Position numbers and translations under genes: made by a program
NCBI GenBank assembly: GCA_028281785.1
Contig: JANQJG010000152.1
Coordinates: 1 to 64,000 of the forward strand
DNA: 64,000 nucleotides
Reading direction: 5' to 3'
Source: Rhodospirillales bacterium
GTDB lineage: Bacteria > Pseudomonadota > Alphaproteobacteria > Rhodospirillales > Shumkoniaceae
Part shown: positions 1 to 64,000 of the stretch, piece by piece
Layout: every line of letters begins with the position of its first letter
Position numbering within the stretch: the stretch's first letter is position 1
Notes under the pieces: generated by a model
Told to the model about the DNA's origin: nothing
Databases searched by the model: none
What the model saw: the letters and a program-made list of their open reading frames with translations, nothing else

Positions 1-13
1 TTTGCCCATACAT
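1..13 (-). CDS. 5' end of an unidentified gene running off the left edge
   Basis: Reading the minus strand, an ATG at 13-11 follows a near-consensus Shine-Dalgarno (AAGGAGG, complement of 19-25) at 5 nt spacing, so a gene starts here and leaves the window after four codons (M-Y-G-Q). A second in-frame ATG at 34-32 has no ribosome-binding site in front of it. The start codon and SD sit inside the inverted repeat at 8-38. Only four residues are visible, so the product cannot be named. Confidence 0.5.
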
Positions 14-38
14 GCTGGCCTCCTTTTCCAGCATGTAT
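8..38. promoter_or_regulatory. 11-bp inverted repeat enclosing a minus-strand SD and start codon
   Basis: ATACATGCTGG (8-18) and CCAGCATGTAT (28-38) are perfect inverted copies with a 9-nt spacer. In minus-strand RNA the spacer carries the SD and one arm carries the ATG of the gene leaving the window. The hairpin could modulate initiation, or the repeat could be an operator. There is no U-tract on either side, so a terminator is unlikely. Confidence 0.4.
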
Positions 39-175
39 CTTGAATCTGATTTGCTGCCCCCTGAAAAGCCCCGATTCACACTAAACACCCGAAGCTCTAA
101 TGTCTCGATCCGGGCCATGCAACGTTCTATAAGGAACGGGCACGTGTCACGAGCAGGCATCGGCCCATCTCCTCA

Positions 176-1297
176 ATGTCCCGGCTCCCACGGCCAAGAC
201 CTTCGGCGGCGTCGCGCTCCAAGAATGCGGGGAAAACTTCGCCCCCGCGCAAGGGACGCGCGCTCAAGCGGGCGGCCTTCACGATCGTCCTGGTCACATG
301 CCTCGCCGTTCTCTATTCCGTCTATTGGGTCATGATGGCCGACCGGACCCGGGCGGCCTTCCTGGACTGGGCGGCAAACCTTCGGTCGGAGGGCTACGAA
401 GTCCGCTTCGACAGCGTCGGACTCGCGGGGTTTCCGCGCCATATCGTTCTTACTGTCATCCGGCCGGTCATCCGGGCGCCGGACGATGCCATCTCCTGGG
501 GATGGGAGACGGATCGGGCGGTCGCCAATATAGCGCCCTGGCGTCCGGGTCATGTGAACATCGACGCGCCCGGGAACCAAGCCCTGGTGGTCCGCTTGCC
601 GGATCGGGCTCCGCTGGCGTTTCGCGGCACGGCCGGGGAACTCGTGGCGGAACTCGATTTCTTTCGTTCGGGGCTTGCCGGCGTTTCCATGCGCGTCGCC
701 GGGCTCGATCTTGCCACCGCGAACCGCCGCGGCAGTTTGACGATCGAACGGGGCCAGTACGAGGCATCACGGCTGTTTCCCGAACAACCCGACCATCGAA
801 CGCCGGTTTTCGATCTTCGCTTGAGCACGGCAGGGCTGGGTTTGCCGGACGCCCTGGCCATGCCCTTGGGAACGCGTGTCGAGTCGCTCGAAGTCCTGGC
901 CAGCGTCCTTGGTCCGGTTCCCGAAGGACCCCTGAGGCAATCCCTGGAGGTCTGGAGGGATACCGGCGGCACGGTGGAGCTACGCCGGCTCGCCCTCGTC
1001 TACGAACCCCTTGTCGTCGGTGCCCATGGAACCCTGGCCTTGGACGGTGAGATGCAGCCGGCCGGCAACCTGACCGCCAGGATCGAAGGCTTCTTTGAAA
1101 CCGTCGACATGCTCCGAGATCGGGGGCTTATCCGTTCCCGCGACGCGACCACGGCGAAAATGGTGCTCGGCGTTCTGGCCCGGCCGGGCCAGAACGGCGG
1201 CCGCCTTAGCCTCAGCATCCCTGTCACCTTGCAGGATCGCCAACTCTTCGCCGGCCCCGTACCCCTCGCCAGATTTCCGTCTATCTCCTGGCCGTAA
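176..1297 (+). CDS. DUF2125 domain-containing membrane-anchored protein
   Basis: This 373-residue protein has a basic Pro/Ser-rich N-terminus, one membrane helix at about residues 33-54, and a long soluble region that should face the periplasm. The segment after the helix (RSEGYEVRFDSVGLAGFPRH) matches the usual opening of the alphaproteobacterial DUF2125 family: a Gly-Phe-Pro motif followed by many beta-strand-like segments. Function in the family is unknown. The ATG at 176 has no convincing SD but is the first in-frame ATG, and it precedes the hydrophobic anchor as expected. It lies upstream of the aromatic amino-acid operon, but on the opposite strand, so the link is positional only. Confidence 0.75.
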   Translation: MSRLPRPRPSAASRSKNAGKTSPPRKGRALKRAAFTIVLVTCLAVLYSVYWVMMADRTRAAFLDWAANLRSEGYEVRFDSVGLAGFPRHIVLTVIRPVIRAPDDAISWGWETDRAVANIAPWRPGHVNIDAPGNQALVVRLPDRAPLAFRGTAGELVAELDFFRSGLAGVSMRVAGLDLATANRRGSLTIERGQYEASRLFPEQPDHRTPVFDLRLSTAGLGLPDALAMPLGTRVESLEVLASVLGPVPEGPLRQSLEVWRDTGGTVELRRLALVYEPLVVGAHGTLALDGEMQPAGNLTARIEGFFETVDMLRDRGLIRSRDATTAKMVLGVLARPGQNGGRLSLSIPVTLQDRQLFAGPVPLARFPSISWP

Positions 1298-1374
1298 ACG
1301 ACGCAAAAAAGAGAAGCTCCGCCTTTTTTTCGCCGCAGACAATAGGCATATCTGGGGCGGACGGAGCAGGAACA

Positions 1375-1998
1375 ATGCGGCGGGCCGCAACCCTTTTCCT
1401 TCTGGCACTCTTTTTATCGTCGGCACTCCAAGCGCGAGCCGACGAAGAACGCCCTGGCGCCCCGGCGGCCGGACTTTATGTCACTGGACAGCTTCTCGTA
1501 GCGGCCCCCAGCATGCCCGATCCACGCTTTGCCGAGACCGTGATCTATATGGTGGATCATGATAGCGACGGCGCGTTCGGGGTGATCGTCAACCGTCCGG
1601 TGGGAAGGGGCCCGCTGGACAAGTTCCTGAAAGGATTCGGTATCGAGGCCAAGAACGCCAAGGGCGATGTCCGCCTGCTCTACGGCGGGCCCGTGGAGTA
1701 TCCGAGCCGCCTTTTCGTCATCCACACCAGCGACTGGCGGGGAGAGAGCACCCTCTATGTCAACGGTCCCGTCGCCCTGAGCATGCGCCCTGACGTTCTG
1801 GAGGCCATCGCCGACGGCACCGGCCCCCGAGACAGCATGATCATCCTCGGCTATGCCGGCTGGGGACCGAACCAGCTGGAACAGGAAATGGCGCGCAGCG
1901 ACTGGGTCACCGCCCCGCTGGACATGGAGATCGTCTTCGACGACGACATCACATCGAAATGGGAACGCGCCACCGAAGCGGCCGGGATTCTGTTATAG
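1375..1998 (+). CDS. yqgE: YqgE/AlgH family (UPF0301) protein with N-terminal export signal
   Basis: The 207-residue product carries the full YqgE/AlgH fold from about residue 35, opening with YVTGQLLVAAPSMPDPRF and including GVIVNRPVG and GYAGWGPNQLEQE. Members are usually about 185 residues and start directly at this domain. Here the first 22 residues form a clear signal peptide (MRR, a hydrophobic core, then an ARA|D-type cleavage site), so this copy is predicted to be exported. AlgH-type proteins are historically linked to alginate regulation, but their biochemical role is unsettled. The ATG at 1375 follows GGAGCAGGAA. It is convergent with tyrC, with a 28-bp gap. Confidence 0.85.
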   Translation: MRRAATLFLLALFLSSALQARADEERPGAPAAGLYVTGQLLVAAPSMPDPRFAETVIYMVDHDSDGAFGVIVNRPVGRGPLDKFLKGFGIEAKNAKGDVRLLYGGPVEYPSRLFVIHTSDWRGESTLYVNGPVALSMRPDVLEAIADGTGPRDSMIILGYAGWGPNQLEQEMARSDWVTAPLDMEIVFDDDITSKWERATEAAGILL

Positions 1999-2026
1999 CG
2001 GCCAACCCCCCGCGCCGATCATCCCC

Positions 2027-2956
2027 TCAATCTCCGTTGTCCTTGGGTCCCTTGGGCGGGATGTGCTGGCCGGCGTCGATAACGCCACGGCGGATTTCTC
2101 GGGTACGGTCGAACACATCGTAAAGGAGCTGCCCCTCGCTGCGGCGGATCGCCCGACGCAGCGCCACGAGATCCTCGCTGAAGCGGCCGAGCATTTCCAG
2201 CACGGCCTCCCGGTTGGTCAGAAAGACATCCCGCCACATGGTCGGGTCGGACCCGGCGATGCGGGTGAAATCCCGAAACCCACCGGCCGAGAACTTCACG
2301 ACCTCGTCCCTGAGATCCCCCTCCAGATCCGTCGCGGTCCCGACAATCGTGTAGGCGATCAGATGCGGCACGTGCGAGGTGATGGCGAGAACCTTGTCGT
2401 GGTGCGCCCCATCCATCATCTGCACGGTCATTCCGCAACGTCTCCACAGCTCCGCCACGCGGTCGACGGCCACGCCATCCGTGCCCTGGGCCGGCGTTAA
2501 AACGCACCAGCGGCCTTCGAACAGCTCCGCAAATCCCGCTTCCGGCCCCGAATGCTCGGTTCCGGCGATGGGATGCCCGGGAACCAGATGCACGCCCTCG
2601 GGAAGAAAGGGGGCGACGTCCCGCTCCAGGCAAGCCTTGACCGAGCCGACATCGGTCACGATGCAGCCCGGCTCCAACCCCGAGGCCATGTTCTCCGTCA
2701 CCTCGCGGTAGGCGCCCAGCGGCGTCCCAAGGACCACGAGATCGGCCTTCGCGACGGCAACGGCGGGATCGGTCGTGACGCTGTCGGCGAGCCCCAGCTC
2801 CTTGACCTTGTCCAGGGTGCGTCTTGTGCGGGCGCAGGCGGTAATCTCCCGAGCCAGCCCGTCGCGCCGGATGATCCGTGCCAGGGAAGAATTGATGAGG
2901 CCGATGCCGATCAGCGCGACCCGATCAAAGAGGGGAGCCCCCAGATTCTTATCCAT
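2027..2956 (-). CDS. tyrC: Prephenate/arogenate (cyclohexadienyl) dehydrogenase
   Basis: This 309-residue NAD(P)-dependent enzyme oxidatively decarboxylates prephenate or arogenate toward tyrosine. The N-terminal Rossmann motif (ALIGIGLINSSLARII) sits near residues 14-29. The middle contains the TDVGSVK and HPIAGTEHSG motifs typical of the TyrA family, with the substrate-binding histidine in the latter. The C-terminal half is helical and there is no ACT or chorismate mutase domain, as in alphaproteobacterial TyrC. It is the last gene of the operon CM-hisC-tyrC, starting 2 bp after the hisC stop. Prephenate versus arogenate specificity cannot be told from sequence alone. Confidence 0.93.
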   Translation of the reverse strand: MDKNLGAPLFDRVALIGIGLINSSLARIIRRDGLAREITACARTRRTLDKVKELGLADSVTTDPAVAVAKADLVVLGTPLGAYREVTENMASGLEPGCIVTDVGSVKACLERDVAPFLPEGVHLVPGHPIAGTEHSGPEAGFAELFEGRWCVLTPAQGTDGVAVDRVAELWRRCGMTVQMMDGAHHDKVLAITSHVPHLIAYTIVGTATDLEGDLRDEVVKFSAGGFRDFTRIAGSDPTMWRDVFLTNREAVLEMLGRFSEDLVALRRAIRRSEGQLLYDVFDRTREIRRGVIDAGQHIPPKGPKDNGD

Positions 2957-2958
2957 GA

Positions 2959-4053
2959 TCAGCCTGCGTCCGCAAAGTCCGCGAGCGCCCCCACGAAGGC
3001 CCGCATCTCGTCTTCCAAACCGATGGTCACGCGCAGGCTATCGGGAAGCTTGTAGGCGCCCATGCGGCGGGCAATGAAACCTCGGCTCTTGAGAAAGGCG
3101 TCCGCTGCCAGGGCGTCCCGTCCCTCACCGGTGGGAAAACGAACCAGGATGAAGTTGCCGATGCTGGGCGGGACCCCATAGCCGAGCTTGCGCAGCTCAT
3201 CGCTGGTCCAAGCCAGCCATTGGTCGTTATGCCGGCGGACCTTGTCGACGAACGCCTCGTCCTGGAACGCGGCGAGCCCAACCGCCTGGGCGACGCTCGA
3301 GACATTGAACGGGTTTCGGACGCGGTTGAGCACGCCGGCGACGCCCGATGGGCAATAGGCCCAGCCGAGACGCATGCCCCCAAGCCCGTATATCTTCGAG
3401 AACGTACGCGTCATAACGACGTTGTCGCCGGCCTCGACCAACTCGGCCCCGGGGCTGTAGTCGTCGCGCCGGATATACTCCGCATAGGCCGCGTCGATGA
3501 CCAGAAGCACGTTTTCCGGCAATGCCGCCCGCAGGCGCGTGACCTCGGACTGAGGAAGATAGGTGCCCGTCGGGTTGTTCGGGTTGGCGACGAATACGAT
3601 GCGAGTCTTCTCGCTGACTTTCGCCAGGATCTCGTCGACATTGGCGACAAGATCGTGCTCTGGCGCGGCTACGGGGGTCGCCGAGGCGGTCTTTGCCGCG
3701 ATCGGATACATGAGGAAGCCGTGCTCGGAATAGATGACCTCGTCACCGGACCCGGCATAAGCGCGGCAGAGCAGCCCGATCAGCTCGTCCGAGCCGGCGC
3801 CGCAAACGAGGCGCGAGGCGTCGAGGCCGTAGCGCTCCGCGATTGCCTGGCGAAGCGCGGTGCAGCCCCCGTCGGGATAGCGATGCAATTCGCCGGCTTC
3901 GGCCCTGAAGGCCTCCATCGCCTTGGGGCTGGGGCCGAAAGCGCCCTCGTTCGAGGCCAACTTGATGACCCGTCGCACGCCGGCGATCTTCGACTCGCCA
4001 CCCACATAAGGCGTGATATCCAGGATTCCCGGCTGGACAGCGAGAGCAGTCAT
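2959..4053 (-). CDS. hisC: Histidinol-phosphate/aromatic aminotransferase
   Basis: This 364-residue fold-type I PLP aminotransferase has the HisC signatures: LASNEGAFGPSPKA near residues 31-44, NPNNPTGTYL in the middle, and the PLP-binding lysine in TRTFSKIYGLGGMRLG. Placed between chorismate mutase and tyrC, it probably serves aromatic transamination (phenylpyruvate, hydroxyphenylpyruvate or prephenate) as well as, or instead of, histidinol-phosphate. Its ATG overlaps the chorismate mutase stop (ATGA, 4050-4053), which indicates translational coupling. Whether it is the only HisC of the genome cannot be judged here. Confidence 0.92.
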   Translation of the reverse strand: MTALAVQPGILDITPYVGGESKIAGVRRVIKLASNEGAFGPSPKAMEAFRAEAGELHRYPDGGCTALRQAIAERYGLDASRLVCGAGSDELIGLLCRAYAGSGDEVIYSEHGFLMYPIAAKTASATPVAAPEHDLVANVDEILAKVSEKTRIVFVANPNNPTGTYLPQSEVTRLRAALPENVLLVIDAAYAEYIRRDDYSPGAELVEAGDNVVMTRTFSKIYGLGGMRLGWAYCPSGVAGVLNRVRNPFNVSSVAQAVGLAAFQDEAFVDKVRRHNDQWLAWTSDELRKLGYGVPPSIGNFILVRFPTGEGRDALAADAFLKSRGFIARRMGAYKLPDSLRVTIGLEDEMRAFVGALADFADAG

Positions 4054-4979
4054 GACGAACGTTTCCTCTTTGCGCGCGTGCGGCTCGCGCTCGGCTTAAC
4101 CGCCGAGCGCGAGGGCGTCCTGAGTTCATCCTCGGTCAAGGGCGTGCCATATCCACCCAGCCCCAGGACTCGCAGGTCGGTGTCCGCCAGCGCCCCGCGA
4201 AGCTTTCCAAGCCGCTCGTCATCTTCCGTCACGAAACCTTCGACCTCGATCCAGTAGAGCCAGAGGCTCCGCGTCCCCTGCTCACGCCAGGGAAAGACGG
4301 CGCCCGGGTTGAATCCCGCCTCGGCAAGCGCCGCCTGGAGCTGGGCGGGCCGTATCCCCTCCTCCGCTTCCAGGCCGAGAATGCCGCGCTCGCGATGGGT
4401 TGGTGTCCGCCGAACGGGACACACCACGAGGGCTTCCGTGTTCATGTCGATGCCGTTGCCCGGCCCGGCGAAAGGCAGCCGGGCGATAACACGGGGGGAG
4501 TCCGGACTCGCGGTCATCAGATGGGGCCACCAAGGCTGGCGATCGTCGAGGCGCGGCAAAGGGAGAACGCCGACCGTCGCGCCGTAGGTCCGCACCGCAT
4601 CAATGACCTGAAGCGCCGATTTGTACGAGTACATCGGCGTGAAGCTGCCGTAGTGATCGCGCGCCAAGTCCCAGCATCCACCCTCGTCCTCCCCCATGTA
4701 GACGGCGACCGAGAACGGCCCCTCGAAGGACAGGGTGGCGACGATCAACTCCCGCCAGATACGGATCGTCTCGCGCTTGGGGAATTGTCCGGCATCACGG
4801 GCGATCAGCCGATAGATGATTTCGTCCTCGCGCCCAGGCCGGATCTTGACCCGGTCGCGCTGCTTCAGATCACGGACATTCTCGACGATCTCCGTCCGCT
4901 TCTGGAGAAGGTCGTGAATGGCGTCATCGATCCGATCAATCTCACGCCGCAGCGCATCCAGCGATTTCGCCGCGCCCAT
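4050..4979 (-). CDS. Chorismate mutase with degenerate prephenate dehydratase-like C-terminus
   Basis: Residues 1 to about 90 are an AroQ-type chorismate mutase helical domain (ALRREIDRIDDAIHDLLQKR, then a long basic helix), which converts chorismate to prephenate. Residues about 95-280 resemble the periplasmic-binding-like dehydratase domain and ACT domain of P-proteins, for example the segment SLWLYWIEVEGFVTEDDERL. However, the TRF dehydratase motif and the GALxxxL and ESRP regulatory motifs of PheA are not visible. The tail is Arg/Ser-rich. The start was taken as the ATG at 4979, because the longer frame to 5048 adds 23 unrelated residues. It is the first gene of the operon and divergent from metX. 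Confidence 0.85.
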   Translation of the reverse strand: MGAAKSLDALRREIDRIDDAIHDLLQKRTEIVENVRDLKQRDRVKIRPGREDEIIYRLIARDAGQFPKRETIRIWRELIVATLSFEGPFSVAVYMGEDEGGCWDLARDHYGSFTPMYSYKSALQVIDAVRTYGATVGVLPLPRLDDRQPWWPHLMTASPDSPRVIARLPFAGPGNGIDMNTEALVVCPVRRTPTHRERGILGLEAEEGIRPAQLQAALAEAGFNPGAVFPWREQGTRSLWLYWIEVEGFVTEDDERLGKLRGALADTDLRVLGLGGYGTPLTEDELRTPSRSAVKPSASRTRAKRKRSS

Positions 4980-5103
4980 CACACACCCCGACTCACAGTA
5001 GCGATTGAGAGAGCCCACACGCCCGAAGCCGGATAGAGATACAGACATGAACCTGCAAAATCAAAGAAAACGTTGATGTTACGGCCCATCTATCCTAGCA
5101 ATA

Positions 5104-5141
5104 GCCCCCGTTTCCAACCCTTTGAGGAGCCATCCGGGGGC
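5104..5141 (+). promoter_or_regulatory. metX leader inverted repeat enclosing the Shine-Dalgarno
   Basis: GCCCCCG (5104-5110) and CGGGGGC (5135-5141) can pair as a 7-bp GC stem immediately before the metX ATG at 5143. The 24-nt loop contains the probable SD (GAGGAG, 5124-5129). Such a hairpin could limit translation of metX. The gap between divergent starts is too short and lacks the conserved elements for a SAM-II riboswitch. Confidence 0.3.
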
Positions 5142-5142
5142 C

Positions 5143-6339
5143 ATGACCGCGCCCGACAAGCATCCGCTCGGCCGCTGGGACGTCGAGAGCTTTCCCGGCC
5201 ACCGTGTCAAGTTGGGCCGCGACGAGCCGCTGCGTCTCGAATGCGGTGTTGAGCTTGCCGAGTTCACCGTCGCCTACCAGACATACGGCACGCTCAACCC
5301 GGACAAATCGAATGCCATCATGGTCTGCCATGCGCTGACCGGCGACCAGTTCGTGGCCGAACCGCACCCGGTGACCGGCAAACCGGGCTGGTGGGACTAT
5401 ATGGTCGGTCCCGGAAAACCCATCGATACGGATCGCTATTTCGTCATCTGCTCAAATTTCCTGGGCGGCTGCATGGGCACGATCGGCCCCAAGGAGGTCA
5501 ACCCGGAGACCGGTGGACCCTGGGGCCTCGACTTTCCCGTCATCACCATCGCGGATATGGTGAATGCCCAAGTTATGCTGCTTGATCATTTGGAGATCGA
5601 GCAGCTCTTCGCCGTCGTCGGCGGATCGCTCGGCGGCATGCAGGTGCTCGAATGGGCCGCCTCCTATCCTGAACGTCTGTTCGCGGCGGCCCCTATCGCC
5701 ACGGCCATGCATCATTCGGCACAAAACATCGCGTTTCATGAGGTCGGCCGGCAGGCGATCATGGCCGACCCAGATTGGTGTGGCGGAGAATACCTGTCAC
5801 GTGGCCGGTGGCCGCGGCGGGGTCTCGCCGTGGCTCGCATGACCGCCCATATCACCTACCTCTCGGAATCGTCCCTGCAAGCGAAGTTCGGCCGGCGACT
5901 GCAGGACCGCGACGCGATCACCTTCGGCTTCGACGCCGATTTCCAGGTCGAAAGCTATCTCCGCCATCAGGGCAGCACGTTCGTCGAGCGCTTCGACGCC
6001 AACTCCTATCTCTACATCACCCGGGCGATGGACTATTTCGACCTAGCGGCCCGGCATGGCGGTTCGGCGGCCCAACTCTTCGACCACTCGCCCATCCGTT
6101 TCTGCGTCATCTCCTTCACCAGCGACTGGCTTTACCCCACCGTCGAATGCCGCCGCATCGTGAACGCGCTCAATGCCGTCGCCGCCAATGTCAGCTTCGC
6201 CGAGATCGAGACCGATGGCGGCCACGATTCCTTTCTTCTGGATGTGCCGGAATTTCACCGCGTGTTTCGTGGTTTCCTTGAGGGCGCGGCTGAGCATCGG
6301 GGCCTCCCTCGCGCGGTTCCCAGGAGGAACGGGCCGTGA
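5143..6339 (+). CDS. metX: Homoserine O-acetyltransferase
   Basis: This 398-residue alpha/beta hydrolase-fold enzyme transfers acetyl from acetyl-CoA to homoserine in methionine synthesis. Visible features are the conserved AYQTYGTLN near the N-terminus, CHALTGDQF, the nucleophile elbow [12 protein letters not shown] (catalytic Ser), the SDWLYP segment carrying the Asp, and the GGHDSFLLD segment carrying the His. The usual homolog length is about 370-400 residues. A TTG at 5122 is in frame, but the ATG at 5143 behind GAGGAG is preferred. It overlaps metW by one base (TGATG at 6337-6341), a classic metXW operon. Confidence 0.96.
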
Positions 6340-6959
6340 TGGCCGAAAGCCAGCGCAAGGCGATCCGCGTCGACCTGCAGTTCATCGCCGACATGATCGA
6401 ACCGGGTTCGCGGGTTCTGGACGTCGGTTGCGGCGACGGCACGCTGCTGGACTACCTGGTTCATTTCAAGCAGGTCGACGGCCGCGGCCTGGAGCTCAGC
6501 ACGGAGGGGGTCAACGCCTGTGTCAGCGCCGGACTGCCGGTTATTCAGGGAGACGCGGACACCGATCTTGAGACCTTCCCCGACAATGCCTTCGACTATG
6601 TCGTGCTGAGCCAGACCTTGCAGGCGATGGTGGCGCCGAGAACGGTGCTCCACCACATGCTCAGGATCGGCCGCCGGGCCCTCGTATCCTTTCCCAATTT
6701 CGGCTATTGGCGCGTGCGCCTTTTCCTGCTCCTGCATGGGCGCATGCCGATGAGCGACACGCTCCCCTATCGGTGGTACGACACCCCGAATATCCACCTC
6801 TGCACGATCAAGGATTTCCTGGCCTTGTGCCGAGAGCTGGGAATCGTGATCGAGCGAAGCGTCTCTTTGGATCACAAGAGCCGGACGCGCCGCATCAATT
6901 CCTCCCCGTTCACCGCCAATCTGCTGGGCGAGCAGGCGGTGTTCGTTCTGCGTCGATAG
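6339..6959 (+). CDS. metW: Methionine biosynthesis protein MetW
   Basis: This 206-residue Rossmann methyltransferase-like protein is found with metX across proteobacteria and is needed for, or stimulates, homoserine acetylation. The SAM-binding-type motif VLDVGCGDGTLLDYL is near residue 27, and the conserved tail includes WRVRLFLLLHGRMP and WYDTPNIHLCTIKDF. The ATG at 6339 is placed 11 nt after AGGAGG (6322-6327); a GTG at 6336 is possible. It is translationally coupled to metX. A CTAGAGCATT element follows its stop. Confidence 0.95.
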   Translation: MAESQRKAIRVDLQFIADMIEPGSRVLDVGCGDGTLLDYLVHFKQVDGRGLELSTEGVNACVSAGLPVIQGDADTDLETFPDNAFDYVVLSQTLQAMVAPRTVLHHMLRIGRRALVSFPNFGYWRVRLFLLLHGRMPMSDTLPYRWYDTPNIHLCTIKDFLALCRELGIVIERSVSLDHKSRTRRINSSPFTANLLGEQAVFVLRR

Positions 6960-6960
6960 G

Positions 6961-6970
6961 CTAGAGCATT
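6961..6970 (+). repeat. CTAGAGCATT element after metW
   Basis: A perfect copy of the 10-mer starts 2 bp after the metW stop codon and lies between metW and the next methyltransferase gene. See the inverted pair at 58626-58664. Confidence 0.5.
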
Positions 6971-6975
6971 ACGTT

Positions 6976-7725
6976 ATGAGCCTGGAACCGCTGTTCGCGC
7001 TGCACGAAGGTCTCCCCCGCGCCGGACCAGGAAGCGAAGCGTCCACGCGTCGCGCGATCGCGAGCCTTCCGGTTCCGTCGGAGCCAGCTCGCATTCTCGA
7101 TGTGGGCTGCGGCCCCGGCGCTCAGACCGTGGTCCTCGCGAAGCTCCTCCAAGGGCATGTGGTGGCCGTGGACATATTCGAGTCGTTTTTGAGGCAAGTG
7201 ACCGCCAACGCCGAAGTATCAGGCCTCGCGGGGCGCGTTACGACCTGTGTCGGATCTATGGACGCCCTGCCCTTCCCGCCCGGAAGCTTCGACCTGATCT
7301 GGAGCGAGGGCGCCGTGTATGTCATCGGCGTCCCGAAGGCGCTCGAGCTTTGGCGGCCGCTGCTGAGGCCGGGAGGGTGTTTGGCGTTCACGGAGGCCTG
7401 CTGGTTCACCGATTCGCCCCCGGCGGAGGCGAAGACGTTCTGGGATCAGAGCTATCCCGGGATGACGACGGTCGACGGCAATCGCGGGCGGGCGGTCAGT
7501 GCGGGCTATGAGGTTCTCGCAAGCTTTCCCCTGCCGCCCGAGGACTGGTGGGAGACATACTACGGCCCGGTGCGAGCCCGAATCGCCGAGCTTCGGGACC
7601 CCTGGCGCGACAAGCCCGACCTCATGGCCGTGCTCGACGAGACGGAACATGAAATTGAGCTGTTCTCCCGCCACGCAGACACCTACGGCTACGCCTTTTT
7701 CGTCCTCAAGAAAAGCTCGGATTAG
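6976..7725 (+). CDS. Class I SAM-dependent methyltransferase
   Basis: This 249-residue protein has the class I methyltransferase order: motif I ILDVGCGPGAQTVVLAK near residues 40-56, a VAVDIFESF acidic-loop strand, and the motif II/III region FDLIWSEGAVYVIG. It belongs to the broad Methyltransf_11/25-like group and its substrate is not evident. The C-terminal half is rich in aromatic and acidic residues (EDWWETYYGPVRARI). It follows metW by 16 bp but is probably not part of methionine synthesis. Its stop overlaps the convergent methyltransferase by 4 bp. Confidence 0.8.
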   Translation: MSLEPLFALHEGLPRAGPGSEASTRRAIASLPVPSEPARILDVGCGPGAQTVVLAKLLQGHVVAVDIFESFLRQVTANAEVSGLAGRVTTCVGSMDALPFPPGSFDLIWSEGAVYVIGVPKALELWRPLLRPGGCLAFTEACWFTDSPPAEAKTFWDQSYPGMTTVDGNRGRAVSAGYEVLASFPLPPEDWWETYYGPVRARIAELRDPWRDKPDLMAVLDETEHEIELFSRHADTYGYAFFVLKKSSD

Positions 7726-8498
7726 TCGTCGGGTTCCTTGAGACGCCCACCCCTCTCGATGGGGCCATAGCCCTGCGCCGCGCAGGGACGCTGGGGCAAG
7801 GGAAGGTTCGCGAGGCGGCGGCGACGGTCGGGCAGAGGATGACCTGCGTAAATCTGCTTGGTCGCCTCCATCATGACGACGCCGGCAAAAGTGTTGAAGC
7901 CGCGGGTCCCCAGCTCCTCCCAGGCCCGCGCCGAGGCCAGCACCATGCGCGAATGGGTCGGCGGCACGAAAAGCGCAGTCTGGGACTGCAACGGCGTAAA
8001 CATGGTGTCGCGCAGCAGGCGCGACAGCTGCCCCATGGAGTAGGTCCGCCCGTGACCGAAGGGCGTGCGCTCGAACCGGGCCCAGATGCCGCGTCGGTTG
8101 GGCACCACGACCAGAAGCCGGCCGCTGCCCGACATCACGCGCCATACCTCGCGCATCAGCGCGGGCACCTGCTCCGTCATCTCCAGGCCATGAACCAGCA
8201 GGACCCGGTCGACGGAAAGGTCGGGAAACGGCAGGTCGGCCTCGTCCACAAGGGTTGCGAGGCCGCCTCCCTCGGCGGGCCAGTGAAGGACGCCCTGGCC
8301 CGCCGGCATGGCCGCCAAGACCCGCGCGCCGTTGCTGCGGAACGGCCCGAGATAGGGTGTGGCGAAGCCCAGCCCGAGGATGCTTTCCCCTTTTACCTCC
8401 GGCCACACGCCGCGAATCCGCCGACGAATGGCACGCGCGGCCACCTGCCCCAGGCTCGTGGCGTAGAAGTCACGCATGTCGATGACGTCCAGGCTCAT
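7722..8498 (-). CDS. Methyltransferase-like protein of the gloB neighbourhood
   Basis: This 258-residue protein has a Methyltransf_11-like core: a weak motif I (ILGLGFATPYLGPFR), the later motif VDRVLLVHGLEMTEQVPALM, and the post-motif VWRVMSGSGRLLVVVPNRRGIWAR. The glycine loop is degenerate compared with the neighbouring methyltransferase, so catalytic activity is not certain. Alphaproteobacteria commonly carry such a gene beside gloB. Here it lies on the minus strand downstream of mgsA, with an 85-bp gap that contains a CTAGAGCGTT element. Substrate unknown. Confidence 0.75.
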   Translation of the reverse strand: MSLDVIDMRDFYATSLGQVAARAIRRRIRGVWPEVKGESILGLGFATPYLGPFRSNGARVLAAMPAGQGVLHWPAEGGGLATLVDEADLPFPDLSVDRVLLVHGLEMTEQVPALMREVWRVMSGSGRLLVVVPNRRGIWARFERTPFGHGRTYSMGQLSRLLRDTMFTPLQSQTALFVPPTHSRMVLASARAWEELGTRGFNTFAGVVMMEATKQIYAGHPLPDRRRRLANLPLPQRPCAAQGYGPIERGGRLKEPDD

Positions 8499-8510
8499 GG
8501 CCGTGGCAGT

Positions 8511-8540
8511 CTAGAGCGTTTTCCGCAATGGTCAAAACGC
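8511..8540. repeat. CTAGAGCGTT variant with GCGTTTT/AAAACGC hairpin
   Basis: CTAGAGCGTT (8511-8520), a one-base variant of the dispersed element, overlaps a dyad GCGTTTT (8516-8522) and AAAACGC (8534-8540). It sits in the 85-bp gap between mgsA and the methyltransferase gene. Confidence 0.45.
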
Positions 8541-8583
8541 ACTGGTGGAGTCGCCCTCAATTCGGCCGTCCCGCAAGTCCAGG

Positions 8584-9021
8584 CTAGGCTTCTTCCATCA
8601 CCGAATTGGCGAAATCCGCATGGTCCGGATTGTAGGCCTGCGAGAAGCTGGGGCTGGTAATCACGAAGTCCGCTGTCGCCCGGTTGCAAGCCATCACGAT
8701 ATTGTAGACGGTAGACAGCCTGACGAGCGCCTTGACGTCGACGTCGTGCGGCATCGCGGTCAGCGGGTCGCTGAAGAACACAAGCATGTCGAGCTCACCG
8801 CTGGCGATCATCGCGCCAAGCTGCTGATCACCACTCAGCGGGCCGCTCCTCAAACGGGTAATGCGGAGCAAGGGGCAGCTTTCCCCGATCAGCTTGCCCG
8901 TCGTGCCCGTGGCCCACAGGTCGTGCTGGGCGAGCACGGGTTCGTTGTATTTAGCCCATTCCAGGATATCCTTCTTTTTCCCGTCATGGGCGACGAGGGC
9001 GATTCGCTTGCGTTTGTCCAT
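8584..9021 (-). CDS. mgsA: Methylglyoxal synthase
   Basis: The enzyme converts dihydroxyacetone phosphate to methylglyoxal and phosphate. Visible motifs are IALVAHDGKK at the N-terminus, LWATGTTGKLI (phosphate loop), LRSGPLSGDQQLGA, the catalytic aspartates in FFSDPLTAMPHDVDVKAL, and the conserved CNRATADF near the end. The length of 145 residues from the ATG at 9021 fits the family (about 150). An upstream in-frame ATG at 9087 would add 22 unrelated residues and neither start has a strong SD, so the start is tentative. It is divergent from gloB, whose product works on the detoxification side of the same pathway. Confidence 0.93.
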   Translation of the reverse strand: MDKRKRIALVAHDGKKKDILEWAKYNEPVLAQHDLWATGTTGKLIGESCPLLRITRLRSGPLSGDQQLGAMIASGELDMLVFFSDPLTAMPHDVDVKALVRLSTVYNIVMACNRATADFVITSPSFSQAYNPDHADFANSVMEEA

Positions 9022-9220
9022 GGATCCATTCGCCTTCTTGTCATGGCTCGCTCCTTGAGCCGTTTTCCAAGGAATTCGCCGCTGCATATGGGAGAGCCAG
9101 ATCCGAATGTCATCGCGGTCGCCCAACTTAATTATCGGCCATTGTTCGCCGGGGCGTCCGACGCCCCTCCCGAAACTCGACCCGAAGGGACTCGGTCAGA
9201 ACGGTTCTATTCGGTCGGAT

Positions 9221-9230
9221 AATGCTCTAG
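9221..9230 (-). repeat. CTAGAGCATT element upstream of gloB
   Basis: AATGCTCTAG on the plus strand, the exact complement of the dispersed 10-mer, lies 53 bp before the gloB start in the mgsA-gloB divergent gap. Confidence 0.5.
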
Positions 9231-9283
9231 CATCGGCGCGGGCCAGGACGTATCCATCAACAAACAAGGAGGGAAGCGAAGAG

Positions 9284-10054
9284 ATGGCCAGCCTCGATGT
9301 CCGGGTTCTGCCCGTCCTATCGGACAATTACGTCTATCTCGCGCGCGATCCCGAAACCGGCGAATGCGCCGTTATCGATCCGGCAGTCGCGGGACCCGTG
9401 CTCCAAGCGGTCGACGACCTCGGCTGGAGGCTGACCCAGATCCTGTGCACCCATCACCACATGGACCATATCGGGGGCAATCTGGAGGTCAAACAGGCGA
9501 CGGGCTGCCGGGTTGTTGGGGCGCGAAGCGATAGCGGACGCATCCCCGGCGTCGACGAGATGGTCGACGAGGGCGACACGGTCGCCATCGGCAACCGCGA
9601 GGCGAAGGTGTTCGAGACGCCCGGCCATACCTCGGGCCACATCGCCTTCTGGTTCGCGGACTCCAATGCCCTGTTCTGCGGCGACACGCTGTTCTCGCTC
9701 GGATGCGGCCGGCTGTTCGAAGGGACGCCGGAGCAGATGTGGACGAGCCTTAGGAAGCTGCGCGAGCTCCCGGACGACACAAAGGTCTATTGCGGACACG
9801 AATACACCAACTCCAACGCGGATTTCGCGCTGTCCGTTGACTCCGGTAACGCCGCTCTCAAGCGGCGCGCCGACGAGGTCGTCTCCCTGCGCGAAGCCGG
9901 CCGGCCGACGATCCCGGCAACGCTCGGCGAGGAAAAAGCAACCAACCCGTTCCTACGCGCCGACGATGCCGGCCTCGGCGACGCAATGGGGCTCGACGGG
10001 CAGGATCCCGTCGCCGTATTTGCCGAGATCCGGCGCCGCAAGGACAACTTCTAG
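9284..10054 (+). CDS. gloB: Hydroxyacylglutathione hydrolase (glyoxalase II)
   Basis: This 256-residue metallo-beta-lactamase-fold enzyme hydrolyses S-D-lactoylglutathione to lactate and glutathione. The binuclear metal motif THHHMDHIGG is near residue 54, followed by the conserved GHTSGHIAFW, FCGDTLFSLGCGRLFEG and YCGHEYTNSN blocks that distinguish glyoxalase II from other hydrolases. The start is the ATG at 9284 behind AAGGAGGG (9267-9274); the open frame extends upstream but without family similarity. It is followed after 32 bp by a glutathione S-transferase gene, consistent with a glutathione-linked detoxification unit. Confidence 0.96.
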   Translation: MASLDVRVLPVLSDNYVYLARDPETGECAVIDPAVAGPVLQAVDDLGWRLTQILCTHHHMDHIGGNLEVKQATGCRVVGARSDSGRIPGVDEMVDEGDTVAIGNREAKVFETPGHTSGHIAFWFADSNALFCGDTLFSLGCGRLFEGTPEQMWTSLRKLRELPDDTKVYCGHEYTNSNADFALSVDSGNAALKRRADEVVSLREAGRPTIPATLGEEKATNPFLRADDAGLGDAMGLDGQDPVAVFAEIRRRKDNF

Positions 10055-10086
10055 GCCGCGAGGCCAGCACGAGGAGAGAAAACGTC

Positions 10087-10701
10087 ATGCAGCTTCGCTA
10101 CCTCAAGACATCCCCGTATGTACGGAAGGTCATGGTCTGCGCATATGAACTCGGTCTCGACGATCGCATCGAGACCATCGACACGCGGCCCCAGGAAGAC
10201 GAAGAGAGCCTGTGCGAGCACAACCCCCTCTCCAAGGTCCCGGCGCTGATTACCGACGACGGCGATCTTCTTTACGACTCGCCGGTCGTCTGTGAATATC
10301 TCGACGCCCTGGGCGGCAACCGCCTGTTCCCGCCGCCCGGCCCGGTGCGGTGGACGGCCCTGCGCCGCCACGCCCTTGCCGATGGAATCCTCGACGCCGC
10401 CGTAGCCCGCCGCTATGAAAGCCAGCGGCCGGAAGAGATTCAGCACGAACCGTGGGTGGCCCGCCAAAAGCGCAAGATCGAGCGGGCGCTGGATCAGTTC
10501 GAAGGCGAGGCCCAGGCCGATACTTTGGCCCACGGCAACTCGTCCGTTACCATCGGCGAGGTCGCGATCGGCTGCGCTCTGGGCTATCTCGACTTGCGCT
10601 TCGAAGCGGACGACTGGCGACGCAACCGGCCGGCCCTTGCCTCCTGGTATGAAGACTTCGCCGGGCGCCCCTCGATGCGCAAGACAGCACCGTCGGATTA
10701 G
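10087..10701 (+). CDS. Glutathione S-transferase family protein
   Basis: This 204-residue GST-fold protein has an N-terminal thioredoxin-like domain (KTSPYVRKVMVCAYELGL, cis-Pro region LSKVPALITDDG, and the DSPVVCEYLDAL glutathione-binding Ser motif) and an all-helical C-terminal domain from about residue 85. The TSPYVRKV start resembles small bacterial GST-like proteins that use a Ser/Thr rather than a Cys pair near the N-terminus. It lies directly downstream of gloB and is probably cotranscribed. The conjugation substrate cannot be predicted. Confidence 0.9.
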   Translation: MQLRYLKTSPYVRKVMVCAYELGLDDRIETIDTRPQEDEESLCEHNPLSKVPALITDDGDLLYDSPVVCEYLDALGGNRLFPPPGPVRWTALRRHALADGILDAAVARRYESQRPEEIQHEPWVARQKRKIERALDQFEGEAQADTLAHGNSSVTIGEVAIGCALGYLDLRFEADDWRRNRPALASWYEDFAGRPSMRKTAPSD

Positions 10702-10729
10702 TGCCTTTTCCGTTGAGGTTGGCCGGGCC

Positions 10730-11578
10730 CTATCCAAGCTCGAACGTCGTGATGCCGTAGATACGCTCCAGCGGCAGGTCCGGCGCGTTGCCGCGATACA
10801 TGCGTGCGGTCTCGAAAACCGGTGCCAATCCATATCGCTCGGCCAATCCCATAGCTGCGGCGTTGGGCTCCGGCGGGTCGAGATAGACGGTCTGCCCGGC
10901 CTTGGCGCTCGACAACGCCCGAAACAGAAGATCCGCCCCGGCCTCGCTGTCGGAAAACAGCGGCCCGATCTTGCAGCCCTCGCGGCAGTCCCGGATGACT
11001 CCATATCCCGCCACGCGCCCGTCCTCGATCAAGGCGATGCCCGAGCGATCCCGCCCAGGCGTGAGCCAGTGATCGAGGAACCGCCGGCGCGGGGCCGGAA
11101 AAAACGGCGCGTCGTAGTCGGCGATGGCGGTGGCAAGACCAGGCGCGATCGGGTGAAGCCTTGGATCGGTCGGCGGATCGCAGGTCACGACGCCGCCGAA
11201 ACGAACGTTCCGATGTGCCAGGACGAAGCCCGATTTACGGTAGTTATCCTGCTGATCGACGACGCCGTCGAGACCGACCGTTCGGCCATCCAGCCGCGTT
11301 AAACCGGCCTGCCAGACCGCCCACCCGAAGCCCTTGCCGCGATGCTCGGGGCGGCAAATGTAGAACCCGAGGAAGCCGAAATCCTGGCCGTACCGGACGA
11401 CGGAAACGCTGGCGATCGGCTGATCGCCCCGCCAAGCCATGAGGAAGCCCTCGGGGTCGGCCGCGTGAAAGGGATCGCCGTCCGAGATCCCCGGATTCCA
11501 GCCCTCATCGGCGGCCCAGCCAATGGCGATATCGAGCTCGGGCCGCGTCATCTTACGAATGTCAATCGGAGTGTTCAT
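10730..11578 (-). CDS. Two-domain GNAT-family N-acetyltransferase
   Basis: The start was set at the ATG at 11578 behind GAGAGG, giving 282 residues. The N-terminal half is a GNAT domain with the acetyl-CoA-binding ICRPEHRGKGFGWAVW pattern (RGxGxG type) near residues 75-90. The C-terminal half (AGYGVIRDCREGCKIGPLF onward) matches the second GNAT-like domain found in YitH-type proteins. The substrate is unknown; small amines or amino acids are possible. It is convergent with the GST gene. Confidence 0.85.
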   Translation of the reverse strand: MNTPIDIRKMTRPELDIAIGWAADEGWNPGISDGDPFHAADPEGFLMAWRGDQPIASVSVVRYGQDFGFLGFYICRPEHRGKGFGWAVWQAGLTRLDGRTVGLDGVVDQQDNYRKSGFVLAHRNVRFGGVVTCDPPTDPRLHPIAPGLATAIADYDAPFFPAPRRRFLDHWLTPGRDRSGIALIEDGRVAGYGVIRDCREGCKIGPLFSDSEAGADLLFRALSSAKAGQTVYLDPPEPNAAAMGLAERYGLAPVFETARMYRGNAPDLPLERIYGITTFELG

Positions 11579-11799
11579 CGACCATCCTCTCGTCGGTACG
11601 GGCTGTCCGTCGGGTCCCACCTATCCTGCATCCTTCCGTTCGCCGGACAAGGTCGCACCACCAATCCCCGGGGGAAACACCACCGGAGCCTTGTTTTCCC
11701 CGTATGGCGCGATGGAGCAATTGATTCGCATTCTCGTCACACTTACAAGAATAGTCACCGCCGCGTGGGCCGAGACAGCACAAAGGGGACGGGGTTGCC

Positions 11800-12915
<1,116 letters not shown>

Positions 12916-12916
12916 G

Positions 12917-14458
12917 CTACCGCAGGGTTCCCTCGACAACGAGGTCGACAGAGGTTCCGGCCTGGATCTGGGTACCGGCCCTGGGACTCTGGCTGGTCAC
13001 GGTGCCTACCTTTGCCCGGCCGGTAACCCGCTCGGTCACCTGGCCCAGTCGGTATCCCGCCCTGGCGACCGCCTCGCGGGCCTGTGCCAGGCTCTGCCCT
13101 GTCAGGTTGGGAACACGGGGGAGCGCGATCGGCACCGCCGGGAATGTTGGCAGCCCCAGGCCGGACGGCGCAGCCGGTTGAGGCTGCGCCGGCGATCGGG
13201 GTTGAACCTGCACCGGCGCCGGCGTTCTGGCGATCACCAGGTCAACCGGCGCGCCCGGCCTCATGGCGGTTCCCGTAACCGGATTCTGGCCGATGACTGT
13301 TCCCGCCTTGGCACGCCGGGTTCGTTCCTCGACGACTTCGCCCAGTCTTAGGCCGAACCGCCGGAGTCGGTCCTCGGCCTCCTTGAGTGCGAGACCGATA
13401 AGCGCCGGTGCCCTCCGCAACTCTGTCGGGGTCGGCGCCACCGCGACCACCAGATCGACCGTGGCCTCGGGCCTTACGCTGCTGCCGGCCGGCGGGTTCT
13501 GGCCGATCACCGTGCCCGGCCGAAACCGCGCGGTCTGCTCCTCGCGCAAGACGCCGGGGCGCAGTCCGACTTTCGCCAGCGTCGCCAATGCAGAGTCGAC
13601 ATCGAGGCCGCGCAGCCTTGGGACCCCGATCGATACCGCGGCTGGCGTCCGCGCCACCGTGAGATCGACACTGAGGCCACGATCCACCGGCGTGCCGGCC
13701 AAGGGTTTTTGCGCGATGACGGTGCCGGCGCGGGCATCACGCGTCGGTCTCTGGCTCACCCGGCCGAGACTGAGCCCTCGGCGCGCCAAGGTCGCTTCCG
13801 CGGCCTTGATATCCAACCCCTCGAGAGCAGGCACGGTGAGCGCGGCCAGCCGGCGCTGTTCGATCCATTCAAGGATACGCCGGGACTCGGCCGGAGAGAT
13901 GCGGGTTGGGCCGAGAATGCGGCCTCGCGAAGTTACGGTAACCTGCTCGCGCGGCCTTACGGTTTGCCGGATCGGCCTCACGATCTCCGCCCGCCCGTCG
14001 AGCAGCGTCACCACGGTCTCCTGTGGCCGGGCCTCGATATAGTAGGTCGAGAAGATCAGGGTATCCATGAAGGCGGTCAGCGCCTGGATCGAGCAACGAC
14101 CACTCTCGCCGGCGACCGTCCCGAAAGACAGGAAGAACTCGATAATACATTGACCGGGCCCGGTCTCCCTCTGCTCGAGCTCGGGGTCCGTGTTCTCGCC
14201 GAACAACACATAGCCCCCCGAGTCGAAGGTGACCTGGGCGTGGCTGGCTGCACCGGTGGAGACGAAGTCCCGGTTGCGGATCCGCTGGCCGTCCACGGCC
14301 GGCCGCTGATTGACGAATACGTTTGCGCCCGCGGTGTGCAGGGTTCCGATCCCATCCGGCGGCGGCTGTACTGGTAACGGCGCGCAGGCCGTGATGGCCC
14401 CATAAACGAGGAGAGGCCCCGCGACATGGCGGCAAATGGCGCCGATGGATCGTCTCAT
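12917..14458 (-). CDS. FecR-domain lipoprotein with four PASTA repeats
   Basis: The N-terminus is a lipoprotein signal with lipobox I-T-A-C (Cys25). Residues about 45-190 form a FecR-like domain (QRIRNRDFVSTGAASHAQVT, later ETVVTLLDGRAEIV), followed by four PASTA repeats at about 205-272, 275-343, 346-413 and 447-513. Each repeat has the core GTVIxQxPxAGTxVxxGxxVDLxV, and a Pro/Gln-rich linker precedes the last. PASTA repeats bind muropeptides or beta-lactams in Gram-positive kinases and PBPs; FecR-like domains often bind surfaces or signals. The combination on a Gram-negative lipoprotein is unusual. Its ATG overlaps the stop of the upstream membrane protein gene (ATGA), so the two are coupled. 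Function unknown. Confidence 0.85.
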   Translation of the reverse strand: MRRSIGAICRHVAGPLLVYGAITACAPLPVQPPPDGIGTLHTAGANVFVNQRPAVDGQRIRNRDFVSTGAASHAQVTFDSGGYVLFGENTDPELEQRETGPGQCIIEFFLSFGTVAGESGRCSIQALTAFMDTLIFSTYYIEARPQETVVTLLDGRAEIVRPIRQTVRPREQVTVTSRGRILGPTRISPAESRRILEWIEQRRLAALTVPALEGLDIKAAEATLARRGLSLGRVSQRPTRDARAGTVIAQKPLAGTPVDRGLSVDLTVARTPAAVSIGVPRLRGLDVDSALATLAKVGLRPGVLREEQTARFRPGTVIGQNPPAGSSVRPEATVDLVVAVAPTPTELRRAPALIGLALKEAEDRLRRFGLRLGEVVEERTRRAKAGTVIGQNPVTGTAMRPGAPVDLVIARTPAPVQVQPRSPAQPQPAAPSGLGLPTFPAVPIALPRVPNLTGQSLAQAREAVARAGYRLGQVTERVTGRAKVGTVTSQSPRAGTQIQAGTSVDLVVEGTLR

Positions 14459-15462
14459 GGCTCGCCCGCCGCGGTCAGGGACCGGATCTCCGTGACATTG
14501 GCCCGTTTACCGACGCGCGCGCTGCGGACCGCGCCGACCGGAACCCAGAGAACCGATCGCTCGAGGGCGTCCCACAACAGAAACGCTTCGTCGGTTTTGT
14601 TGAGGAGAAAGAAGGTGTCCGGTGCCGCCCCGCGCGGGTTTTCGACGCCGAGGATTTCGATCCGCGAAAACTCGTTGGGCACCCTCACGACACCATAGGT
14701 CAACGGCGCCAGAACTCCATAGACGACGAACACCAGGACGAAAGGAGCCCGCATCAAATGGCGCAGCCGGAACGCCGCCGACCAGCGCCAAGACCCATAG
14801 AGCAGGAGCGCTCCGATCAAAAAACCGCGCACGGCTTGAACGAAGTAGCCGGACAACCGTGCGCTATCCCCATTTGCAAAGAGGTCCAGAAGGGCCGAGT
14901 CGGCGCCGACCGGTCCATGCAGCAGATTGCGGACCCTCAGCACGTCGACGAGGGCCGGGGATTGCCCCCAGTGCCACCAGGCCCAACCATCCCATCGCAG
15001 CAGGCCGATGAGCAGAAGCAAGAGACAGGCGAAACCGAAGCCGTGAAGGAGATGGGGGTGGGCCGCGACCCGGCGCCAAAGCCGCGCCATCCGGCCGTCC
15101 TCTCCCGGCGTGGCCAAGCGTCGCGCGATCCGCGACCTGATGAACAGGGCCAACCCCGCCAATGGCAGCAGCACAACGGAAATCACAACCACGTAAAGGG
15201 CGAGATAGAGGGCGAAGGTGGCCCCCCGGATCAGATAGAAGGGCGGATCGAATGTGAAGAGGTAGAGATCGAGGCCGAGCAGGTTGAGGTTGACCTGCGT
15301 GATCACATACCCAAAGGCATACAAGCAGGCCATCACCCCGGCCAACGAGCCCGCCAGCCAGCCTATGAACATGCCGACATTTTTGAGTATCGTCATCGCC
15401 TCGGCCGCCCCCCAGCCGATCGATTCACGCCGAAGCGGCGTGCGCCCATGCGATCCGTTCAT
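14455..15462 (-). CDS. Multi-pass membrane protein of unknown function
   Basis: A 335-residue protein with about five hydrophobic helices: IGWLAGSLAGVMACLYAFGY, YLALYVVVISVVLLPLAGLA, GFGFACLLLLLIGLL, a helix near FLIGALLLYGSW, and a last one near FVLVFVVYGVL. A soluble C-terminal region of about 70 residues (FFLLNKTDEAFLLWDALERS, then a basic segment) follows. No family is recognised. The start may be the ATG at 15462 or an internal ATG 22 codons later (MTILKNVG). It overlaps the FecR-PASTA lipoprotein gene by 4 bp and probably forms a two-gene unit with it. Confidence 0.65.
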   Translation of the reverse strand: MNGSHGRTPLRRESIGWGAAEAMTILKNVGMFIGWLAGSLAGVMACLYAFGYVITQVNLNLLGLDLYLFTFDPPFYLIRGATFALYLALYVVVISVVLLPLAGLALFIRSRIARRLATPGEDGRMARLWRRVAAHPHLLHGFGFACLLLLLIGLLRWDGWAWWHWGQSPALVDVLRVRNLLHGPVGADSALLDLFANGDSARLSGYFVQAVRGFLIGALLLYGSWRWSAAFRLRHLMRAPFVLVFVVYGVLAPLTYGVVRVPNEFSRIEILGVENPRGAAPDTFFLLNKTDEAFLLWDALERSVLWVPVGAVRSARVGKRANVTEIRSLTAAGEP

Positions 15463-15614
15463 CTGGCGCCAACAACGACCGGACTCCTAGTATCTTGGGA
15501 CCCCGGCAGCGAATAAAAAGGGGTAATACCGTGGAAACCTGTTGTGGTTTGTCTCGGCGTGTTTGAGCGTCAGCGGGAAAGGTTCACTCGCAAGCGGAGG
15601 GCTCGCCCCACCAG

Positions 15615-16484
15615 TCAAGCCTCGCCACGAAGCCAGAAGGCAAGGCCGGCTAATAGCAATCCACATGCCAGGACGAAAAGTGTATGAGGTCCCAGATCGG
15701 CCCATCCCTGGTGATCGTACCAAGTGGGTCGGTCGATCAACCCGCCGCCGAGGGCAATATCGTCCCCCTCGCAGCCGCCCTGGGCATTTTGGGCAACGAG
15801 TTGCCGGATATTGGCCTTTTGCATCGCAAGCAGCCGGGGAAACGACCGGTTGTCGGCGATGGGATTCAACATGATCAGACTGACAGGCAATCCGTCGACC
15901 AACGTTACCGCGGAAATTCCAGCCAGGGATATTCGTCTCGTGTTTCCCATGCCGACGAAGCCCGCGTAGGCCGCCTTGTCGTCATGGTCGAGCACGCCAG
16001 TCCACATGATCTCGCCCACGCCGAGCGCTTCCAGCTCCCGCCTGACGTCGGCGCGTATCGCCCGCGTGGTCTCTTCCCTGGCGTCTCGGTTGATCACCCG
16101 AACCATGAAATCGACGAATCGTTCGCGATCGCATTCGCCCGACGCTGTTTTCGAGGCGTCTTCGCTCGAGACGAGGAGCAAACCGAAATCGGAGAAGCCG
16201 CCGATCTCGCCCTTCTGCCAGCGCGAAAACTCGCGACATGCAGCGAAAATCGCCAGCGGCTGAGCGCCGGAGTCGGGCTGGTGTGATTGGCGGCCTTCGA
16301 CCGCAACACCGTGGTCCAGAGGGCAATATCCGGACGGCAATGCGAAACGTAGGATCTTTCCCCCAAAGTCATAAGCAACCGTTTCGCCGGCCTTCATGCC
16401 CGCGATCGCCGGGGTTCCCACGAAAATCAGCGCCGAGACGCTGCCCGTCATGAGAAGAAATGACAAGCGCGATCGAGATTCCAT
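15615..16484 (-). CDS. Exported hypothetical protein with C-terminal membrane helix
   Basis: A 289-residue product with an N-terminal signal peptide (SFLLMTGSVSALIFVGTPAIAG, cleavage near AIA|G) and a C-terminal hydrophobic helix (TLFVLACGLLLAGLAFWL) followed by RGEA. This looks like a periplasmic domain with a tail anchor. The soluble part includes FALPSGYCPLDHG and scattered Cys residues. It resembles hypothetical exported proteins of alphaproteobacteria, but no named family is recognised. It lies 150 bp downstream of nothing else on its strand and is probably monocistronic. Confidence 0.6.
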   Translation of the reverse strand: MESRSRLSFLLMTGSVSALIFVGTPAIAGMKAGETVAYDFGGKILRFALPSGYCPLDHGVAVEGRQSHQPDSGAQPLAIFAACREFSRWQKGEIGGFSDFGLLLVSSEDASKTASGECDRERFVDFMVRVINRDAREETTRAIRADVRRELEALGVGEIMWTGVLDHDDKAAYAGFVGMGNTRRISLAGISAVTLVDGLPVSLIMLNPIADNRSFPRLLAMQKANIRQLVAQNAQGGCEGDDIALGGGLIDRPTWYDHQGWADLGPHTLFVLACGLLLAGLAFWLRGEA

Positions 16485-16704
16485 GGGCCGTCCGTTTCAC
16501 CCTGCGATCTCGCCAAAAGCGCAGGATGCTACCACTTTAGAGTATAGGCCGGTACCCGTGATCGGCCACAGCACCCGATAAGCCCGCCGCAGGCCCGTTC
16601 CGGACGCTTGGCAGCCTGAACCGCTGCCGCCCCATCAGGATGGGTCCATATGAACGAGACATGCTCTAAGATGAGCCGACCATCTGCAGTGCAAGGAGAC
16701 GTTC

Positions 16705-16926
16705 GTGGCAAAGATCGAGAGCCTTCATGGCACAACTCCCGCCGAGATCTTCGAGAGCGGTCTTGAAAACCTCTCGGATATCGAGGCCGTCGCCATTTCG
16801 GTTTTGTGGAAGGACGGCACCGTAACCGCCGGATGGTCAAATCTGGACCGGGCCCAGTTGGCTCTACTGGTCTTGGCCCTTGATGAGCGGCAGCGACACA
16901 ATCTCGAACTTGACGATGGAGGATGA
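16705..16926 (+). CDS. Small conserved-looking hypothetical protein
   Basis: The 73-residue acidic protein starts at GTG 16705, 6 nt after AAGGAG (16693-16698), which makes translation likely. It has no Cys and no membrane segment; the pattern IEAVAISVLWKDGTVTAGWS suggests a short beta-hairpin followed by a helix (RAQLALLVLALDERQR). No family is recognised. An imperfect CTAGAGCAT-type element lies just upstream (16661-16670). Confidence 0.55.
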   Translation: MAKIESLHGTTPAEIFESGLENLSDIEAVAISVLWKDGTVTAGWSNLDRAQLALLVLALDERQRHNLELDDGG

Positions 16927-17298
16927 CCGCTCGGCCCATAGCGTTGGCATGGCCTGCCATGGTAAGTCCCAACAAGGCTTGTCGAAATCATGTCGCGTCT
17001 TCCGACTGCGAGGCAATAGGCGGTCGCGAAGCTGCGCCGAAACGGCTCGATGGAGATTTCCGGGCTCAACCCCCGGCTGTGTATCGAACCTAAATCCAAC
17101 GCTATCGTTCGGGAAAAATCATGTTATAGTAGAACAGTCATCGGGCCGGAGACAGCCTCATCGGCCTCTACTCTGGAGGTTCTTCACCTCACGATCACGA
17201 CCCGAAAAGGGCGGTCTCGCCCGGTCAAAAACCAGCCTCACCGTCTATCGAAATGCGGATGGGGCGGAAACAAGTCCACGTTTGTGGAGGAAACATCA
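16927..17298. other. 372-bp gap upstream of the HTH regulator
   Basis: No supported gene is seen. The longer open frame that enters the regulator from 17050 lacks similarity and an SD, so it is treated as leader. A TATAGT-like hexamer at about 17125 could be a -10 element. Short dyads (GGCATGGCCTGCCATGG near 16945) are present, but none looks like a terminator. Confidence 0.3.
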
Positions 17299-17706
17299 GT
17301 GTCTCAAACCGCCAAGAAAACTGCGCGGATCAAGCTCTTCGAGCGAGCCGCGAGCCGTGCGACGGAAACCGACCGACATGTCGGTTCCCGTATTCGCGAA
17401 CGCCGGATCATGCTGGGGCTGAGTCAGCAACAGATGGCCGACATGATCGGCGTCACCTATCAACAGGCGCATAAATACGAGCGTGGGATCAACCGTATCT
17501 CAGCCGGTCGGCTGTACGAAATCTCTCAGGTTCTCCGCGTGCCGGTCGCCTATTTCTTCGAGGACCTGGGCGAGGACAATGACAACGGTCCCCTCGATGA
17601 ACGCCAGCGCATGTGCCTTGAGCTGGCCCGCAATTTCGCGCAGATCCCGAATCAGCGGCACCAGGATGCCTTGAGTCAGCTAGCGCGCGCGCTCGCGTCG
17701 AAGTAA
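17299..17706 (+). CDS. PraR-like XRE/HTH transcriptional regulator
   Basis: This 135-residue DNA-binding protein starts at GTG 17299, 8 nt after GTGGAGG (17284-17290). It has an HTH_XRE domain at about residues 29-87: VGSRIRERRIMLGLSQQQM, then a recognition helix in TYQQAHKYERGINRISAGRL and VPVAYFFEDL. This arrangement is diagnostic of the alphaproteobacterial PraR-like group, members of which repress attachment, biofilm or quorum-sensing functions in rhizobia. Targets here are unknown. A hairpin follows the stop. Confidence 0.88.
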   Translation: MSQTAKKTARIKLFERAASRATETDRHVGSRIRERRIMLGLSQQQMADMIGVTYQQAHKYERGINRISAGRLYEISQVLRVPVAYFFEDLGEDNDNGPLDERQRMCLELARNFAQIPNQRHQDALSQLARALASK

Positions 17707-17722
17707 GAGAAAGAAGGATATC

Positions 17723-17744
17723 TCGGGCGACACGCCCGATTCTT
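17723..17744. terminator. Possible bidirectional terminator hairpin
   Basis: TCGGGCG (17723-17729), a 3-nt loop, and CGCCCGA (17733-17739), then TTCTT, lie between the convergent HTH regulator and SUMF-lipoprotein genes. The U-tract is weak, so this is a plausible but not strong terminator. Confidence 0.5.
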
Positions 17745-17755
17745 CGAGTGGGCGT

Positions 17756-18496
17756 TCAGCGCAGATCACGGACAACTCGGAAGCCGATGCCGTAGCTTCC
17801 CGCGCGCGGATCGTTCTTGGACCGCGAAGAGCCCTCCAGGGTTCTTGACACGTAGTACCAGGATCCGCCCCTCATCACTCTCTCGTCACAGCCTTCCTCG
17901 CCCTCTTGTGTTTCCCCGTTGCCGGAGGGATCCAGCTGATTGGGCTGCCAGCAGTCGGCCGTCCATTCCCACACGTTTCCAGCCGTGTCGAATACACCCC
18001 AGGGGTTGGGTGGGAACGAACCCACGGGCGCCGAACCGCGGCCGTCCCAACTGCTCCCGCAATCACGGCAGTTGGCATATCCATGACCGAGGTCGTCACC
18101 CCACCAGAAACGCGTGGTCGTGCCGGCCCGATGCACCTGTTCCCACTCGGCCTCAGTTGGCAGCCGGTAGCCGTGTCCAGACTTCTCGGAGAGCCAGTCA
18201 AGGTAGTTCCGTACCTCGAGCCAACTGACATTGATGACCGGACGCCGGCCACGTCCCCAGCCATGGTCATCGGGCCGGCGAGCACAGCCACCCTCGTCAA
18301 CGCAGGTCTCCCAATCCCGAAAGGTCACTTCATACCGGCCAACGGAAAACGGAGGAGATCCCGGGACGACAATCATCTCCGGACACTCGGCGCAGTCACG
18401 AAAGACGGTGCCGGGCTCCGCCACATTGGCAACCGACGCGCAGGCGCCCGCCAACAGGGCGGCGGCAAAGGTCAGCGGACGTAGACCCGATTCCAA
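17756..18496 (-). CDS. SUMF1/formylglycine-generating-enzyme-fold lipoprotein, catalytic cysteines not seen
   Basis: The 246-residue protein has an N-terminal lipobox (L-A-G-A-C) and then a full FGE-sulfatase (SUMF) domain: GRYEVTFRDWETCVDEGGC, VINVSWLEVRNYLDWLS, YRLPTEAEWEQVHRAGT, WGVFDTAGNVWEWTADCW, RVMRGGSWYYVSRTL and GIGFRVVRDLR. True formylglycine-generating enzymes carry a redox-active Cys pair in the segment after RGGSW. Here that segment has Tyr/Ser, so the protein is probably a binding or non-FGE member. A TTG at 18496 is the only start giving the whole signal. Confidence 0.82.
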   Translation of the reverse strand: MESGLRPLTFAAALLAGACASVANVAEPGTVFRDCAECPEMIVVPGSPPFSVGRYEVTFRDWETCVDEGGCARRPDDHGWGRGRRPVINVSWLEVRNYLDWLSEKSGHGYRLPTEAEWEQVHRAGTTTRFWWGDDLGHGYANCRDCGSSWDGRGSAPVGSFPPNPWGVFDTAGNVWEWTADCWQPNQLDPSGNGETQEGEEGCDERVMRGGSWYYVSRTLEGSSRSKNDPRAGSYGIGFRVVRDLR

Positions 18497-18689
18497 AAAA
18501 AAGATGACAGAGCCCTCCCCGTTCAGGATGTCGACCCGTGACCGGCCATGGCCGTTCCCTGGTAAGTGTCCGGTATTCTGTCGTCAAGCATCCGTAGGTT
18601 GATCTTCGTCAAGGTCAATTGCCCGACATTGGCTTTAGGATTCTAAGGCTCAGACGCGTCGCGCACCATTGGACCGGAAGTCCTGCAAC

Positions 18690-19901
18690 ATGTCCATGCC
18701 CACGATCTCTACCCGCCTCAATCTACCTCTCCGGATTGCCCTGTTTTCTTACGGTTTTCGGCCTTTCTTTCTGCTCGCGGGTCTGTATGGGACGCTTTCC
18801 CTCGCCACATGGGCACTGATCTATCCGGGAATGGTTCAGCCATCGATTCTGGCGGCCTCATCCATCTGGCACGGGCACGAGATGCTTTTCGGCTTCTCGA
18901 TGGCCGCAGCCGCCGGCTTCCTTTTGACGGCTGTTCCCGCCTGGACCGGCACGAAGCCGATCTCCGGTTGGCCGTTGGCCGCACTCGTCGCCATCTGGAT
19001 CGCGGGCCGGCTCGCCTTCCATCTGACGGAGCTGGTACCGCCAGTGGTCGTGGCGATCGTCGATCTCGGCTTCGTGCCGGCTCTGGCTGTGGCGATCGGA
19101 CGCCCGCTCCTGGCGGCCGGCCGTGCCCGCAATCTTGTTTTTGTAATCCTGCTCACCTTGCTGTTCGCGGCGAATGCGATGGTGCATGCCGAGGCCATGG
19201 GCTTGACTGCCGACTCCGCCAGCTTCGGCCTCAGGCTTGCGATCTACATAGTTGTGTTCATGGCCGTACTCATTCTCGACCGCATCGCCCCACGCTTCAC
19301 CGCAAACGCGCTCGCGGCGCGGGGGGTGGAAATCCAGGCGGCGCCCCGTCCCTGGATCGAACGTCTGGTGGTCGCAGCCCTTATCGGCACCGCGATCGCC
19401 GATCTGTCGGGGGGGCCTACCACGATCATGGGACTTCTCGCCGCAATCGCCGCCGCTTCCCTGATCTGGCGGATGCGATTCTGGAGGTCCGGCGAGACCC
19501 TCGGCCAGCCGATCCTATGGGTGCTGCATCTCGGTCACGCCTGGATCGCCATCGGCTTCGCCTGTCTGGCCATTTCCGCGCTAACGGAGCTGTTGGCGCC
19601 CGACTCAGCGCTGCACGCGCTCACCGTCGGGGCCATGGGTACCTCGATCCTGGCGGTCATGACGCGGGCCAGCCTGGGGCATACGGGTCGCCCGCTGATT
19701 GCTCCACGGCCCGTGGTTGCCGCTTATCTGCTGGTCACGCTGGCAGCGACGACTCGCGTTTTCGGCCCGGCATTGTCTCCGGAAGCCGCCATTTTCTGGA
19801 CGACGGCATCGGGCGCCTTTTGGGTCCTGGCGTTTGGCATATTCACAGCGGTTTTCGCGCCCGTTCTGATGCTCCCGCGCGCGGACGGAAAACCGGGCTA
19901 A
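18690..19901 (+). CDS. nnrS: NnrS family heme/copper membrane protein
   Basis: A 403-residue protein with about 12 hydrophobic helices. The NnrS signature HGHEMLFGFSMAAAAGFLLTA lies in the second helix and supplies heme- or metal-binding histidines. Members are induced by nitric oxide and protect against nitrosative stress. A TTG at 18669 is in frame, but ATG 18690, 10 nt after GGAAG, is preferred. It is divergent from the SUMF-lipoprotein gene and stands alone; no nitrite or NO reductase genes are in the window. Confidence 0.92.
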   Translation: MSMPTISTRLNLPLRIALFSYGFRPFFLLAGLYGTLSLATWALIYPGMVQPSILAASSIWHGHEMLFGFSMAAAAGFLLTAVPAWTGTKPISGWPLAALVAIWIAGRLAFHLTELVPPVVVAIVDLGFVPALAVAIGRPLLAAGRARNLVFVILLTLLFAANAMVHAEAMGLTADSASFGLRLAIYIVVFMAVLILDRIAPRFTANALAARGVEIQAAPRPWIERLVVAALIGTAIADLSGGPTTIMGLLAAIAAASLIWRMRFWRSGETLGQPILWVLHLGHAWIAIGFACLAISALTELLAPDSALHALTVGAMGTSILAVMTRASLGHTGRPLIAPRPVVAAYLLVTLAATTRVFGPALSPEAAIFWTTASGAFWVLAFGIFTAVFAPVLMLPRADGKPG

Positions 19902-19925
19902 GGCGCGACGGCCGGATCGTCTCGG

Positions 19926-20777
19926 CTAAAGTTCGAATTGCTTTTCCACCTCGGCGACCGTTTTGTCGGTCGCGGTCGGTGGCAGGTAGGCCGGACGTTC
20001 GCCGAGATAGAACACCCCCAAGGAAAAGCCGTCATCGGCCATCATCCGCTTGGCGGCGCGTGCGAGGTTCGGCGTCGGCTCGTGTTCCGACTTGCGGACC
20101 ATTTTCCGCCAGTCAACCTGTTCCGGCCGATAGGTCACGCAGCGGCTGAGCACCTGGATGAACGAAAATCCCGGGTGCCGGACGCCCTCCACGATCAGCT
20201 TCGCGACCCCGTTGGGGTCGCCCGAGAACCCTCGGGCGATGAAATTTGCGCCGGCCGCGAGCGCCACCGCGAGGGGCTGGAACGGACTGACCCCCGTGCC
20301 ATGCGGCGTGAGCTTGCTGCCTTCCCATTCCGACGCCGTCGTCGGTGAGGCCTGGCCCTTGGTCATGCCATAGACCTGATTGTCCATAACGATATAAGTC
20401 AGGTCGACATTGCGCCGGCAGGCATGCAGGAAGTGGTTGCCGCCGATCGAAAAGCCGTCGCCGTCACCGCCCGCTGCCAACACCGTCAGGTCGGGCCGCG
20501 CGATCTTCAGGCCGGTAGCCAGAGCCAGGGCGCGGCCGTGGACGCCATGAAAGCCATAGATGCTGGTGTAGGCGGGAATGCGCGAGGAGCAACCGATCCC
20601 AGAGATGATCGCCGCCTCTTCCCGCGGCACGCCCAATACCGACAGCGCGCGGGTAATCGAGGTCAGAACCGAGTAGTCGCCACAACCGGGGCACCAGATG
20701 GGCTTGTAGTCCGACTTATAGTCCCTTGCCTCGAGGTGGGGAACGCCCTCGGTTGCCCGTGCTGCAATGGCGGTCAT
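19926..20777 (-). CDS. korB: 2-oxoacid (2-oxoglutarate):ferredoxin oxidoreductase beta subunit
   Basis: The 283-residue TPP-binding subunit has the cluster-ligand motif WCPGCGDYSVL near residue 28, GIGCSSRIPAY, the TPP/Mg motif GDGDGFSIGGNHFLHACRRN, and VMDNQVYGMTKGQ. It pairs with KorA to catalyse reversible oxidative decarboxylation of 2-oxoglutarate (or a related 2-oxoacid) to the acyl-CoA with reduced ferredoxin. It starts 4 bp after the korA stop, so it is cotranscribed. The length and lack of a ferredoxin domain are typical of bacterial KorB. Confidence 0.94.
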   Translation of the reverse strand: MTAIAARATEGVPHLEARDYKSDYKPIWCPGCGDYSVLTSITRALSVLGVPREEAAIISGIGCSSRIPAYTSIYGFHGVHGRALALATGLKIARPDLTVLAAGGDGDGFSIGGNHFLHACRRNVDLTYIVMDNQVYGMTKGQASPTTASEWEGSKLTPHGTGVSPFQPLAVALAAGANFIARGFSGDPNGVAKLIVEGVRHPGFSFIQVLSRCVTYRPEQVDWRKMVRKSEHEPTPNLARAAKRMMADDGFSLGVFYLGERPAYLPPTATDKTVAEVEKQFEL

Positions 20778-20781
20778 CGTC

Positions 20782-22560
20782 CTAACTCCCGTTGACCAGC
20801 GCTTCGAACACCTGCCCGGGACGGATGGGCAAGGGTCCGGGCCGATTGAATACCTGCACCTCCGGCGGTAGATCGTAGAAGGCGCGAAGGTAGTGGTAGA
20901 ATTGCCGCGAGTGGCTTTGCTCGACGATAAGGGCGCGGCGCACGCCCTCGATTGCCTTGCGGAAACGCTCCGTCTGCGGCGGCGACAAAAGCCTGAGCGA
21001 GATCAGCCTGGGATCCAGACCCTGGGCAAGGGCACGAGCGCGCACCTCGCGGGCCGGCCCGGTGCACGAGCCCCAGGTGATGATGGCAATGTCGCCCTCG
21101 CCCTCCACATCGGCCCACAGGTCGCCATAGTCATGGCCGTCGAGCTTGCGTTGTCGTTTATCGAGCTGGGCGAGATGATCCTCCGCCTGGCTCGAAGGGC
21201 GGCCCGCGGGCGTATGCTCAAGACCGTCGGCGACATACTCGCCACCCGCGGTTCCCGGGATCGCCATCGGCGAGATCCCCGACTTGGTCACGGCGTAGCG
21301 CTGGTAGTTCGAAACGCCAGCGGGTGCGATTTCCCGTCCCCCGGCCAGTTTCAGTTCAGGGGGTCGGTCGACGATGGCTCGCATCTGCCCCAAGAGCTGA
21401 TCCGTGAGAACGATCACGGGGCATTGGAGAGTTTCCGCCAAATGAACCGACCATTGTGTGGTCTGGACGCAGTCGGCCACTGAATTCGTAGCCGTCACGA
21501 TATGCGGTGCGTCGCCATGCAAGCCGTACAAAGCGATGTTCAGGTCCGTTTGCTCGGACTTCGTCGGAATGCCCGTAGACGGGCCACCGCGTTGGACATC
21601 GATGACGACGATCGGCGTTTCCGAAGCAAGCGAAAGGCCCAGCGCCTCGATCATCAAGGCCAAGCCCGGCCCCGACGTCGCCGTCAACGACGGCACGCCG
21701 CCGAAAGACCCGCCGATGATCATGTTGATGGAGGCCAACTCGTCCTCAGCCTGCACGAGCTCGCCGCCGAGGTGTTCCAGGTTCGGGGCCAGCCATTCGA
21801 GGATTTCCGTGGCCGGGGTGATGGGATAAGCCGCGACGAAACGCACGCCGCCGCGCAACGCGCCAAGACCGATGGCTTCGTTGCCGCTGATGTTCCACCG
21901 TCCCGCTGTTTTTCCGTTCGCGTCGAGCCGATGGGCGGCCCCGAAGGCGTCCGAGGCATCAAACCCGGCCCCAACGGCTGCCGCACTCGCGGCAAGCGCC
22001 TCGGGCCCCTTGCGCCTCAGGGCGCGTTCGATCACGGGTTGCAGGGAACCCTGTTCGAGTCCCACCAGCCTCGCCAGAACCCCGAGGGCGACCATGTTGG
22101 GACGCCCGCCGGGAATCTCGCTCAGCATCTCCTTGATCGGCAGGGTCTCGCAGCACGCACCGCTTTCCGTGATCCACTCCGGCGGGGACCCGGCGTCACC
22201 GGCGCTCAGCACAAGACTCTCGGGCCCAAGCGCAATTTCAGCGGCGAACCGCTCCGTGCTCAGCCAATCGAAGGCGAAGAGCAGGTCGACGCGATCCCCC
22301 CCGCTGGATACGTCGCTGGACGACAGTCGGAGGAAGGCGGCCGCCTCGCCGCCCCGAATCTGGGGCCCGAGAGATCGGGTCATGATGCCGTGCAGCCCAG
22401 CTCGCGCGGCGGAGTCGAGGAGCATCTGACCCGCGGTCATGACGCCGGATCCCCCGCTGCCGGTCAAGGCAACGGAGATCGACCGCACCGAATTCGGTTG
22501 CGATGGTTCGGATGGTTCGGAAGAGTCGGAAGAACTCGAAGACGCCTGCGTGATAATCAT
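20782..22560 (-). CDS. korA: 2-oxoglutarate:ferredoxin oxidoreductase alpha subunit (gamma-alpha fusion)
   Basis: The 592-residue subunit fuses an N-terminal gamma domain (ALTGSGGSGVMTAGQMLL, RGGEAAAFLRLS) to a pyrimidine-binding alpha domain (GNEAIGLGALRGGVRFVAAYPITPAT near residue 232, then DELASINMIIGGSFGG and the QRGGPSTGIPTKSEQTDL motif). This is the 600-residue KorA form. An unusual Ser/Glu/Pro-rich stretch of about 20 residues precedes the gamma domain. The true start may therefore be internal, as the upstream region before ATG 22560 lacks a strong SD. It is the first gene of korAB, separated from nifJ by a 315-bp gap containing a hairpin. Confidence 0.94.
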   Translation of the reverse strand: MIITQASSSSSDSSEPSEPSQPNSVRSISVALTGSGGSGVMTAGQMLLDSAARAGLHGIMTRSLGPQIRGGEAAAFLRLSSSDVSSGGDRVDLLFAFDWLSTERFAAEIALGPESLVLSAGDAGSPPEWITESGACCETLPIKEMLSEIPGGRPNMVALGVLARLVGLEQGSLQPVIERALRRKGPEALAASAAAVGAGFDASDAFGAAHRLDANGKTAGRWNISGNEAIGLGALRGGVRFVAAYPITPATEILEWLAPNLEHLGGELVQAEDELASINMIIGGSFGGVPSLTATSGPGLALMIEALGLSLASETPIVVIDVQRGGPSTGIPTKSEQTDLNIALYGLHGDAPHIVTATNSVADCVQTTQWSVHLAETLQCPVIVLTDQLLGQMRAIVDRPPELKLAGGREIAPAGVSNYQRYAVTKSGISPMAIPGTAGGEYVADGLEHTPAGRPSSQAEDHLAQLDKRQRKLDGHDYGDLWADVEGEGDIAIITWGSCTGPAREVRARALAQGLDPRLISLRLLSPPQTERFRKAIEGVRRALIVEQSHSRQFYHYLRAFYDLPPEVQVFNRPGPLPIRPGQVFEALVNGS

Positions 22561-22875
22561 TTGTCGTGCCCGCTGCTCGTGAAGGAGTGGTTTGTGGACG
22601 CGCGCAAGCGTTTTCGTCTCCGAACGAATCCTTCCATTGCTGCTGAAAACTGTCCGCCCATTTCGACCTATCGTCCGCTTCGGCCTCGGTATCGACGCGC
22701 CTTGCTCGATATTTCCAGTATGGGCATAGACATTAACGTTTCGCGAACAACAACCTTAACGCATCCCTGCGGAATGGCAACAGGGAATCTGCGGCTTTTC
22801 GCGAGATCCAAACGTGCGAAACGCCCGGCGCCGAAGCACCGGGCGTTTCCCGTAAAGTGAAGAAGACTTGCCGTT
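22561..22875. other. 315-bp gap between nifJ and korAB
   Basis: No gene is supported. The nifJ-proximal part carries the hairpin listed separately, and the rest presumably holds the korAB promoter and leader. No recognisable FNR box or riboswitch was identified by eye. Confidence 0.4.
22819..22848 (-). terminator. Hairpin downstream of nifJ
   Basis: AAACGCCCGG (22819-22828) and CCGGGCGTTT (22839-22848) form a 10-bp stem with a 10-nt loop, 28 nt beyond the nifJ stop on the minus strand. The T-run is contained in the stem end (GTTT then CGC), so it is a reasonable but imperfect intrinsic terminator. It separates nifJ from korAB transcription. Confidence 0.6.
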
Positions 22876-26466
<3,591 letters not shown>

Positions 26467-26605
26467 GGATGCACTCCTTCGTTTTACCGAAACTGATCGG
26501 GCTCGGCCACTAGCTCACCAAGCCTTACATTGCATGATGTAATCGAATAAAACTGATGCCTATTCTGCGAGTGATTATTATTTTCTCGCAAATAAATTGC
26601 CGAGA

Positions 26606-26646
26606 TTCTTGAAAACAAGAACAATAATAATTTTGCTTTGTTCTTG
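26606..26646. repeat. Triple TTCTTG/CAAGAA half-sites upstream of nifJ
   Basis: TTCTTG (26606-26611), AAAA, CAAGAACAA (26616-26624), a 13-nt spacer, and TTGTTCTTG (26638-26646) lie in the AT-rich gap between queG and nifJ. The 9-bp dyad followed on the minus strand by TTTT could terminate queG transcription. The three spaced half-sites could equally be an operator for nifJ, about 140-180 bp upstream of its start. Confidence 0.45.
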
Positions 26647-26721
26647 CAGCATCGATATACGGGATTCCGGCCGTAATAGCAAGGCTGTAACGACTCCAAA
26701 CTGCTGGTTGGGCACCACTTT

Positions 26722-27897
26722 TCATCGTACGGAATACGCCTCTTCCGCCGTCGAGCTGGCATCTCTTTTCTTTTTTACACCGCGATTCTTCGTCCCTGCC
26801 TCGGCTGTCAGGCGCGCGAACGCCCAGCGGGCCGCCTCGCGCACCAGGGGCGAGGCATCGTCGAGCCGCTGCCGCGCCGCCTCGGCCAAGCCGGCGTCGC
26901 CGCTGTTGCCGATCGCGATCAGGACGTTCCGCAACAAACGGTCGCGTCCGGTTCTCTTGATCGGCGTGCCCGCAAAGATCCGACGGAAGGCCGCGTCGTC
27001 AAGCGCCGCGAGTTCGGCGAGGTCGGGGGCCGAGGCGCCCTCGCGGGGACGGAACGCATCCTCCTCGGTCGGGCGCGCGAACTTATTCCACGGACAAACC
27101 GCGAGACAGTCGTCGCACCCGTAAATCCGGTTGCCCATCCGCGACCGCAGCGGCTCCGGGATATCGTCCTTGTGCTCGATTGTGAGATAGGAAATGCAGC
27201 GGCGGGCATCGATGCGGTAGGGCTCGGGCAGGGCATCCGTTGGGCAGGCCTCGCGGCACCGGTTGCAGCTTCCGCAAAGGTCCGTCTCGGCCCGGTCGGG
27301 CGGCAGATCCAACGTCGTGAAGACCTCGGCCAGAAACAGCCAGGACCCGAAATGCCGCGACACCAGATTTGTATGCTTGCCCTGCCAGCCGATGCCGGCG
27401 CGAGCCGCCAGCGGCTTTTCCATCACCGGGGCGGTGTCGACGAAGACCTTCACCTCGCATTCCCATTCCGCGGCGATCCAGCGGGCCAGACGCTTCACCC
27501 GTTTTTTGAGGACATCGTGATAGTCGCGGTTGCGCGCATAGACGCTGATCGCGCCGCGGTTTTTGAGCCGCAGCACCCCCAGTGGGTCCTCCTCCGGCCC
27601 ATAGTTGGCCCCGAGCGCGATGACGCTCCGCGCCTCGGGCCATAGCGCCTGTGGGTCGGCACGGCGGGCATAGGTATCCGCCAGCCAGGTCATATCGCCG
27701 TGACGCCCGTCCGCGAGGAATCTAGCGAGATCGATACGGTCGCTCTCGGGAGACGCTGCGGCCGTAAAACCGGCCGCGTCAAACCCCATCGCGAACGCCT
27801 TGCGCCGGATCGCGTCCTTGGCTCCGTCCACAGATCGCAAAAAAGGGCTGGCTGCCGTCAAGCGCGGCCTCCCTTCCATCCTCGCCATGCCCCCCAT
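26722..27897 (-). CDS. queG: Epoxyqueuosine reductase
   Basis: The cobalamin and iron-sulfur enzyme reduces epoxyqueuosine to queuosine in tRNA. Seen are the N-terminal region (MGFDAAGF, MTWLADTYARRADP, VIALGANYGP), the cobalamin-binding core with DTAPVMEKPLAARAGIGWQG, and two 4Fe-4S motifs, CGSCNRCREACPTDAL and CDDCLAVCPWNKFA. A C-terminal HEAT-like segment (NVLIAIGNSGDAGL) follows. Three in-frame ATGs (27897, 27888, 27879) are possible starts and none has a clear SD. The start region lies 54 bp from the divergent VUT gene. It forms part of the local queuosine set. Confidence 0.94.
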   Translation of the reverse strand: MGGMARMEGRPRLTAASPFLRSVDGAKDAIRRKAFAMGFDAAGFTAAASPESDRIDLARFLADGRHGDMTWLADTYARRADPQALWPEARSVIALGANYGPEEDPLGVLRLKNRGAISVYARNRDYHDVLKKRVKRLARWIAAEWECEVKVFVDTAPVMEKPLAARAGIGWQGKHTNLVSRHFGSWLFLAEVFTTLDLPPDRAETDLCGSCNRCREACPTDALPEPYRIDARRCISYLTIEHKDDIPEPLRSRMGNRIYGCDDCLAVCPWNKFARPTEEDAFRPREGASAPDLAELAALDDAAFRRIFAGTPIKRTGRDRLLRNVLIAIGNSGDAGLAEAARQRLDDASPLVREAARWAFARLTAEAGTKNRGVKKKRDASSTAEEAYSVR

Positions 27898-27951
27898 ACA
27901 TATGGTAATCAGCCGTGCCGGCTCCAGCCCCCAGGAACAAGACGCGACGAA

Positions 27952-28437
27952 ATGCAGCTCAGATTCACGATCCTCTACATCGCCTTGATCGTCGCCGTGA
28001 ACTATGCCTTCACGGTGGTGCCGCTGGTCAACCTCCCCGACGGCACGGCCTGGCCGCCGGTTTCGCTGCTCGTCGGTTTCATCTTCGTCGCCCGCGACTT
28101 CGCCCAGCGCGAGATCGGCCATCGCGTGCTGGTCGCGATGCTGATCGGCGCCGTCATCAGCTATTTCATGGCCAGCCCCGTGGTCGCGGTGGCCAGCGCG
28201 GCCGCCTTCCTGGTCAGCGAGTTCGCGGACTGGGCCGTCTACAGCTTTACCCGGCGGCCGCTGTCACAGCGCATCCTCTACTCAAGCGCGCTTGGCGCGC
28301 CCATCGATAGCGTCGTCTTCCTCGGCGGTATTGGGATTCTGTCGCCTGCGGGCGTAGCCGCCATGACCGCGAGCAAGCTGGTCGGCGCCCTCATCGTCTG
28401 GTGGCTTATTCGCCGCCGTGAGATGGCCGCCGGCTGA
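27952..28437 (+). CDS. VUT family (YhhQ-like) putative queuosine-precursor transporter
   Basis: The 161-residue integral membrane protein has about five helices and the VUT/DUF165 signatures: VPLVNLPDGTAWPPVSLLVG, then FVARDFAQREIGHRV and SEFADWAVYSFTRRPL. YhhQ-type members import preQ0/preQ1, and the location between queG and queF supports that role here. The ATG at 27952 gives a protein of normal size; the upstream extension overlaps queG on the other strand and is not family-like. Confidence 0.88.
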   Translation: MQLRFTILYIALIVAVNYAFTVVPLVNLPDGTAWPPVSLLVGFIFVARDFAQREIGHRVLVAMLIGAVISYFMASPVVAVASAAAFLVSEFADWAVYSFTRRPLSQRILYSSALGAPIDSVVFLGGIGILSPAGVAAMTASKLVGALIVWWLIRRREMAAG

Positions 28438-28464
28438 CCCGCCGAGCGGGGCCGCGCGACCCGT

Positions 28465-28785
28465 TCAGGCCGAGACTTTCTCCTTCGCCTCTATCCCGTC
28501 ATGGAGGGTCGGCGGCCCCAGTTCCTGGAAGCTGAACAGCTTCATGGCGCGGCTGCCGTCGTAGTCCAGAATGCGCAGGTCATCGGTCTCGCGCAGGTCG
28601 CGGGAAACCACAAAGAAGTGTCCGCCATACCTCTCCTTGGCCAGCTCCAACGGGATCTCGAAGGCGATGAACTTCTCGATCCCCTTGACCGAAAGCTTTT
28701 CCAACAACGGCGGCTCGGTCACCGAGCGGTAGGAGGTGAGGATGACCAGAGGCCCGCTTCCGGTGAACAACATCACGGCGTTCAT
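28465..28785 (-). CDS. Small hypothetical protein inside the queuosine cluster
   Basis: A 106-residue soluble protein with no Cys, signal or membrane helix. It begins MNAVMLFTGSGPLVILTSYR and has a mixed alpha/beta pattern (IEKFIAFEIPLELAKERYGG, HFFVVSRDLRETDDLRILD). The sequence looks evolved as a real protein, with no low complexity. The start follows AAGGAGGGACC, a good SD. It is convergent with the VUT gene and upstream of nothing else on its strand. No family is recognised; a role in queuosine metabolism would be inference from position only. Confidence 0.6.
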   Translation of the reverse strand: MNAVMLFTGSGPLVILTSYRSVTEPPLLEKLSVKGIEKFIAFEIPLELAKERYGGHFFVVSRDLRETDDLRILDYDGSRAMKLFSFQELGPPTLHDGIEAKEKVSA

Positions 28786-28982
28786 CTGTCGGTCCCTCCT
28801 TGGATGAGGGCCGGCCGGCGCGCCGTGCGCATCGTTTCTTGGGTATCGCTTGGTTCCGGGCCCGCATCATCGGGCCGACGCACGGCCGCCATCGCGGCCC
28901 GAACGTCACATCTCGAACATTATAACATGAAAAGGATATATGTCCGGACGCGCAAAACCGGAAGTGTCGTGGAGAAAGGGGG

Positions 28983-29447
28983 TCACCCCCTGCCCCGATA
29001 GGGGGCCACGCCCTGGTCGGGGAGCCACAGGCCCTCGGGCGGCGCCCCGGTCTGCCAGAACACGTCGATGGGAATGCCGCCGCGCGGGTACCAGTAGCCG
29101 CCGATCCTCAACCATTGCGGCTCGGTCGCCGCGACGATCTTCTTGGCGACGGCGATCGTGCAGGCCTCGTGAAAGCCACTGTGATTGCGGAAGGACGCGA
29201 GGTAGAGCTTGAGCGACTTGCTCTCGACGATGCGCTGGGCGGGCAGGTAGTCAATGACCAGATGGCCGAAATCGGGCTGGCTGGTGACAGGGCAGAGCGC
29301 CGTGAACTCCGGGCAGGTGAAGCGGATGAGATAGCTGTCGCCCGGATGGGGGTTGGGCACGGTATCCAGCACCGCCTCCTCGGGCGAGGCCGGAATCTCG
29401 GAACCGCGGCCGAGCTGGCTTAGGGTGTGGTATTCGCTGTCACTCAT
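28983..29447 (-). CDS. queF: NADPH-dependent 7-cyano-7-deazaguanine reductase
   Basis: The 154-residue enzyme of the T-fold/tunneling family reduces preQ0 to preQ1. The catalytic Cys and Asp are in [14 protein letters not shown], and the QueF substrate motif is [15 protein letters not shown]. Length matches the short unimodular (B. subtilis-type) QueF. It starts 10 bp from the tgt stop and is cotranscribed with tgt and queA. Confidence 0.96.
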
Positions 29448-29457
29448 TACATCCCGC

Positions 29458-30585
29458 TCAGACCGGTTCGATATCGCCCCGCGCCTGCTCTGCCGCGAAG
29501 GCCTCGGCGAAGGCGGCGAACCGGCCCTCCCGGATGGCCGAGCGGATCCCGACCATCAGCTCCTGATAGTAGTGCAGGTTGTGCCAGGTCAACAGCATGG
29601 ATGCGAGGATCTCCTTGGCTCGCACCAAATGGTGGAGGTAGGCGCGGCTATAGGACCGGCAGGCGGGGCAGCCGCAATCCACGTCCATGGGGCGCGGGTC
29701 CTCGGCATGGCGGGCGTTGCGTAGGTTGAGCGGCCCCCGCCGCGTGAAGGCCTGGCCCGTGCGGCCCGAGCGCGTCGGCAGCACGCAATCGAACAGGTCG
29801 ACGCCGCGGGCCACGGCGCCGACGATGTCCTCGGGCTTGCCCACGCCCATGAGGTAGCGCGGCCGGTCCGCCGGCAGATGCGGCACCGTCGCTTCCAGAA
29901 CCTTGGAGGTCGTCGGCCAGCCCTCCCCGACCGACAGCCCGCCGATGGCGTAGCCGTCGAAGCCGATGGCCTTGAGCCCCTCGGCGGATTCCGCCCGGAG
30001 GTCGTCATACATGCCGCCCTGGACGATGCCGAACAGGCCGTAACCCGGCCGCGCGACGAAGGCCTCGCGGCAGCGCTCGGCCCAGCGCAGGGACAACCGC
30101 ATGGAACGCGCGGCCTCCTCCGCCTTCACCGGGTAGTCCGTGCATTCGTCGAGGACCATCGTGACGGTGGAATCAAGAAGACGCTGGATCTCCATGCAGG
30201 ACTCGGGCGTCAGCATATGGCGGCGCCCATCGACATGGGAACGGAAGGCCACGCCCTCCTCGGTGATGGTCCGCAGTTCGGCCAGCGACCAGACCTGATA
30301 GCCGCCGGAATCCGTGAGAATCGGCCCCGGCCAGTTCATGAACCGGTGGAGTCCCCCGAGCGCCGCCACGCGCTCGGCGCCCGGCCGCAGCATCAAGTGG
30401 TAGGTGTTGGCGAGGATCATTCGCGCGCCTGTCTCGGCCACCGCCTCCGACGTCATCGCCTTGACGCTGGCGGCGGTGCCGACGGGCATGAAGACCGGCG
30501 TATCGACCGATCCATGGGCGGTTTTCAGCCGGCCCAGCCGGGCCGCCCCATCTGTCGTACCGAGGTCGAAGGCGAGCCCGCTCAA
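29458..30585 (-). CDS. tgt: Queuine tRNA-guanine transglycosylase
   Basis: The enzyme exchanges preQ1 for guanine at the wobble position of GUN-anticodon tRNAs. It has the TIM-barrel motifs [26 protein letters not shown], the catalytic Asp in [11 protein letters not shown], and the zinc site [18 protein letters not shown]. The start was taken as TTG 30585, which overlaps the queA stop (TTGA) and lies behind GGAG. An upstream TTG at 30615 would add ten residues. About 375 residues is the usual size. Confidence 0.95.
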
Positions 30586-31619
30586 CCGTCCGTGCTCCAG
30601 TTCAGCAGGCAGCAATCGCCGTAGGAGTAGAAACGATAGCCGGCCCGCTTGGCATGCTCATAGGCCGCCTTCATGCGCGTCGTGCCGGCGAAGGCGCAGA
30701 CCAGCATGAACAGGGTCGAGCGTGGCAGATGAAAATTGGTCAGCAGGCGATCGACGGCCTTGAACCGATAGCCGGGGGTGATGAACAGCTCGGTGTCGCC
30801 CAGGAAGGGGCGCAGATCGCCGTCCTTCGCCGCCGCCGTCTCCAACAGGCGCAGGCTGGTCGTGCCGACGGCGACCACCTGCCCGCCCCGCGACCGCGCC
30901 GAGTTGATCGCGGCTGCCGTCTCGGCGCGGATCTCACCCCACTCCGCATGCATCTTGTGGTTCGCCACGTCATTCGTCTTGACCGGCAGGAAGGTGCCGG
31001 CCCCGACATGCAGGGTCAGCGCGACCGTGCGCACGCCACGCTCGGCCAAGGCTTGTGTGACCCGGGGCGTGAAATGCAGCCCCGCGGTCGGCGACGCGAC
31101 CGCCCCCGCGCGGGCCGCGAACATGGTCTGGTAATCGGCCCGGTCGCGGTCGTCGGCCAGATTCGGCCGCTTGATATAGGGTGGCAGCGGCATCGCGCCG
31201 ATGCGGTCAAGGACGGCCGTCAGGACCTCCGCCCCCCGGTCGAAGGTCAGGGTCACCTGCCCGTTCTCGCCGCGCGCGGCCACCCTCGCCGACAGACCTT
31301 CGTCGAACGAGATCTTGTCGCCCGGCCGCAGCTTGCGGGCCGGCCGTGCCAGCGCCTGCCAGACCTCCGGCGATTCGCACCGAATCAGCGTGATCTCGAC
31401 CCGGGCCTCGCCGCGACAGCCGACAAGGCGGGCCGGGATGACTTTCGTGTCATTGACGACGAGAATATCCCCAGGCCGCAAGAGCTCCGGCAAGTCGGTG
31501 ACCCGGAAATCGTTCAGACTCGTCGCCACTTCCAGCAGGCGCGCGGAATCGCGCGGCGTCACCGGCCTTTGCGCGATGAACTCCGGTGGCAGGTCGAAAT
31601 CGAAATCGGCGGTTTTCAT
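30582..31619 (-). CDS. queA: S-adenosylmethionine:tRNA ribosyltransferase-isomerase
   Basis: The 345-residue enzyme adds the epoxycyclopentane unit from SAM to preQ1-tRNA, giving epoxyqueuosine. Motifs seen are [20 protein letters not shown] at the N-terminus, [45 protein letters not shown] and [20 protein letters not shown]. The start is the ATG at 31619, since the eight extra residues upstream are unsupported. It is the first gene of the queA-tgt-queF operon. Confidence 0.96.
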
Positions 31620-31895
31620 CGGATCCCCGATAGCTGCGGACAATTCGGCATAAGCACCGGCCGAGCGTCAGCGGGGGTCCTGCGGGCCGCTCGCCGCCCC
31701 CTCTCGAACGGCGACCGTGCCTCCCAGTCATAGTGAAACAATTGAAACACTTCCACGCCTTTCGAGAAATCCTCCTGAAATCCTGTGTCGGCACCCTGTC
31801 TTTAGCAGGGCGAACCAACGATACGCCGAACTTCGAAACTCTCGACGCCCGCTTCCAACGGACGGACGCCGGGAATGGTTACGGAGGGCAGAGGG

Positions 31896-33692
31896 ATGGA
31901 AAGGACTTGGGTCAGTGGGCTGTTGCTGGGAACGGCGCTCGCCGCCCTCAGCTTTGCTACCAATGTGCCCAATGTGCCGGCGGCGACAGTCGATCAGGCG
32001 CAGCTCGAGCAGCTTCTCAATCCCGGCTACATGGCGGCCCGGGTTTGCCGCGGCAAGGCCAATCGCGCGAAGAAGTTTCAGCCGACGATTCGGCTGGCCT
32101 CGGCGGTACCCTGGTTTGCCACCAACGACTCGAAGGCACCGCCGCTGTTCGAGAACCTTGGCGATCTCACCATTCCGGTAACGACGACGCGGGAGACGGC
32201 GCAGCGCTATTTCGATCAGGGCCTGAGATGGACCTATGGTTTCAATCACGCCGAAGCCCTGCGCGCCTTCCGCCACGCGCGACGAATCGATCCCGGCTGC
32301 GCCATGTGCTATTGGGGCGAGGCCCTGGTGCTCGGCGCCAACATCAATGCGCCCATGGACGACGGGGCGTCCGAGCATGCCGTCGCCGCGATCAGCAAGG
32401 CGCAAGAGCTGGCGGATACGGCGACGCCGCGCGAGCAGGCGTTGATCACCGCCCTCGCCAAACGCTACTCCGCTGATCCGCAAGCTGACCGCGCCGCCCT
32501 CGACAAGGCCTATGCCGATGCCATGGGCGAAGTCGCCGAGCGTTACCCGGACGACCACGACATCCAGGTGTTCTACGCCGAATCCCTGATGAATCTGTCA
32601 CCCTGGGATTATTGGGAGGCGGACGGCCGCACATCCAAGGGGCGGACCGCCGAGGTCGTCGCGACCCTGGAACGGGTCCTGGCCGCAAACCCGGATCATC
32701 CGGCCGCCATACATCTCTATATCCACATCGTGGAGGCCTCGACGACACCGGAGCGGGCCGAGCCCTATGCCGACCGTCTGGGCGACAAGATGCCGGGTTC
32801 CGGACACCTGGTGCATATGCCCTCGCACATCTACTACCGGGTCGGGCGCTACGTCGATTCGCTGGATGCCAACGTCAAGGCCGTTGCCGCCGACGAAGCG
32901 TATCTCGCGCAGGTCGAGGCGCGGGGCATCTATCCCTCGGGCTACTACCCGCATAACATTCACTTCGTCGTGACCTCCGCGCAGATGGCCGGGGACGGCG
33001 ATACGGCCATCGAATACGCGGAGAAACTGGTCGGCACCGTCGAGCCCGAGGTGGCCCGCAGTGTCTACTGGACGCAACCGATCATGGCCGCGCCCTACTT
33101 TGCGCATGCCCAGTTCAGCACGCCGGACACGATCCTCGCCGTGGCTGACCCTGGCGACGATTTCCCCTTCGTCAAGGCCATGTGGCACTACGCCCGTGCC
33201 ATCGCCCGCACCGGCCAGCGAGACTTCGTGGCCGCTTACGCCGAAGGTGAGGCAATTGCCCGCATCGAGAAGACGGTGGATTTCTCCGATATGATCGCGG
33301 GCGGGGTGCCGGCCGTGAACATCCTCCGCCTCGCCCAACAGGTGATCGCCGGCCGCATGGCCCAGGCAAAGGGCGACCTAGCCGATGCGGAGGAGGCGTT
33401 CCGCGACGCGGTCGCGACTCAGGACAGCCTACCCTATATGGAGCCGCCTTACTGGTACTACCCGGTACGCCGGTCGCTGGGCGCGGTCCTGGTCGCCGCC
33501 GGGAACCCCGACGAGGCGGTGCAAGTCTTCCGTCGCAGCCTGCTGGACTCTCCCAATGACGGTTGGGCGCTGTACGGCCTGATGAAGGCGCAGGAAGCGC
33601 GCAAGGATACCTCCGCCGCCCGCGTCGTCGAGAAGCTCATGAAAAAGGCCTGGGCCGGCGATACCGACATCCTCGAGCTACCCCGCCTTTGA
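31896..33692 (+). CDS. Exported tetratricopeptide-repeat protein
   Basis: The 598-residue protein starts at ATG 31896, 8 nt after GGAGG (31883-31887), and has a signal peptide (VSGLLLGTALAALSFA). Several TPR-like helical pairs are visible, for example AEALRAFRHARRIDPGCAMC, YWGEALVLGANINAPMDD and late repeats with GNPDEAVQVFRRSLLDSPND. It resembles the roughly 550-600-residue exported TPR proteins that carry a Cys pair (CAMC) in the first repeat; their function is unknown. A strong terminator follows. It probably acts as a periplasmic scaffold. Confidence 0.75.
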   Translation: MERTWVSGLLLGTALAALSFATNVPNVPAATVDQAQLEQLLNPGYMAARVCRGKANRAKKFQPTIRLASAVPWFATNDSKAPPLFENLGDLTIPVTTTRETAQRYFDQGLRWTYGFNHAEALRAFRHARRIDPGCAMCYWGEALVLGANINAPMDDGASEHAVAAISKAQELADTATPREQALITALAKRYSADPQADRAALDKAYADAMGEVAERYPDDHDIQVFYAESLMNLSPWDYWEADGRTSKGRTAEVVATLERVLAANPDHPAAIHLYIHIVEASTTPERAEPYADRLGDKMPGSGHLVHMPSHIYYRVGRYVDSLDANVKAVAADEAYLAQVEARGIYPSGYYPHNIHFVVTSAQMAGDGDTAIEYAEKLVGTVEPEVARSVYWTQPIMAAPYFAHAQFSTPDTILAVADPGDDFPFVKAMWHYARAIARTGQRDFVAAYAEGEAIARIEKTVDFSDMIAGGVPAVNILRLAQQVIAGRMAQAKGDLADAEEAFRDAVATQDSLPYMEPPYWYYPVRRSLGAVLVAAGNPDEAVQVFRRSLLDSPNDGWALYGLMKAQEARKDTSAARVVEKLMKKAWAGDTDILELPRL

Positions 33693-33741
33693 GATTCGTT
33701 TTCCTTTGTGAATCTACCCTCGACCATTCCAACCACTCGCC

Positions 33742-33771
33742 GGCGCCGCATCCCGCGGCGCCTTTTTTTTT
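33742..33771 (+). terminator. Rho-independent terminator of the TPR gene
   Basis: GGCGCCGC (33742-33749), a 5-nt loop, and GCGGCGCC (33755-33762), followed by nine T (33763-33771), lie 50 bp after the TPR stop. This is a textbook intrinsic terminator. Confidence 0.9.
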
Positions 33772-33897
33772 CACAATTTCGTGTTCGACGCGAAGCCAGG
33801 ACTTGGCACGGTTCGGCCGCTTGAACGGCCCCCGCGCATTTCCCATGTGCCAGGACGCGTGCCGGTTGGACGACGGGGAATGTCGTCGAGGGTTGAG

Positions 33898-36135
33898 ATG
33901 ATCCTGAAGCGAACGGAGATGGGCCGCTTGGTCAACGCTCTTGCCGCCTGCGCGATCTTTTTCTTTGCCACAATGTCTTTCGGGGCCGCCCAGGACCTTC
34001 CCGGCCTCGTCCAGGATATGCTTTCCCCGCAGCAAGCGCCCACCGATTCGGCGCCGGTTCCGTCCGTTCCACCACTCAGCCTGCCGAACGCGGAGCGTAA
34101 GGTCGACGCGTCCCTGGTCAGCGAGGTCTCCGGTCTGCCCGTCGGCGGCGAGGTCTGGGTCGGCCTCCGCCAGAAGATTCCGCCAGGCTGGCACACCTAT
34201 TGGCGCAACCCCGGCGACTCGGGCGAGCCCACGCATATCGAATGGCAGCTTCCCGACGGCTTCTCGGCCGGCGAGATCCAGTGGCCCGCGCCCCATCGCC
34301 TCCCCTACGGCCCCCTCGTCAATTTCGGTTACAAGGACGAGGTTCTTCTGCTCACGCGCATCAAGGCGCCAGCGGATCTCCCGGTGGGCGAGCCCGTCAC
34401 CCTGCGGGGACATGCACGATGGCTGGTCTGCGAGGAGATCTGTATTCCCGAAGACCAGGAGGTCGCCCTCACCCTGGTCGCGACGTCCGACTCGCCCGGG
34501 GCCGATCCCGCCTGGGCCGAACTTTTCGAGAACACCCGCCGGGCCCTCCCTCAGCCCGCACCTTGGCCCACCACCGTCGCCACCGGATCGGACGGCCTGC
34601 GCCTGAGCATAGACGCCTCGCTGCCGGCAGATCGGGTGAGCGACGTCGCTTTCTTTCCCTACGAGGACGGCTGGATCGATAATGCCGCCGAGCAGGAGGC
34701 GCGGATCGGGGCGGAGGCGCTTACGGTCGATCTTCAGCCCGGTTATCGACCCCTCGAAGGCATCCTGGAAGGCATCATCGTTATCGAGGAGGCGCTGGAG
34801 ACGGGGACCGCACGCCAAGCCTTCCGGGTCGTCGCAGAGCCAGTGCTTGCCCCGGCCGGGCTGGCAGGCCCCGACATTACGGTACTCAACGCCTTCCTGT
34901 TCGCGCTTATGGGCGGGCTGATCCTCAACCTCATGCCCTGTGTCTTTCCGGTCCTCTCGATGAAAGCCCTGGCGCTGGCGGCCAAGGCCCACGGCGAACG
35001 TCAACATGCGGCGATCGGCGGTGCCGTCTTCACGCTTGGTGTGCTGGTCAGCTTCGCCGCCATTGCCGGGTCCCTGATCGCCCTGCAGGCGGGCGGCACG
35101 CAGGTGGGATGGGGCTTCCAGCTGCAATCCCCGGTCTTTGTCACGCTGCTTGCCTATCTGCTCTTCGCGGTTGGACTGAGCCTCTCCGGCGTGTTCGCGG
35201 TGGGCAGCTCGCTAATGGGTATCGGTGGCAATCTCTCGGCCGTCTCGGGCCATCGCGGGGCCTTCCTCACCGGTGTTCTCGCGGCCATCGTCGCGACGCC
35301 CTGCACGGCACCTTTCATGGGCGCCGCCATCGGTTTCGCCCTCACCCAGCCCGCCGCGGTTTCCATGGGCGTGTTTCTGGCCCTCAGCCTCGGCATGGCA
35401 TTGCCCTATCTGCTGCTGAGCCTGTTTCCCTCGCTCCTCCGCTTCCTGCCGCGGCCCGGAGCCTGGATGGAGCGTCTCAAACAGGCCCTCGCTTTTCCCA
35501 TGTACGCGTCGGCTATCTGGCTGGTCTGGGTGCTCAGCCAACAGACGGGACCGCAAGGCGTGCTGGTGGCGCTGGCCGGCATATTGCTGATCGCCTTCGC
35601 GGCTTGGCTGCACGGCGCGACGCGCGAGGGCGCCCGCGGTTGGCGCGTGACCGGCGCGGTCGGCGCCTCGGCGGCCGTGATCCTGGCCCTCGTTCTCGTA
35701 CGACTGCCCGCGCCGGCGCCTTCCCCGGCCTCGCCCGTGGCGACAGCCTCGCTGCCGTCGGATGGACTCGCCTATGAGCCCTATTCCGCAGATCGTCTGG
35801 CCCAACTGCGACGGGAAAACCGTGCCGTGTTCGTGAACTTTACGGCTGCCTGGTGCGTCACCTGCCTGGTCAACGATCGCGTGGCCCTGGCGACGCAAGA
35901 GGTGGCAGATGCTTTCGCACGCTGGGATGTTGCTTATTTGAAGGGGGACTGGACCAACCGCGATCCCGAGATCACGGCGGCGCTGCGCGAATTCGGCCGC
36001 AGCGGCGTGCCCCTTTACGTCTTTTATCCGCCGGCCGACAGCGGCCGGGACCCCATCGTTCTTCCCCAGATCCTTACCGAAGCGGCCGTCGTATCCACCT
36101 TGGACTCACTGAATCGGGACATCATCGGAGGTTGA
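33898..36135 (+). CDS. dsbD: Thiol:disulfide interchange protein, DsbD/ScsB family
   Basis: The inner-membrane protein relays electrons from cytoplasmic thioredoxin to the periplasm. After a signal peptide (VNALAACAIFFFATMSFGAAQ), residues about 40-300 form the ScsB-like N-terminal domain with a Cys motif (LVCEEICIPEDQEVAL). Eight hydrophobic helices follow with the CcdA cysteines in LILNLMPCVFPVLSMK and VATPCTAPFMGAAIG. The C-terminal thioredoxin domain carries VNFTAAWCVTCLVN. The ATG at 33898 is preferred (GAGGG upstream), with 33919 also possible. It is followed 1 bp later by a redoxin gene. Confidence 0.92.
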   Translation: MILKRTEMGRLVNALAACAIFFFATMSFGAAQDLPGLVQDMLSPQQAPTDSAPVPSVPPLSLPNAERKVDASLVSEVSGLPVGGEVWVGLRQKIPPGWHTYWRNPGDSGEPTHIEWQLPDGFSAGEIQWPAPHRLPYGPLVNFGYKDEVLLLTRIKAPADLPVGEPVTLRGHARWLVCEEICIPEDQEVALTLVATSDSPGADPAWAELFENTRRALPQPAPWPTTVATGSDGLRLSIDASLPADRVSDVAFFPYEDGWIDNAAEQEARIGAEALTVDLQPGYRPLEGILEGIIVIEEALETGTARQAFRVVAEPVLAPAGLAGPDITVLNAFLFALMGGLILNLMPCVFPVLSMKALALAAKAHGERQHAAIGGAVFTLGVLVSFAAIAGSLIALQAGGTQVGWGFQLQSPVFVTLLAYLLFAVGLSLSGVFAVGSSLMGIGGNLSAVSGHRGAFLTGVLAAIVATPCTAPFMGAAIGFALTQPAAVSMGVFLALSLGMALPYLLLSLFPSLLRFLPRPGAWMERLKQALAFPMYASAIWLVWVLSQQTGPQGVLVALAGILLIAFAAWLHGATREGARGWRVTGAVGASAAVILALVLVRLPAPAPSPASPVATASLPSDGLAYEPYSADRLAQLRRENRAVFVNFTAAWCVTCLVNDRVALATQEVADAFARWDVAYLKGDWTNRDPEITAALREFGRSGVPLYVFYPPADSGRDPIVLPQILTEAAVVSTLDSLNRDIIGG

Positions 36136-36136
36136 C

Positions 36137-36769
36137 ATGAAATCCGTCGCGTCTTCGCACGCCCTGCCCTTCGCGTTGGCCATCGGCATGGCCGGGCTGA
36201 TCACTGCCGGCGCGGCGCTGGCCGCGCCTTCCGTGCAGCAGCCCGCGCCGGACTTCACGGCCGTCGACAGCAACGGTCGGAGCCACAGCTTGTCCGACTT
36301 TCGCGGCCAGACCGTGATCCTGGAATGGACCAACCATGACTGCCCCTATGTGCGGAAGCACTATGAGACCGGCAACATGCAGGCCCTGCAAAAGGACTCC
36401 GCCAAGGACGGCGTCGTCTGGCTGTCGGTGATCTCCTCCGCCCCCGGCACGCAGGGCTACGTCAAAGGCGATGAGGCGAACCGACTTACCGAGACGCGGG
36501 ACGCTGCGCCTTCGGCGGTCCTGCTCGATCCCGAGGGCAAGGTCGGTACGCTGTACGCGGCGCGCACGACCCCGCATATGTACATCGTCGATCCCGAGGG
36601 CACGCTGGTCTATATGGGCGGCATCGACGACAAACCGACCAGCCGCCGTAGCAGCGTCAAGGACGCCAAGAACTATGTGCGCCAAGCGTTGGCGGAAATG
36701 AAGGCGGGCCAGCCAATCAGCGAGGCGTCGACCCGCCCCTACGGCTGCTCCGTCAAATACGCATATTAG
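36137..36769 (+). CDS. Exported AhpC/TSA-type redoxin-domain protein
   Basis: The 210-residue periplasmic protein has a signal peptide (LITAGAALAA|PSV) and a thioredoxin fold: DFTAVDSNGRSHSLSDFRGQ, VILEWTNHDCPYVRKHYET (single active-site Cys), and a late PHMYIVDPEGTLVYMGGIDD segment. One Cys lies at the active site and a second near the C-terminus (PYGCSVKY). Homologs are commonly found beside dsbD. The gene starts 1 bp after the dsbD stop with GGAGG upstream, so DsbD may be its reductase. Confidence 0.85.
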   Translation: MKSVASSHALPFALAIGMAGLITAGAALAAPSVQQPAPDFTAVDSNGRSHSLSDFRGQTVILEWTNHDCPYVRKHYETGNMQALQKDSAKDGVVWLSVISSAPGTQGYVKGDEANRLTETRDAAPSAVLLDPEGKVGTLYAARTTPHMYIVDPEGTLVYMGGIDDKPTSRRSSVKDAKNYVRQALAEMKAGQPISEASTRPYGCSVKYAY

Positions 36770-36785
36770 GAAAGGGGCGCGACCC

Positions 36786-37814
36786 ATGCGGCGGCGATGC
36801 TTTCTCGGCACCGCAGGCGCGGTCGCGCTGACCTCTATGGTCTCGGCACCCGCCATCGCGCGCTCGGTCGACCCGATGACCGGGCGCGCCGCCAACCTTC
36901 TCGAAAGCCTGTCGCCGGAACAGCGCGGCGTCGCGCTGCTGCCCTTCGACGGCGACGCCCGCCGCGACTGGCATTACACGCCGCGTCGGCGCCCCGGCCT
37001 GCCCCTTAAGGCCATGACCGGGGAGCAACGCGATTTGACATGGGACTTGATCGAAGCCGCCCTCAGCGAGGCCGGTCTGCGCAAAGCCCATGGGATCATC
37101 CAGATCGAAGCGATCCTGGGCGAGCTCACGGGGCGTCCCTCCTACCGCGATCCCGAGAACTACGCCCTCGCCATCTTCGGCGAGCCCACCGCTCGCACGC
37201 CTTGGGGATGGCGCATGGAAGGCCATCACCTGTCGCTCACTTTCACGGTCGTCCCCGGCCAAGGTATCGCCGTCACTCCGGCTTTCTTCGGCACCAACCC
37301 GGCCCAAGTTCCCCACGGTCATTCCCATGCCGGCCTGAGGGTACTGAAGGCGGAGCACGATCTTGCCTTCGGCTTGATCAACGGGCTTCCGGACCCGCAG
37401 CGAGACTCGGCCGTGATCGCCGACCGCTCGCTCGGTAATATCGTAACCGGCCCCGGGCGCGAGCAGAGCCTGCGCCAGCCTGAAGGGCTGGCCCTGGCCG
37501 GCATGGACGAGACCCATCGCGGCATCGCCCTGAATCTGGTTGGGACGTATCTCGGCAACATGCGCGCCGATCTCGCCGATCTCCACCTCGACCGCATGCG
37601 CGAGGCGGGGATCGACCGGCTGCATTTCGCCTGGGCCGGCTCCCTCGAGCCCAGCCGTCCCCACTATTATCGCCTCCACGGCCCCACCCTCGTCATCGAG
37701 TACGACAACACCCAGAACGGCGCCAATCACGTCCACTCGGTCTGGCACGATCCGCTCGACGGTTTCGGCGAGGACATGCTGCGCGCCCACCACGAGCGCG
37801 ACCACCGCGGTTAG
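36786..37814 (+). CDS. Exported DUF3500 domain-containing protein
   Basis: This 342-residue protein has an N-terminal signal (RRRCFLGTAGAVALTSMVSA, Tat-like double Arg) and the DUF3500 core: LLPFDGDARRDWHYTPRRRP, LVGTYLGNM, FAWAGSLEPSRPHYYRLHGP and NTQNGANHVHSVWHDP. The family is conserved across bacteria and has no proven biochemical role. The gene is 17 bp after the redoxin gene on the same strand, with AGGAAAGG as SD, so it is probably part of the dsbD transcript. Confidence 0.88.
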   Translation: MRRRCFLGTAGAVALTSMVSAPAIARSVDPMTGRAANLLESLSPEQRGVALLPFDGDARRDWHYTPRRRPGLPLKAMTGEQRDLTWDLIEAALSEAGLRKAHGIIQIEAILGELTGRPSYRDPENYALAIFGEPTARTPWGWRMEGHHLSLTFTVVPGQGIAVTPAFFGTNPAQVPHGHSHAGLRVLKAEHDLAFGLINGLPDPQRDSAVIADRSLGNIVTGPGREQSLRQPEGLALAGMDETHRGIALNLVGTYLGNMRADLADLHLDRMREAGIDRLHFAWAGSLEPSRPHYYRLHGPTLVIEYDNTQNGANHVHSVWHDPLDGFGEDMLRAHHERDHRG

Positions 37815-37930
37815 AGCGCGCCCCTCTCCTCACGTCTCCCATCAGCGACAGGTTTTCGACGCCGTTCCCGTGTAATCGGTATCGAGCCTCTAGGGTATCG
37901 GCTTTGCTTTCGAAATACTGGAGAACGAAT

Positions 37931-38368
37931 ATGAGATCGTGGAGAATCCTCGCACTGACGCCGTTGGCCGCACTCCTCTGCGGTGGCCTTCTGGCGCAGC
38001 CCGCCGCGGCGCAGGACAACGAACGTTCCGAGCCACGGGAAAGCCGATTCATCCGTTTCCTCGATACGGATGGCAATGGCACGGTCAGCCTGGACGAGAT
38101 CAAGGCCGAACACGCCCGCCTGATCGCCGCGTCGGACTTGAACGGCGATGATCAGCTCTCGGCCGATGAGTTTCGGCGCCGGGGCCGCCTTTTCCAGGCT
38201 CTGGCGGCGACGACCCTGTTCGACCTTCTGGATACCGACGGTAATCAGCAAATCACCTCCGAAGAACTGGCAAATCCGACGGCGCGTTGGTTCTCCCGCT
38301 ACGACGCCAACAGCGACGGTGAGCTCGAGGCCAGCGAAGCGCCGCAGCGCCGGTGGCGCCGCCGCTGA
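37931..38368 (+). CDS. Exported EF-hand protein with four calcium-loop motifs
   Basis: The 145-residue protein starts at ATG 37931 behind GGAGA and has a signal peptide (LTPLAALLCGGLLAQPAAAQ). Four EF-hand loops can be read: DTDGNGTVSLDE, DLNGDDQLSADE, DTDGNQQITSEE and DANSDGELEASE, arranged as two calmodulin-like pairs joined by a short helix. It probably binds calcium in the periplasm. The C-terminus is Arg-rich. The gene lies 50 bp before an ECF sigma factor gene on the same strand. Confidence 0.85.
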   Translation: MRSWRILALTPLAALLCGGLLAQPAAAQDNERSEPRESRFIRFLDTDGNGTVSLDEIKAEHARLIAASDLNGDDQLSADEFRRRGRLFQALAATTLFDLLDTDGNQQITSEELANPTARWFSRYDANSDGELEASEAPQRRWRRR

Positions 38369-38418
38369 CCCGGTACCATCTCAATCTCAGGCAGAGGAGT
38401 CAAAAAACCGGAGACGCG

Positions 38419-39006
38419 ATGGACGTCCACAGCCCGCCCCCGGATCCTGCCCCCCGGATCCCTGACGACGACCTTGTCGCGCGGGCGGCTGTGGGCGACC
38501 ACGCCGCCTGGAGCGTGTTGGTTGAGCGGCATTTGCGGCCGATCATGGCGTGCGCCTGGTACATGTTGAGTGACCGTGCCGAGGCGGAGGACGTGGCCCA
38601 GGACACCTTTCTCCGCCTGCACGGCAAGATCGCGGTCTGGCGGCCGGGCGGCGCCGAACTCAAGACCTGGCTACATCGGGTCGCGATCAACCTGTGCATC
38701 GACCGGCAGCGCGCCCGCCGTCGCTTCATCGACGACGAACCACCAGACCCCGTGGGAGACGACGGCGAGGACAGCCTGGAGTCCGCCTTGGATCGGCGCC
38801 GAACGACCCGGCGCGCGCTGGCCGCCCTGCCTGAGAGGCAGCGCGCGGCCATCACCCTTGTCTACTATCAGGGCTTGAGCAACCGGGAGGCGGCGATGAT
38901 CCTCGGCCTCAGTGTGGACGCGGTCGAATCGCTGCTGGCCCGGGCGCGACGCAGCCTCCGCCGGCAGCTTGAGCCGGTTTTGAACGACATGTTGGGAACC
39001 TCCTGA
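38419..39006 (+). CDS. ECF RNA polymerase sigma factor
   Basis: The 195-residue sigma-70 family protein has region 2 (AWSVLVERHLRPIMACAWYM, EAEDVAQDTFLRLH) and region 4 (RALAALPERQRAAITLVYYQ, LSNREAAMILGLSVDAVESL). It has no extra domain. The start is the ATG at 38419; the frame extends back into the EF-hand gene. Its TGA overlaps the ATG of the following gene (TGATG). It is part of the EF-hand/sigma/probable anti-sigma unit. Confidence 0.92.
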   Translation: MDVHSPPPDPAPRIPDDDLVARAAVGDHAAWSVLVERHLRPIMACAWYMLSDRAEAEDVAQDTFLRLHGKIAVWRPGGAELKTWLHRVAINLCIDRQRARRRFIDDEPPDPVGDDGEDSLESALDRRRTTRRALAALPERQRAAITLVYYQGLSNREAAMILGLSVDAVESLLARARRSLRRQLEPVLNDMLGTS

Positions 39007-39629
39007 TGGATAGAGAGATGCCCCCTTCAGACCCATCCGACCTGCGTTCGATGTCGCCGGAACGGTTCCGCCGACTGGTCGAAACCTATGGCGCGGAGGT
39101 CGAACGCTGGCCCGAGGCGGAACGTCCCGCCGCCTGGGCACTGCTCGCCCTGTCGGCAGAGGCGAAGGAGGCCTGGCGGGACGCCGCCCCCCTTGACGAG
39201 ACGCTGCAGACGGTCACGCCCCCTCCTCCTTCCGACGCCCTCGCGGCGCGGCTCAGCGATCTTCCGTTGCCCTCCGATATAGCAAAGCCCAACTCCCCGC
39301 GGCGCTGGCGTTGGATCGCATACCGCTGGCTGGCTTGGCCGGTGGCCGTTGCCGCAACGGCGATGCTCTTCTTCGCGCTCGGTTTGTCCGTTCCCGGTTT
39401 GTGGAAGAGCCCTGGCCAGACCTCGATCGAACCACCGAGGCTTGCAGCGCTGGATACCGATACCGGCCTTGACGGAACGGCCATCGACGCGCCGCTGGTG
39501 GGCGGCCTGCTCGACGATACGAACCTCTACGACAGTGATGCCATTGAATTCGTGGAGTTCGAAACGGAAGACGGCGGCGACACGGCGTCCTCGGAAGGCG
39601 ACTTTCTCGCGACCCTGCCCCTATATTAA
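39006..39629 (+). CDS. Probable membrane anti-sigma factor
   Basis: The 207-residue protein is translationally coupled to the ECF gene, the usual position for an anti-sigma factor. An N-terminal cytoplasmic segment ([40 protein letters not shown]) is followed by one hydrophobic helix at about residues 112-135 ([20 protein letters not shown]) and an acidic periplasmic tail rich in Asp and Glu. The N-terminal pattern occurs in hypothetical proteins paired with ECF factors in alphaproteobacteria. No zinc-binding HxxxCxxC is seen, so it is not a ZAS-type factor. Confidence 0.7.
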
Positions 39630-39706
39630 CGGGTGGTGTCGGCTGCCAGGCCCGCTGGTCTACGACGCGAAAAGCACTGGCATGGCGGCGTCGGAGGGAA
39701 GGACTG

Positions 39707-40687
<981 letters not shown>

Positions 40688-40704
40688 GGGCACCTGCCCT
40701 TCCG

Positions 40705-41148
40705 CTACTCATCACCCCCGCGGGATTCCGGGCCCGGCGCCGGCAGAAAGACGTTCCTGGGGATACGAAGGACTGCCTGCTCGCTGCCGTCGCGTCCGAT
40801 ATTGAGGATAGCCATCGGCAGCACCGACGGCTCGCCGCCCGACCCCATCATGGCACAGGCGATCGCCCCCCAATGCACGAACAGCCCGGCCTGTTTGAGC
40901 TGATCCAGCCAGTGATCGAGGGTCTTGAGGGCCGCAGCGTGATCCTCGGGAGCCGTCCGTTCCCAGCTCTCCGTATAGGATGAGAAATTGCTCAGGAACG
41001 CCTCGAGGGTGAGCCGCTCCTGCTCGCTGGCTGGTTTGTCGTGGTTGATGACGCGGGTGTACTGTGCGGCCTCCAGGGCCGGCCACAGATCCCCGCCGGC
41101 TCGGGCAAGGCGAAGCTCGACACGCTCGAATTCCCGGTTCTCGCTCAT
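40705..41148 (-). CDS. Hypothetical protein
   Basis: From the ATG at 41148 this is a 147-residue acidic protein with no signal or membrane helix. It has helical segments (EFERVELRLARAGGDLWPAL, AAALKTLDHWLDQLKQAGL) and a beta-rich C-terminus (PSVLPMAILNIGRDGSEQAV). No family is recognised. A GTG at 41226 would extend it by 26 residues, and neither start has a clear SD. It is convergent with the aldo/keto reductase. Confidence 0.5.
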   Translation of the reverse strand: MSENREFERVELRLARAGGDLWPALEAAQYTRVINHDKPASEQERLTLEAFLSNFSSYTESWERTAPEDHAAALKTLDHWLDQLKQAGLFVHWGAIACAMMGSGGEPSVLPMAILNIGRDGSEQAVLRIPRNVFLPAPGPESRGGDE

Positions 41149-41395
41149 GTTCAGCCCATACGATGTAATCCGCTTTGCCACGGTGGCCTGACCGGCCGGC
41201 TGGCGCCGCCATGCCTCGGTCGTCACGGCGCTGTCACATTCGCGAAATCTAGACCACTACGCGACGAAATAGAACCATTCTGACCGGCGACGCATCGCGG
41301 CGGGTTGGGGTCAAGGATTAATCATCATCCCGATGTTTCTCTTCTCACTCCAGGGGAGTAGTGTAGCGCACGGATCACTCGCGGGAGGTCGGGCC

Positions 41396-42115
41396 ATGCT
41401 GTTGCGCGGGAAGAGCATTCTTGTCGTCATGCTGGCGTGGACGCTTGCCGGCTGTGCCGTGCAACTGGTTGAGGAAAACGATCCTCGGATCGAGGAGGGC
41501 CTGAGCGACTATCAGACAGCGCTTGAGGAATTCCAGCTTCGAGTGACCGACGCTTATGGGCGATGCGCCTTTTATCGAGGGCTCGTCGGCGAGATCGAAC
41601 GCCGCGACTGTGCGACGGAAACCAGCACCAACGCCCGCAGTCAGTGCGAAATGCGTATTGCCGAGGACCTGCAGTCGGCGACTTTCAACCGCGACGAAAT
41701 GTGCGACGCGGCCAGCTACCAGGGTAACCTCGAAGATTTCTATTTCCCCGAGGAGGCCCGGCTGCGCGTACTGGTGACGCGGGCCGGGATCCTGGATTCA
41801 TCGGGTGCTTGCGCGCGTCTCTCGCGCGGCGTGGCGCGCCTCGCCGAAACCGTCACCGACGAGACGATCCGCGAATGGATCGGCGATTTCGAGGGCGGCG
41901 ACAGCGCAAATTGCACGGCCCTGCAGTTGCGGCGGGTACAGGCCAACCACACCCTTTTGCGCCAGGGTCACCAGCGGCTCGACGAACGTGATCGCGAGGA
42001 TGGCTCCGGCCCGGAACAGGCCAAGGCTTTCCTGCCCACGGCGCACGAAACCCTGGTGCAGAGCATCTCCATCGCACTGTTCATCGAGCGTGCAAAGCGG
42101 CGGGGCGGCGAGTAA
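41396..42115 (+). CDS. Cys-rich hypothetical lipoprotein
   Basis: The 239-residue product starts at ATG 41396, 7 nt after GGGAGG, and has a lipoprotein signal (LVVMLAWTLAGC). The mature part is helical and contains a row of Cys residues (RCAFYRGL, RRDCATE, SQCEMR, EMCDAA, GACARL, NCTALQ), probably disulfide-bonded in the periplasm. No known family is recognised. It precedes a small hypothetical and the ArnT-PAP2 pair on the same strand. Confidence 0.65.
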   Translation: MLLRGKSILVVMLAWTLAGCAVQLVEENDPRIEEGLSDYQTALEEFQLRVTDAYGRCAFYRGLVGEIERRDCATETSTNARSQCEMRIAEDLQSATFNRDEMCDAASYQGNLEDFYFPEEARLRVLVTRAGILDSSGACARLSRGVARLAETVTDETIREWIGDFEGGDSANCTALQLRRVQANHTLLRQGHQRLDERDREDGSGPEQAKAFLPTAHETLVQSISIALFIERAKRRGGE

Positions 42116-42139
42116 GGCCGCTCGGAGAGGGAGGTCATC

Positions 42140-42466
42140 ATGTCGATCGACGCAAGCGCATTGGCCCAGCAGATGATCGGAGCGGGCGCCCAGGCATTTG
42201 GCCCGAACTGGCGGGAGGCAAAGGACCTTGCCAAGGGCGAGTTCAAGACCCTGGCGAGACGAATCAAGGAAATCGGGCGCCTCGCGGCGGGAGGGCTTGA
42301 TGCCGAGCTGGCCAAAACGCTCCTGGCGATGCAGAAGAACGTGGCCATACAAATCATCGCCGGCGCCACCACCCTTACCCTGCTCGCTGTCGAGAGCGCC
42401 ATCAACGCGGTCTTCGACGTGATCAAGAGCACCGTAAACACCGCTCTGGGGATCACGCTGCTCTAG
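42140..42466 (+). CDS. Small helical hypothetical protein
   Basis: This 108-residue protein follows GAGGGAGG and so is probably translated. It is Ala-rich and helical, with an amphipathic N-terminal half (GPNWREAKDLAKGEFKTLA) and a hydrophobic C-terminal half (IIAGATTLTLLAVESAINAV), which resembles a membrane-associated or pore-like peptide. No family was recognised. It lies 24 bp after the Cys-rich lipoprotein gene. Confidence 0.55.
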   Translation: MSIDASALAQQMIGAGAQAFGPNWREAKDLAKGEFKTLARRIKEIGRLAAGGLDAELAKTLLAMQKNVAIQIIAGATTLTLLAVESAINAVFDVIKSTVNTALGITLL

Positions 42467-42535
42467 CAAAGACGATCGTCGTTTCCCGTCTTCCACCCTT
42501 GCGGGATGAGGCCGGCCTTGTGGTATATGGCGGGC

Positions 42536-44080
42536 ATGAACGTGGACAGTGGCGGCACGGAACAGCACGCAAGGATCGGGGCTTCCCCATCGACCGAGAC
42601 ATGGTCGCTCATCGGCCTGTCGGCCTTTCAGGCGACATTGCTCCTTGTCGGTTCGCTGACCGCGCTGCGCATCGCCCTGCTGTTCGCCGCCGACCACAAC
42701 CTGGGACCCGACGAGGCGCAATACTGGTCCTGGGCCAAGGACCTCGACCTCGGATACTTCTCCAAGCCGCCGATGATCGCCTGGGTCATCGCGGCGACGA
42801 CCGCCGTCTTCGGCGATGGCGAGGCGGCCGTGCGCCTGGCCTCGCCTCTCTTCCACATGGGGACGGCCCTGCTGATCTTCGTCCTCGCCCGCGACCTCTA
42901 CGACCACCGCGTCGCCTTCTGGTCGGCCCTGACCTATGCCACCGTTCCCGCCGTCTGGTTCTCCTCTGGCCTGATCACCACCGACGTGCCGCTGCTCTTC
43001 TTCTGGAGCCTGGCGCTTTTGGCGCTTCACCGCACACTTAGCGAACGCAGCCTGGGATGGGCCCTGCTCCTCGGCGTTTCCCTGGGTCTCGGACTGCTCA
43101 GCAAATACGCGATGCTCTACTTCCTGATGTGCGCGGGACTTTTTCTGGCGCGCGCCGCCGAGCATCGCTGGCTGCTGTGGAGCAGGCCGGGGTTGATCGC
43201 CGGCGCCGTCGGCGTGCTTCTCTTCTCGCCGAATATCCTCTGGAACATGACCCACGATTTCTCGACCGTGGCGCATACCGCGGAAAACGCGAAATGGTGG
43301 GGCCAGCTCTTCGAGGTCGGCGGCCTTTTCGCGTTCCTCGGGGCCCAGTTCGGCGTTTTCGGCCCGATCCTGTTCGTCGGGCTGATCTGGGGGCTGGTCA
43401 AACGGCAGGCGCGGGGACGGGCGAGCGACCGCTATCTGCTCGCCTTCGTCCTCCCCGTGATCCTGCTCGTCGCGGCGCAGGCTTGGGTGTCGCGCGCCCA
43501 CGCGAACTGGGCCGCGACGGCCTATGCCGCGGGAACCATTCTTGTCGTCGCTTGGCTCAGCCGCATTCCGATCGGACGCCGGGTCATTCCGGCCTCCATC
43601 GGTCTACATACGGTCCTCGGCCTGGGACTCAGCGCATTGATCCTCTACCCGGCCCTGGCCGACGCGCTCGGCCGCGGCCAGGATTTCAAACGCATACGCG
43701 GCTGGGACCGCCTCGGCGCGCTCGTGGTGCAGGAGATCGGCGCCGCGGAAGAATCGCCCTACTCAGCGATTCTGGCCGACGACCGCCACATTCATGCCGA
43801 GCTGCGCTACTACGCCCGCTCCGCCGGCCTGCCGGTCGTCAACTGGGACCATGACGGCGTTCCCCAGAACCATTTCGAGTTCGCCGCCCGCATTCGCGAA
43901 GATCAAAGCGCCAGGGTTCTATGGATTACGCGGATGGACAGCGGCTTCGACCGTATCACCCGCCATTTCGACCGCCATCGTTTCCTGCGAACGGTGACCG
44001 ACCCCCTTGGCAGCGGGCGCAACCGCGTGGTCCATCTCTACGACCTGCGTGGCTATCACGAGCGGTTCGATACCCGATGA
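42536..44080 (+). CDS. ArnT/PMT-like (GT39/GT83 type) glycosyltransferase
   Basis: A 514-residue membrane enzyme with about ten helices. The GT-C signature lies in the first periplasmic loop (NLGPDEAQYWSWAKDLDLGY, with the acidic DE pair, then FSKPPMIAWVIA), as in undecaprenyl-phosphate sugar transferases such as ArnT. It probably transfers a lipid-carried sugar onto an envelope glycolipid. Its last codon overlaps the PAP2 gene (ATGA), so the two are coupled. ATG 42527 is an alternative start. Confidence 0.85.
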   Translation: MNVDSGGTEQHARIGASPSTETWSLIGLSAFQATLLLVGSLTALRIALLFAADHNLGPDEAQYWSWAKDLDLGYFSKPPMIAWVIAATTAVFGDGEAAVRLASPLFHMGTALLIFVLARDLYDHRVAFWSALTYATVPAVWFSSGLITTDVPLLFFWSLALLALHRTLSERSLGWALLLGVSLGLGLLSKYAMLYFLMCAGLFLARAAEHRWLLWSRPGLIAGAVGVLLFSPNILWNMTHDFSTVAHTAENAKWWGQLFEVGGLFAFLGAQFGVFGPILFVGLIWGLVKRQARGRASDRYLLAFVLPVILLVAAQAWVSRAHANWAATAYAAGTILVVAWLSRIPIGRRVIPASIGLHTVLGLGLSALILYPALADALGRGQDFKRIRGWDRLGALVVQEIGAAEESPYSAILADDRHIHAELRYYARSAGLPVVNWDHDGVPQNHFEFAARIREDQSARVLWITRMDSGFDRITRHFDRHRFLRTVTDPLGSGRNRVVHLYDLRGYHERFDTR

Positions 44081-44967
44081 GCATGCCCGCCCAAGCGTCT
44101 CCGTTCCCGCCGACCTCGCCCGCGCGAGATCTCGAAGTCATCGCCGCGCTGTGCCTGGGAATTATGGTGGCGACCGTCATCTTCGTTTCCTTTCCGGGAA
44201 TCGACCTCTGGGTCTCGGCCCTGTTCCATGACCGCGAGGCGGGATTCTGGCTTGCCGACAACCCCTTGCTGCGCGCCGTCAACAAGCTGATCTCTTGGGT
44301 GGCGGCGGCGCTGATCATCTTCGCCGTCATCGGCATTGGTTTGGCTCTCTACTGGGGCCGGCACCTGTTCGGGCTCGCCCCCCGAGCCTTTAGCTTTCTT
44401 CTCGCGGTGGTCGTGATCGGGCCCGGCTTGGTCGTCAATCTTCTGTTCAAGAACCAGTGGGGGAGAGCGCGGCCCCGCAGCCTCGAGGCCTTCGGCGGCG
44501 AGTTGGAGTTCACGCCGGCGCTCGTGTTCTCCGACCAATGCGACTCCAACTGCTCTTTCGTCGCCGGCGATCCCTCGGTGGCCTTCGCCACCCTAGCCCT
44601 GGCCCTGCTGATCACCGGCAACCGCCGCCCATGGATTTGGCTTGCGCTCGGCTTCGGCGTGCTGGTTGGACTGGTGCGAATCGTTCAGGGCGCCCATTTT
44701 CTGAGCGACGTGGTTTTCTCCGGCCTTTTCGTCCTGGTCACGGTCTATGGGCTCAAGCTCGTCATCGTGGAAGGCCGCTGGGGCGTGAGTGCCGCCGTTG
44801 AACGCGGAGCAAAAGCGGTTGTCGGTTGGGCCGTGAATACAGTGGCCCGGGAGGCGTGCGCGCGCACCGGCGCCGGCGGGAGGGGAAAAGCGGATCGCCC
44901 GCCTGAAAGAGCGGCTGGAACGTCGGCCCCCGAGGCACCACGGGAAGCGGAACGGCACTCAGTCTGA
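44077..44967 (+). CDS. PAP2-family membrane phosphatase
   Basis: The 296-residue protein has about six helices and the three PAP2 signature motifs: KNQWGRARP (KX6RP), CSFVAGDPS (PSGH-type, weak), and RIVQGAHFLSDV (RX5HX3D). The fold dephosphorylates undecaprenyl pyrophosphate or lipid A, acting in the membrane or periplasm. It is coupled to the ArnT-like glycosyltransferase, which suggests a shared envelope-lipid modification role. The C-terminal tail of about 60 residues is Ala/Arg-rich and variable. It overlaps the convergent MFS gene by 9 bp. Confidence 0.88.
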   Translation: MSMPAQASPFPPTSPARDLEVIAALCLGIMVATVIFVSFPGIDLWVSALFHDREAGFWLADNPLLRAVNKLISWVAAALIIFAVIGIGLALYWGRHLFGLAPRAFSFLLAVVVIGPGLVVNLLFKNQWGRARPRSLEAFGGELEFTPALVFSDQCDSNCSFVAGDPSVAFATLALALLITGNRRPWIWLALGFGVLVGLVRIVQGAHFLSDVVFSGLFVLVTVYGLKLVIVEGRWGVSAAVERGAKAVVGWAVNTVAREACARTGAGGRGKADRPPERAAGTSAPEAPREAERHSV

Positions 44968-46194
44968 AGTCTGCCGGCCGCCCCGCCGAAGCCAACCGAG
45001 CAGCAGGACGAGAACCCCGCAGTTCGCGGTCAACATGAGCAGCGGCGCGGCAAAACCTCCGGTCGCCTGCGACAGGGCGCCGATCGACAGCGGCCCGAGC
45101 ACGCCGCCGATCTCAGCCGCCGAGAAGAACAACCCTCCAGCAAGACCGGCCCGGCGCGAACCCACCTCCTTGATCTCCACCAGGGTAAGGATGGCCACGG
45201 TCATCATGACGCCCCGGCCGAGGCCCTGAAGCACCAGGCCGAGACCGAGCAACGGCCCGCCGGAAACCTGGAGCAGCAGACTCGACGCCCCGGCCGCGCA
45301 GAAAAGAACGAATAGGATCGGCAGCCGGCGGTTGGGAGTCGCCAGCCGCGGGATGACCAGTGATCCGAACACACCCACCGCGGTCGGCAGCGAGGCCCAG
45401 TATCCGGCGGCAGCGGCAGCCATGCCGTGGCTGCGCAGAATCTCCGGTAGCCAGTTGTTGAGGCCGTGATTGAAGAAGAAGATACAGATGCTCATCCACA
45501 GCACGATGCGCACGGCCGGCAGCCGCATCAGATCGGCGAAGATCTGGAGTTGAGAGACTTTCGGCTCGGCCGCGAGCCGCCGCTCCATGTCACGGCTCGC
45601 AGGCTGTTGGGCGATTGCGAACCAGACCGCGCCGACCGCGAGAACAAACGCGGCGTAGGCAAGCAGCACTGCCCGCCAGTCGCCGTCCATCGCCGGCATC
45701 ATGACGCTGTTGGTCAGGGACAGAGCGGTGATGCCGCCGAGCGCCGGGCCGGTGATGTAGATGCCCATCGCCAGGCCGCGCTCGCGTCCCTCGAACCAGA
45801 GGCTGACCAGCTTCGGCGCGCCGATGGAAATCATCGGCCCCCCGAGCCCGAACAGGGCCACCGCGAGGAACAGGCTCAAGTGGTCCGTCGCCAGCGCCCT
45901 GAGCGCGCCCGAGCTCGCCATGATGATCGCCGAGGCGAGAAGAACCCGGCGCGGCCCGAAGCGGTCGAGGACAATGCCGCAGGGGAGCGCGGCGAAGATG
46001 TAGACCAGCTGCCACGCCCCAAGGACCGACCCCATCGCCGTGTTGCTCATGTTGAGATCCCGGGAGACGGTCGAGACCAAAGGTGCAAGGGCAGTGAAGG
46101 TGAGTCCGAAGCTGAAATAGACGAGCCAGACCCCGGCGAGCACGCCCCACCTGTGAGGATGTTCGGACGGATTGAGGTCGGAGGCCGTTGTCAT
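44959..46194 (-). CDS. MFS transporter
   Basis: A 411-residue permease with 12 predicted helices. It has an MFS motif-A-like loop (GIVLDRFGPRRVLLASAIIM) after helix 2. The ATG at 46194 is preferred because the longer frame adds a Gly-rich, non-membrane 29-residue leader. The substrate is not predictable. It is divergent from pyrD, 158 bp away, so the two may share regulation. Confidence 0.88.
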   Translation of the reverse strand: MTTASDLNPSEHPHRWGVLAGVWLVYFSFGLTFTALAPLVSTVSRDLNMSNTAMGSVLGAWQLVYIFAALPCGIVLDRFGPRRVLLASAIIMASSGALRALATDHLSLFLAVALFGLGGPMISIGAPKLVSLWFEGRERGLAMGIYITGPALGGITALSLTNSVMMPAMDGDWRAVLLAYAAFVLAVGAVWFAIAQQPASRDMERRLAAEPKVSQLQIFADLMRLPAVRIVLWMSICIFFFNHGLNNWLPEILRSHGMAAAAAGYWASLPTAVGVFGSLVIPRLATPNRRLPILFVLFCAAGASSLLLQVSGGPLLGLGLVLQGLGRGVMMTVAILTLVEIKEVGSRRAGLAGGLFFSAAEIGGVLGPLSIGALSQATGGFAAPLLMLTANCGVLVLLLGWLRRGGRQTSD

Positions 46195-46352
46195 GCGACC
46201 ACGGCCCTCGCCTGCCTGGACTCCGCCTCCTCCCCCCGGTATACCATGCTCCCCTGGGACCTTCGCATGGTGCCTGTTCAACCCCGAATGGTGTTGTTTA
46301 GCATGGCGAAGCGTCCTTTGGCATAAGGCACCCCCGTTGACAGGGTCAGAGT

Positions 46353-47294
46353 GTGGTTGATCTGTCCGTCGATCTCCTTGGCATGCGCCTCGAGAACCCC
46401 ACCGTGCTCGCCTCGGGAATTCTCGGGGTCACCAAGGGATCGCTGAAGTTCTGCGCCCGGCATGGCGCCGGCGCCGTCGTCATCAAATCCATCACCCGGG
46501 AACCGCGCAAGGGGCACCCACCGCCTATCGTCTGCGCCTCGGGTGGGGGGCTGTTGAACGCCGTCGGCTACTCCAATCCAGGGTACCGGCATGCCATGGC
46601 CGAGTATGAGGATCTCGCGGACGTCGGCGTTCCGGTCATCGGCAGTTTCGTGGCGGAAACCGCCGAGGAATACGCCTTTCTGGCCGAGCATTTCGCAAAC
46701 CATCTGGAATTCGACGCCGTGGAGATTCCCCTCTCCTGCCCGCACACGCCCGGATACGGGGAGCTGGCCGGCCATTCCGGGACCGACATCACCTACGAGA
46801 TCGTGAGCGCGCTGAAGGCGAGCCTTCGCGCGCCGCTGATCGTCAAGCTCTCGGCCAACCTGCAGGACATCGGCCCGGTCGCGAAAGCGGCCGAGGACGC
46901 CGGGGCCGACGCCATCACCGCGGTCAACACCCTGGGTCCGGGGACCTGTTTCGAGGCCGCGACAGGCCGCCGGGTCCTCGGTTTCGGCTTCGGCGGCATA
47001 TCGGGACCGCCGCTCAAGCCGGTCGCGCTGAAGGCCGTTTACGACACTTTCCAGGCGGTCACGATCCCGATCATCGGAACCGGCGGCGTGTCCACGGGTC
47101 AGGACGCGGTCGAGATGATCATGGCCGGCGCCACGGCGGTCGGTGTTGGGACGGCGGTGGTGCCCCGGGGCGTCGAGGTGTTCCGCAAAATTTGCGAGGA
47201 GATGAAAGACCTGTTGGCGGCAAGGGGATGTTCGAGCCTGGCGGAGATCCGAGGGAAGGCCCATGAAAAGCAGCTCGTACAAGACCTCGTTTGA
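46353..47294 (+). CDS. pyrD: Dihydroorotate dehydrogenase, class 1B-type catalytic subunit
   Basis: The 313-residue FMN enzyme of the TIM-barrel DHOD family is predicted to oxidise dihydroorotate, with electrons passed to its partner subunit. It has the FMN-binding GGISGPPLKP and IIGTGGVSTGQDAVEMIMAGAT segments. The catalytic base is a Cys in EIPLSCPHTPGYG (class 1 type), not the Ser of the class 2 enzyme typical of alphaproteobacteria. It starts at GTG 46353 and is followed, with a 32-bp overlap, by pyrK. A related activity on another dihydropyrimidine or lactam cannot be ruled out. Confidence 0.88.
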   Translation: MVDLSVDLLGMRLENPTVLASGILGVTKGSLKFCARHGAGAVVIKSITREPRKGHPPPIVCASGGGLLNAVGYSNPGYRHAMAEYEDLADVGVPVIGSFVAETAEEYAFLAEHFANHLEFDAVEIPLSCPHTPGYGELAGHSGTDITYEIVSALKASLRAPLIVKLSANLQDIGPVAKAAEDAGADAITAVNTLGPGTCFEAATGRRVLGFGFGGISGPPLKPVALKAVYDTFQAVTIPIIGTGGVSTGQDAVEMIMAGATAVGVGTAVVPRGVEVFRKICEEMKDLLAARGCSSLAEIRGKAHEKQLVQDLV

Positions 47295-48102
47295 CTACGA
47301 GGACCTCACCGTCCGCTCGACCGCGATCACCCGAATAGTCGAGGAGGCCAGGGGCATCCGGAGCTTCGGCTTCCGGGGAAGCCTCGACGCCCAACCCGGG
47401 CAGTTCGTCATGCTTTGGCTACCGGAAGCCGGCGCGCGCCCCTTCTCCATTTACAAGGACGACGGCGAGGAGTTCGTCCTCACCATCGCTCGCGTCGGCC
47501 CCTTTACCGAACAGCTGTTCGACTGCCGGGTCGGCGACCGCCTGGGTTACTTCGGTCCCTTCGGGAAGCCCTTCGACCTGCGGGGCACACATCTGGCGCT
47601 CGTCGGCGGCGGATATGGCTCCGCGCCTCTGTCGTTTCTCGCCAGGAACGCGACCGCCCAGGGCGTGACAAGTGAGTTGGTCATCGGCGCCCGGAACAAG
47701 TCTCTGCTGCTGTATTCGGATGAACCCGCTATCGCGGGTGTCATGAAGCACTATTGCACCGACGATGGCTCCTACGGCTATCGCGGATTGGTCACGGAAC
47801 GGCTCCACGAGCTCCTCCGGGACGACCCAAGCATCGATATGGTTTACACGGCGGGTCCCGAACTGATGATGAAGGAGGTGGTCGCGGTCTGCGACGAGTT
47901 CGGCATCGATGGACAGGTCTCTCTGGAGCGCTACATGAAATGCGGCTTCGGCATCTGCGGAAGCTGCTGCGTCGATCCGAACGGGCTGCGGATGTGCGTC
48001 GAGGGCCCCTGCATCGACAATGAGGTCGCGAAAGGCATCTCCGAATTCGGCGTCTATCACCGGGATGCCGCCGGGATTCGGCACCCCTTCGTCACGGCGT
48101 AA
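47263..48102 (+). CDS. pyrK: Dihydroorotate dehydrogenase electron-transfer subunit (PyrK-like)
   Basis: The 279-residue FAD/2Fe-2S protein passes electrons from the DHOD subunit to NAD. The N-terminal ferredoxin-reductase beta-barrel has the FAD-binding RPFSIYK segment, then the NAD-binding GGGYGSAPLSFLA region. The C-terminal 2Fe-2S motif is CGFGICGSCCVDPNGLRMC. It begins at ATG 47263 behind GAGGGAAGG, inside the pyrD gene. It pairs with pyrD as in Gram-positive class 1B enzymes and some archaea, and is uncommon in alphaproteobacteria. Confidence 0.88.
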   Translation: MKSSSYKTSFDYEDLTVRSTAITRIVEEARGIRSFGFRGSLDAQPGQFVMLWLPEAGARPFSIYKDDGEEFVLTIARVGPFTEQLFDCRVGDRLGYFGPFGKPFDLRGTHLALVGGGYGSAPLSFLARNATAQGVTSELVIGARNKSLLLYSDEPAIAGVMKHYCTDDGSYGYRGLVTERLHELLRDDPSIDMVYTAGPELMMKEVVAVCDEFGIDGQVSLERYMKCGFGICGSCCVDPNGLRMCVEGPCIDNEVAKGISEFGVYHRDAAGIRHPFVTA

Positions 48103-48116
48103 CCCGTCGGTCCGCC

Positions 48117-49241
48117 TTACAGGACCGCGCCGCGGGCCGAGATCTCCCAAAGGCATTCCACCCTGTCGCCGCGGATGCCGACCAACCAATCGTAGAGATT
48201 GACCGTTGGGTCGCAGTGCCCCGGGATCAGCCGGATCTTGTCCCCCAACTTCGGGCCGCCATCCGGACGAGAAAGGATCAGCGCGCCGTGCTCGTCGGAC
48301 GCCCGTTCGAGGGTCGCGCCATCCAAATCCAGGACCGTCGGCATGCCGCAATCGACGCTGAACGCCTTGAGGCCCGCGTCGACATAGGCCCGTTCGCCGG
48401 CCGGCCGGCTCATGACCGTCGTGTAGACGTAGAGGCTCTGCTCGAAGTCGTCGATTGGCCCGCCATCGGCCCCCAGATTGCGGCCGTAATCAGCGTCCAT
48501 GAACACATAGGACCCCACCTGAAGCTCGTTATAGATACCGGTCGCGGTCTCGAAGGCATAGGTCCCGGTGCCAGCACCGCCGACGATGTCGCAGGACAAG
48601 CCATCGGCGGCCAGGGCGTGAACCGTCTGTCGAGTCAGGATTGCGGCCGCCTCGACGGCTCGTCGGCGTTCGCCGAAGTCGCGGATATGCTGGGCCCGGC
48701 CCTGATAGGCCTGGAGTCCACCGAAGCGCAATTGCTCACTCGCCCGGACATGTTTCGCTAAAGCCACCGCGGCTTCCCCCGGGGGAACGCCGCAGCGCCC
48801 CGCACCGACATCGATTTCGACCAGAACCGTGAGCTTTGTTCTAGCCCGGGCGGCGGCCACGTTCAGATCGTCGACATTGCCCGCGTCGTCGACACACACC
48901 CCGACCCAGGCCTCGCGTCCGAGCTCGGCCAAGCGGTCGAGTTTCGGCTTGCCGACGACCTGGTTGCTGACCAGAACATTGTTGATGCCGCCCGCGACCA
49001 TGGCCTCGGCCTCGGACACCTTCTGGCAGCAGACGCCGACGGCGCCCAGGGCCATCTGACGGCGGCCGATCTCCGGGCATTTGTGGGACTTGGCATGGGG
49101 ACGCAAACGCGCGCCGGTCCCCTCCACGGCCTTCGCCATGACCTCCAAATTTCGTTCCAGGGCATCCAGATCGACGATCAGGGCGGGGGTGTCCACCTCG
49201 GAGAGCGGAGAGCCGACCTTTGCGGGAGTTCTTCTGGTCAT
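48117..49241 (-). CDS. DSD1-family PLP enzyme (D-threonine aldolase / D-serine dehydratase-like)
   Basis: The 374-residue fold-type III PLP enzyme has the Lys-containing LRPHAKSHKCPEI motif and the C-terminal metal-binding HCDPTVNLYD seen in D-serine dehydratases and D-threonine aldolases. The substrate is probably a D-hydroxy amino acid; exact activity cannot be told. It starts at ATG 49241 after GCGAGG. It is the last gene of the operon with the amidohydrolase and ABC transporter, 19 bp after the amidohydrolase. Confidence 0.85.
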   Translation of the reverse strand: MTRRTPAKVGSPLSEVDTPALIVDLDALERNLEVMAKAVEGTGARLRPHAKSHKCPEIGRRQMALGAVGVCCQKVSEAEAMVAGGINNVLVSNQVVGKPKLDRLAELGREAWVGVCVDDAGNVDDLNVAAARARTKLTVLVEIDVGAGRCGVPPGEAAVALAKHVRASEQLRFGGLQAYQGRAQHIRDFGERRRAVEAAAILTRQTVHALAADGLSCDIVGGAGTGTYAFETATGIYNELQVGSYVFMDADYGRNLGADGGPIDDFEQSLYVYTTVMSRPAGERAYVDAGLKAFSVDCGMPTVLDLDGATLERASDEHGALILSRPDGGPKLGDKIRLIPGHCDPTVNLYDWLVGIRGDRVECLWEISARGAVL

Positions 49242-49260
49242 TTTTTTGGCCTCGCTTTGT

Positions 49261-50361
49261 TTAGTGGCCGTTGATTCCGAGCAAGGAGCGGACGTTTCCG
49301 CCGAGCACCTTGTCCATCTCGCCGGCCTTGAAGAAATCGCAATAGCGTCGAACGTAGTCGAGGCTCTGCTTATAGGTACAGAACCTCTCGACATTCGGCA
49401 TGTCGGACCCCCAGACGAGCTTGGTGGATCCGTAGCGGTCCCGAAGGCCGCGGATAAGCGTCTGGGCCTCGGGATAGGGGTAGTCCCAGATGCCACCCCA
49501 GGATATGGGATGGCAAACCTCCAGAAGAACGTTGTCACGACGGTAGAGCGCGTCGATCTGACTCGGAATGTCCCAGCGCCCGTCACTGGCAAAGAACTGA
49601 ATCGGCGGCGACATGACGAACAGCCAACGGATGCCGGGAAACCGATCCATCAGTCTTTCCATGCGCGCGAAGACTCCGAGATAGCTGGGCCGGTCGTACT
49701 CGGGAATGGCTGCGAACTCAATGAACACCGGCAGATCGGCATCCTGAACAATCGACCACAGAGCATCGAAACGTTCCTCATCGAACCACGCGTCGAAGCC
49801 ATACCGGCTGAACTGTTCGAGGCAATAGTAGAGACCTCGCAACTCCAGCTTCTCGATCGCCCGCAGGGTCTCGGACATCCAATGTTCGCCGTCCGCGCGT
49901 GCCTCATCGACGTGGAATAGACCGCTGAATCGGTCCGGGAACTGGCGCTGGGCAAGGGCGTTGTAGTCGTTCATGTAGCCATAGGTGAAGCCAGCCTGTA
50001 GGACGCAGTGGTCGACCCCGGCGGCGTTCATATGGGTGATCAGCCCTTCGGGCGTCGACTCGATTTCATACATGGCCGCGGGCATGTACTGAACGTAGTG
50101 GTCCTCGCCGTCGACGGTGAACTCAACCCGACCGTATGGGCCAACGCGGAAGTCGATGTCGTCGCGCAGCCCCGCCCAGCTGTTGTCACCTTCCCGATAT
50201 AGCAACGAGGCTTTCGCCGGTGCCCCGTCGCGGTGACGAAAGACCTTGGCTGCGGGTCGGGTCAGGTTCTTCTGAATGTACCGCCAGTGGACCTCCCTCG
50301 ACGGAAGGCCGCAGGCGCCAGACCATTTTTCGAATACATGGGCGTGTGAGTCGACAATCAT
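49261..50361 (-). CDS. Amidohydrolase-2 family metal-dependent hydrolase
   Basis: The 366-residue TIM-barrel hydrolase has the metal-binding HxH near the N-terminus (IVDSHAHVFEKW), a late Asp in LVWGSDMPNVERFC, and a central IEFAAIPEYD. It resembles ACMSD/amidohydrolase-2 proteins, which act on C-N or C-C bonds of small acids. The start is ATG 50361 behind GAGGG; a longer frame to 50553 is not family-like. It lies 93 bp downstream of the ABC substrate-binding protein gene. Confidence 0.85.
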   Translation of the reverse strand: MIVDSHAHVFEKWSGACGLPSREVHWRYIQKNLTRPAAKVFRHRDGAPAKASLLYREGDNSWAGLRDDIDFRVGPYGRVEFTVDGEDHYVQYMPAAMYEIESTPEGLITHMNAAGVDHCVLQAGFTYGYMNDYNALAQRQFPDRFSGLFHVDEARADGEHWMSETLRAIEKLELRGLYYCLEQFSRYGFDAWFDEERFDALWSIVQDADLPVFIEFAAIPEYDRPSYLGVFARMERLMDRFPGIRWLFVMSPPIQFFASDGRWDIPSQIDALYRRDNVLLEVCHPISWGGIWDYPYPEAQTLIRGLRDRYGSTKLVWGSDMPNVERFCTYKQSLDYVRRYCDFFKAGEMDKVLGGNVRSLLGINGH

Positions 50362-50453
50362 CTTGAGCCCTCGAGTCTCCACCGGAGCAATCGGAAAAAG
50401 TTGGAAGAAAGGTGGCGCGGACCGCGCTCGGTAGGACGGACCGCGCCATCGGC

Positions 50454-51320
50454 TCAGCCTTTTTCGAGCTCGGCTAGATAGTGCTCGTAGCGTTCCTTCA
50501 TGAAGCCGCTGGCGACCATGTGGTCGGCCCACATGTCGAGGAAAAACTTCCACGCCGTGTCGCCATAACGGATGGCCCAGGTATTGGCGGTCATGCCAAT
50601 GGGCGTGGCCTCATTGACGATATGCGCCCAACTCGCGTTCTTGCGCGCGAACAGCACGGCGTCCAGGTCGCCGGTCGCCCAGATGTCCGCCTTCTTCGCC
50701 CGCACCGGCTCGGCGGCCAGGGTGATGTTGCCCGAAGTGGTGATGATTTTGGCGTCGGGATAGGTCGTCTTGACCCAGTTCTCCTCGGACGAGCCGATAT
50801 TGACCGAGAAGGTCACATCGGGGCTGTTGAAATCGGCGTCGCTCTTGAACCGGCCAGCGTTGTCCTTGTGCACGACGGCCAGCCGTCCCTTGTGCCACAT
50901 CGGCCCGACATAGTTCACCACCAGCGCCCGCGGCATGGTGTAGAACAAGGACGAGCCGAAGACGTCGAAATCGCCCTTGCGCAGGGAGACAGTGGAATTG
51001 GCCCAGGAAACCTCCTGGTACTCCGCTTCCACCTCCAGCGCCTCCGCCAGCTTCTGCGCCACGTCGTAGTAGATGCCGACAAGCTCGCCGGTCTTGGCAC
51101 TTTTCTGGAACCAGGGCACGGTCTGTGAATAGCCGACGCGCAGCTTGTTGTCCTTCTTGATCCGCGCCAGTACGGAATCGGGATCGACCCCCGATTCCAA
51201 CATTTGCGCGTGGGCCTCGCGCATGGACGTGCCGGCAGCCGCTAGACCCGCCGCCATGCCCCCGGCACCGAGGGCCAGCTTCATCATGTGTCGCCGTGAC
51301 GTGTCGAGATCTTGTGTCAT
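50454..51320 (-). CDS. Amino-acid-type ABC transporter substrate-binding protein
   Basis: The 288-residue periplasmic protein has a Tat-like leader (SRRHMMKLALGAGGMAAGLA) and the SBP_bac_3 fold: LRVGYSQTVPWFQKSAKTGE near residue 55, VGIYYDVAQKLAEALEVEAE, and NTWAIRYGDTAWKFFLDMWA. It delivers a polar amino acid or related compound to the downstream-encoded permeases. It is encoded in one operon with two permease genes and an ATPase gene. Confidence 0.92.
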   Translation of the reverse strand: MTQDLDTSRRHMMKLALGAGGMAAGLAAAGTSMREAHAQMLESGVDPDSVLARIKKDNKLRVGYSQTVPWFQKSAKTGELVGIYYDVAQKLAEALEVEAEYQEVSWANSTVSLRKGDFDVFGSSLFYTMPRALVVNYVGPMWHKGRLAVVHKDNAGRFKSDADFNSPDVTFSVNIGSSEENWVKTTYPDAKIITTSGNITLAAEPVRAKKADIWATGDLDAVLFARKNASWAHIVNEATPIGMTANTWAIRYGDTAWKFFLDMWADHMVASGFMKERYEHYLAELEKG

Positions 51321-51387
51321 GGTTTAGCCTCCTGTCTCCCGATGGTTGGTACGTCAGAAGTTCGTTCGATGTCTCGCATTCCGGGCC

Positions 51388-52059
51388 TCACGCCATCGCC
51401 AGCCCGTAGCGCCCGCGCAGTCGGTCGGCGTAGAGCTTGAATGCGTGCGACAGGCAGAAAACGATCAGGATGTAGAGAAACGCCGTGAAGGAGAGGATCT
51501 CGATCGGCTGGAACCAGATGGCGGTCAGCCGCATCGCCTGGTACATCAGGTCCGGCACCGCGATGACAGAGACGAGGGTCGAGGATTTCACCAACACCAG
51601 GAACTGATTCATGATCGACGGCGCCATGTTGAGCAGCGCCTGCGGCAGAATGATCGACCGAAAGGTCAGAAAGGGTGACATGCCAAGGGAGTGGGCGGCC
51701 TGCAGATGGCCGCGGTCGACGCCTTCGATCCCCGCCCGGAAGGTCTCCGCCAAATAGCCGCTGGATTGCAAGGCCAGCGCCATCCATCCGGCGGCGAAAA
51801 AGGACTGCGGCCAGCCGAACAGGTCCGGCCAGACATAGTTCACCCACAGCAGCTGAACGTAGATCGGTGTGTTTCGGCAGAATTCGATATAGATGGTCGC
51901 CGGCAGCCGCAGCGGCCGCACGTAAAGACGGACAAGGCAGGCGCCCAGTCCCAGCGCACAGGCGACGCAGAAAGCGATGACGCAGATTTGTGTCGTCACC
52001 CAAAGTCCTTCGGCAAAGAGGTTCAGGTTCTTGAGGATGATGCTGCGCCAGACGTCCAT
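51388..52059 (-). CDS. Polar amino-acid ABC transporter permease
   Basis: The 223-residue inner-membrane subunit is of the HisM/GlnP type. It has the amino-acid permease signature IEFCRNTPIYVQLLWVNYVW and the ATPase-contacting EAA loop AETFRAGIEGVDRGHLQAAH. About five helices are present. It starts 13 bp after the preceding permease stop. Confidence 0.93.
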   Translation of the reverse strand: MDVWRSIILKNLNLFAEGLWVTTQICVIAFCVACALGLGACLVRLYVRPLRLPATIYIEFCRNTPIYVQLLWVNYVWPDLFGWPQSFFAAGWMALALQSSGYLAETFRAGIEGVDRGHLQAAHSLGMSPFLTFRSIILPQALLNMAPSIMNQFLVLVKSSTLVSVIAVPDLMYQAMRLTAIWFQPIEILSFTAFLYILIVFCLSHAFKLYADRLRGRYGLAMA

Positions 52060-52071
52060 GCGGCACCTCCC

Positions 52072-52770
52072 CTACGCCCATCCGCGGCTGCGCCAGCGCT
52101 CGGTGAGCCAGCGCACGAGAGTCGAGGCGGTGAAGATGATCACGCAGTAGACGATGGCCGCCCAGGTATAGAGGGGCAGAGGCCGCATCTCCTCCTGCGT
52201 CACGATGACGACGTTGTACAGAAGATCCGGCACGGCGATCAGCGACACCAGCGTCGTCGCCTTGAACAGCGACACCATCTGGTTGAGCATCTCGGGCAGC
52301 ACGTTGCGGATCGCCTGAGGCAGCACGATGCGGAAGGTGATGTCGATGCTCGACATGCCCAGTGCCCGCCCAGCCTCGATATGGCCCTTGGGCACAGCCT
52401 GGATTCCGCTGCGGTAGGTCTCGACCATATAGCCGCTATAGGCCAGCCCCAGGGCCAGAACGGCCGAAAGGAAAGGCGGGAAGTTGAGCCGCGTCTGCAG
52501 CAATACCGACAGCAGCAGCGGAAGCACGAAATGGACCCAGGTGAGCAGAATGTACTCGGGCGTATTGCGGAACAATTCTGCATACGCGGTGCCGACGGCG
52601 CGACAGGCGCCGACACGGCTGAGGCGCATCATGCACATGGAGAACCCCATCACATGCACGAGCACCAGCGCGCTGATCCAGGTGTAGAAATTGAAAGCCA
52701 AGCCGCCCAGAAGCAGGGACCGGTACTCCCAGAAAAGGGAGATATCCACGGCTTCCTTGAAGCTCTCCAA
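52072..52770 (-). CDS. Polar amino-acid ABC transporter permease
   Basis: This 232-residue paralogue of the next permease gene probably forms the second half of a heterodimeric channel. It has AELFRNTPEYILLTWVHFVL and the EAA loop VETYRSGIQAVPKGHIEAGR. Five to six helices are visible. It lies 45 bp from the ATPase gene and 13 bp from the second permease gene. Confidence 0.93.
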   Translation of the reverse strand: MESFKEAVDISLFWEYRSLLLGGLAFNFYTWISALVLVHVMGFSMCMMRLSRVGACRAVGTAYAELFRNTPEYILLTWVHFVLPLLLSVLLQTRLNFPPFLSAVLALGLAYSGYMVETYRSGIQAVPKGHIEAGRALGMSSIDITFRIVLPQAIRNVLPEMLNQMVSLFKATTLVSLIAVPDLLYNVVIVTQEEMRPLPLYTWAAIVYCVIIFTASTLVRWLTERWRSRGWA

Positions 52771-52814
52771 TCCCGCCTCCTCTTCTCACGCGCTCGGGAT
52801 GCGCTCCTTCCGGT

Positions 52815-53663
52815 TCAGCGATAGGATTTCGACAGGAACGCCCGGCAGCGTTCGCTTTTCGGATTGTCGAACACCTGCTCCGGCGGCCCGTCTTCCTCGA
52901 CCCGGCCTTCATGGATGAACATCACACGGTTCGACGCCTCGCGGGCGAAGCCCATCTCATGGGTCACGACCAGCATGGTCATGCCCTCCTCTCCGAGCCC
53001 GCGCATGACGTCCAGGACCTCGCCGGTTAACTCGGGATCAAGCGAGGAGGTCGCCTCGTCGAACATCATCACTTTCGGATTCATCGCCAGGGCCCGGGCG
53101 ATGGCGACGCGTTGCTGCTGACCACCGGAAAGCCGCGCCGGGTATTCGTCACGCTTGTCGAGAAGGTTGACCTTGGCCAGCAACTGCTCGGCCAACTCGC
53201 GGGCCTCGGCCTTGGCCATCTTGCGAACCCGCACCGGCGCCTCGGTGATGTTGCGCAAGACGCTCATATGCGGCCACAGGTTGAACTGCTGGAAGACCAT
53301 GCCGACGTCCTGGCGCAACCGGTTGATGTTGGAGAGCGAATCCGGCGTTCGCTTTCCCGAAGCGTCGACGCGGAAACCAAATGGAACCCCGTTGAGGTAG
53401 ATCTCTCCCGCAGTCGGCGGATCGAGTTGGTTGATACAGCGCAGAAGCGTGCTTTTTCCCGACCCGCTGGCGCCAATGACGCTCATCACGTCGCCGCGGC
53501 GGAGATCGAAGCTGATTCCGTTCAGGACCTTGAGATCGCCGAAAGCCTTGTGAACGTCCGACACCCTCAGCACGACCGCGTCCTCCGCGGCCTTTGCTAA
53601 TCCCTTGTCTGAGGGTACGGGCGATGCGTCACGCCTCGCGGTGCCCGCAGCCAGCGTTTCCAT
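52815..53663 (-). CDS. Polar amino-acid ABC transporter ATP-binding protein
   Basis: The 282-residue ATPase is of the GlnQ/HisP type. Visible motifs are Walker A (GASGSGKSTLLRCINQLD), the Q-loop (VFQQFNLWPHMSV), the signature LSGGQQQRVAIARALAMNP, Walker B (VMMFDEATSSLDPELT) and the switch His (LVVTHEMGFA). About 30 extra residues precede the domain. It is the first gene of the operon; the AT-rich gap upstream holds the likely promoter. Confidence 0.95.
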   Translation of the reverse strand: METLAAGTARRDASPVPSDKGLAKAAEDAVVLRVSDVHKAFGDLKVLNGISFDLRRGDVMSVIGASGSGKSTLLRCINQLDPPTAGEIYLNGVPFGFRVDASGKRTPDSLSNINRLRQDVGMVFQQFNLWPHMSVLRNITEAPVRVRKMAKAEARELAEQLLAKVNLLDKRDEYPARLSGGQQQRVAIARALAMNPKVMMFDEATSSLDPELTGEVLDVMRGLGEEGMTMLVVTHEMGFAREASNRVMFIHEGRVEEDGPPEQVFDNPKSERCRAFLSKSYR

Positions 53664-53920
53664 GTTCTTGTCCTGTTTGCGGAGGGTTCCGGCCTTCCAT
53701 CGAGCCGGGCTTCCCTCACCTCCCCATCGTGGACCTAACTAAATCAAATATTGAGACGGAGTCAACAAAAGGAAAGTTGTCAGTGAGTTTCTTTTATATA
53801 TCTGATTTCGCAAATAATATTTGTATCACAATCATGAATAATATGATTATAATGATATGAATATTTCGTATCGTATTAAGTTTCATTTCTTTTATTTTGA
53901 TATAAAAATCCAGGCTGACG

Positions 53921-54571
53921 CTAAGATTCGTCGGATGATCGCGCCAAGACACGCTTGACGGCCATGGGCGTCCACTGCGCCCCCCGATAGGTCGGGATGC
54001 CGCGCCGGTTCAGTTCCGTCGCCATGGCGCGAAGCGTGGTCTTGCCTTCCCTCTGGATGGACAGGATTTCCGGCCGTACGACACGGGCGAATTGGTCTGC
54101 CTGCTCCCGACGTGCCGCGCGACCCTTTTTCGCCACTTCCGACAGATGGCTGCGGTCTCCCGGCGGAGGCCGCCGGTCGGCCCGCGGGCGCTTGCGCGGG
54201 CCGGACGGCTTGTGAAGTTCCAGCACCATGGGCCTCAGGGGCCCGTCGAGCTCGGTGATGACGAAGGTCACGCCCTCCTGAAGCAAGGTTGCCAGGAAAT
54301 TAATATTTCGCGCCAAGCGATCGATGCTGGCGACGAGGATCGGCGCGCCTTCCCGCCTTGCGCGCTCGATACAGCGGCCGAGTTCGGGTCTGAGTTCAAG
54401 CGAATCCGCCCCCTTGCCTAACTCGATCTCGATGAATTCTTCGGCAATTCGATATCGGTGATCCCGTGCAAAGGCATGGCACCACATACGCTGGTCGATG
54501 ATCTCGAGGTTTCTTCGATGGGCCCGGCCCCGCGATACACGAAGATAGGAAAAGGCGGTTTTTCGGGCCAT
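53921..54571 (-). CDS. Serine recombinase (resolvase/invertase family)
   Basis: The 216-residue site-specific recombinase has the catalytic Ser motif (AFSYLRVS) at the N-terminus and the resolvase active-site segment APILVASIDRLARNINFLAT. A C-terminal recombinase-like region follows (AMATELNRRGIPTYRGAQWT). It has no long DDE or zinc-ribbon extension, so it is a small recombinase, not a large integrase. The AT-rich gap upstream (53664-53920) differs from the genome in composition, which suggests an acquired gene. No attachment sites or terminal repeats were identified. Confidence 0.88.
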   Translation of the reverse strand: MARKTAFSYLRVSRGRAHRRNLEIIDQRMWCHAFARDHRYRIAEEFIEIELGKGADSLELRPELGRCIERARREGAPILVASIDRLARNINFLATLLQEGVTFVITELDGPLRPMVLELHKPSGPRKRPRADRRPPPGDRSHLSEVAKKGRAARREQADQFARVVRPEILSIQREGKTTLRAMATELNRRGIPTYRGAQWTPMAVKRVLARSSDES

Positions 54572-54832
54572 GGGCCTCCCCTCCGTTCAGCGAAAAGGAT
54601 AACGCCCATCCTTCAAGATTCCAGGCTCATGTTTTGCATCCCCGCCCTGCCCTCGACTTCATCATCCCCCGAAAAGCAATGGAATGGCGTCACAAGCACT
54701 TCCGCCATCCTCCGATCGGCCCTTGTATCTTCTTGCAAAGTTCAAATGGAAGCCGAAGGTTTTGTCCGATACTTTGCTTTGGGATCCGGGCGAGCGGACC
54801 CAAAACGAGCGGGGAAGAATCGGAGGTCAGTC

Positions 54833-55876
54833 ATGGCGGGAGACCCCAGGGACATCTGTTTCGCGACGTTCAATCTGTACAATCTTCAGCTGCCGGACGT
54901 ACCGTGGCGCCAAGGGAAGCGGTACAGCGTGGAGGAGTACGGCGCCAAGACCCAATGGTCGGCATCTCTCCTGAAGGCCATGGACGCCGACGTCATCGCG
55001 TTCCAGGAGCTTTGGTCGCCGCAATGCCTGCGCGATCTGTTCGATAAAGCGGGGCTCAGCGACGAATACGAGCTCGCCTTCATCCGCGACAGCGGCTGGT
55101 ACGACATCGCGGTGGCCGCGGCGGTACGCAAGCCCTGGGAGATTCGTCGGAGCACGGTCCACAAAACCTTTCCCGAGGGCTTCGCGCTTCGTAAGCGCGA
55201 CATCGATAGTCACAAAGCAGGCGAGGACGAGGACGACGATATCGAGGTCAAGATCGACAAGTTCTCGCGTTCGGTCCTGCAGCTTTCAGTCGGTCATTCG
55301 GAACGCGACGAGGTCCCCGCGATCGATGCCTTCGCCGTGCATCTCAAATCCAAGCTGGCGACCCGGCTCGACCGCGAGGAGCGGGAGGACCCCCGCACCC
55401 GTCCCCATGGCGCGGCGCTGGGAAGCGCTCTCTCGACCATCCGACGCACGGCGGAGGCGGCGGCTCTGCGGATGATCCTCAACCAGGCGATGCGGGAGAC
55501 GGACCGGCCGGTCGCCGTGCTCGGCGACTACAATGACGGCCAGCTCAGCAATACCCTCGCCATCGTCTCAGAGCAGCCCAGCCTGCGGCTCTTCACCGAC
55601 AGTCGGCGGGGCGGACGCTCGGATCGGGGGCTCTATGTGGCCGGCACCCTGCAGGAGCTGCGCTCCCTGCGCGACGTCTACTACACGCATATCCACGAGG
55701 GCGTGCGCGAGACCCTGGATCACGTATTGGTGTCCGAGCAGTTCTACGACTTCTCCCGGAACCGCGTCTGGTCGTTCCGCGAGATGCGTGTCTGGAACGA
55801 CCATGTCGAGGACGAGGATCGGGCCACCTCGGATCACGGCGTCGTCACCGCCCGCTTCGACCACAACCCGGCCTAG
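54833..55876 (+). CDS. Endonuclease/exonuclease/phosphatase (EEP) family protein
   Basis: The 347-residue EEP-fold protein has the metal-binding blocks FATFNLYNLQ, VIAFQELWS, AVHLKSKLATR, VLGDYND and the terminal TSDHGVVTARF (catalytic His). It probably cleaves phosphodiesters or phosphomonoesters; the natural substrate is unknown. The ATG at 54833 follows GGAGG at 6 nt spacing. A highly charged insert (EDEDDDIEVK) lies in the middle. It is intact with no signal peptide. Confidence 0.88.
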   Translation: MAGDPRDICFATFNLYNLQLPDVPWRQGKRYSVEEYGAKTQWSASLLKAMDADVIAFQELWSPQCLRDLFDKAGLSDEYELAFIRDSGWYDIAVAAAVRKPWEIRRSTVHKTFPEGFALRKRDIDSHKAGEDEDDDIEVKIDKFSRSVLQLSVGHSERDEVPAIDAFAVHLKSKLATRLDREEREDPRTRPHGAALGSALSTIRRTAEAAALRMILNQAMRETDRPVAVLGDYNDGQLSNTLAIVSEQPSLRLFTDSRRGGRSDRGLYVAGTLQELRSLRDVYYTHIHEGVRETLDHVLVSEQFYDFSRNRVWSFREMRVWNDHVEDEDRATSDHGVVTARFDHNPA

Positions 55877-55993
55877 CCGGCCACCACGCATGCGCCGGTC
55901 GGACCTCAATATCGTTGACTCCGGCCGCGCTTTGGATCATAAGAGCGCCCCCTCATCGAGGGGATTTGTCGTCGGTCTATTGAGGATAAGGTG

Positions 55994-56113
55994 ATGTTGC
56001 GCACCTTCAGTATGAAACGGATCGATTCGAGACGCGCGCTCGGCCCAACATGGCGGCCGTTCATCGCGTTCGATCCGTCTTGTCTGCGGGAGGGTCTTCC
56101 GGAGATGCCTTGA
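55994..56113 (+). CDS. Possible 39-residue small protein before rtcB
   Basis: An ATG at 55994 follows AGGATAAGG and opens a 39-codon frame (MLRTFSMKRIDSRRALG at the start, ending LPEMP) that stops 31 nt before a strong intrinsic terminator. The peptide has a basic N-terminus and one Cys. There is no known family. It could equally be part of a noncoding RNA, so the call is tentative. Confidence 0.3.
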   Translation: MLRTFSMKRIDSRRALGPTWRPFIAFDPSCLREGLPEMP

Positions 56114-56144
56114 CAGCCGGCATTTCCGGTCATCAGACGCCGGA

Positions 56145-56177
56145 CCCTTCCGCGGCGATCGCCGGGAAGGGTTTTTT
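56145..56177 (+). terminator. Strong intrinsic terminator upstream of rtcB
   Basis: CCCTTCC (56145-56151) pairs with GGAAGGG (56165-56171) around the palindrome CGGCGATCGCCG, followed by TTTTTT (56172-56177). It ends transcripts coming from the EEP gene or the small ORF, 48 bp before the rtcB start. rtcB therefore needs its own promoter, or readthrough. Confidence 0.85.
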
Positions 56178-56225
56178 GTTGCCCGAAGCGACCGCCAATG
56201 AATTCAGGCGTCGAGGAGAGTGACC

Positions 56226-57440
56226 ATGGCTGGATTTGAGATTTTCGAGACCGGGCGGGCGCCAGTCAAGGCGTGGGTCAAGGGCGTCCCCGTCGAGGAC
56301 GAGGCCCGGCGTCAGTTGGAGAACATCGCCCGCCTGCCCTTCGTTCATTCGCATGTGGCGGCGATGCCCGACGTGCATCTGGGCAAGGGTGCCGCCATTG
56401 GCTCGGTGATTGCCACCCGCGACGCGATCATCCCCGCCGCGGTGGGGGTCGACCTCGGCTGCGGCATGATGGCGATGCGCACCAGCCTGACGGCGGAGGA
56501 CCTGCCGGATAGCATGGCCGAGATACGCTCCGACGTTGAACGGGCAGTACCCCATGGCGGCATCGGCCTCAAGGGTGGCTGGAAGGACGGTGTGCCAGAT
56601 GCGGTGGCCAACCGTTTCGCGAAGAGCGGTCTCGCGGAAAGGCTGACGCGGATTCAGGCGAAGCACGAGAAGATCGTGGGTGCGAACGATGTGGTGCATC
56701 TCGGCACGCTGGGAACTGGCAACCATTTCATCGAGATCTGTCTCGACGAGGCGGATCGGGTGTGGGTCATGCTGCATTCCGGCAGCCGCGGCATCGGCAA
56801 CCGGATCGGCACCTATTTCATCGCCGAGGCCCGGGAGATGCTCCTCAGGCGTGAGGGCGCGGCGTCCGTTCCCGACCGGAACCTCGCCTGGTTCGCGGAA
56901 GGTGAACCGCTGTTCGACGACTATGTCGAGGGCGTGCTTTGGGCGCAGGACTTCGCGCGGGAAAACCGTGAGGTGATGATGGAGCGGATTCTCCATGTCC
57001 TACGCCGGCGCCTGCCGACCTTCCGGGTCGAGAAGGCGGCCGTGAACTGCCACCACAACTATGTGGAGCGGGAACGGCATTTCGGCACCGAGGTCTGGGT
57101 CACGCGTAAGGGCGCCGTTCGCGCCCGGGAAGGGGATCTGGGAATCATCCCCGGATCGATGGGCGCCAAGTCCTTCATCGTGCGTGGGCTTGGCAACCCG
57201 GACTCGTTTTGCTCCTGCTCGCATGGGGCGGGCCGGACCATGAGCCGGACGGAGGCGAAGCGGCGTTTTTCGATCGCGGACCATGAGGCAGCGACCACGG
57301 GAGTCGAATGCCGCAAGGATGCCGGCGTCATCGACGAGACGCCGGCCGCTTACAAAGACATCGACGCCGTCATGGCGGCACAAAGCGATCTCGTGGAGGT
57401 TCTGCACACGCTCAAGCAGATCGTCTGCGTGAAGGGATAG
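56226..57440 (+). CDS. rtcB: RNA-splicing ligase RtcB family protein
   Basis: The 404-residue protein ligates 2',3'-cyclic phosphate and 5'-OH RNA ends using GTP and Mn. Conserved blocks include MPDVHLGKGAAIGSVIATRD, AVGVDLGCGMMAM, HLGTLGTGNHFIEICLDEAD, AVNCHHNYVERERHFG (metal-binding His) and SHGAGRTMSRTEAKRRF with the guanylated His. The usual short bacterial RtcB size (about 400) fits. A GTG at 56220 is an alternative start. The terminator upstream separates it from the EEP gene. No rtcA or rtcR is seen in the window. Confidence 0.95.
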   Translation: MAGFEIFETGRAPVKAWVKGVPVEDEARRQLENIARLPFVHSHVAAMPDVHLGKGAAIGSVIATRDAIIPAAVGVDLGCGMMAMRTSLTAEDLPDSMAEIRSDVERAVPHGGIGLKGGWKDGVPDAVANRFAKSGLAERLTRIQAKHEKIVGANDVVHLGTLGTGNHFIEICLDEADRVWVMLHSGSRGIGNRIGTYFIAEAREMLLRREGAASVPDRNLAWFAEGEPLFDDYVEGVLWAQDFARENREVMMERILHVLRRRLPTFRVEKAAVNCHHNYVERERHFGTEVWVTRKGAVRAREGDLGIIPGSMGAKSFIVRGLGNPDSFCSCSHGAGRTMSRTEAKRRFSIADHEAATTGVECRKDAGVIDETPAAYKDIDAVMAAQSDLVEVLHTLKQIVCVKG

Positions 57441-57636
57441 GGCGCTCCTCGCCACGACGGGCTGGGGTGCTCTCACACCCGGCTCGGCGATGGGGTCGCG
57501 CCGGAACGGGCCGGTGGCAAAAAACCGCCGCCCCCCGGGGATCTGCTATGTCAGCTTTCAGCAGGTTGTCCACTCAGTCCCGGAATCGTCATAAACGCTT
57601 GCAACCGAACGTTCTTCCGGCTCCAATTCCGGACTC

Positions 57637-58629
57637 ATGTTGCGAATTCTGACCCCCATCGGATTGATTCTTGGCCTCGTAATCGCCGTGGTTCTCGTAA
57701 CCTTGCACGGATATGAGGCCATCACCCGCGATCTGGCTTCGCTGGGCTGGGGAGTCGCATTGCTGCCGCTCGCCTTCCTACCCGATATCCTGTGTGCGGC
57801 ATTGTCTTGGAGGATGTTGTTTCGGCCGGGCCGTGCGCCAGGATTGGCGACGACCATAACGGCCAGATGGATAGCGACGTCAGTAAACACATTGTTGCCG
57901 CTGGGCGGGGCCAGCGGCGATTTGGCGCGGCTTCGGGTCGTCATGCAGGCGGGGACAGCCGGAACCGATGCGGTCGCTTCCGTCGTTGTCGACAAGACGG
58001 TCGATGCGGTTACCCTGGTTCTTTGGGGGCTCATCGGGATCGGTTTCCTCGTCGCGAAAGAGGCCGATGGCGCCCTGATCGGCGGTGCGTTCTCGGCCTC
58101 GGTGCTATTGGCCATCGGCGTCGCCGGCTTCGTCATGGTGCAGCGCGCAGGAGCTTTCGGCTTTCTCGCTCGCCGTATTTTCGGGTCCAACACGAAAAAA
58201 ACCATGACCGAGATCGTCGAGAGCGCCGCCGATTTGGATGCCACGATCCGATCGCTGTACGGCATGCCGATTCGGTTGCTCTTGTCCATTCTGTTGCGTC
58301 TTCTCGGCCGCATAGTGGTGAGCGTCGAGGTTTGGCTGGCAGTTGCTCTTATGGGGCAGGCGATCACGATTTGGGATGCGCTCATGCTCAGGAGCCTGAT
58401 CGGCGCCTTGCGTGGCGCGGCATTCTTCGTGCCGGGTGGCTGGGGGTTGCAGGAGGGTGGCTACGTCGTGATCGGCGGGCTGATGGGCTTACCGGCCGAT
58501 TTCATGCTCGCCGTTTCGCTGGCGACGCGCGGCCGCGAACTGCTGATCAGCCTTCCGGGTTTGCTCGCTTGGCAACATATCGAGGGCAGATCGCTGTGGA
58601 AACGGTATGTGGCCAAACGACGCCGCTAG
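57637..58629 (+). CDS. HpnL/LPG-synthase-TM (UPF0104) flippase-like membrane protein
   Basis: A 330-residue integral membrane protein with about eight helices. It contains the family landmarks SVNTLLPLGGASGDLARLR near residue 88 and AAFFVPGGWGLQEGGYVVIG near 265. These place it in the lysylphosphatidylglycerol-synthase transmembrane/HpnL group, whose members move or modify lipids. No aminoacyl-transferase domain is attached. It opens the right-hand set of lipid-like genes. The stop is followed directly by an inverted pair of CTAGAGCATT elements. Confidence 0.85.
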   Translation: MLRILTPIGLILGLVIAVVLVTLHGYEAITRDLASLGWGVALLPLAFLPDILCAALSWRMLFRPGRAPGLATTITARWIATSVNTLLPLGGASGDLARLRVVMQAGTAGTDAVASVVVDKTVDAVTLVLWGLIGIGFLVAKEADGALIGGAFSASVLLAIGVAGFVMVQRAGAFGFLARRIFGSNTKKTMTEIVESAADLDATIRSLYGMPIRLLLSILLRLLGRIVVSVEVWLAVALMGQAITIWDALMLRSLIGALRGAAFFVPGGWGLQEGGYVVIGGLMGLPADFMLAVSLATRGRELLISLPGLLAWQHIEGRSLWKRYVAKRRR

Positions 58630-58664
58630 AGCATTGTGTTATTAGGTATACTGTAATGCTCTAG
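58626..58664. repeat. Inverted pair of CTAGAGCATT elements
   Basis: CTAGAGCATT (58626-58635), overlapping the stop of the HpnL-like gene, and AATGCTCTAG (58655-58664) are perfect inverted copies with a 19-nt spacer. The same 10-mer occurs singly at 6961-6970 and 9221-9230, with variants at 8511-8520 and 16661-16670. It may act as a short terminator or dispersed repeat. Confidence 0.6.
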
Positions 58665-58677
58665 ACTAGGGAACACG

Positions 58678-59517
58678 ATGCATGAGCGACTTTCCTGGTC
58701 CAGGCAGTCATTGGTGAAGAAGACTCCGGCTCCAGACCGCGGGGCAGGCCGACGGCCCCATTTCATCATCCGCACGATCGCCACCAATCCCTGGTCGTCG
58801 TTTCTGGATGGCTTGGCTTTTCTTGGTTTTTTCCGTGTGGACACCGAAAAACTGAAGAGCCGCTACGCCTTCATCGACAACCGGATTCAGAAGGAATTCG
58901 AGGACATAGGAAAAGAGTTTCCCGAAACCTATAGAGTCTCTCTGCCCAACATCTCGCGCTTGGAGCGCGACAGCATGGCGGACTTCAAGTCAAAAAAGGT
59001 CTCCATAAGAAAAAATAAGATGGACGACTACTGGATATTTTTCCATGAATTAAGCAAATGCATCGTTAAAAGCGTTCCAGAAAAATCAAATCGATTTTTT
59101 ATTTTAACGACTGTCTACCATGCGCTCATACATGGTATGTACAATGCAGTGATCCACGGCGATCCGGACGCTGACATCGAACTTCGCATCGATGTCAGTG
59201 CGACGGCCGTAATGCTCGAGATGGGGAACAAGGTCGGTCCGGGTAACGACAAGCCAAGGCAGTACTACACAGGCGTCGGCATCCATGTCGGCGGTGGAGG
59301 AAACACCGGGGACACCCTCGCGCAGCTGTTCGATCAAGCTGAACTCCGCGTCGAAGAACAGGGCAAACGAGATGAAACAGGTCGCGTCAAACTGGTCTTG
59401 AGGCACGACCTGAAGCCGCGGTCATGGTCCGTCAACTTGAAGAGAGCCTTTCTGGCCCATGCGATCGGCACACGAGACCGGCGGCAGCTGCACCGCATGT
59501 CCAAGGCGTATATTTAG
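58678..59517 (+). CDS. Orphan GHKL-type ATPase-like protein
   Basis: A 279-residue protein with no signal or sensor domain. Residues about 147-161 (HALIHGMYNAVIHG) resemble the N-box of histidine-kinase-type ATPases, EMGNKVGPG (about 181-189) the D-box region, and TGVGIHVGGGGNTG (about 198-210) the lid. A strand pair (VEEQGKRDETGRVKLVLRHD) follows. The aspartate of the D-box is replaced, so nucleotide binding is not certain. The stretch 58975-59115 is AT-rich compared with its neighbours, hinting at acquisition. Neither kinase nor anti-sigma function can be assigned. Confidence 0.55.
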   Translation: MHERLSWSRQSLVKKTPAPDRGAGRRPHFIIRTIATNPWSSFLDGLAFLGFFRVDTEKLKSRYAFIDNRIQKEFEDIGKEFPETYRVSLPNISRLERDSMADFKSKKVSIRKNKMDDYWIFFHELSKCIVKSVPEKSNRFFILTTVYHALIHGMYNAVIHGDPDADIELRIDVSATAVMLEMGNKVGPGNDKPRQYYTGVGIHVGGGGNTGDTLAQLFDQAELRVEEQGKRDETGRVKLVLRHDLKPRSWSVNLKRAFLAHAIGTRDRRQLHRMSKAYI

Positions 59518-59570
59518 AGACAGGTGAGAACGCCCTGCCGGCATGCTGACAAGAGGCTCCGAAAATCAAG

Positions 59571-60581
59571 TCACTCTAAGTGTTCGGTGGGCGCAACCCC
59601 TTGGCGTGGGAGCGGGTTCTGTCTGCGCCATTCGTCGAAGGCAGATGTGGTACGCACACAACCCACCGTGCAGGTCTCATGACACGACTTGGGCGTGAGG
59701 AACTGATCACGCAAATCGTCCAGACTGTACTCGCTTAGATCGCGCGTGAATGCGCCCCGGGTCTGGGAGCACCAATGCACGCAACCGTGCTCGTCGACGT
59801 ACAGATATCGGGCGCCCGCGCGGCATTTGAACGGTGCCCTCCCGGTCCGTATGAGCTGCCTGCGATAGGCGTCCGCATCTTCGAGTCGGCCACGAATTCG
59901 GCGCTTCACCTTGCGATAGGCCTCCCGTTCCTCGACTGACAGGTTCAGCTGACCGGACTCGTCATGCAAGAGCAGGACACGCGGGATGAAACCATGGTCT
60001 TGTGCGAAGTCGATCACTTCGAGCGCCTCTTCGGGCGGCGCACTACCGATCACCGCGCTCATGACGACCCGGAAACGAGCGTGGCGAGCTAATACCTCGA
60101 GGCGCCGCCTGAGCGGCTTCAGCGTCTTGACGGTTGATCGGGTCGGCTCCACGCCGTCGACGCTGATCTGGAGATCGGTCAGCCCACTCGCGTTCAGCGA
60201 CTCGACGAGCTCGCGGGTCAGCCGATAGCCGTTCGTGATCATCTGCCGGCGCCGGAAACCTAGATCACGTAGCGCCGCCACGAGATCGGGAAGCCGCGGG
60301 TGGAGTGTGGGTTCGCCGCCCGTAAGACATACCGCCCATGTCCTCAGTTCATGGAGCTTCCGAAAGCGCTCGAGCAGCTCCGGAAAAGGCACCGGCTCGG
60401 ATGTCCTGTCGTATTCTGAACAATAGCTGCAAGAGAGGTTACAGCGCCGGACGATGACCGTCTGCGCGAGAAAAGGCCCGAAACGCAGCCAGCCCAACCG
60501 TCCGATGCGGGCGGTCGGAGTTTCCGTCGCCGTGCTCGATGGCTCGGAGAGGCGGTGTTCCGCTGTCAATTGATTATCCAC
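59571..60581 (-). CDS. Radical SAM enzyme with C-terminal Cys cluster
   Basis: A 336-residue enzyme from the GTG at 60581 (SD AAGGAA upstream). The CNLSCSYC motif at residues 47-54 ligates the SAM-binding 4Fe-4S cluster. CLTGGEPTLHPRL and the ISVDGVEP segment are standard radical SAM features. The C-terminus carries extra Cys (FKCRAG, VHWCSQ, CHETCTVGC), similar to a SPASM/twitch-type auxiliary cluster. It resembles the MoaA/PqqE-like group. The substrate is unknown. The start overlaps the end of a small upstream open frame by 8 bp. It is convergent with the GHKL-like gene. Confidence 0.82.
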   Translation of the reverse strand: MDNQLTAEHRLSEPSSTATETPTARIGRLGWLRFGPFLAQTVIVRRCNLSCSYCSEYDRTSEPVPFPELLERFRKLHELRTWAVCLTGGEPTLHPRLPDLVAALRDLGFRRRQMITNGYRLTRELVESLNASGLTDLQISVDGVEPTRSTVKTLKPLRRRLEVLARHARFRVVMSAVIGSAPPEEALEVIDFAQDHGFIPRVLLLHDESGQLNLSVEEREAYRKVKRRIRGRLEDADAYRRQLIRTGRAPFKCRAGARYLYVDEHGCVHWCSQTRGAFTRDLSEYSLDDLRDQFLTPKSCHETCTVGCVRTTSAFDEWRRQNPLPRQGVAPTEHLE

Positions 60582-60873
60582 GCCGTTGTGTTCCTTCCAC
60601 AAGTCGTTCGGGCGCGAACCGATCAACGATTAGACGCACGTCACCTGGAAGGATCAGGTTACAGGGCGCCGGCGTGTCAGCGATAAATAGACTACGGGCC
60701 CGCGCCTGAAAGTTGTCAGGCGTATGCGTAACGTTTGAACCCACTCCGACATCAAAGCCAGGCACGACATAAGCACGATTGCCGGAAACGGCGCCGACGC
60801 ATCTCATAGAAAGGAAGGTTGGCCTGAAATGACAAGTATTTCCTGGCCGCGTGAAATTGCGATCACCTATCAA
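60574..60873 (-). CDS. Possible small protein overlapping the radical SAM start
   Basis: A 99-codon frame on the radical SAM strand ends 8 bp into the GTG of that gene, an arrangement typical of translational coupling. It contains protein-like segments (YVVPGFDVGVG, NLILPGDVRLIVDRFAPERL). However, no start has an SD, third-position GC is low for this genome, and the product matches no known family. It could be a RiPP-type partner of the radical SAM enzyme or simply an untranslated frame. Confidence 0.25.
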   Translation of the reverse strand: MIGDRNFTRPGNTCHFRPTFLSMRCVGAVSGNRAYVVPGFDVGVGSNVTHTPDNFQARARSLFIADTPAPCNLILPGDVRLIVDRFAPERLVEGTQRRG

Positions 60874-61147
60874 ACTGTTGACCGTGCAGCCGACCGCATC
60901 GCTCTCATCCAGGTCTCGTCGGCGTTTTCGCGGTTTTGAAGCCGGCCGCCGGCCCCGTTTGTGGTGCCGCCAAATCGTCGGTCCAGCATGCCTCGCGGGT
61001 CGAACCGATCCCTATCCAGTCAGCGTCGGTACGGTGATGCCTCCTCTCGGACAGATCACGAGTTCCTGACTTGATTCGCATCGCTTGTCGCCCATTTCAT
61101 TTTGGAATGTCATAAAATCACCCTCAAACCGTCATAAAAGATTCCTC
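60627..61147. other. 521-bp gap with lower-GC sequence
   Basis: Apart from the uncertain small frame on the minus strand, no gene is supported in this gap between divergent genes. It presumably holds promoters for the radical SAM gene and for the nucleotidyltransferase gene. No hairpin or known motif was noted. Confidence 0.4.
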
Positions 61148-62020
61148 ATGTCACAGATGAACGAAAGCCGATGCGGTCATTCAATCGGCCCGGATACCGC
61201 TGTGATGCTGGCTGCGGGGCGGGGCGCCCGGCTTGAACAGGCATCGGGCGGCGTTCCGAAGCCTCTCATCCAAGTCGCCGGGCAAACGCTGGCTGAGCGG
61301 GCCGTCGTATCGTTGCAGGTCGGCGGAAGGATCGAGCGGGTCATCGTCTGTGTCGGTCATGAGGCCGAGGCCGTCACCGCGCATTTCGATGAACTAGGCC
61401 GGCGCTACGGCCTTGCGATTGAATGCGTCACAGTTTCGGACTGGCCGCTGGGTAACGGGACGAGCGCGCTTGCCGCGCGGGAGCGTCTTGGTCGGGAGAC
61501 GTTCTTGTTGTCCATGACGGACCATATCTTCGACCCGGACATCGCCCGGATGCTTGTGAGTTATCCCTTGCAACCGGACGAAATGGCTCTTGCCATCGAC
61601 CGAGACAAGGACGGGATCTTCGATCTTGAGGATGTGACTCGTGTGCGGTTCGAGAACGGAGGGATTCTGGCCATCGACAAGAACCTCGAAGAATGGGACG
61701 CGGCCGACACGGGTGTGATGATTTGCAGTCGCGGGCTGTTCGACGGGCTGGAACGGGCGGCCGCCAAGGACCGGCACGGCTTGTCGGACGGGCTGCGCGA
61801 GCTGGCCAAGCAACGCCGGGCGAAGACCGTCGACGTGACGGGAAGATATTGGATTGACGTCGATACGCCCGAAGCCCATCGTGAAGCGGAAAATCAAAGT
61901 ATTGTCCGAGCGGCATTCGACGCTCGTTCCGGTTCGTTGGATCCACTTTACGATGCGACATATCGCTTGGGCTTCGCCGCCGGACGCATGGCCAACGGCA
62001 TTCGAAAGTTCTTGGCCTGA
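61148..62020 (+). CDS. Sugar/alcohol-phosphate nucleotidyltransferase (IPCT/phosphocholine-cytidylyltransferase type)
   Basis: The 290-residue protein has the NTP_transferase signature VMLAAGRGARLEQASGGVPKP at its N-terminus, GHEAEAVTAHFDELG, the metal-binding FLLSMTDHIFDPDI, DTGVMICSRG and IDVDTPEAHREAE. This is the MobA-like cytidylyltransferase form used for inositol-1-phosphate or phosphocholine activation. The next gene encodes a CDP-alcohol phosphotransferase, so it probably makes a CDP-activated head group. The ATG at 61148 has no SD, and 61157 is an alternative. Confidence 0.85.
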   Translation: MSQMNESRCGHSIGPDTAVMLAAGRGARLEQASGGVPKPLIQVAGQTLAERAVVSLQVGGRIERVIVCVGHEAEAVTAHFDELGRRYGLAIECVTVSDWPLGNGTSALAARERLGRETFLLSMTDHIFDPDIARMLVSYPLQPDEMALAIDRDKDGIFDLEDVTRVRFENGGILAIDKNLEEWDAADTGVMICSRGLFDGLERAAAKDRHGLSDGLRELAKQRRAKTVDVTGRYWIDVDTPEAHREAENQSIVRAAFDARSGSLDPLYDATYRLGFAAGRMANGIRKFLA

Positions 62021-62059
62021 GTACAGGCCCCGTGGCTCCGACATACCGGGCGCACCGGA

Positions 62060-63364
62060 ATGCCCCCATCGGAGTTTGAAGGCCTGCCCCACGACGTGAT
62101 CGTTTGGAATACCCCGACTATGAAGGAAAGACGCGGTCTTCTCGTGATTCAGCCGATGGTCGGATCCGACAGCCTCGGAGCAGACACCAGCGTGCTTGGT
62201 CTGCCGTTGGTTCGCCGCGTCGTCCTGTCTGCGAAATCGGCGGGCTTTAAGCGGATTTTCGTGTCGGCTCGCGATGTTGCCGGAACTCGGGAAATTTTGC
62301 ACGAGACGCCAGCGATCGTCATCGCCGCAGGGGAGCCTGTCCCCACGGACGGCCTGCCCCGCATCGTCGTGCTCGCTGGGAATATCCTGCCGAGCCAAGC
62401 TTTGTTGCGCGATTTGCGGGAGTGGCGTCTCGAGTCCGGGCAGATGGAGGTCGAATCCGGTGCCGTGGCGGTGATCGAAACGGATCACGGCCGTCAGACC
62501 CTTGAACTGCCGATGCCCAAGGTGTCGGACCCATTAGGACTAGAACTGTGCGGATTGCCCGCAGCCCTGGACGGCAAGCTGCGGACACGAGAGCGTCAAG
62601 TGATTGACGGCGACAGCTTGGTCATAACGCCAAGCACGACTAGGTCAGATGTCGAAAAACACCTGCTTGGCGGCCTAGTGAAAGATACCGATGGGTTTAT
62701 GGCTCGTCACTTTGCACGTCCGCTCTCCTTGGCGTTGACGCGGCGGCTCGTGGCGACGTCCGTGTCGGCCAACGCAATGACGGTGTTCAGCGTTCTCATC
62801 GGTCTCCTCGCCGCCCCTTTTTTTCTGTCATCGACTCCGTCGGTGCAACTGACCGGCGGGCTGCTATTCGTGCTTCACTCGATCGTCGACGGCTGCGACG
62901 GTGAGCTCGCCAGGCTCCGGTTCATGGAGTCGCGCTTTGGCGGACTACTGGACTACTGGGGCGACAACATGGTCCACGTTGCCGTCTTCTCGTGCATGGC
63001 CGTGGGATGGGGCATCGACATCGGGGCGTCATGGCCACTTTGGGCCGGTGCCGCTGCAGTTGCCGGAACCCTGGCTTCAGCCGGGTTTGTTTATTGGCGC
63101 ACAATGCGGATTGAAAACGTCCCGGGGCCCGTATTCACAACGGTGTCTCGGACAGATCGTTCGGGTCTCACAAAGATATCGGACGCCTTGGCGCGTCGCG
63201 ACTTCATATACCTGGTCGTAATTCTGGCGGCTTTTGGCAAGGCAGCATGGTTCCTGGCCTTAACGGCGGTTGGCGCGCCTCTCTTTTTCGTGACGCTTCT
63301 GGTTATCGCGATGAAAGAGAACAAAACGAGCGAGATTCGCATCCTCAGCAAACAAGCTGAGTAG
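62060..63364 (+). CDS. CDP-alcohol phosphatidyltransferase with N-terminal nucleotidyltransferase-like domain
   Basis: A 434-residue membrane enzyme; the ATG at 62120 (MKERRGLL) is an alternative start giving 414. The CDP-alcohol phosphotransferase motif D-G-x2-A-R-x8-G-x3-D-x3-D is complete in DGELARLRFMESRFGGLLDY and the following WGD, flanked by about six helices. The N-terminal about 190 residues (LPLVRRVVLSAKSAGFKRIF, GLPRIVVLAGNILPSQALL) look like a degenerate nucleotidyltransferase fold, reminiscent of fused IPCT/DIPPS enzymes. It is 39 bp after the nucleotidyltransferase gene and probably uses its CDP-linked product. Confidence 0.85.
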   Translation: MPPSEFEGLPHDVIVWNTPTMKERRGLLVIQPMVGSDSLGADTSVLGLPLVRRVVLSAKSAGFKRIFVSARDVAGTREILHETPAIVIAAGEPVPTDGLPRIVVLAGNILPSQALLRDLREWRLESGQMEVESGAVAVIETDHGRQTLELPMPKVSDPLGLELCGLPAALDGKLRTRERQVIDGDSLVITPSTTRSDVEKHLLGGLVKDTDGFMARHFARPLSLALTRRLVATSVSANAMTVFSVLIGLLAAPFFLSSTPSVQLTGGLLFVLHSIVDGCDGELARLRFMESRFGGLLDYWGDNMVHVAVFSCMAVGWGIDIGASWPLWAGAAAVAGTLASAGFVYWRTMRIENVPGPVFTTVSRTDRSGLTKISDALARRDFIYLVVILAAFGKAAWFLALTAVGAPLFFVTLLVIAMKENKTSEIRILSKQAE

Positions 63365-63748
63365 AAGCCGTCATAGAAGACCGTAGAAAATCCTCCCGCC
63401 ACTCGTCTGATGTCAGCAGACGACGCATTTTTGGCTCCCTTGCCGATCGACATTTAATTGTCACACAACTTTCAAAGCTTGGCCTCCAGCGCGCGTTAAG
63501 TTGGTAGATGGGTGGACGCAACGGGCGGCATTCTCTCGAATTTCCAGGCCTTGCCGCCTTTTCTCTTGTTTGCCCCGAATCGCCCTGATGACGGGCGTTG
63601 TCATCTTCATGGCGACATTCACGACGAGTATTATCGGCGACCGGCTGAGGGACCGGCCCGACGCCACCAGCCGATAGCCGGCTATCCATCGACCCGAAGC
63701 GCTTTCCGTGCGGAACAACGCGGCCCATGACCTGGAGGACGAGAAACG
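63365..63748. other. 384-bp gap before the terminal phosphatase gene
   Basis: There is no supported gene here. A 29-codon frame (63588-63677) with a hydrophobic stretch lacks an SD. Nothing else is recognisable. Confidence 0.4.
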
Positions 63749-64000
63749 ATGGGAGCGAATAAGGCGGTAATCTGTGTTTTTGACGGGCTCCGTCCAGACC
63801 GCGTGACCGAAGCGCTGACCCCGAACCTGTGGCAATTCGCAACCGGCGGCACCTGGTTTCGCGAGTGCCGCTCCGTCTTCCCGTCGGTGACCCGAGTGGC
63901 GGGAGCAAGTTTTGCCACCGGATCCAAGCCCGCGACCCACGGCGTCGTCAACAATGCCTTCTTCCATCCCGCCGTCATCGGGGACCGCCCCCTCGATACC
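63749..64000 (+). CDS. Alkaline-phosphatase-superfamily enzyme, 5' part only
   Basis: The ATG at 63749 lies 11 nt after GGAGG, and the frame stays open to the window edge (84 residues). The sequence KAVICVFDGLRPDRV holds the first metal-binding Asp, and FPSVTRVAGASFATGSKPAT followed by HGVVNN is the nucleophile region (Thr or Ser) of type I phosphodiesterase/nucleotide pyrophosphatase-like enzymes. It probably acts on a phospho- or nucleotide-linked substrate of the preceding lipid-like pathway. The rest of the gene is outside the window. Confidence 0.85.
   Translation, partial: MGANKAVICVFDGLRPDRVTEALTPNLWQFATGGTWFRECRSVFPSVTRVAGASFATGSKPATHGVVNNAFFHPAVIGDRPLDT

Follow-up and report, generated by a model that had tools for sequence, protein, structure and literature searches.

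At the right edge of a 64,000-nucleotide stretch of a Rhodospirillales genome (hereafter the window), a predicted inositol-phosphate cytidylyltransferase, a CDP-alcohol phosphotransferase of a separate family and an HpnL-like membrane protein are encoded close together, and related genes recur alongside MIPS (inositol-3-phosphate synthase) and hopanoid genes in many uncultured bacteria. We propose, with confidence that stands about midway between doubt and assurance, that this gene set uses CDP-inositol to add phosphoinositol to a lipid alcohol, with bacteriohopanetetrol as the probable acceptor, and that HpnL and HpnN move the product.

An earlier note on this DNA had sketched a single five-part pathway for a phospho-alcohol, and family models bear out all five of its features: HpnL, a radical SAM enzyme, the cytidylyltransferase, the phosphotransferase and a phosphodiesterase. 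Two of the five make up a conserved core. The idea of activation, transfer and movement survives, but the five-part unity does not, as the radical SAM gene is present in only 3 of 49 phosphotransferase-carrying genomes and the phosphodiesterase has no homologue in the related loci surveyed. Lack of co-conservation, which had been named as grounds for abandoning the idea, applies to those two genes and fails for three of the five, because the genes for the cytidylyltransferase, the phosphotransferase and HpnL-like proteins are repeatedly found together in numerous phyla. No substrate had been visible to the earlier note; inositol phosphate can in fact be inferred from MIPS-linked relatives. The note had also missed a 279-aa orphan ORF, a degenerate N-terminal domain in the phosphotransferase and the hopanoid link.

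A predicted source of CDP-inositol

The cytidylyltransferase gene (61148, the likely start, to 62020, + strand; PF12804, E 2e-13) encodes a predicted CTP:inositol-1-phosphate cytidylyltransferase (IPCT) with an intact LAAGRGARL...PKPL motif. NF041135 fits it best, through that model's cytidylyltransferase half (E 7e-34); because the model spans a whole two-domain bifunctional fusion, a single-domain enzyme is not expected to reach the 580-bit cut-off, and this one scores 117.5 bits. The closest solved structures are those of Archaeoglobus fulgidus IPCT, 4mnd and 2xme (E ~1e-21). In phylogenetic analysis the protein nests in a 24-row clade (support 100/100), all other members of which adjoin or are fused to MIPS, with nine loci encoding MIPS and cytidylyltransferase as one polypeptide. 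Both sequence and tree placement thus group it with IPCT and MIPS-linked enzymes and, since every other member of the clade is MIPS-linked or fused, its predicted product is most likely CDP-inositol. PntC-type phosphonate pathways likewise activate a phospho head group by nucleotidyl transfer (PMC6697681), but PntC-type cytidylyltransferases occupy a separate clade of the tree. As a separate observation, PepM-cytidylyltransferase fusions occur in a hopanoid locus of the same order.

A separate family of CDP-alcohol phosphotransferases

The adjoining phosphotransferase (62060–63364, + strand; 434 aa; PF01066 above cut-off) opens with a degenerate cytidylyltransferase-like domain (approximately residues 25–204; 62132–62671, + strand) that structurally matches IspD, GlmU and MurU-type enzymes and from which the LAAGxGxRL...PKPL signature is missing. 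Its catalytic motif, D277xxD280GxxAR...G294xxxD298xxxD302 (62888–62965, + strand), is complete, as had been claimed, and the catalytic residues are invariant across 48 aligned members; together the DxxDGxxAR...GxxxDxxxD signature, the family score and a membrane fold of six helices identify a class I CDP-alcohol phosphotransferase. An AlphaFold model (pLDDT 88.8) matches AF2299 of Archaeoglobus (PDB 4o6m, 4o6n, 4q7c) over both domains, with a Z of 28 over 326 residues, and also matches DIPPS and PIP synthase structures. AF2299 shares the cytidylyltransferase-like domain and the six helices, but the two proteins are only 22% identical in the structural alignment and differ at one segment, RDFR in AF2299 versus RDFI in the window's family.

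Within this RRDFI segment (63194–63208, + strand), Ile383 replaces the second arginine of the RxxR motif found in AF2299, AfDIPPS and PIP synthases. Across 48 sequences of the family that position is Ile in 47, undetermined in one and Arg in none, whereas Arg is retained in AfDIPPS (RDER), AF2299 (RDFR) and a fusion protein, G037 (RDVR), from all of which the window's enzyme groups separately; it belongs to a family of its own, with 124 loci in about nine phyla. The candidate assignment as a DIPPS was rejected on this segment, RDFI as against RDER in AfDIPPS.

In PIP synthases the second arginine presumably binds the phosphate group of the acceptor inositol phosphate (PMC4634129), and we count its loss in favour of an acceptor without a phosphate. 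Two points count against that acceptor being a lipid: members with lipid acceptors typically have three or four helices more, the six-helix topology being typical for soluble acceptors, and AF2299, the nearest solved relative, was observed with CDP-glycerol and described as not processing lipids (PMC4634129).

Linkage to MIPS and hopanoid genes

MIPS is the commonest enzyme partner of the phosphotransferase family, lying with it in 46 of 80 related loci and encoded in 45 of 49 phosphotransferase-carrying genomes. Squalene-hopene cyclase is found in 46 of the same 49 (44 over cut-off), both counts coming mostly from MAGs and ignoring kinship; in a phylum sample, 47 of 398 genomes have the cyclase, as do all nine carriers there. 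In 12 of the 49 genomes no more than 10 kb separates MIPS from the cyclase, and HpnL-like, HpnM and HpnN genes are interspersed with them. Rokubacterial hopanoid clusters read HpnA-HpnG-HpnH / cyclase-HpnM-(cytidylyltransferase-phosphotransferase)-(HpnL)-MIPS-HpnN, and one Zetaproteobacteria contig reads cyclase-HpnG-HpnN-HpnA-HpnL-radical SAM-TPR-phosphotransferase-MIPS-cytidylyltransferase.

The window's HpnL-family flippase-like membrane protein (57637–58629, + strand; 330 aa) scores 240.2 bits against the TIGR03476 cut-off of 195.65 and matches PF03706. Of 80 related loci, 46 have an HpnL-like gene no farther than 5 kb from the phosphotransferase and 52 have one alongside it, although many of these neighbours fall below the TIGR03476 cut-off. 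In genomes of the same family as the window's, HpnL adjoins HpnI/HpnK-like genes. HpnL is a member of known hopanoid clusters (cyclase, HpnA-HpnN), and in relatives HpnN, HpnM, HpnG, HpnH and the cyclase sit with the same inositol genes; the head-group steps so far described for hopanoids, HpnO and HpnI/K/J, by contrast add an amine, a sugar or a cyclitol (PMC12583986).

A candidate route to phosphoinositol-hopanoids

In the proposed route, MIPS (absent from the assembly) would convert glucose-6-phosphate to inositol phosphate, from which the cytidylyltransferase (61148–62020) would make CDP-inositol. The phosphotransferase (62060–63364), its own cytidylyltransferase-like domain decayed, would then move phosphoinositol from CDP-inositol to a phosphate-free lipid alcohol. 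The accepting group is probably the end hydroxyl of a C35 bacteriohopanepolyol, for instance bacteriohopanetetrol, and the product would be a phosphoinositol-hopanoid. HpnL would flip this lipid, HpnN and HpnM would carry it outward, and the radical SAM enzyme may serve as an optional tailoring enzyme. We infer the substrate, inositol phosphate, strongly; that the acceptor is a lipid, and likewise that it is a hopanoid, with moderate confidence; and the transport roles of HpnL, HpnN and HpnM weakly.

More tentatively, and somewhat short of an even chance, the hopanoid clusters of many uncultured bacteria may encode phospho-hopanoids made by a CDP-alcohol route, carrying either phosphoinositol (in the MIPS-linked set, to which the window's family belongs) or phosphonate (where PepM-cytidylyltransferase fusions adjoin the cyclase), and HpnL may flip these charged hopanoids. 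Hopanoids correspond in bacteria to sterols and occur widely as fossil biomarkers, and a phosphoinositol head group would make a charged, inositol-bearing new class of them; in the open-licence literature we found no report of a phosphoinositol-hopanoid or of any hopanoid with an inositol or phospho head group. A review of alphaproteobacterial hopanoids describes the function of HpnL as unestablished and does not mention inositol (PMC12583986), so that the proposal, if true, would give HpnL a testable role. It would also lead one to expect inositol lipids in Rokubacteria, Methylomirabilota, Zetaproteobacteria and other groups, and a bacteriohopanetetrol-phosphoinositol (C41H73O12P) with a computed [M-H]- of m/z 787.4767, an [M+NH4]+ of 806.518 and inositol-phosphate fragments at 259.022 and 241.012, searchable in existing environmental lipid data.

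Alternative acceptors and substrates

The chief rival to a hopanoid acceptor, which we judge unlikely if well short of negligible, is a Kennedy-like synthesis of phosphatidylinositol, in which CDP-inositol would react with diacylglycerol or another ordinary lipid alcohol and the hopanoid linkage would reflect shared membrane-lipid islands and transporters. Loss of the acceptor-phosphate Arg suits any unphosphorylated alcohol, and such a route was predicted, and remained a prediction, for Bacteroidetes inositol-lipid clusters with MIPS, an NTP transferase, a CDP-alcohol phosphotransferase, a HAD hydrolase and a lysylphosphatidylglycerol-synthase-like gene nearby (Heaver et al. 2022, PMC9246714); a Parabacteroides cluster was seen with an NDP-sugar synthase, a CDP-alcohol phosphotransferase and a HAD hydrolase. 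The likeness extends to the CDP-inositol logic and the nearby flippase-like gene, but the Parabacteroides enzymes are only distantly related (26% over 199 aa; 28% over 64 aa), the HAD hydrolase stands in place of the Hpn partners and the acceptor proposed there is diacylglycerol (PMC9246714). Nor does a Kennedy-like route predict MIPS in or beside hopanoid clusters in 12 of 49 genomes, or the cyclase in 46 of 49.

The window's own genome (G000, 97.5% complete) has a hopanoid locus on contig C171 with cyclase, HpnG, HpnH, HpnA and HpnN, all above model cut-offs, yet the cytidylyltransferase–phosphotransferase cluster is unlinked to it and the window's HpnL lies apart from it; the linkage seen in relatives of several phyla is represented on the window's contig by HpnL alone. 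MIPS, which the earlier note had suggested seeking nearby and which so often accompanies these genes in relatives, gave no match in this genome with PF07994, TIGR03450 or a protein query, the last two having been added because PF07994 is weak for actinobacterial-type MIPS and missed the Corynebacterium glutamicum control (C. glutamicum is among the TIGR03450 controls). This absence is the main weakness of the phosphoinositol reading. It raises the rather improbable alternative that here the pair no longer serves MIPS-made inositol and instead uses another phospho-alcohol, perhaps released by the phosphodiesterase, or salvaged inositol phosphate, or is the remnant of an acquired island. Further alphaproteobacterial carriers (the genomes of L088, L089, L092 and L117) also lack a MIPS match, four genomes of the same taxonomic family hold no full-length member of the phosphotransferase family, GC is below that of most of the window, and a serine recombinase gene lies 3 kb upstream. 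Against this, each of the two enzymes is intact and has its full catalytic motif, the cytidylyltransferase is nested in a MIPS-linked clade, and the assembly could have missed a linked MIPS gene because the contig stops 237 bases past the phosphodiesterase.

A soluble product, such as the osmolyte di-myo-inositol phosphate made by the DIPP synthase reaction, is very unlikely. The window's two proteins match both halves of archaeal IPCT/DIPPS (PDB 4mnd, 2xme), with a same-family cytidylyltransferase, a likely CDP-inositol intermediate, the CDP-alcohol phosphotransferase fold and a MIPS partnership in relatives, and the six helices would suit a soluble acceptor. The acceptor of DIPPS is, however, inositol phosphate, and we reject DIPP synthesis because the phosphate-binding Arg of PIP synthases is absent in the sequences examined. 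Unlike the archaeal enzyme, the window's system consists of two separate proteins, its phosphotransferase also no longer has a cytidylyltransferase motif of its own and branches separately from AfDIPPS, AF2299 and the G037 fusion, and its genes lie with those for lipid transporters and hopanoids. That unrelated genes have met by chance is barely credible: neither the phosphodiesterase nor the 279-aa ORF shows co-conservation, and the radical SAM gene does so only rarely, but for the core this is contradicted by the recurrence of cytidylyltransferase, phosphotransferase, MIPS and HpnL-like genes together in many phyla.

Genes outside the conserved core

The orphan ORF (58678–59517, + strand), between the HpnL and radical SAM genes, matches no Pfam or NCBIfam family and no plasmid, and has a homologue in none of the loci fetched. 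At the edge itself lies a type I phosphodiesterase/nucleotide pyrophosphatase (63749–64000 in the window, + strand; PF01663, E 8e-29 for the whole protein), which is outside the conserved core. The rightward extension that had been advised completes this ORF (490 aa, stop at contig position 65221), but the contig then soon ends. The lower GC reported for the edge holds for the window's last three 2-kb bins (57.0, 60.3 and 59.8% versus ~64% elsewhere), but two other bins are equally low.

The radical SAM enzyme (59571–60626, − strand; 351 aa; PF04055, E 2e-21) carries CxxxCxxC and the extra cysteine cluster noted before: five further cysteines (C268, C286, C315, C319 and C323), kept in relatives, which fit a SPASM/twitch-like auxiliary cluster. 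None of the best 25 NCBIfam families listed for it exceeds its cut-off, and HpnH and HpnJ were rejected as identities, neither model being among those 25 and HpnH being encoded elsewhere in the genome; a structure prediction from two sequences (pLDDT 48) was set aside. The protein is 34–35% identical to Zetaproteobacteria homologues within hopanoid loci and 65% identical to a Rokubacteria homologue that sits directly after HpnL (L098), and its gene counts as an accessory one, partnered with HpnL.

Gene content and the predicted reaction

All five features that an earlier note had placed at the right edge were found: HpnL (57637-58629, +; TIGR03476 score above its cut-off), a radical SAM enzyme (59571-60626, -), a cytidylyltransferase (61148-62020, +), a CDP-alcohol phosphotransferase whose catalytic motif is complete (62060-63364, +) and a type I phosphodiesterase starting at 63749 (+), whose ORF of 490 aa proved whole once contig C66 (65458 bases, the first 64000 in the window) was read to its end. 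An orphan ORF of 279 aa with no match of any kind separates the HpnL and radical SAM genes. The best-supported mechanism for this gene set is that CDP-inositol would be formed and its phosphoinositol then moved onto a lipid alcohol.

The cytidylyltransferase best matches the inositol-1-phosphate cytidylyltransferase (IPCT) half of the archaeal fusion with di-myo-inositol phosphate synthase (DIPPS; E 7e-34), its best-matching solved structures being 4mnd and 2xme from A. fulgidus, and it keeps the LAAGxGxRL...PKPL motif. In a tree of such domains it lies inside a fully supported 24-row clade in which every other row adjoins, or is fused to, inositol-3-phosphate synthase (MIPS); PepM-fused (phosphonate) domains fall in a clade of their own. 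MIPS and cytidylyltransferase are a single polypeptide in nine loci. A MAG named Anaerolineae (Chloroflexota) and an alphaproteobacterial MAG carry almost identical fusions of this kind (L120 and L121); a mislabelled or misbinned contig is the probable cause. Also in the clade is the cytidylyltransferase (an NTP transferase) from a plasmid of Sphingomonas parapaucimobilis (L007:10050-12717), where it forms a trio with a CDP-alcohol phosphotransferase and inositol-3-phosphate synthase; the trio may bear on inositol or phosphohexose sphingolipids of sphingomonads.

The phosphotransferase matches the DIPPS half of the archaeal fusion in its membrane part only. Its confidently predicted structure (pLDDT 88.8) matches both domains of the Archaeoglobus CDP-alcohol phosphotransferase AF2299 (Z 28, 326 residues, 22% identity), followed by IPCT/DIPPS and PIP synthases, and residues 1-200 form a domain that resembles a cytidylyltransferase but lacks the LAAGxGxRL...PKPL motif; the simplest history would be decay of the nucleotidyl domain in an ancestral fusion, with a stand-alone copy taking its place. 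In PIP synthases the final Arg of RxxR is thought to bind the acceptor, inositol phosphate, by its phosphate group (PMC4634129). This position holds Arg in AfDIPPS (RDER), in AF2299 (RDFR) and in a fused enzyme (RDVR) from a relative of the same order. Among 48 sequences of the window's family, RDF precedes Ile in 47 and an undetermined residue in one, with no Arg. Because this Arg is absent, the acceptor is, judging from sequence, probably not an inositol phosphate. CDP-alcohol phosphotransferases with lipid acceptors usually exceed six helices (PMC4634129), and the six of the window enzyme are a point against a lipid acceptor. The fused RDVR enzyme (G037, L046:5727-8517), of the archaeal IPCT/DIPPS type, sits beside MIPS and may point to DIPP synthesis in that relative.

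Co-conservation and the hopanoid link

Among 398 phylum-wide genomes, full-length phosphotransferase homologues are confined to nine: the window's own and eight from a single other family, the named relatives of which are Zetaproteobacteria/Mariprofundus MAGs. A scan of ~85,000 species genomes gave 124 loci; those retained, 80 in all, come from Alphaproteobacteria, Zetaproteobacteria, Methylomirabilota, Rokubacteria, Nitrospirota, Nitrospinota, Acidobacteria, deltaproteobacterial lineages and Elusimicrobia. The neighbourhood counts for these 80 are lower bounds because many contigs are short: MIPS is present in at least 46, an HpnL-like gene in at least 52 (within 5 kb in at least 46), HpnN in at least 20 and any Hpn-type gene in at least 58; some cytidylyltransferase matches are weak. 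The earlier note had all five genes activating, transferring, moving and trimming a phospho-alcohol. The core of cytidylyltransferase, phosphotransferase and HpnL stands, but neither the phosphodiesterase nor the orphan ORF has a homologue in related loci, and only 3 of 49 phosphotransferase carriers have a close homologue of the radical SAM gene. That gene, the cysteines of whose product suggest an auxiliary iron-sulfur cluster, does lie beside or near HpnL in those Rokubacteria and Zetaproteobacteria loci that were read. On a secondary replicon of Burkholderia cenocepacia (L186:12022-15324), an unannotated CDP-alcohol phosphotransferase, an HpnL homologue and a cytidylyltransferase are consecutive, placing a relative of the gene set in a culturable genus.

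Squalene-hopene cyclase was found in 46 of 49 carrier genomes (above cut-off in 44) and MIPS in 45; in the phylum sample the cyclase occurs in 47/398 genomes, including 9/9 carriers (Fisher p 4e-9, kinship ignored). Elusimicrobia MAGs (L118, L142) likewise have an above-cut-off cyclase together with MIPS and the phosphotransferase. One Zetaproteobacteria contig (L063) reads cyclase, HpnG, HpnN, HpnA, HpnL, radical SAM, TPR protein, phosphotransferase, MIPS, cytidylyltransferase. By coordinates, 12 genomes (ten Rokubacteria, one Methylomirabilis, one Hyphomicrobiales MAG) have MIPS no more than 10 kb from the cyclase. In the loci of this type that were read MIPS sits between HpnM/HpnL and HpnN, and three of these loci also contain a cytidylyltransferase plus a second CDP-alcohol phosphotransferase. 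The link between hopanoid genes and inositol synthesis thus takes more than one form.

The main rival is ordinary phosphatidylinositol made by a Kennedy-like route, predicted, though unconfirmed, in Bacteroidetes (PMC9246714). By inference from the gene linkage, a hopanoid is the most likely acceptor; we found no phosphoinositol-hopanoid in the open-licence papers searched, and the function of HpnL is described as unestablished in a survey of hopanoids in Alphaproteobacteria from 2025 (PMC12583986).

The window's own genome and neighbouring observations

Contig C171 of the window's genome (5.24 Mb, 254 contigs, 97.5% complete) carries a hopanoid locus in which cyclase, HpnG, HpnH, HpnA and HpnN each score above cut-off; besides the window copy, the genome has another HpnL. 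It encodes two full-length squalene-hopene cyclases, on C171 and, elsewhere, on C121. MIPS, which the earlier note had proposed to look for nearby, was detected in this genome by none of three queries (PF07994, TIGR03450 and a Zetaproteobacteria MIPS), and a match is also absent from four other carriers. In the loci of the nearest phosphotransferases (L064 and L066) MIPS lies directly 3' of the gene, whereas in the window the phosphodiesterase occupies that position. The apparent absence of MIPS may reflect a gene lying in the gap past the end of the contig, salvage of inositol phosphate or a changed substrate.

The lower GC ascribed to the right edge is real (57-60% against ~64%), but equally low values recur in two other places in the window. 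A serine recombinase (PF00239; 53921-54571, -) lies near this region, ~3 kb upstream of the HpnL gene, and the region may have been acquired. An RtcB-family RNA ligase of 406 aa (56220-57440, +) has as its best NCBIfam match a model of intein-containing relatives; the window copy, at this length, seems to leave no room for the intein.

On contig C57 of genome G029 (64001-98000; L031 and L167), a PEP mutase-cytidylyltransferase fusion (TIGR02320 above cut-off), phosphonopyruvate decarboxylase, three CDP-alcohol phosphotransferases, an HpnL-like gene and HpnN adjoin HpnA-HpnH-HpnG-cyclase, and hopanoids may carry a phosphonate head group there. Comparable fusions with several phosphotransferases occur at three further loci (L032, L035 and L038).
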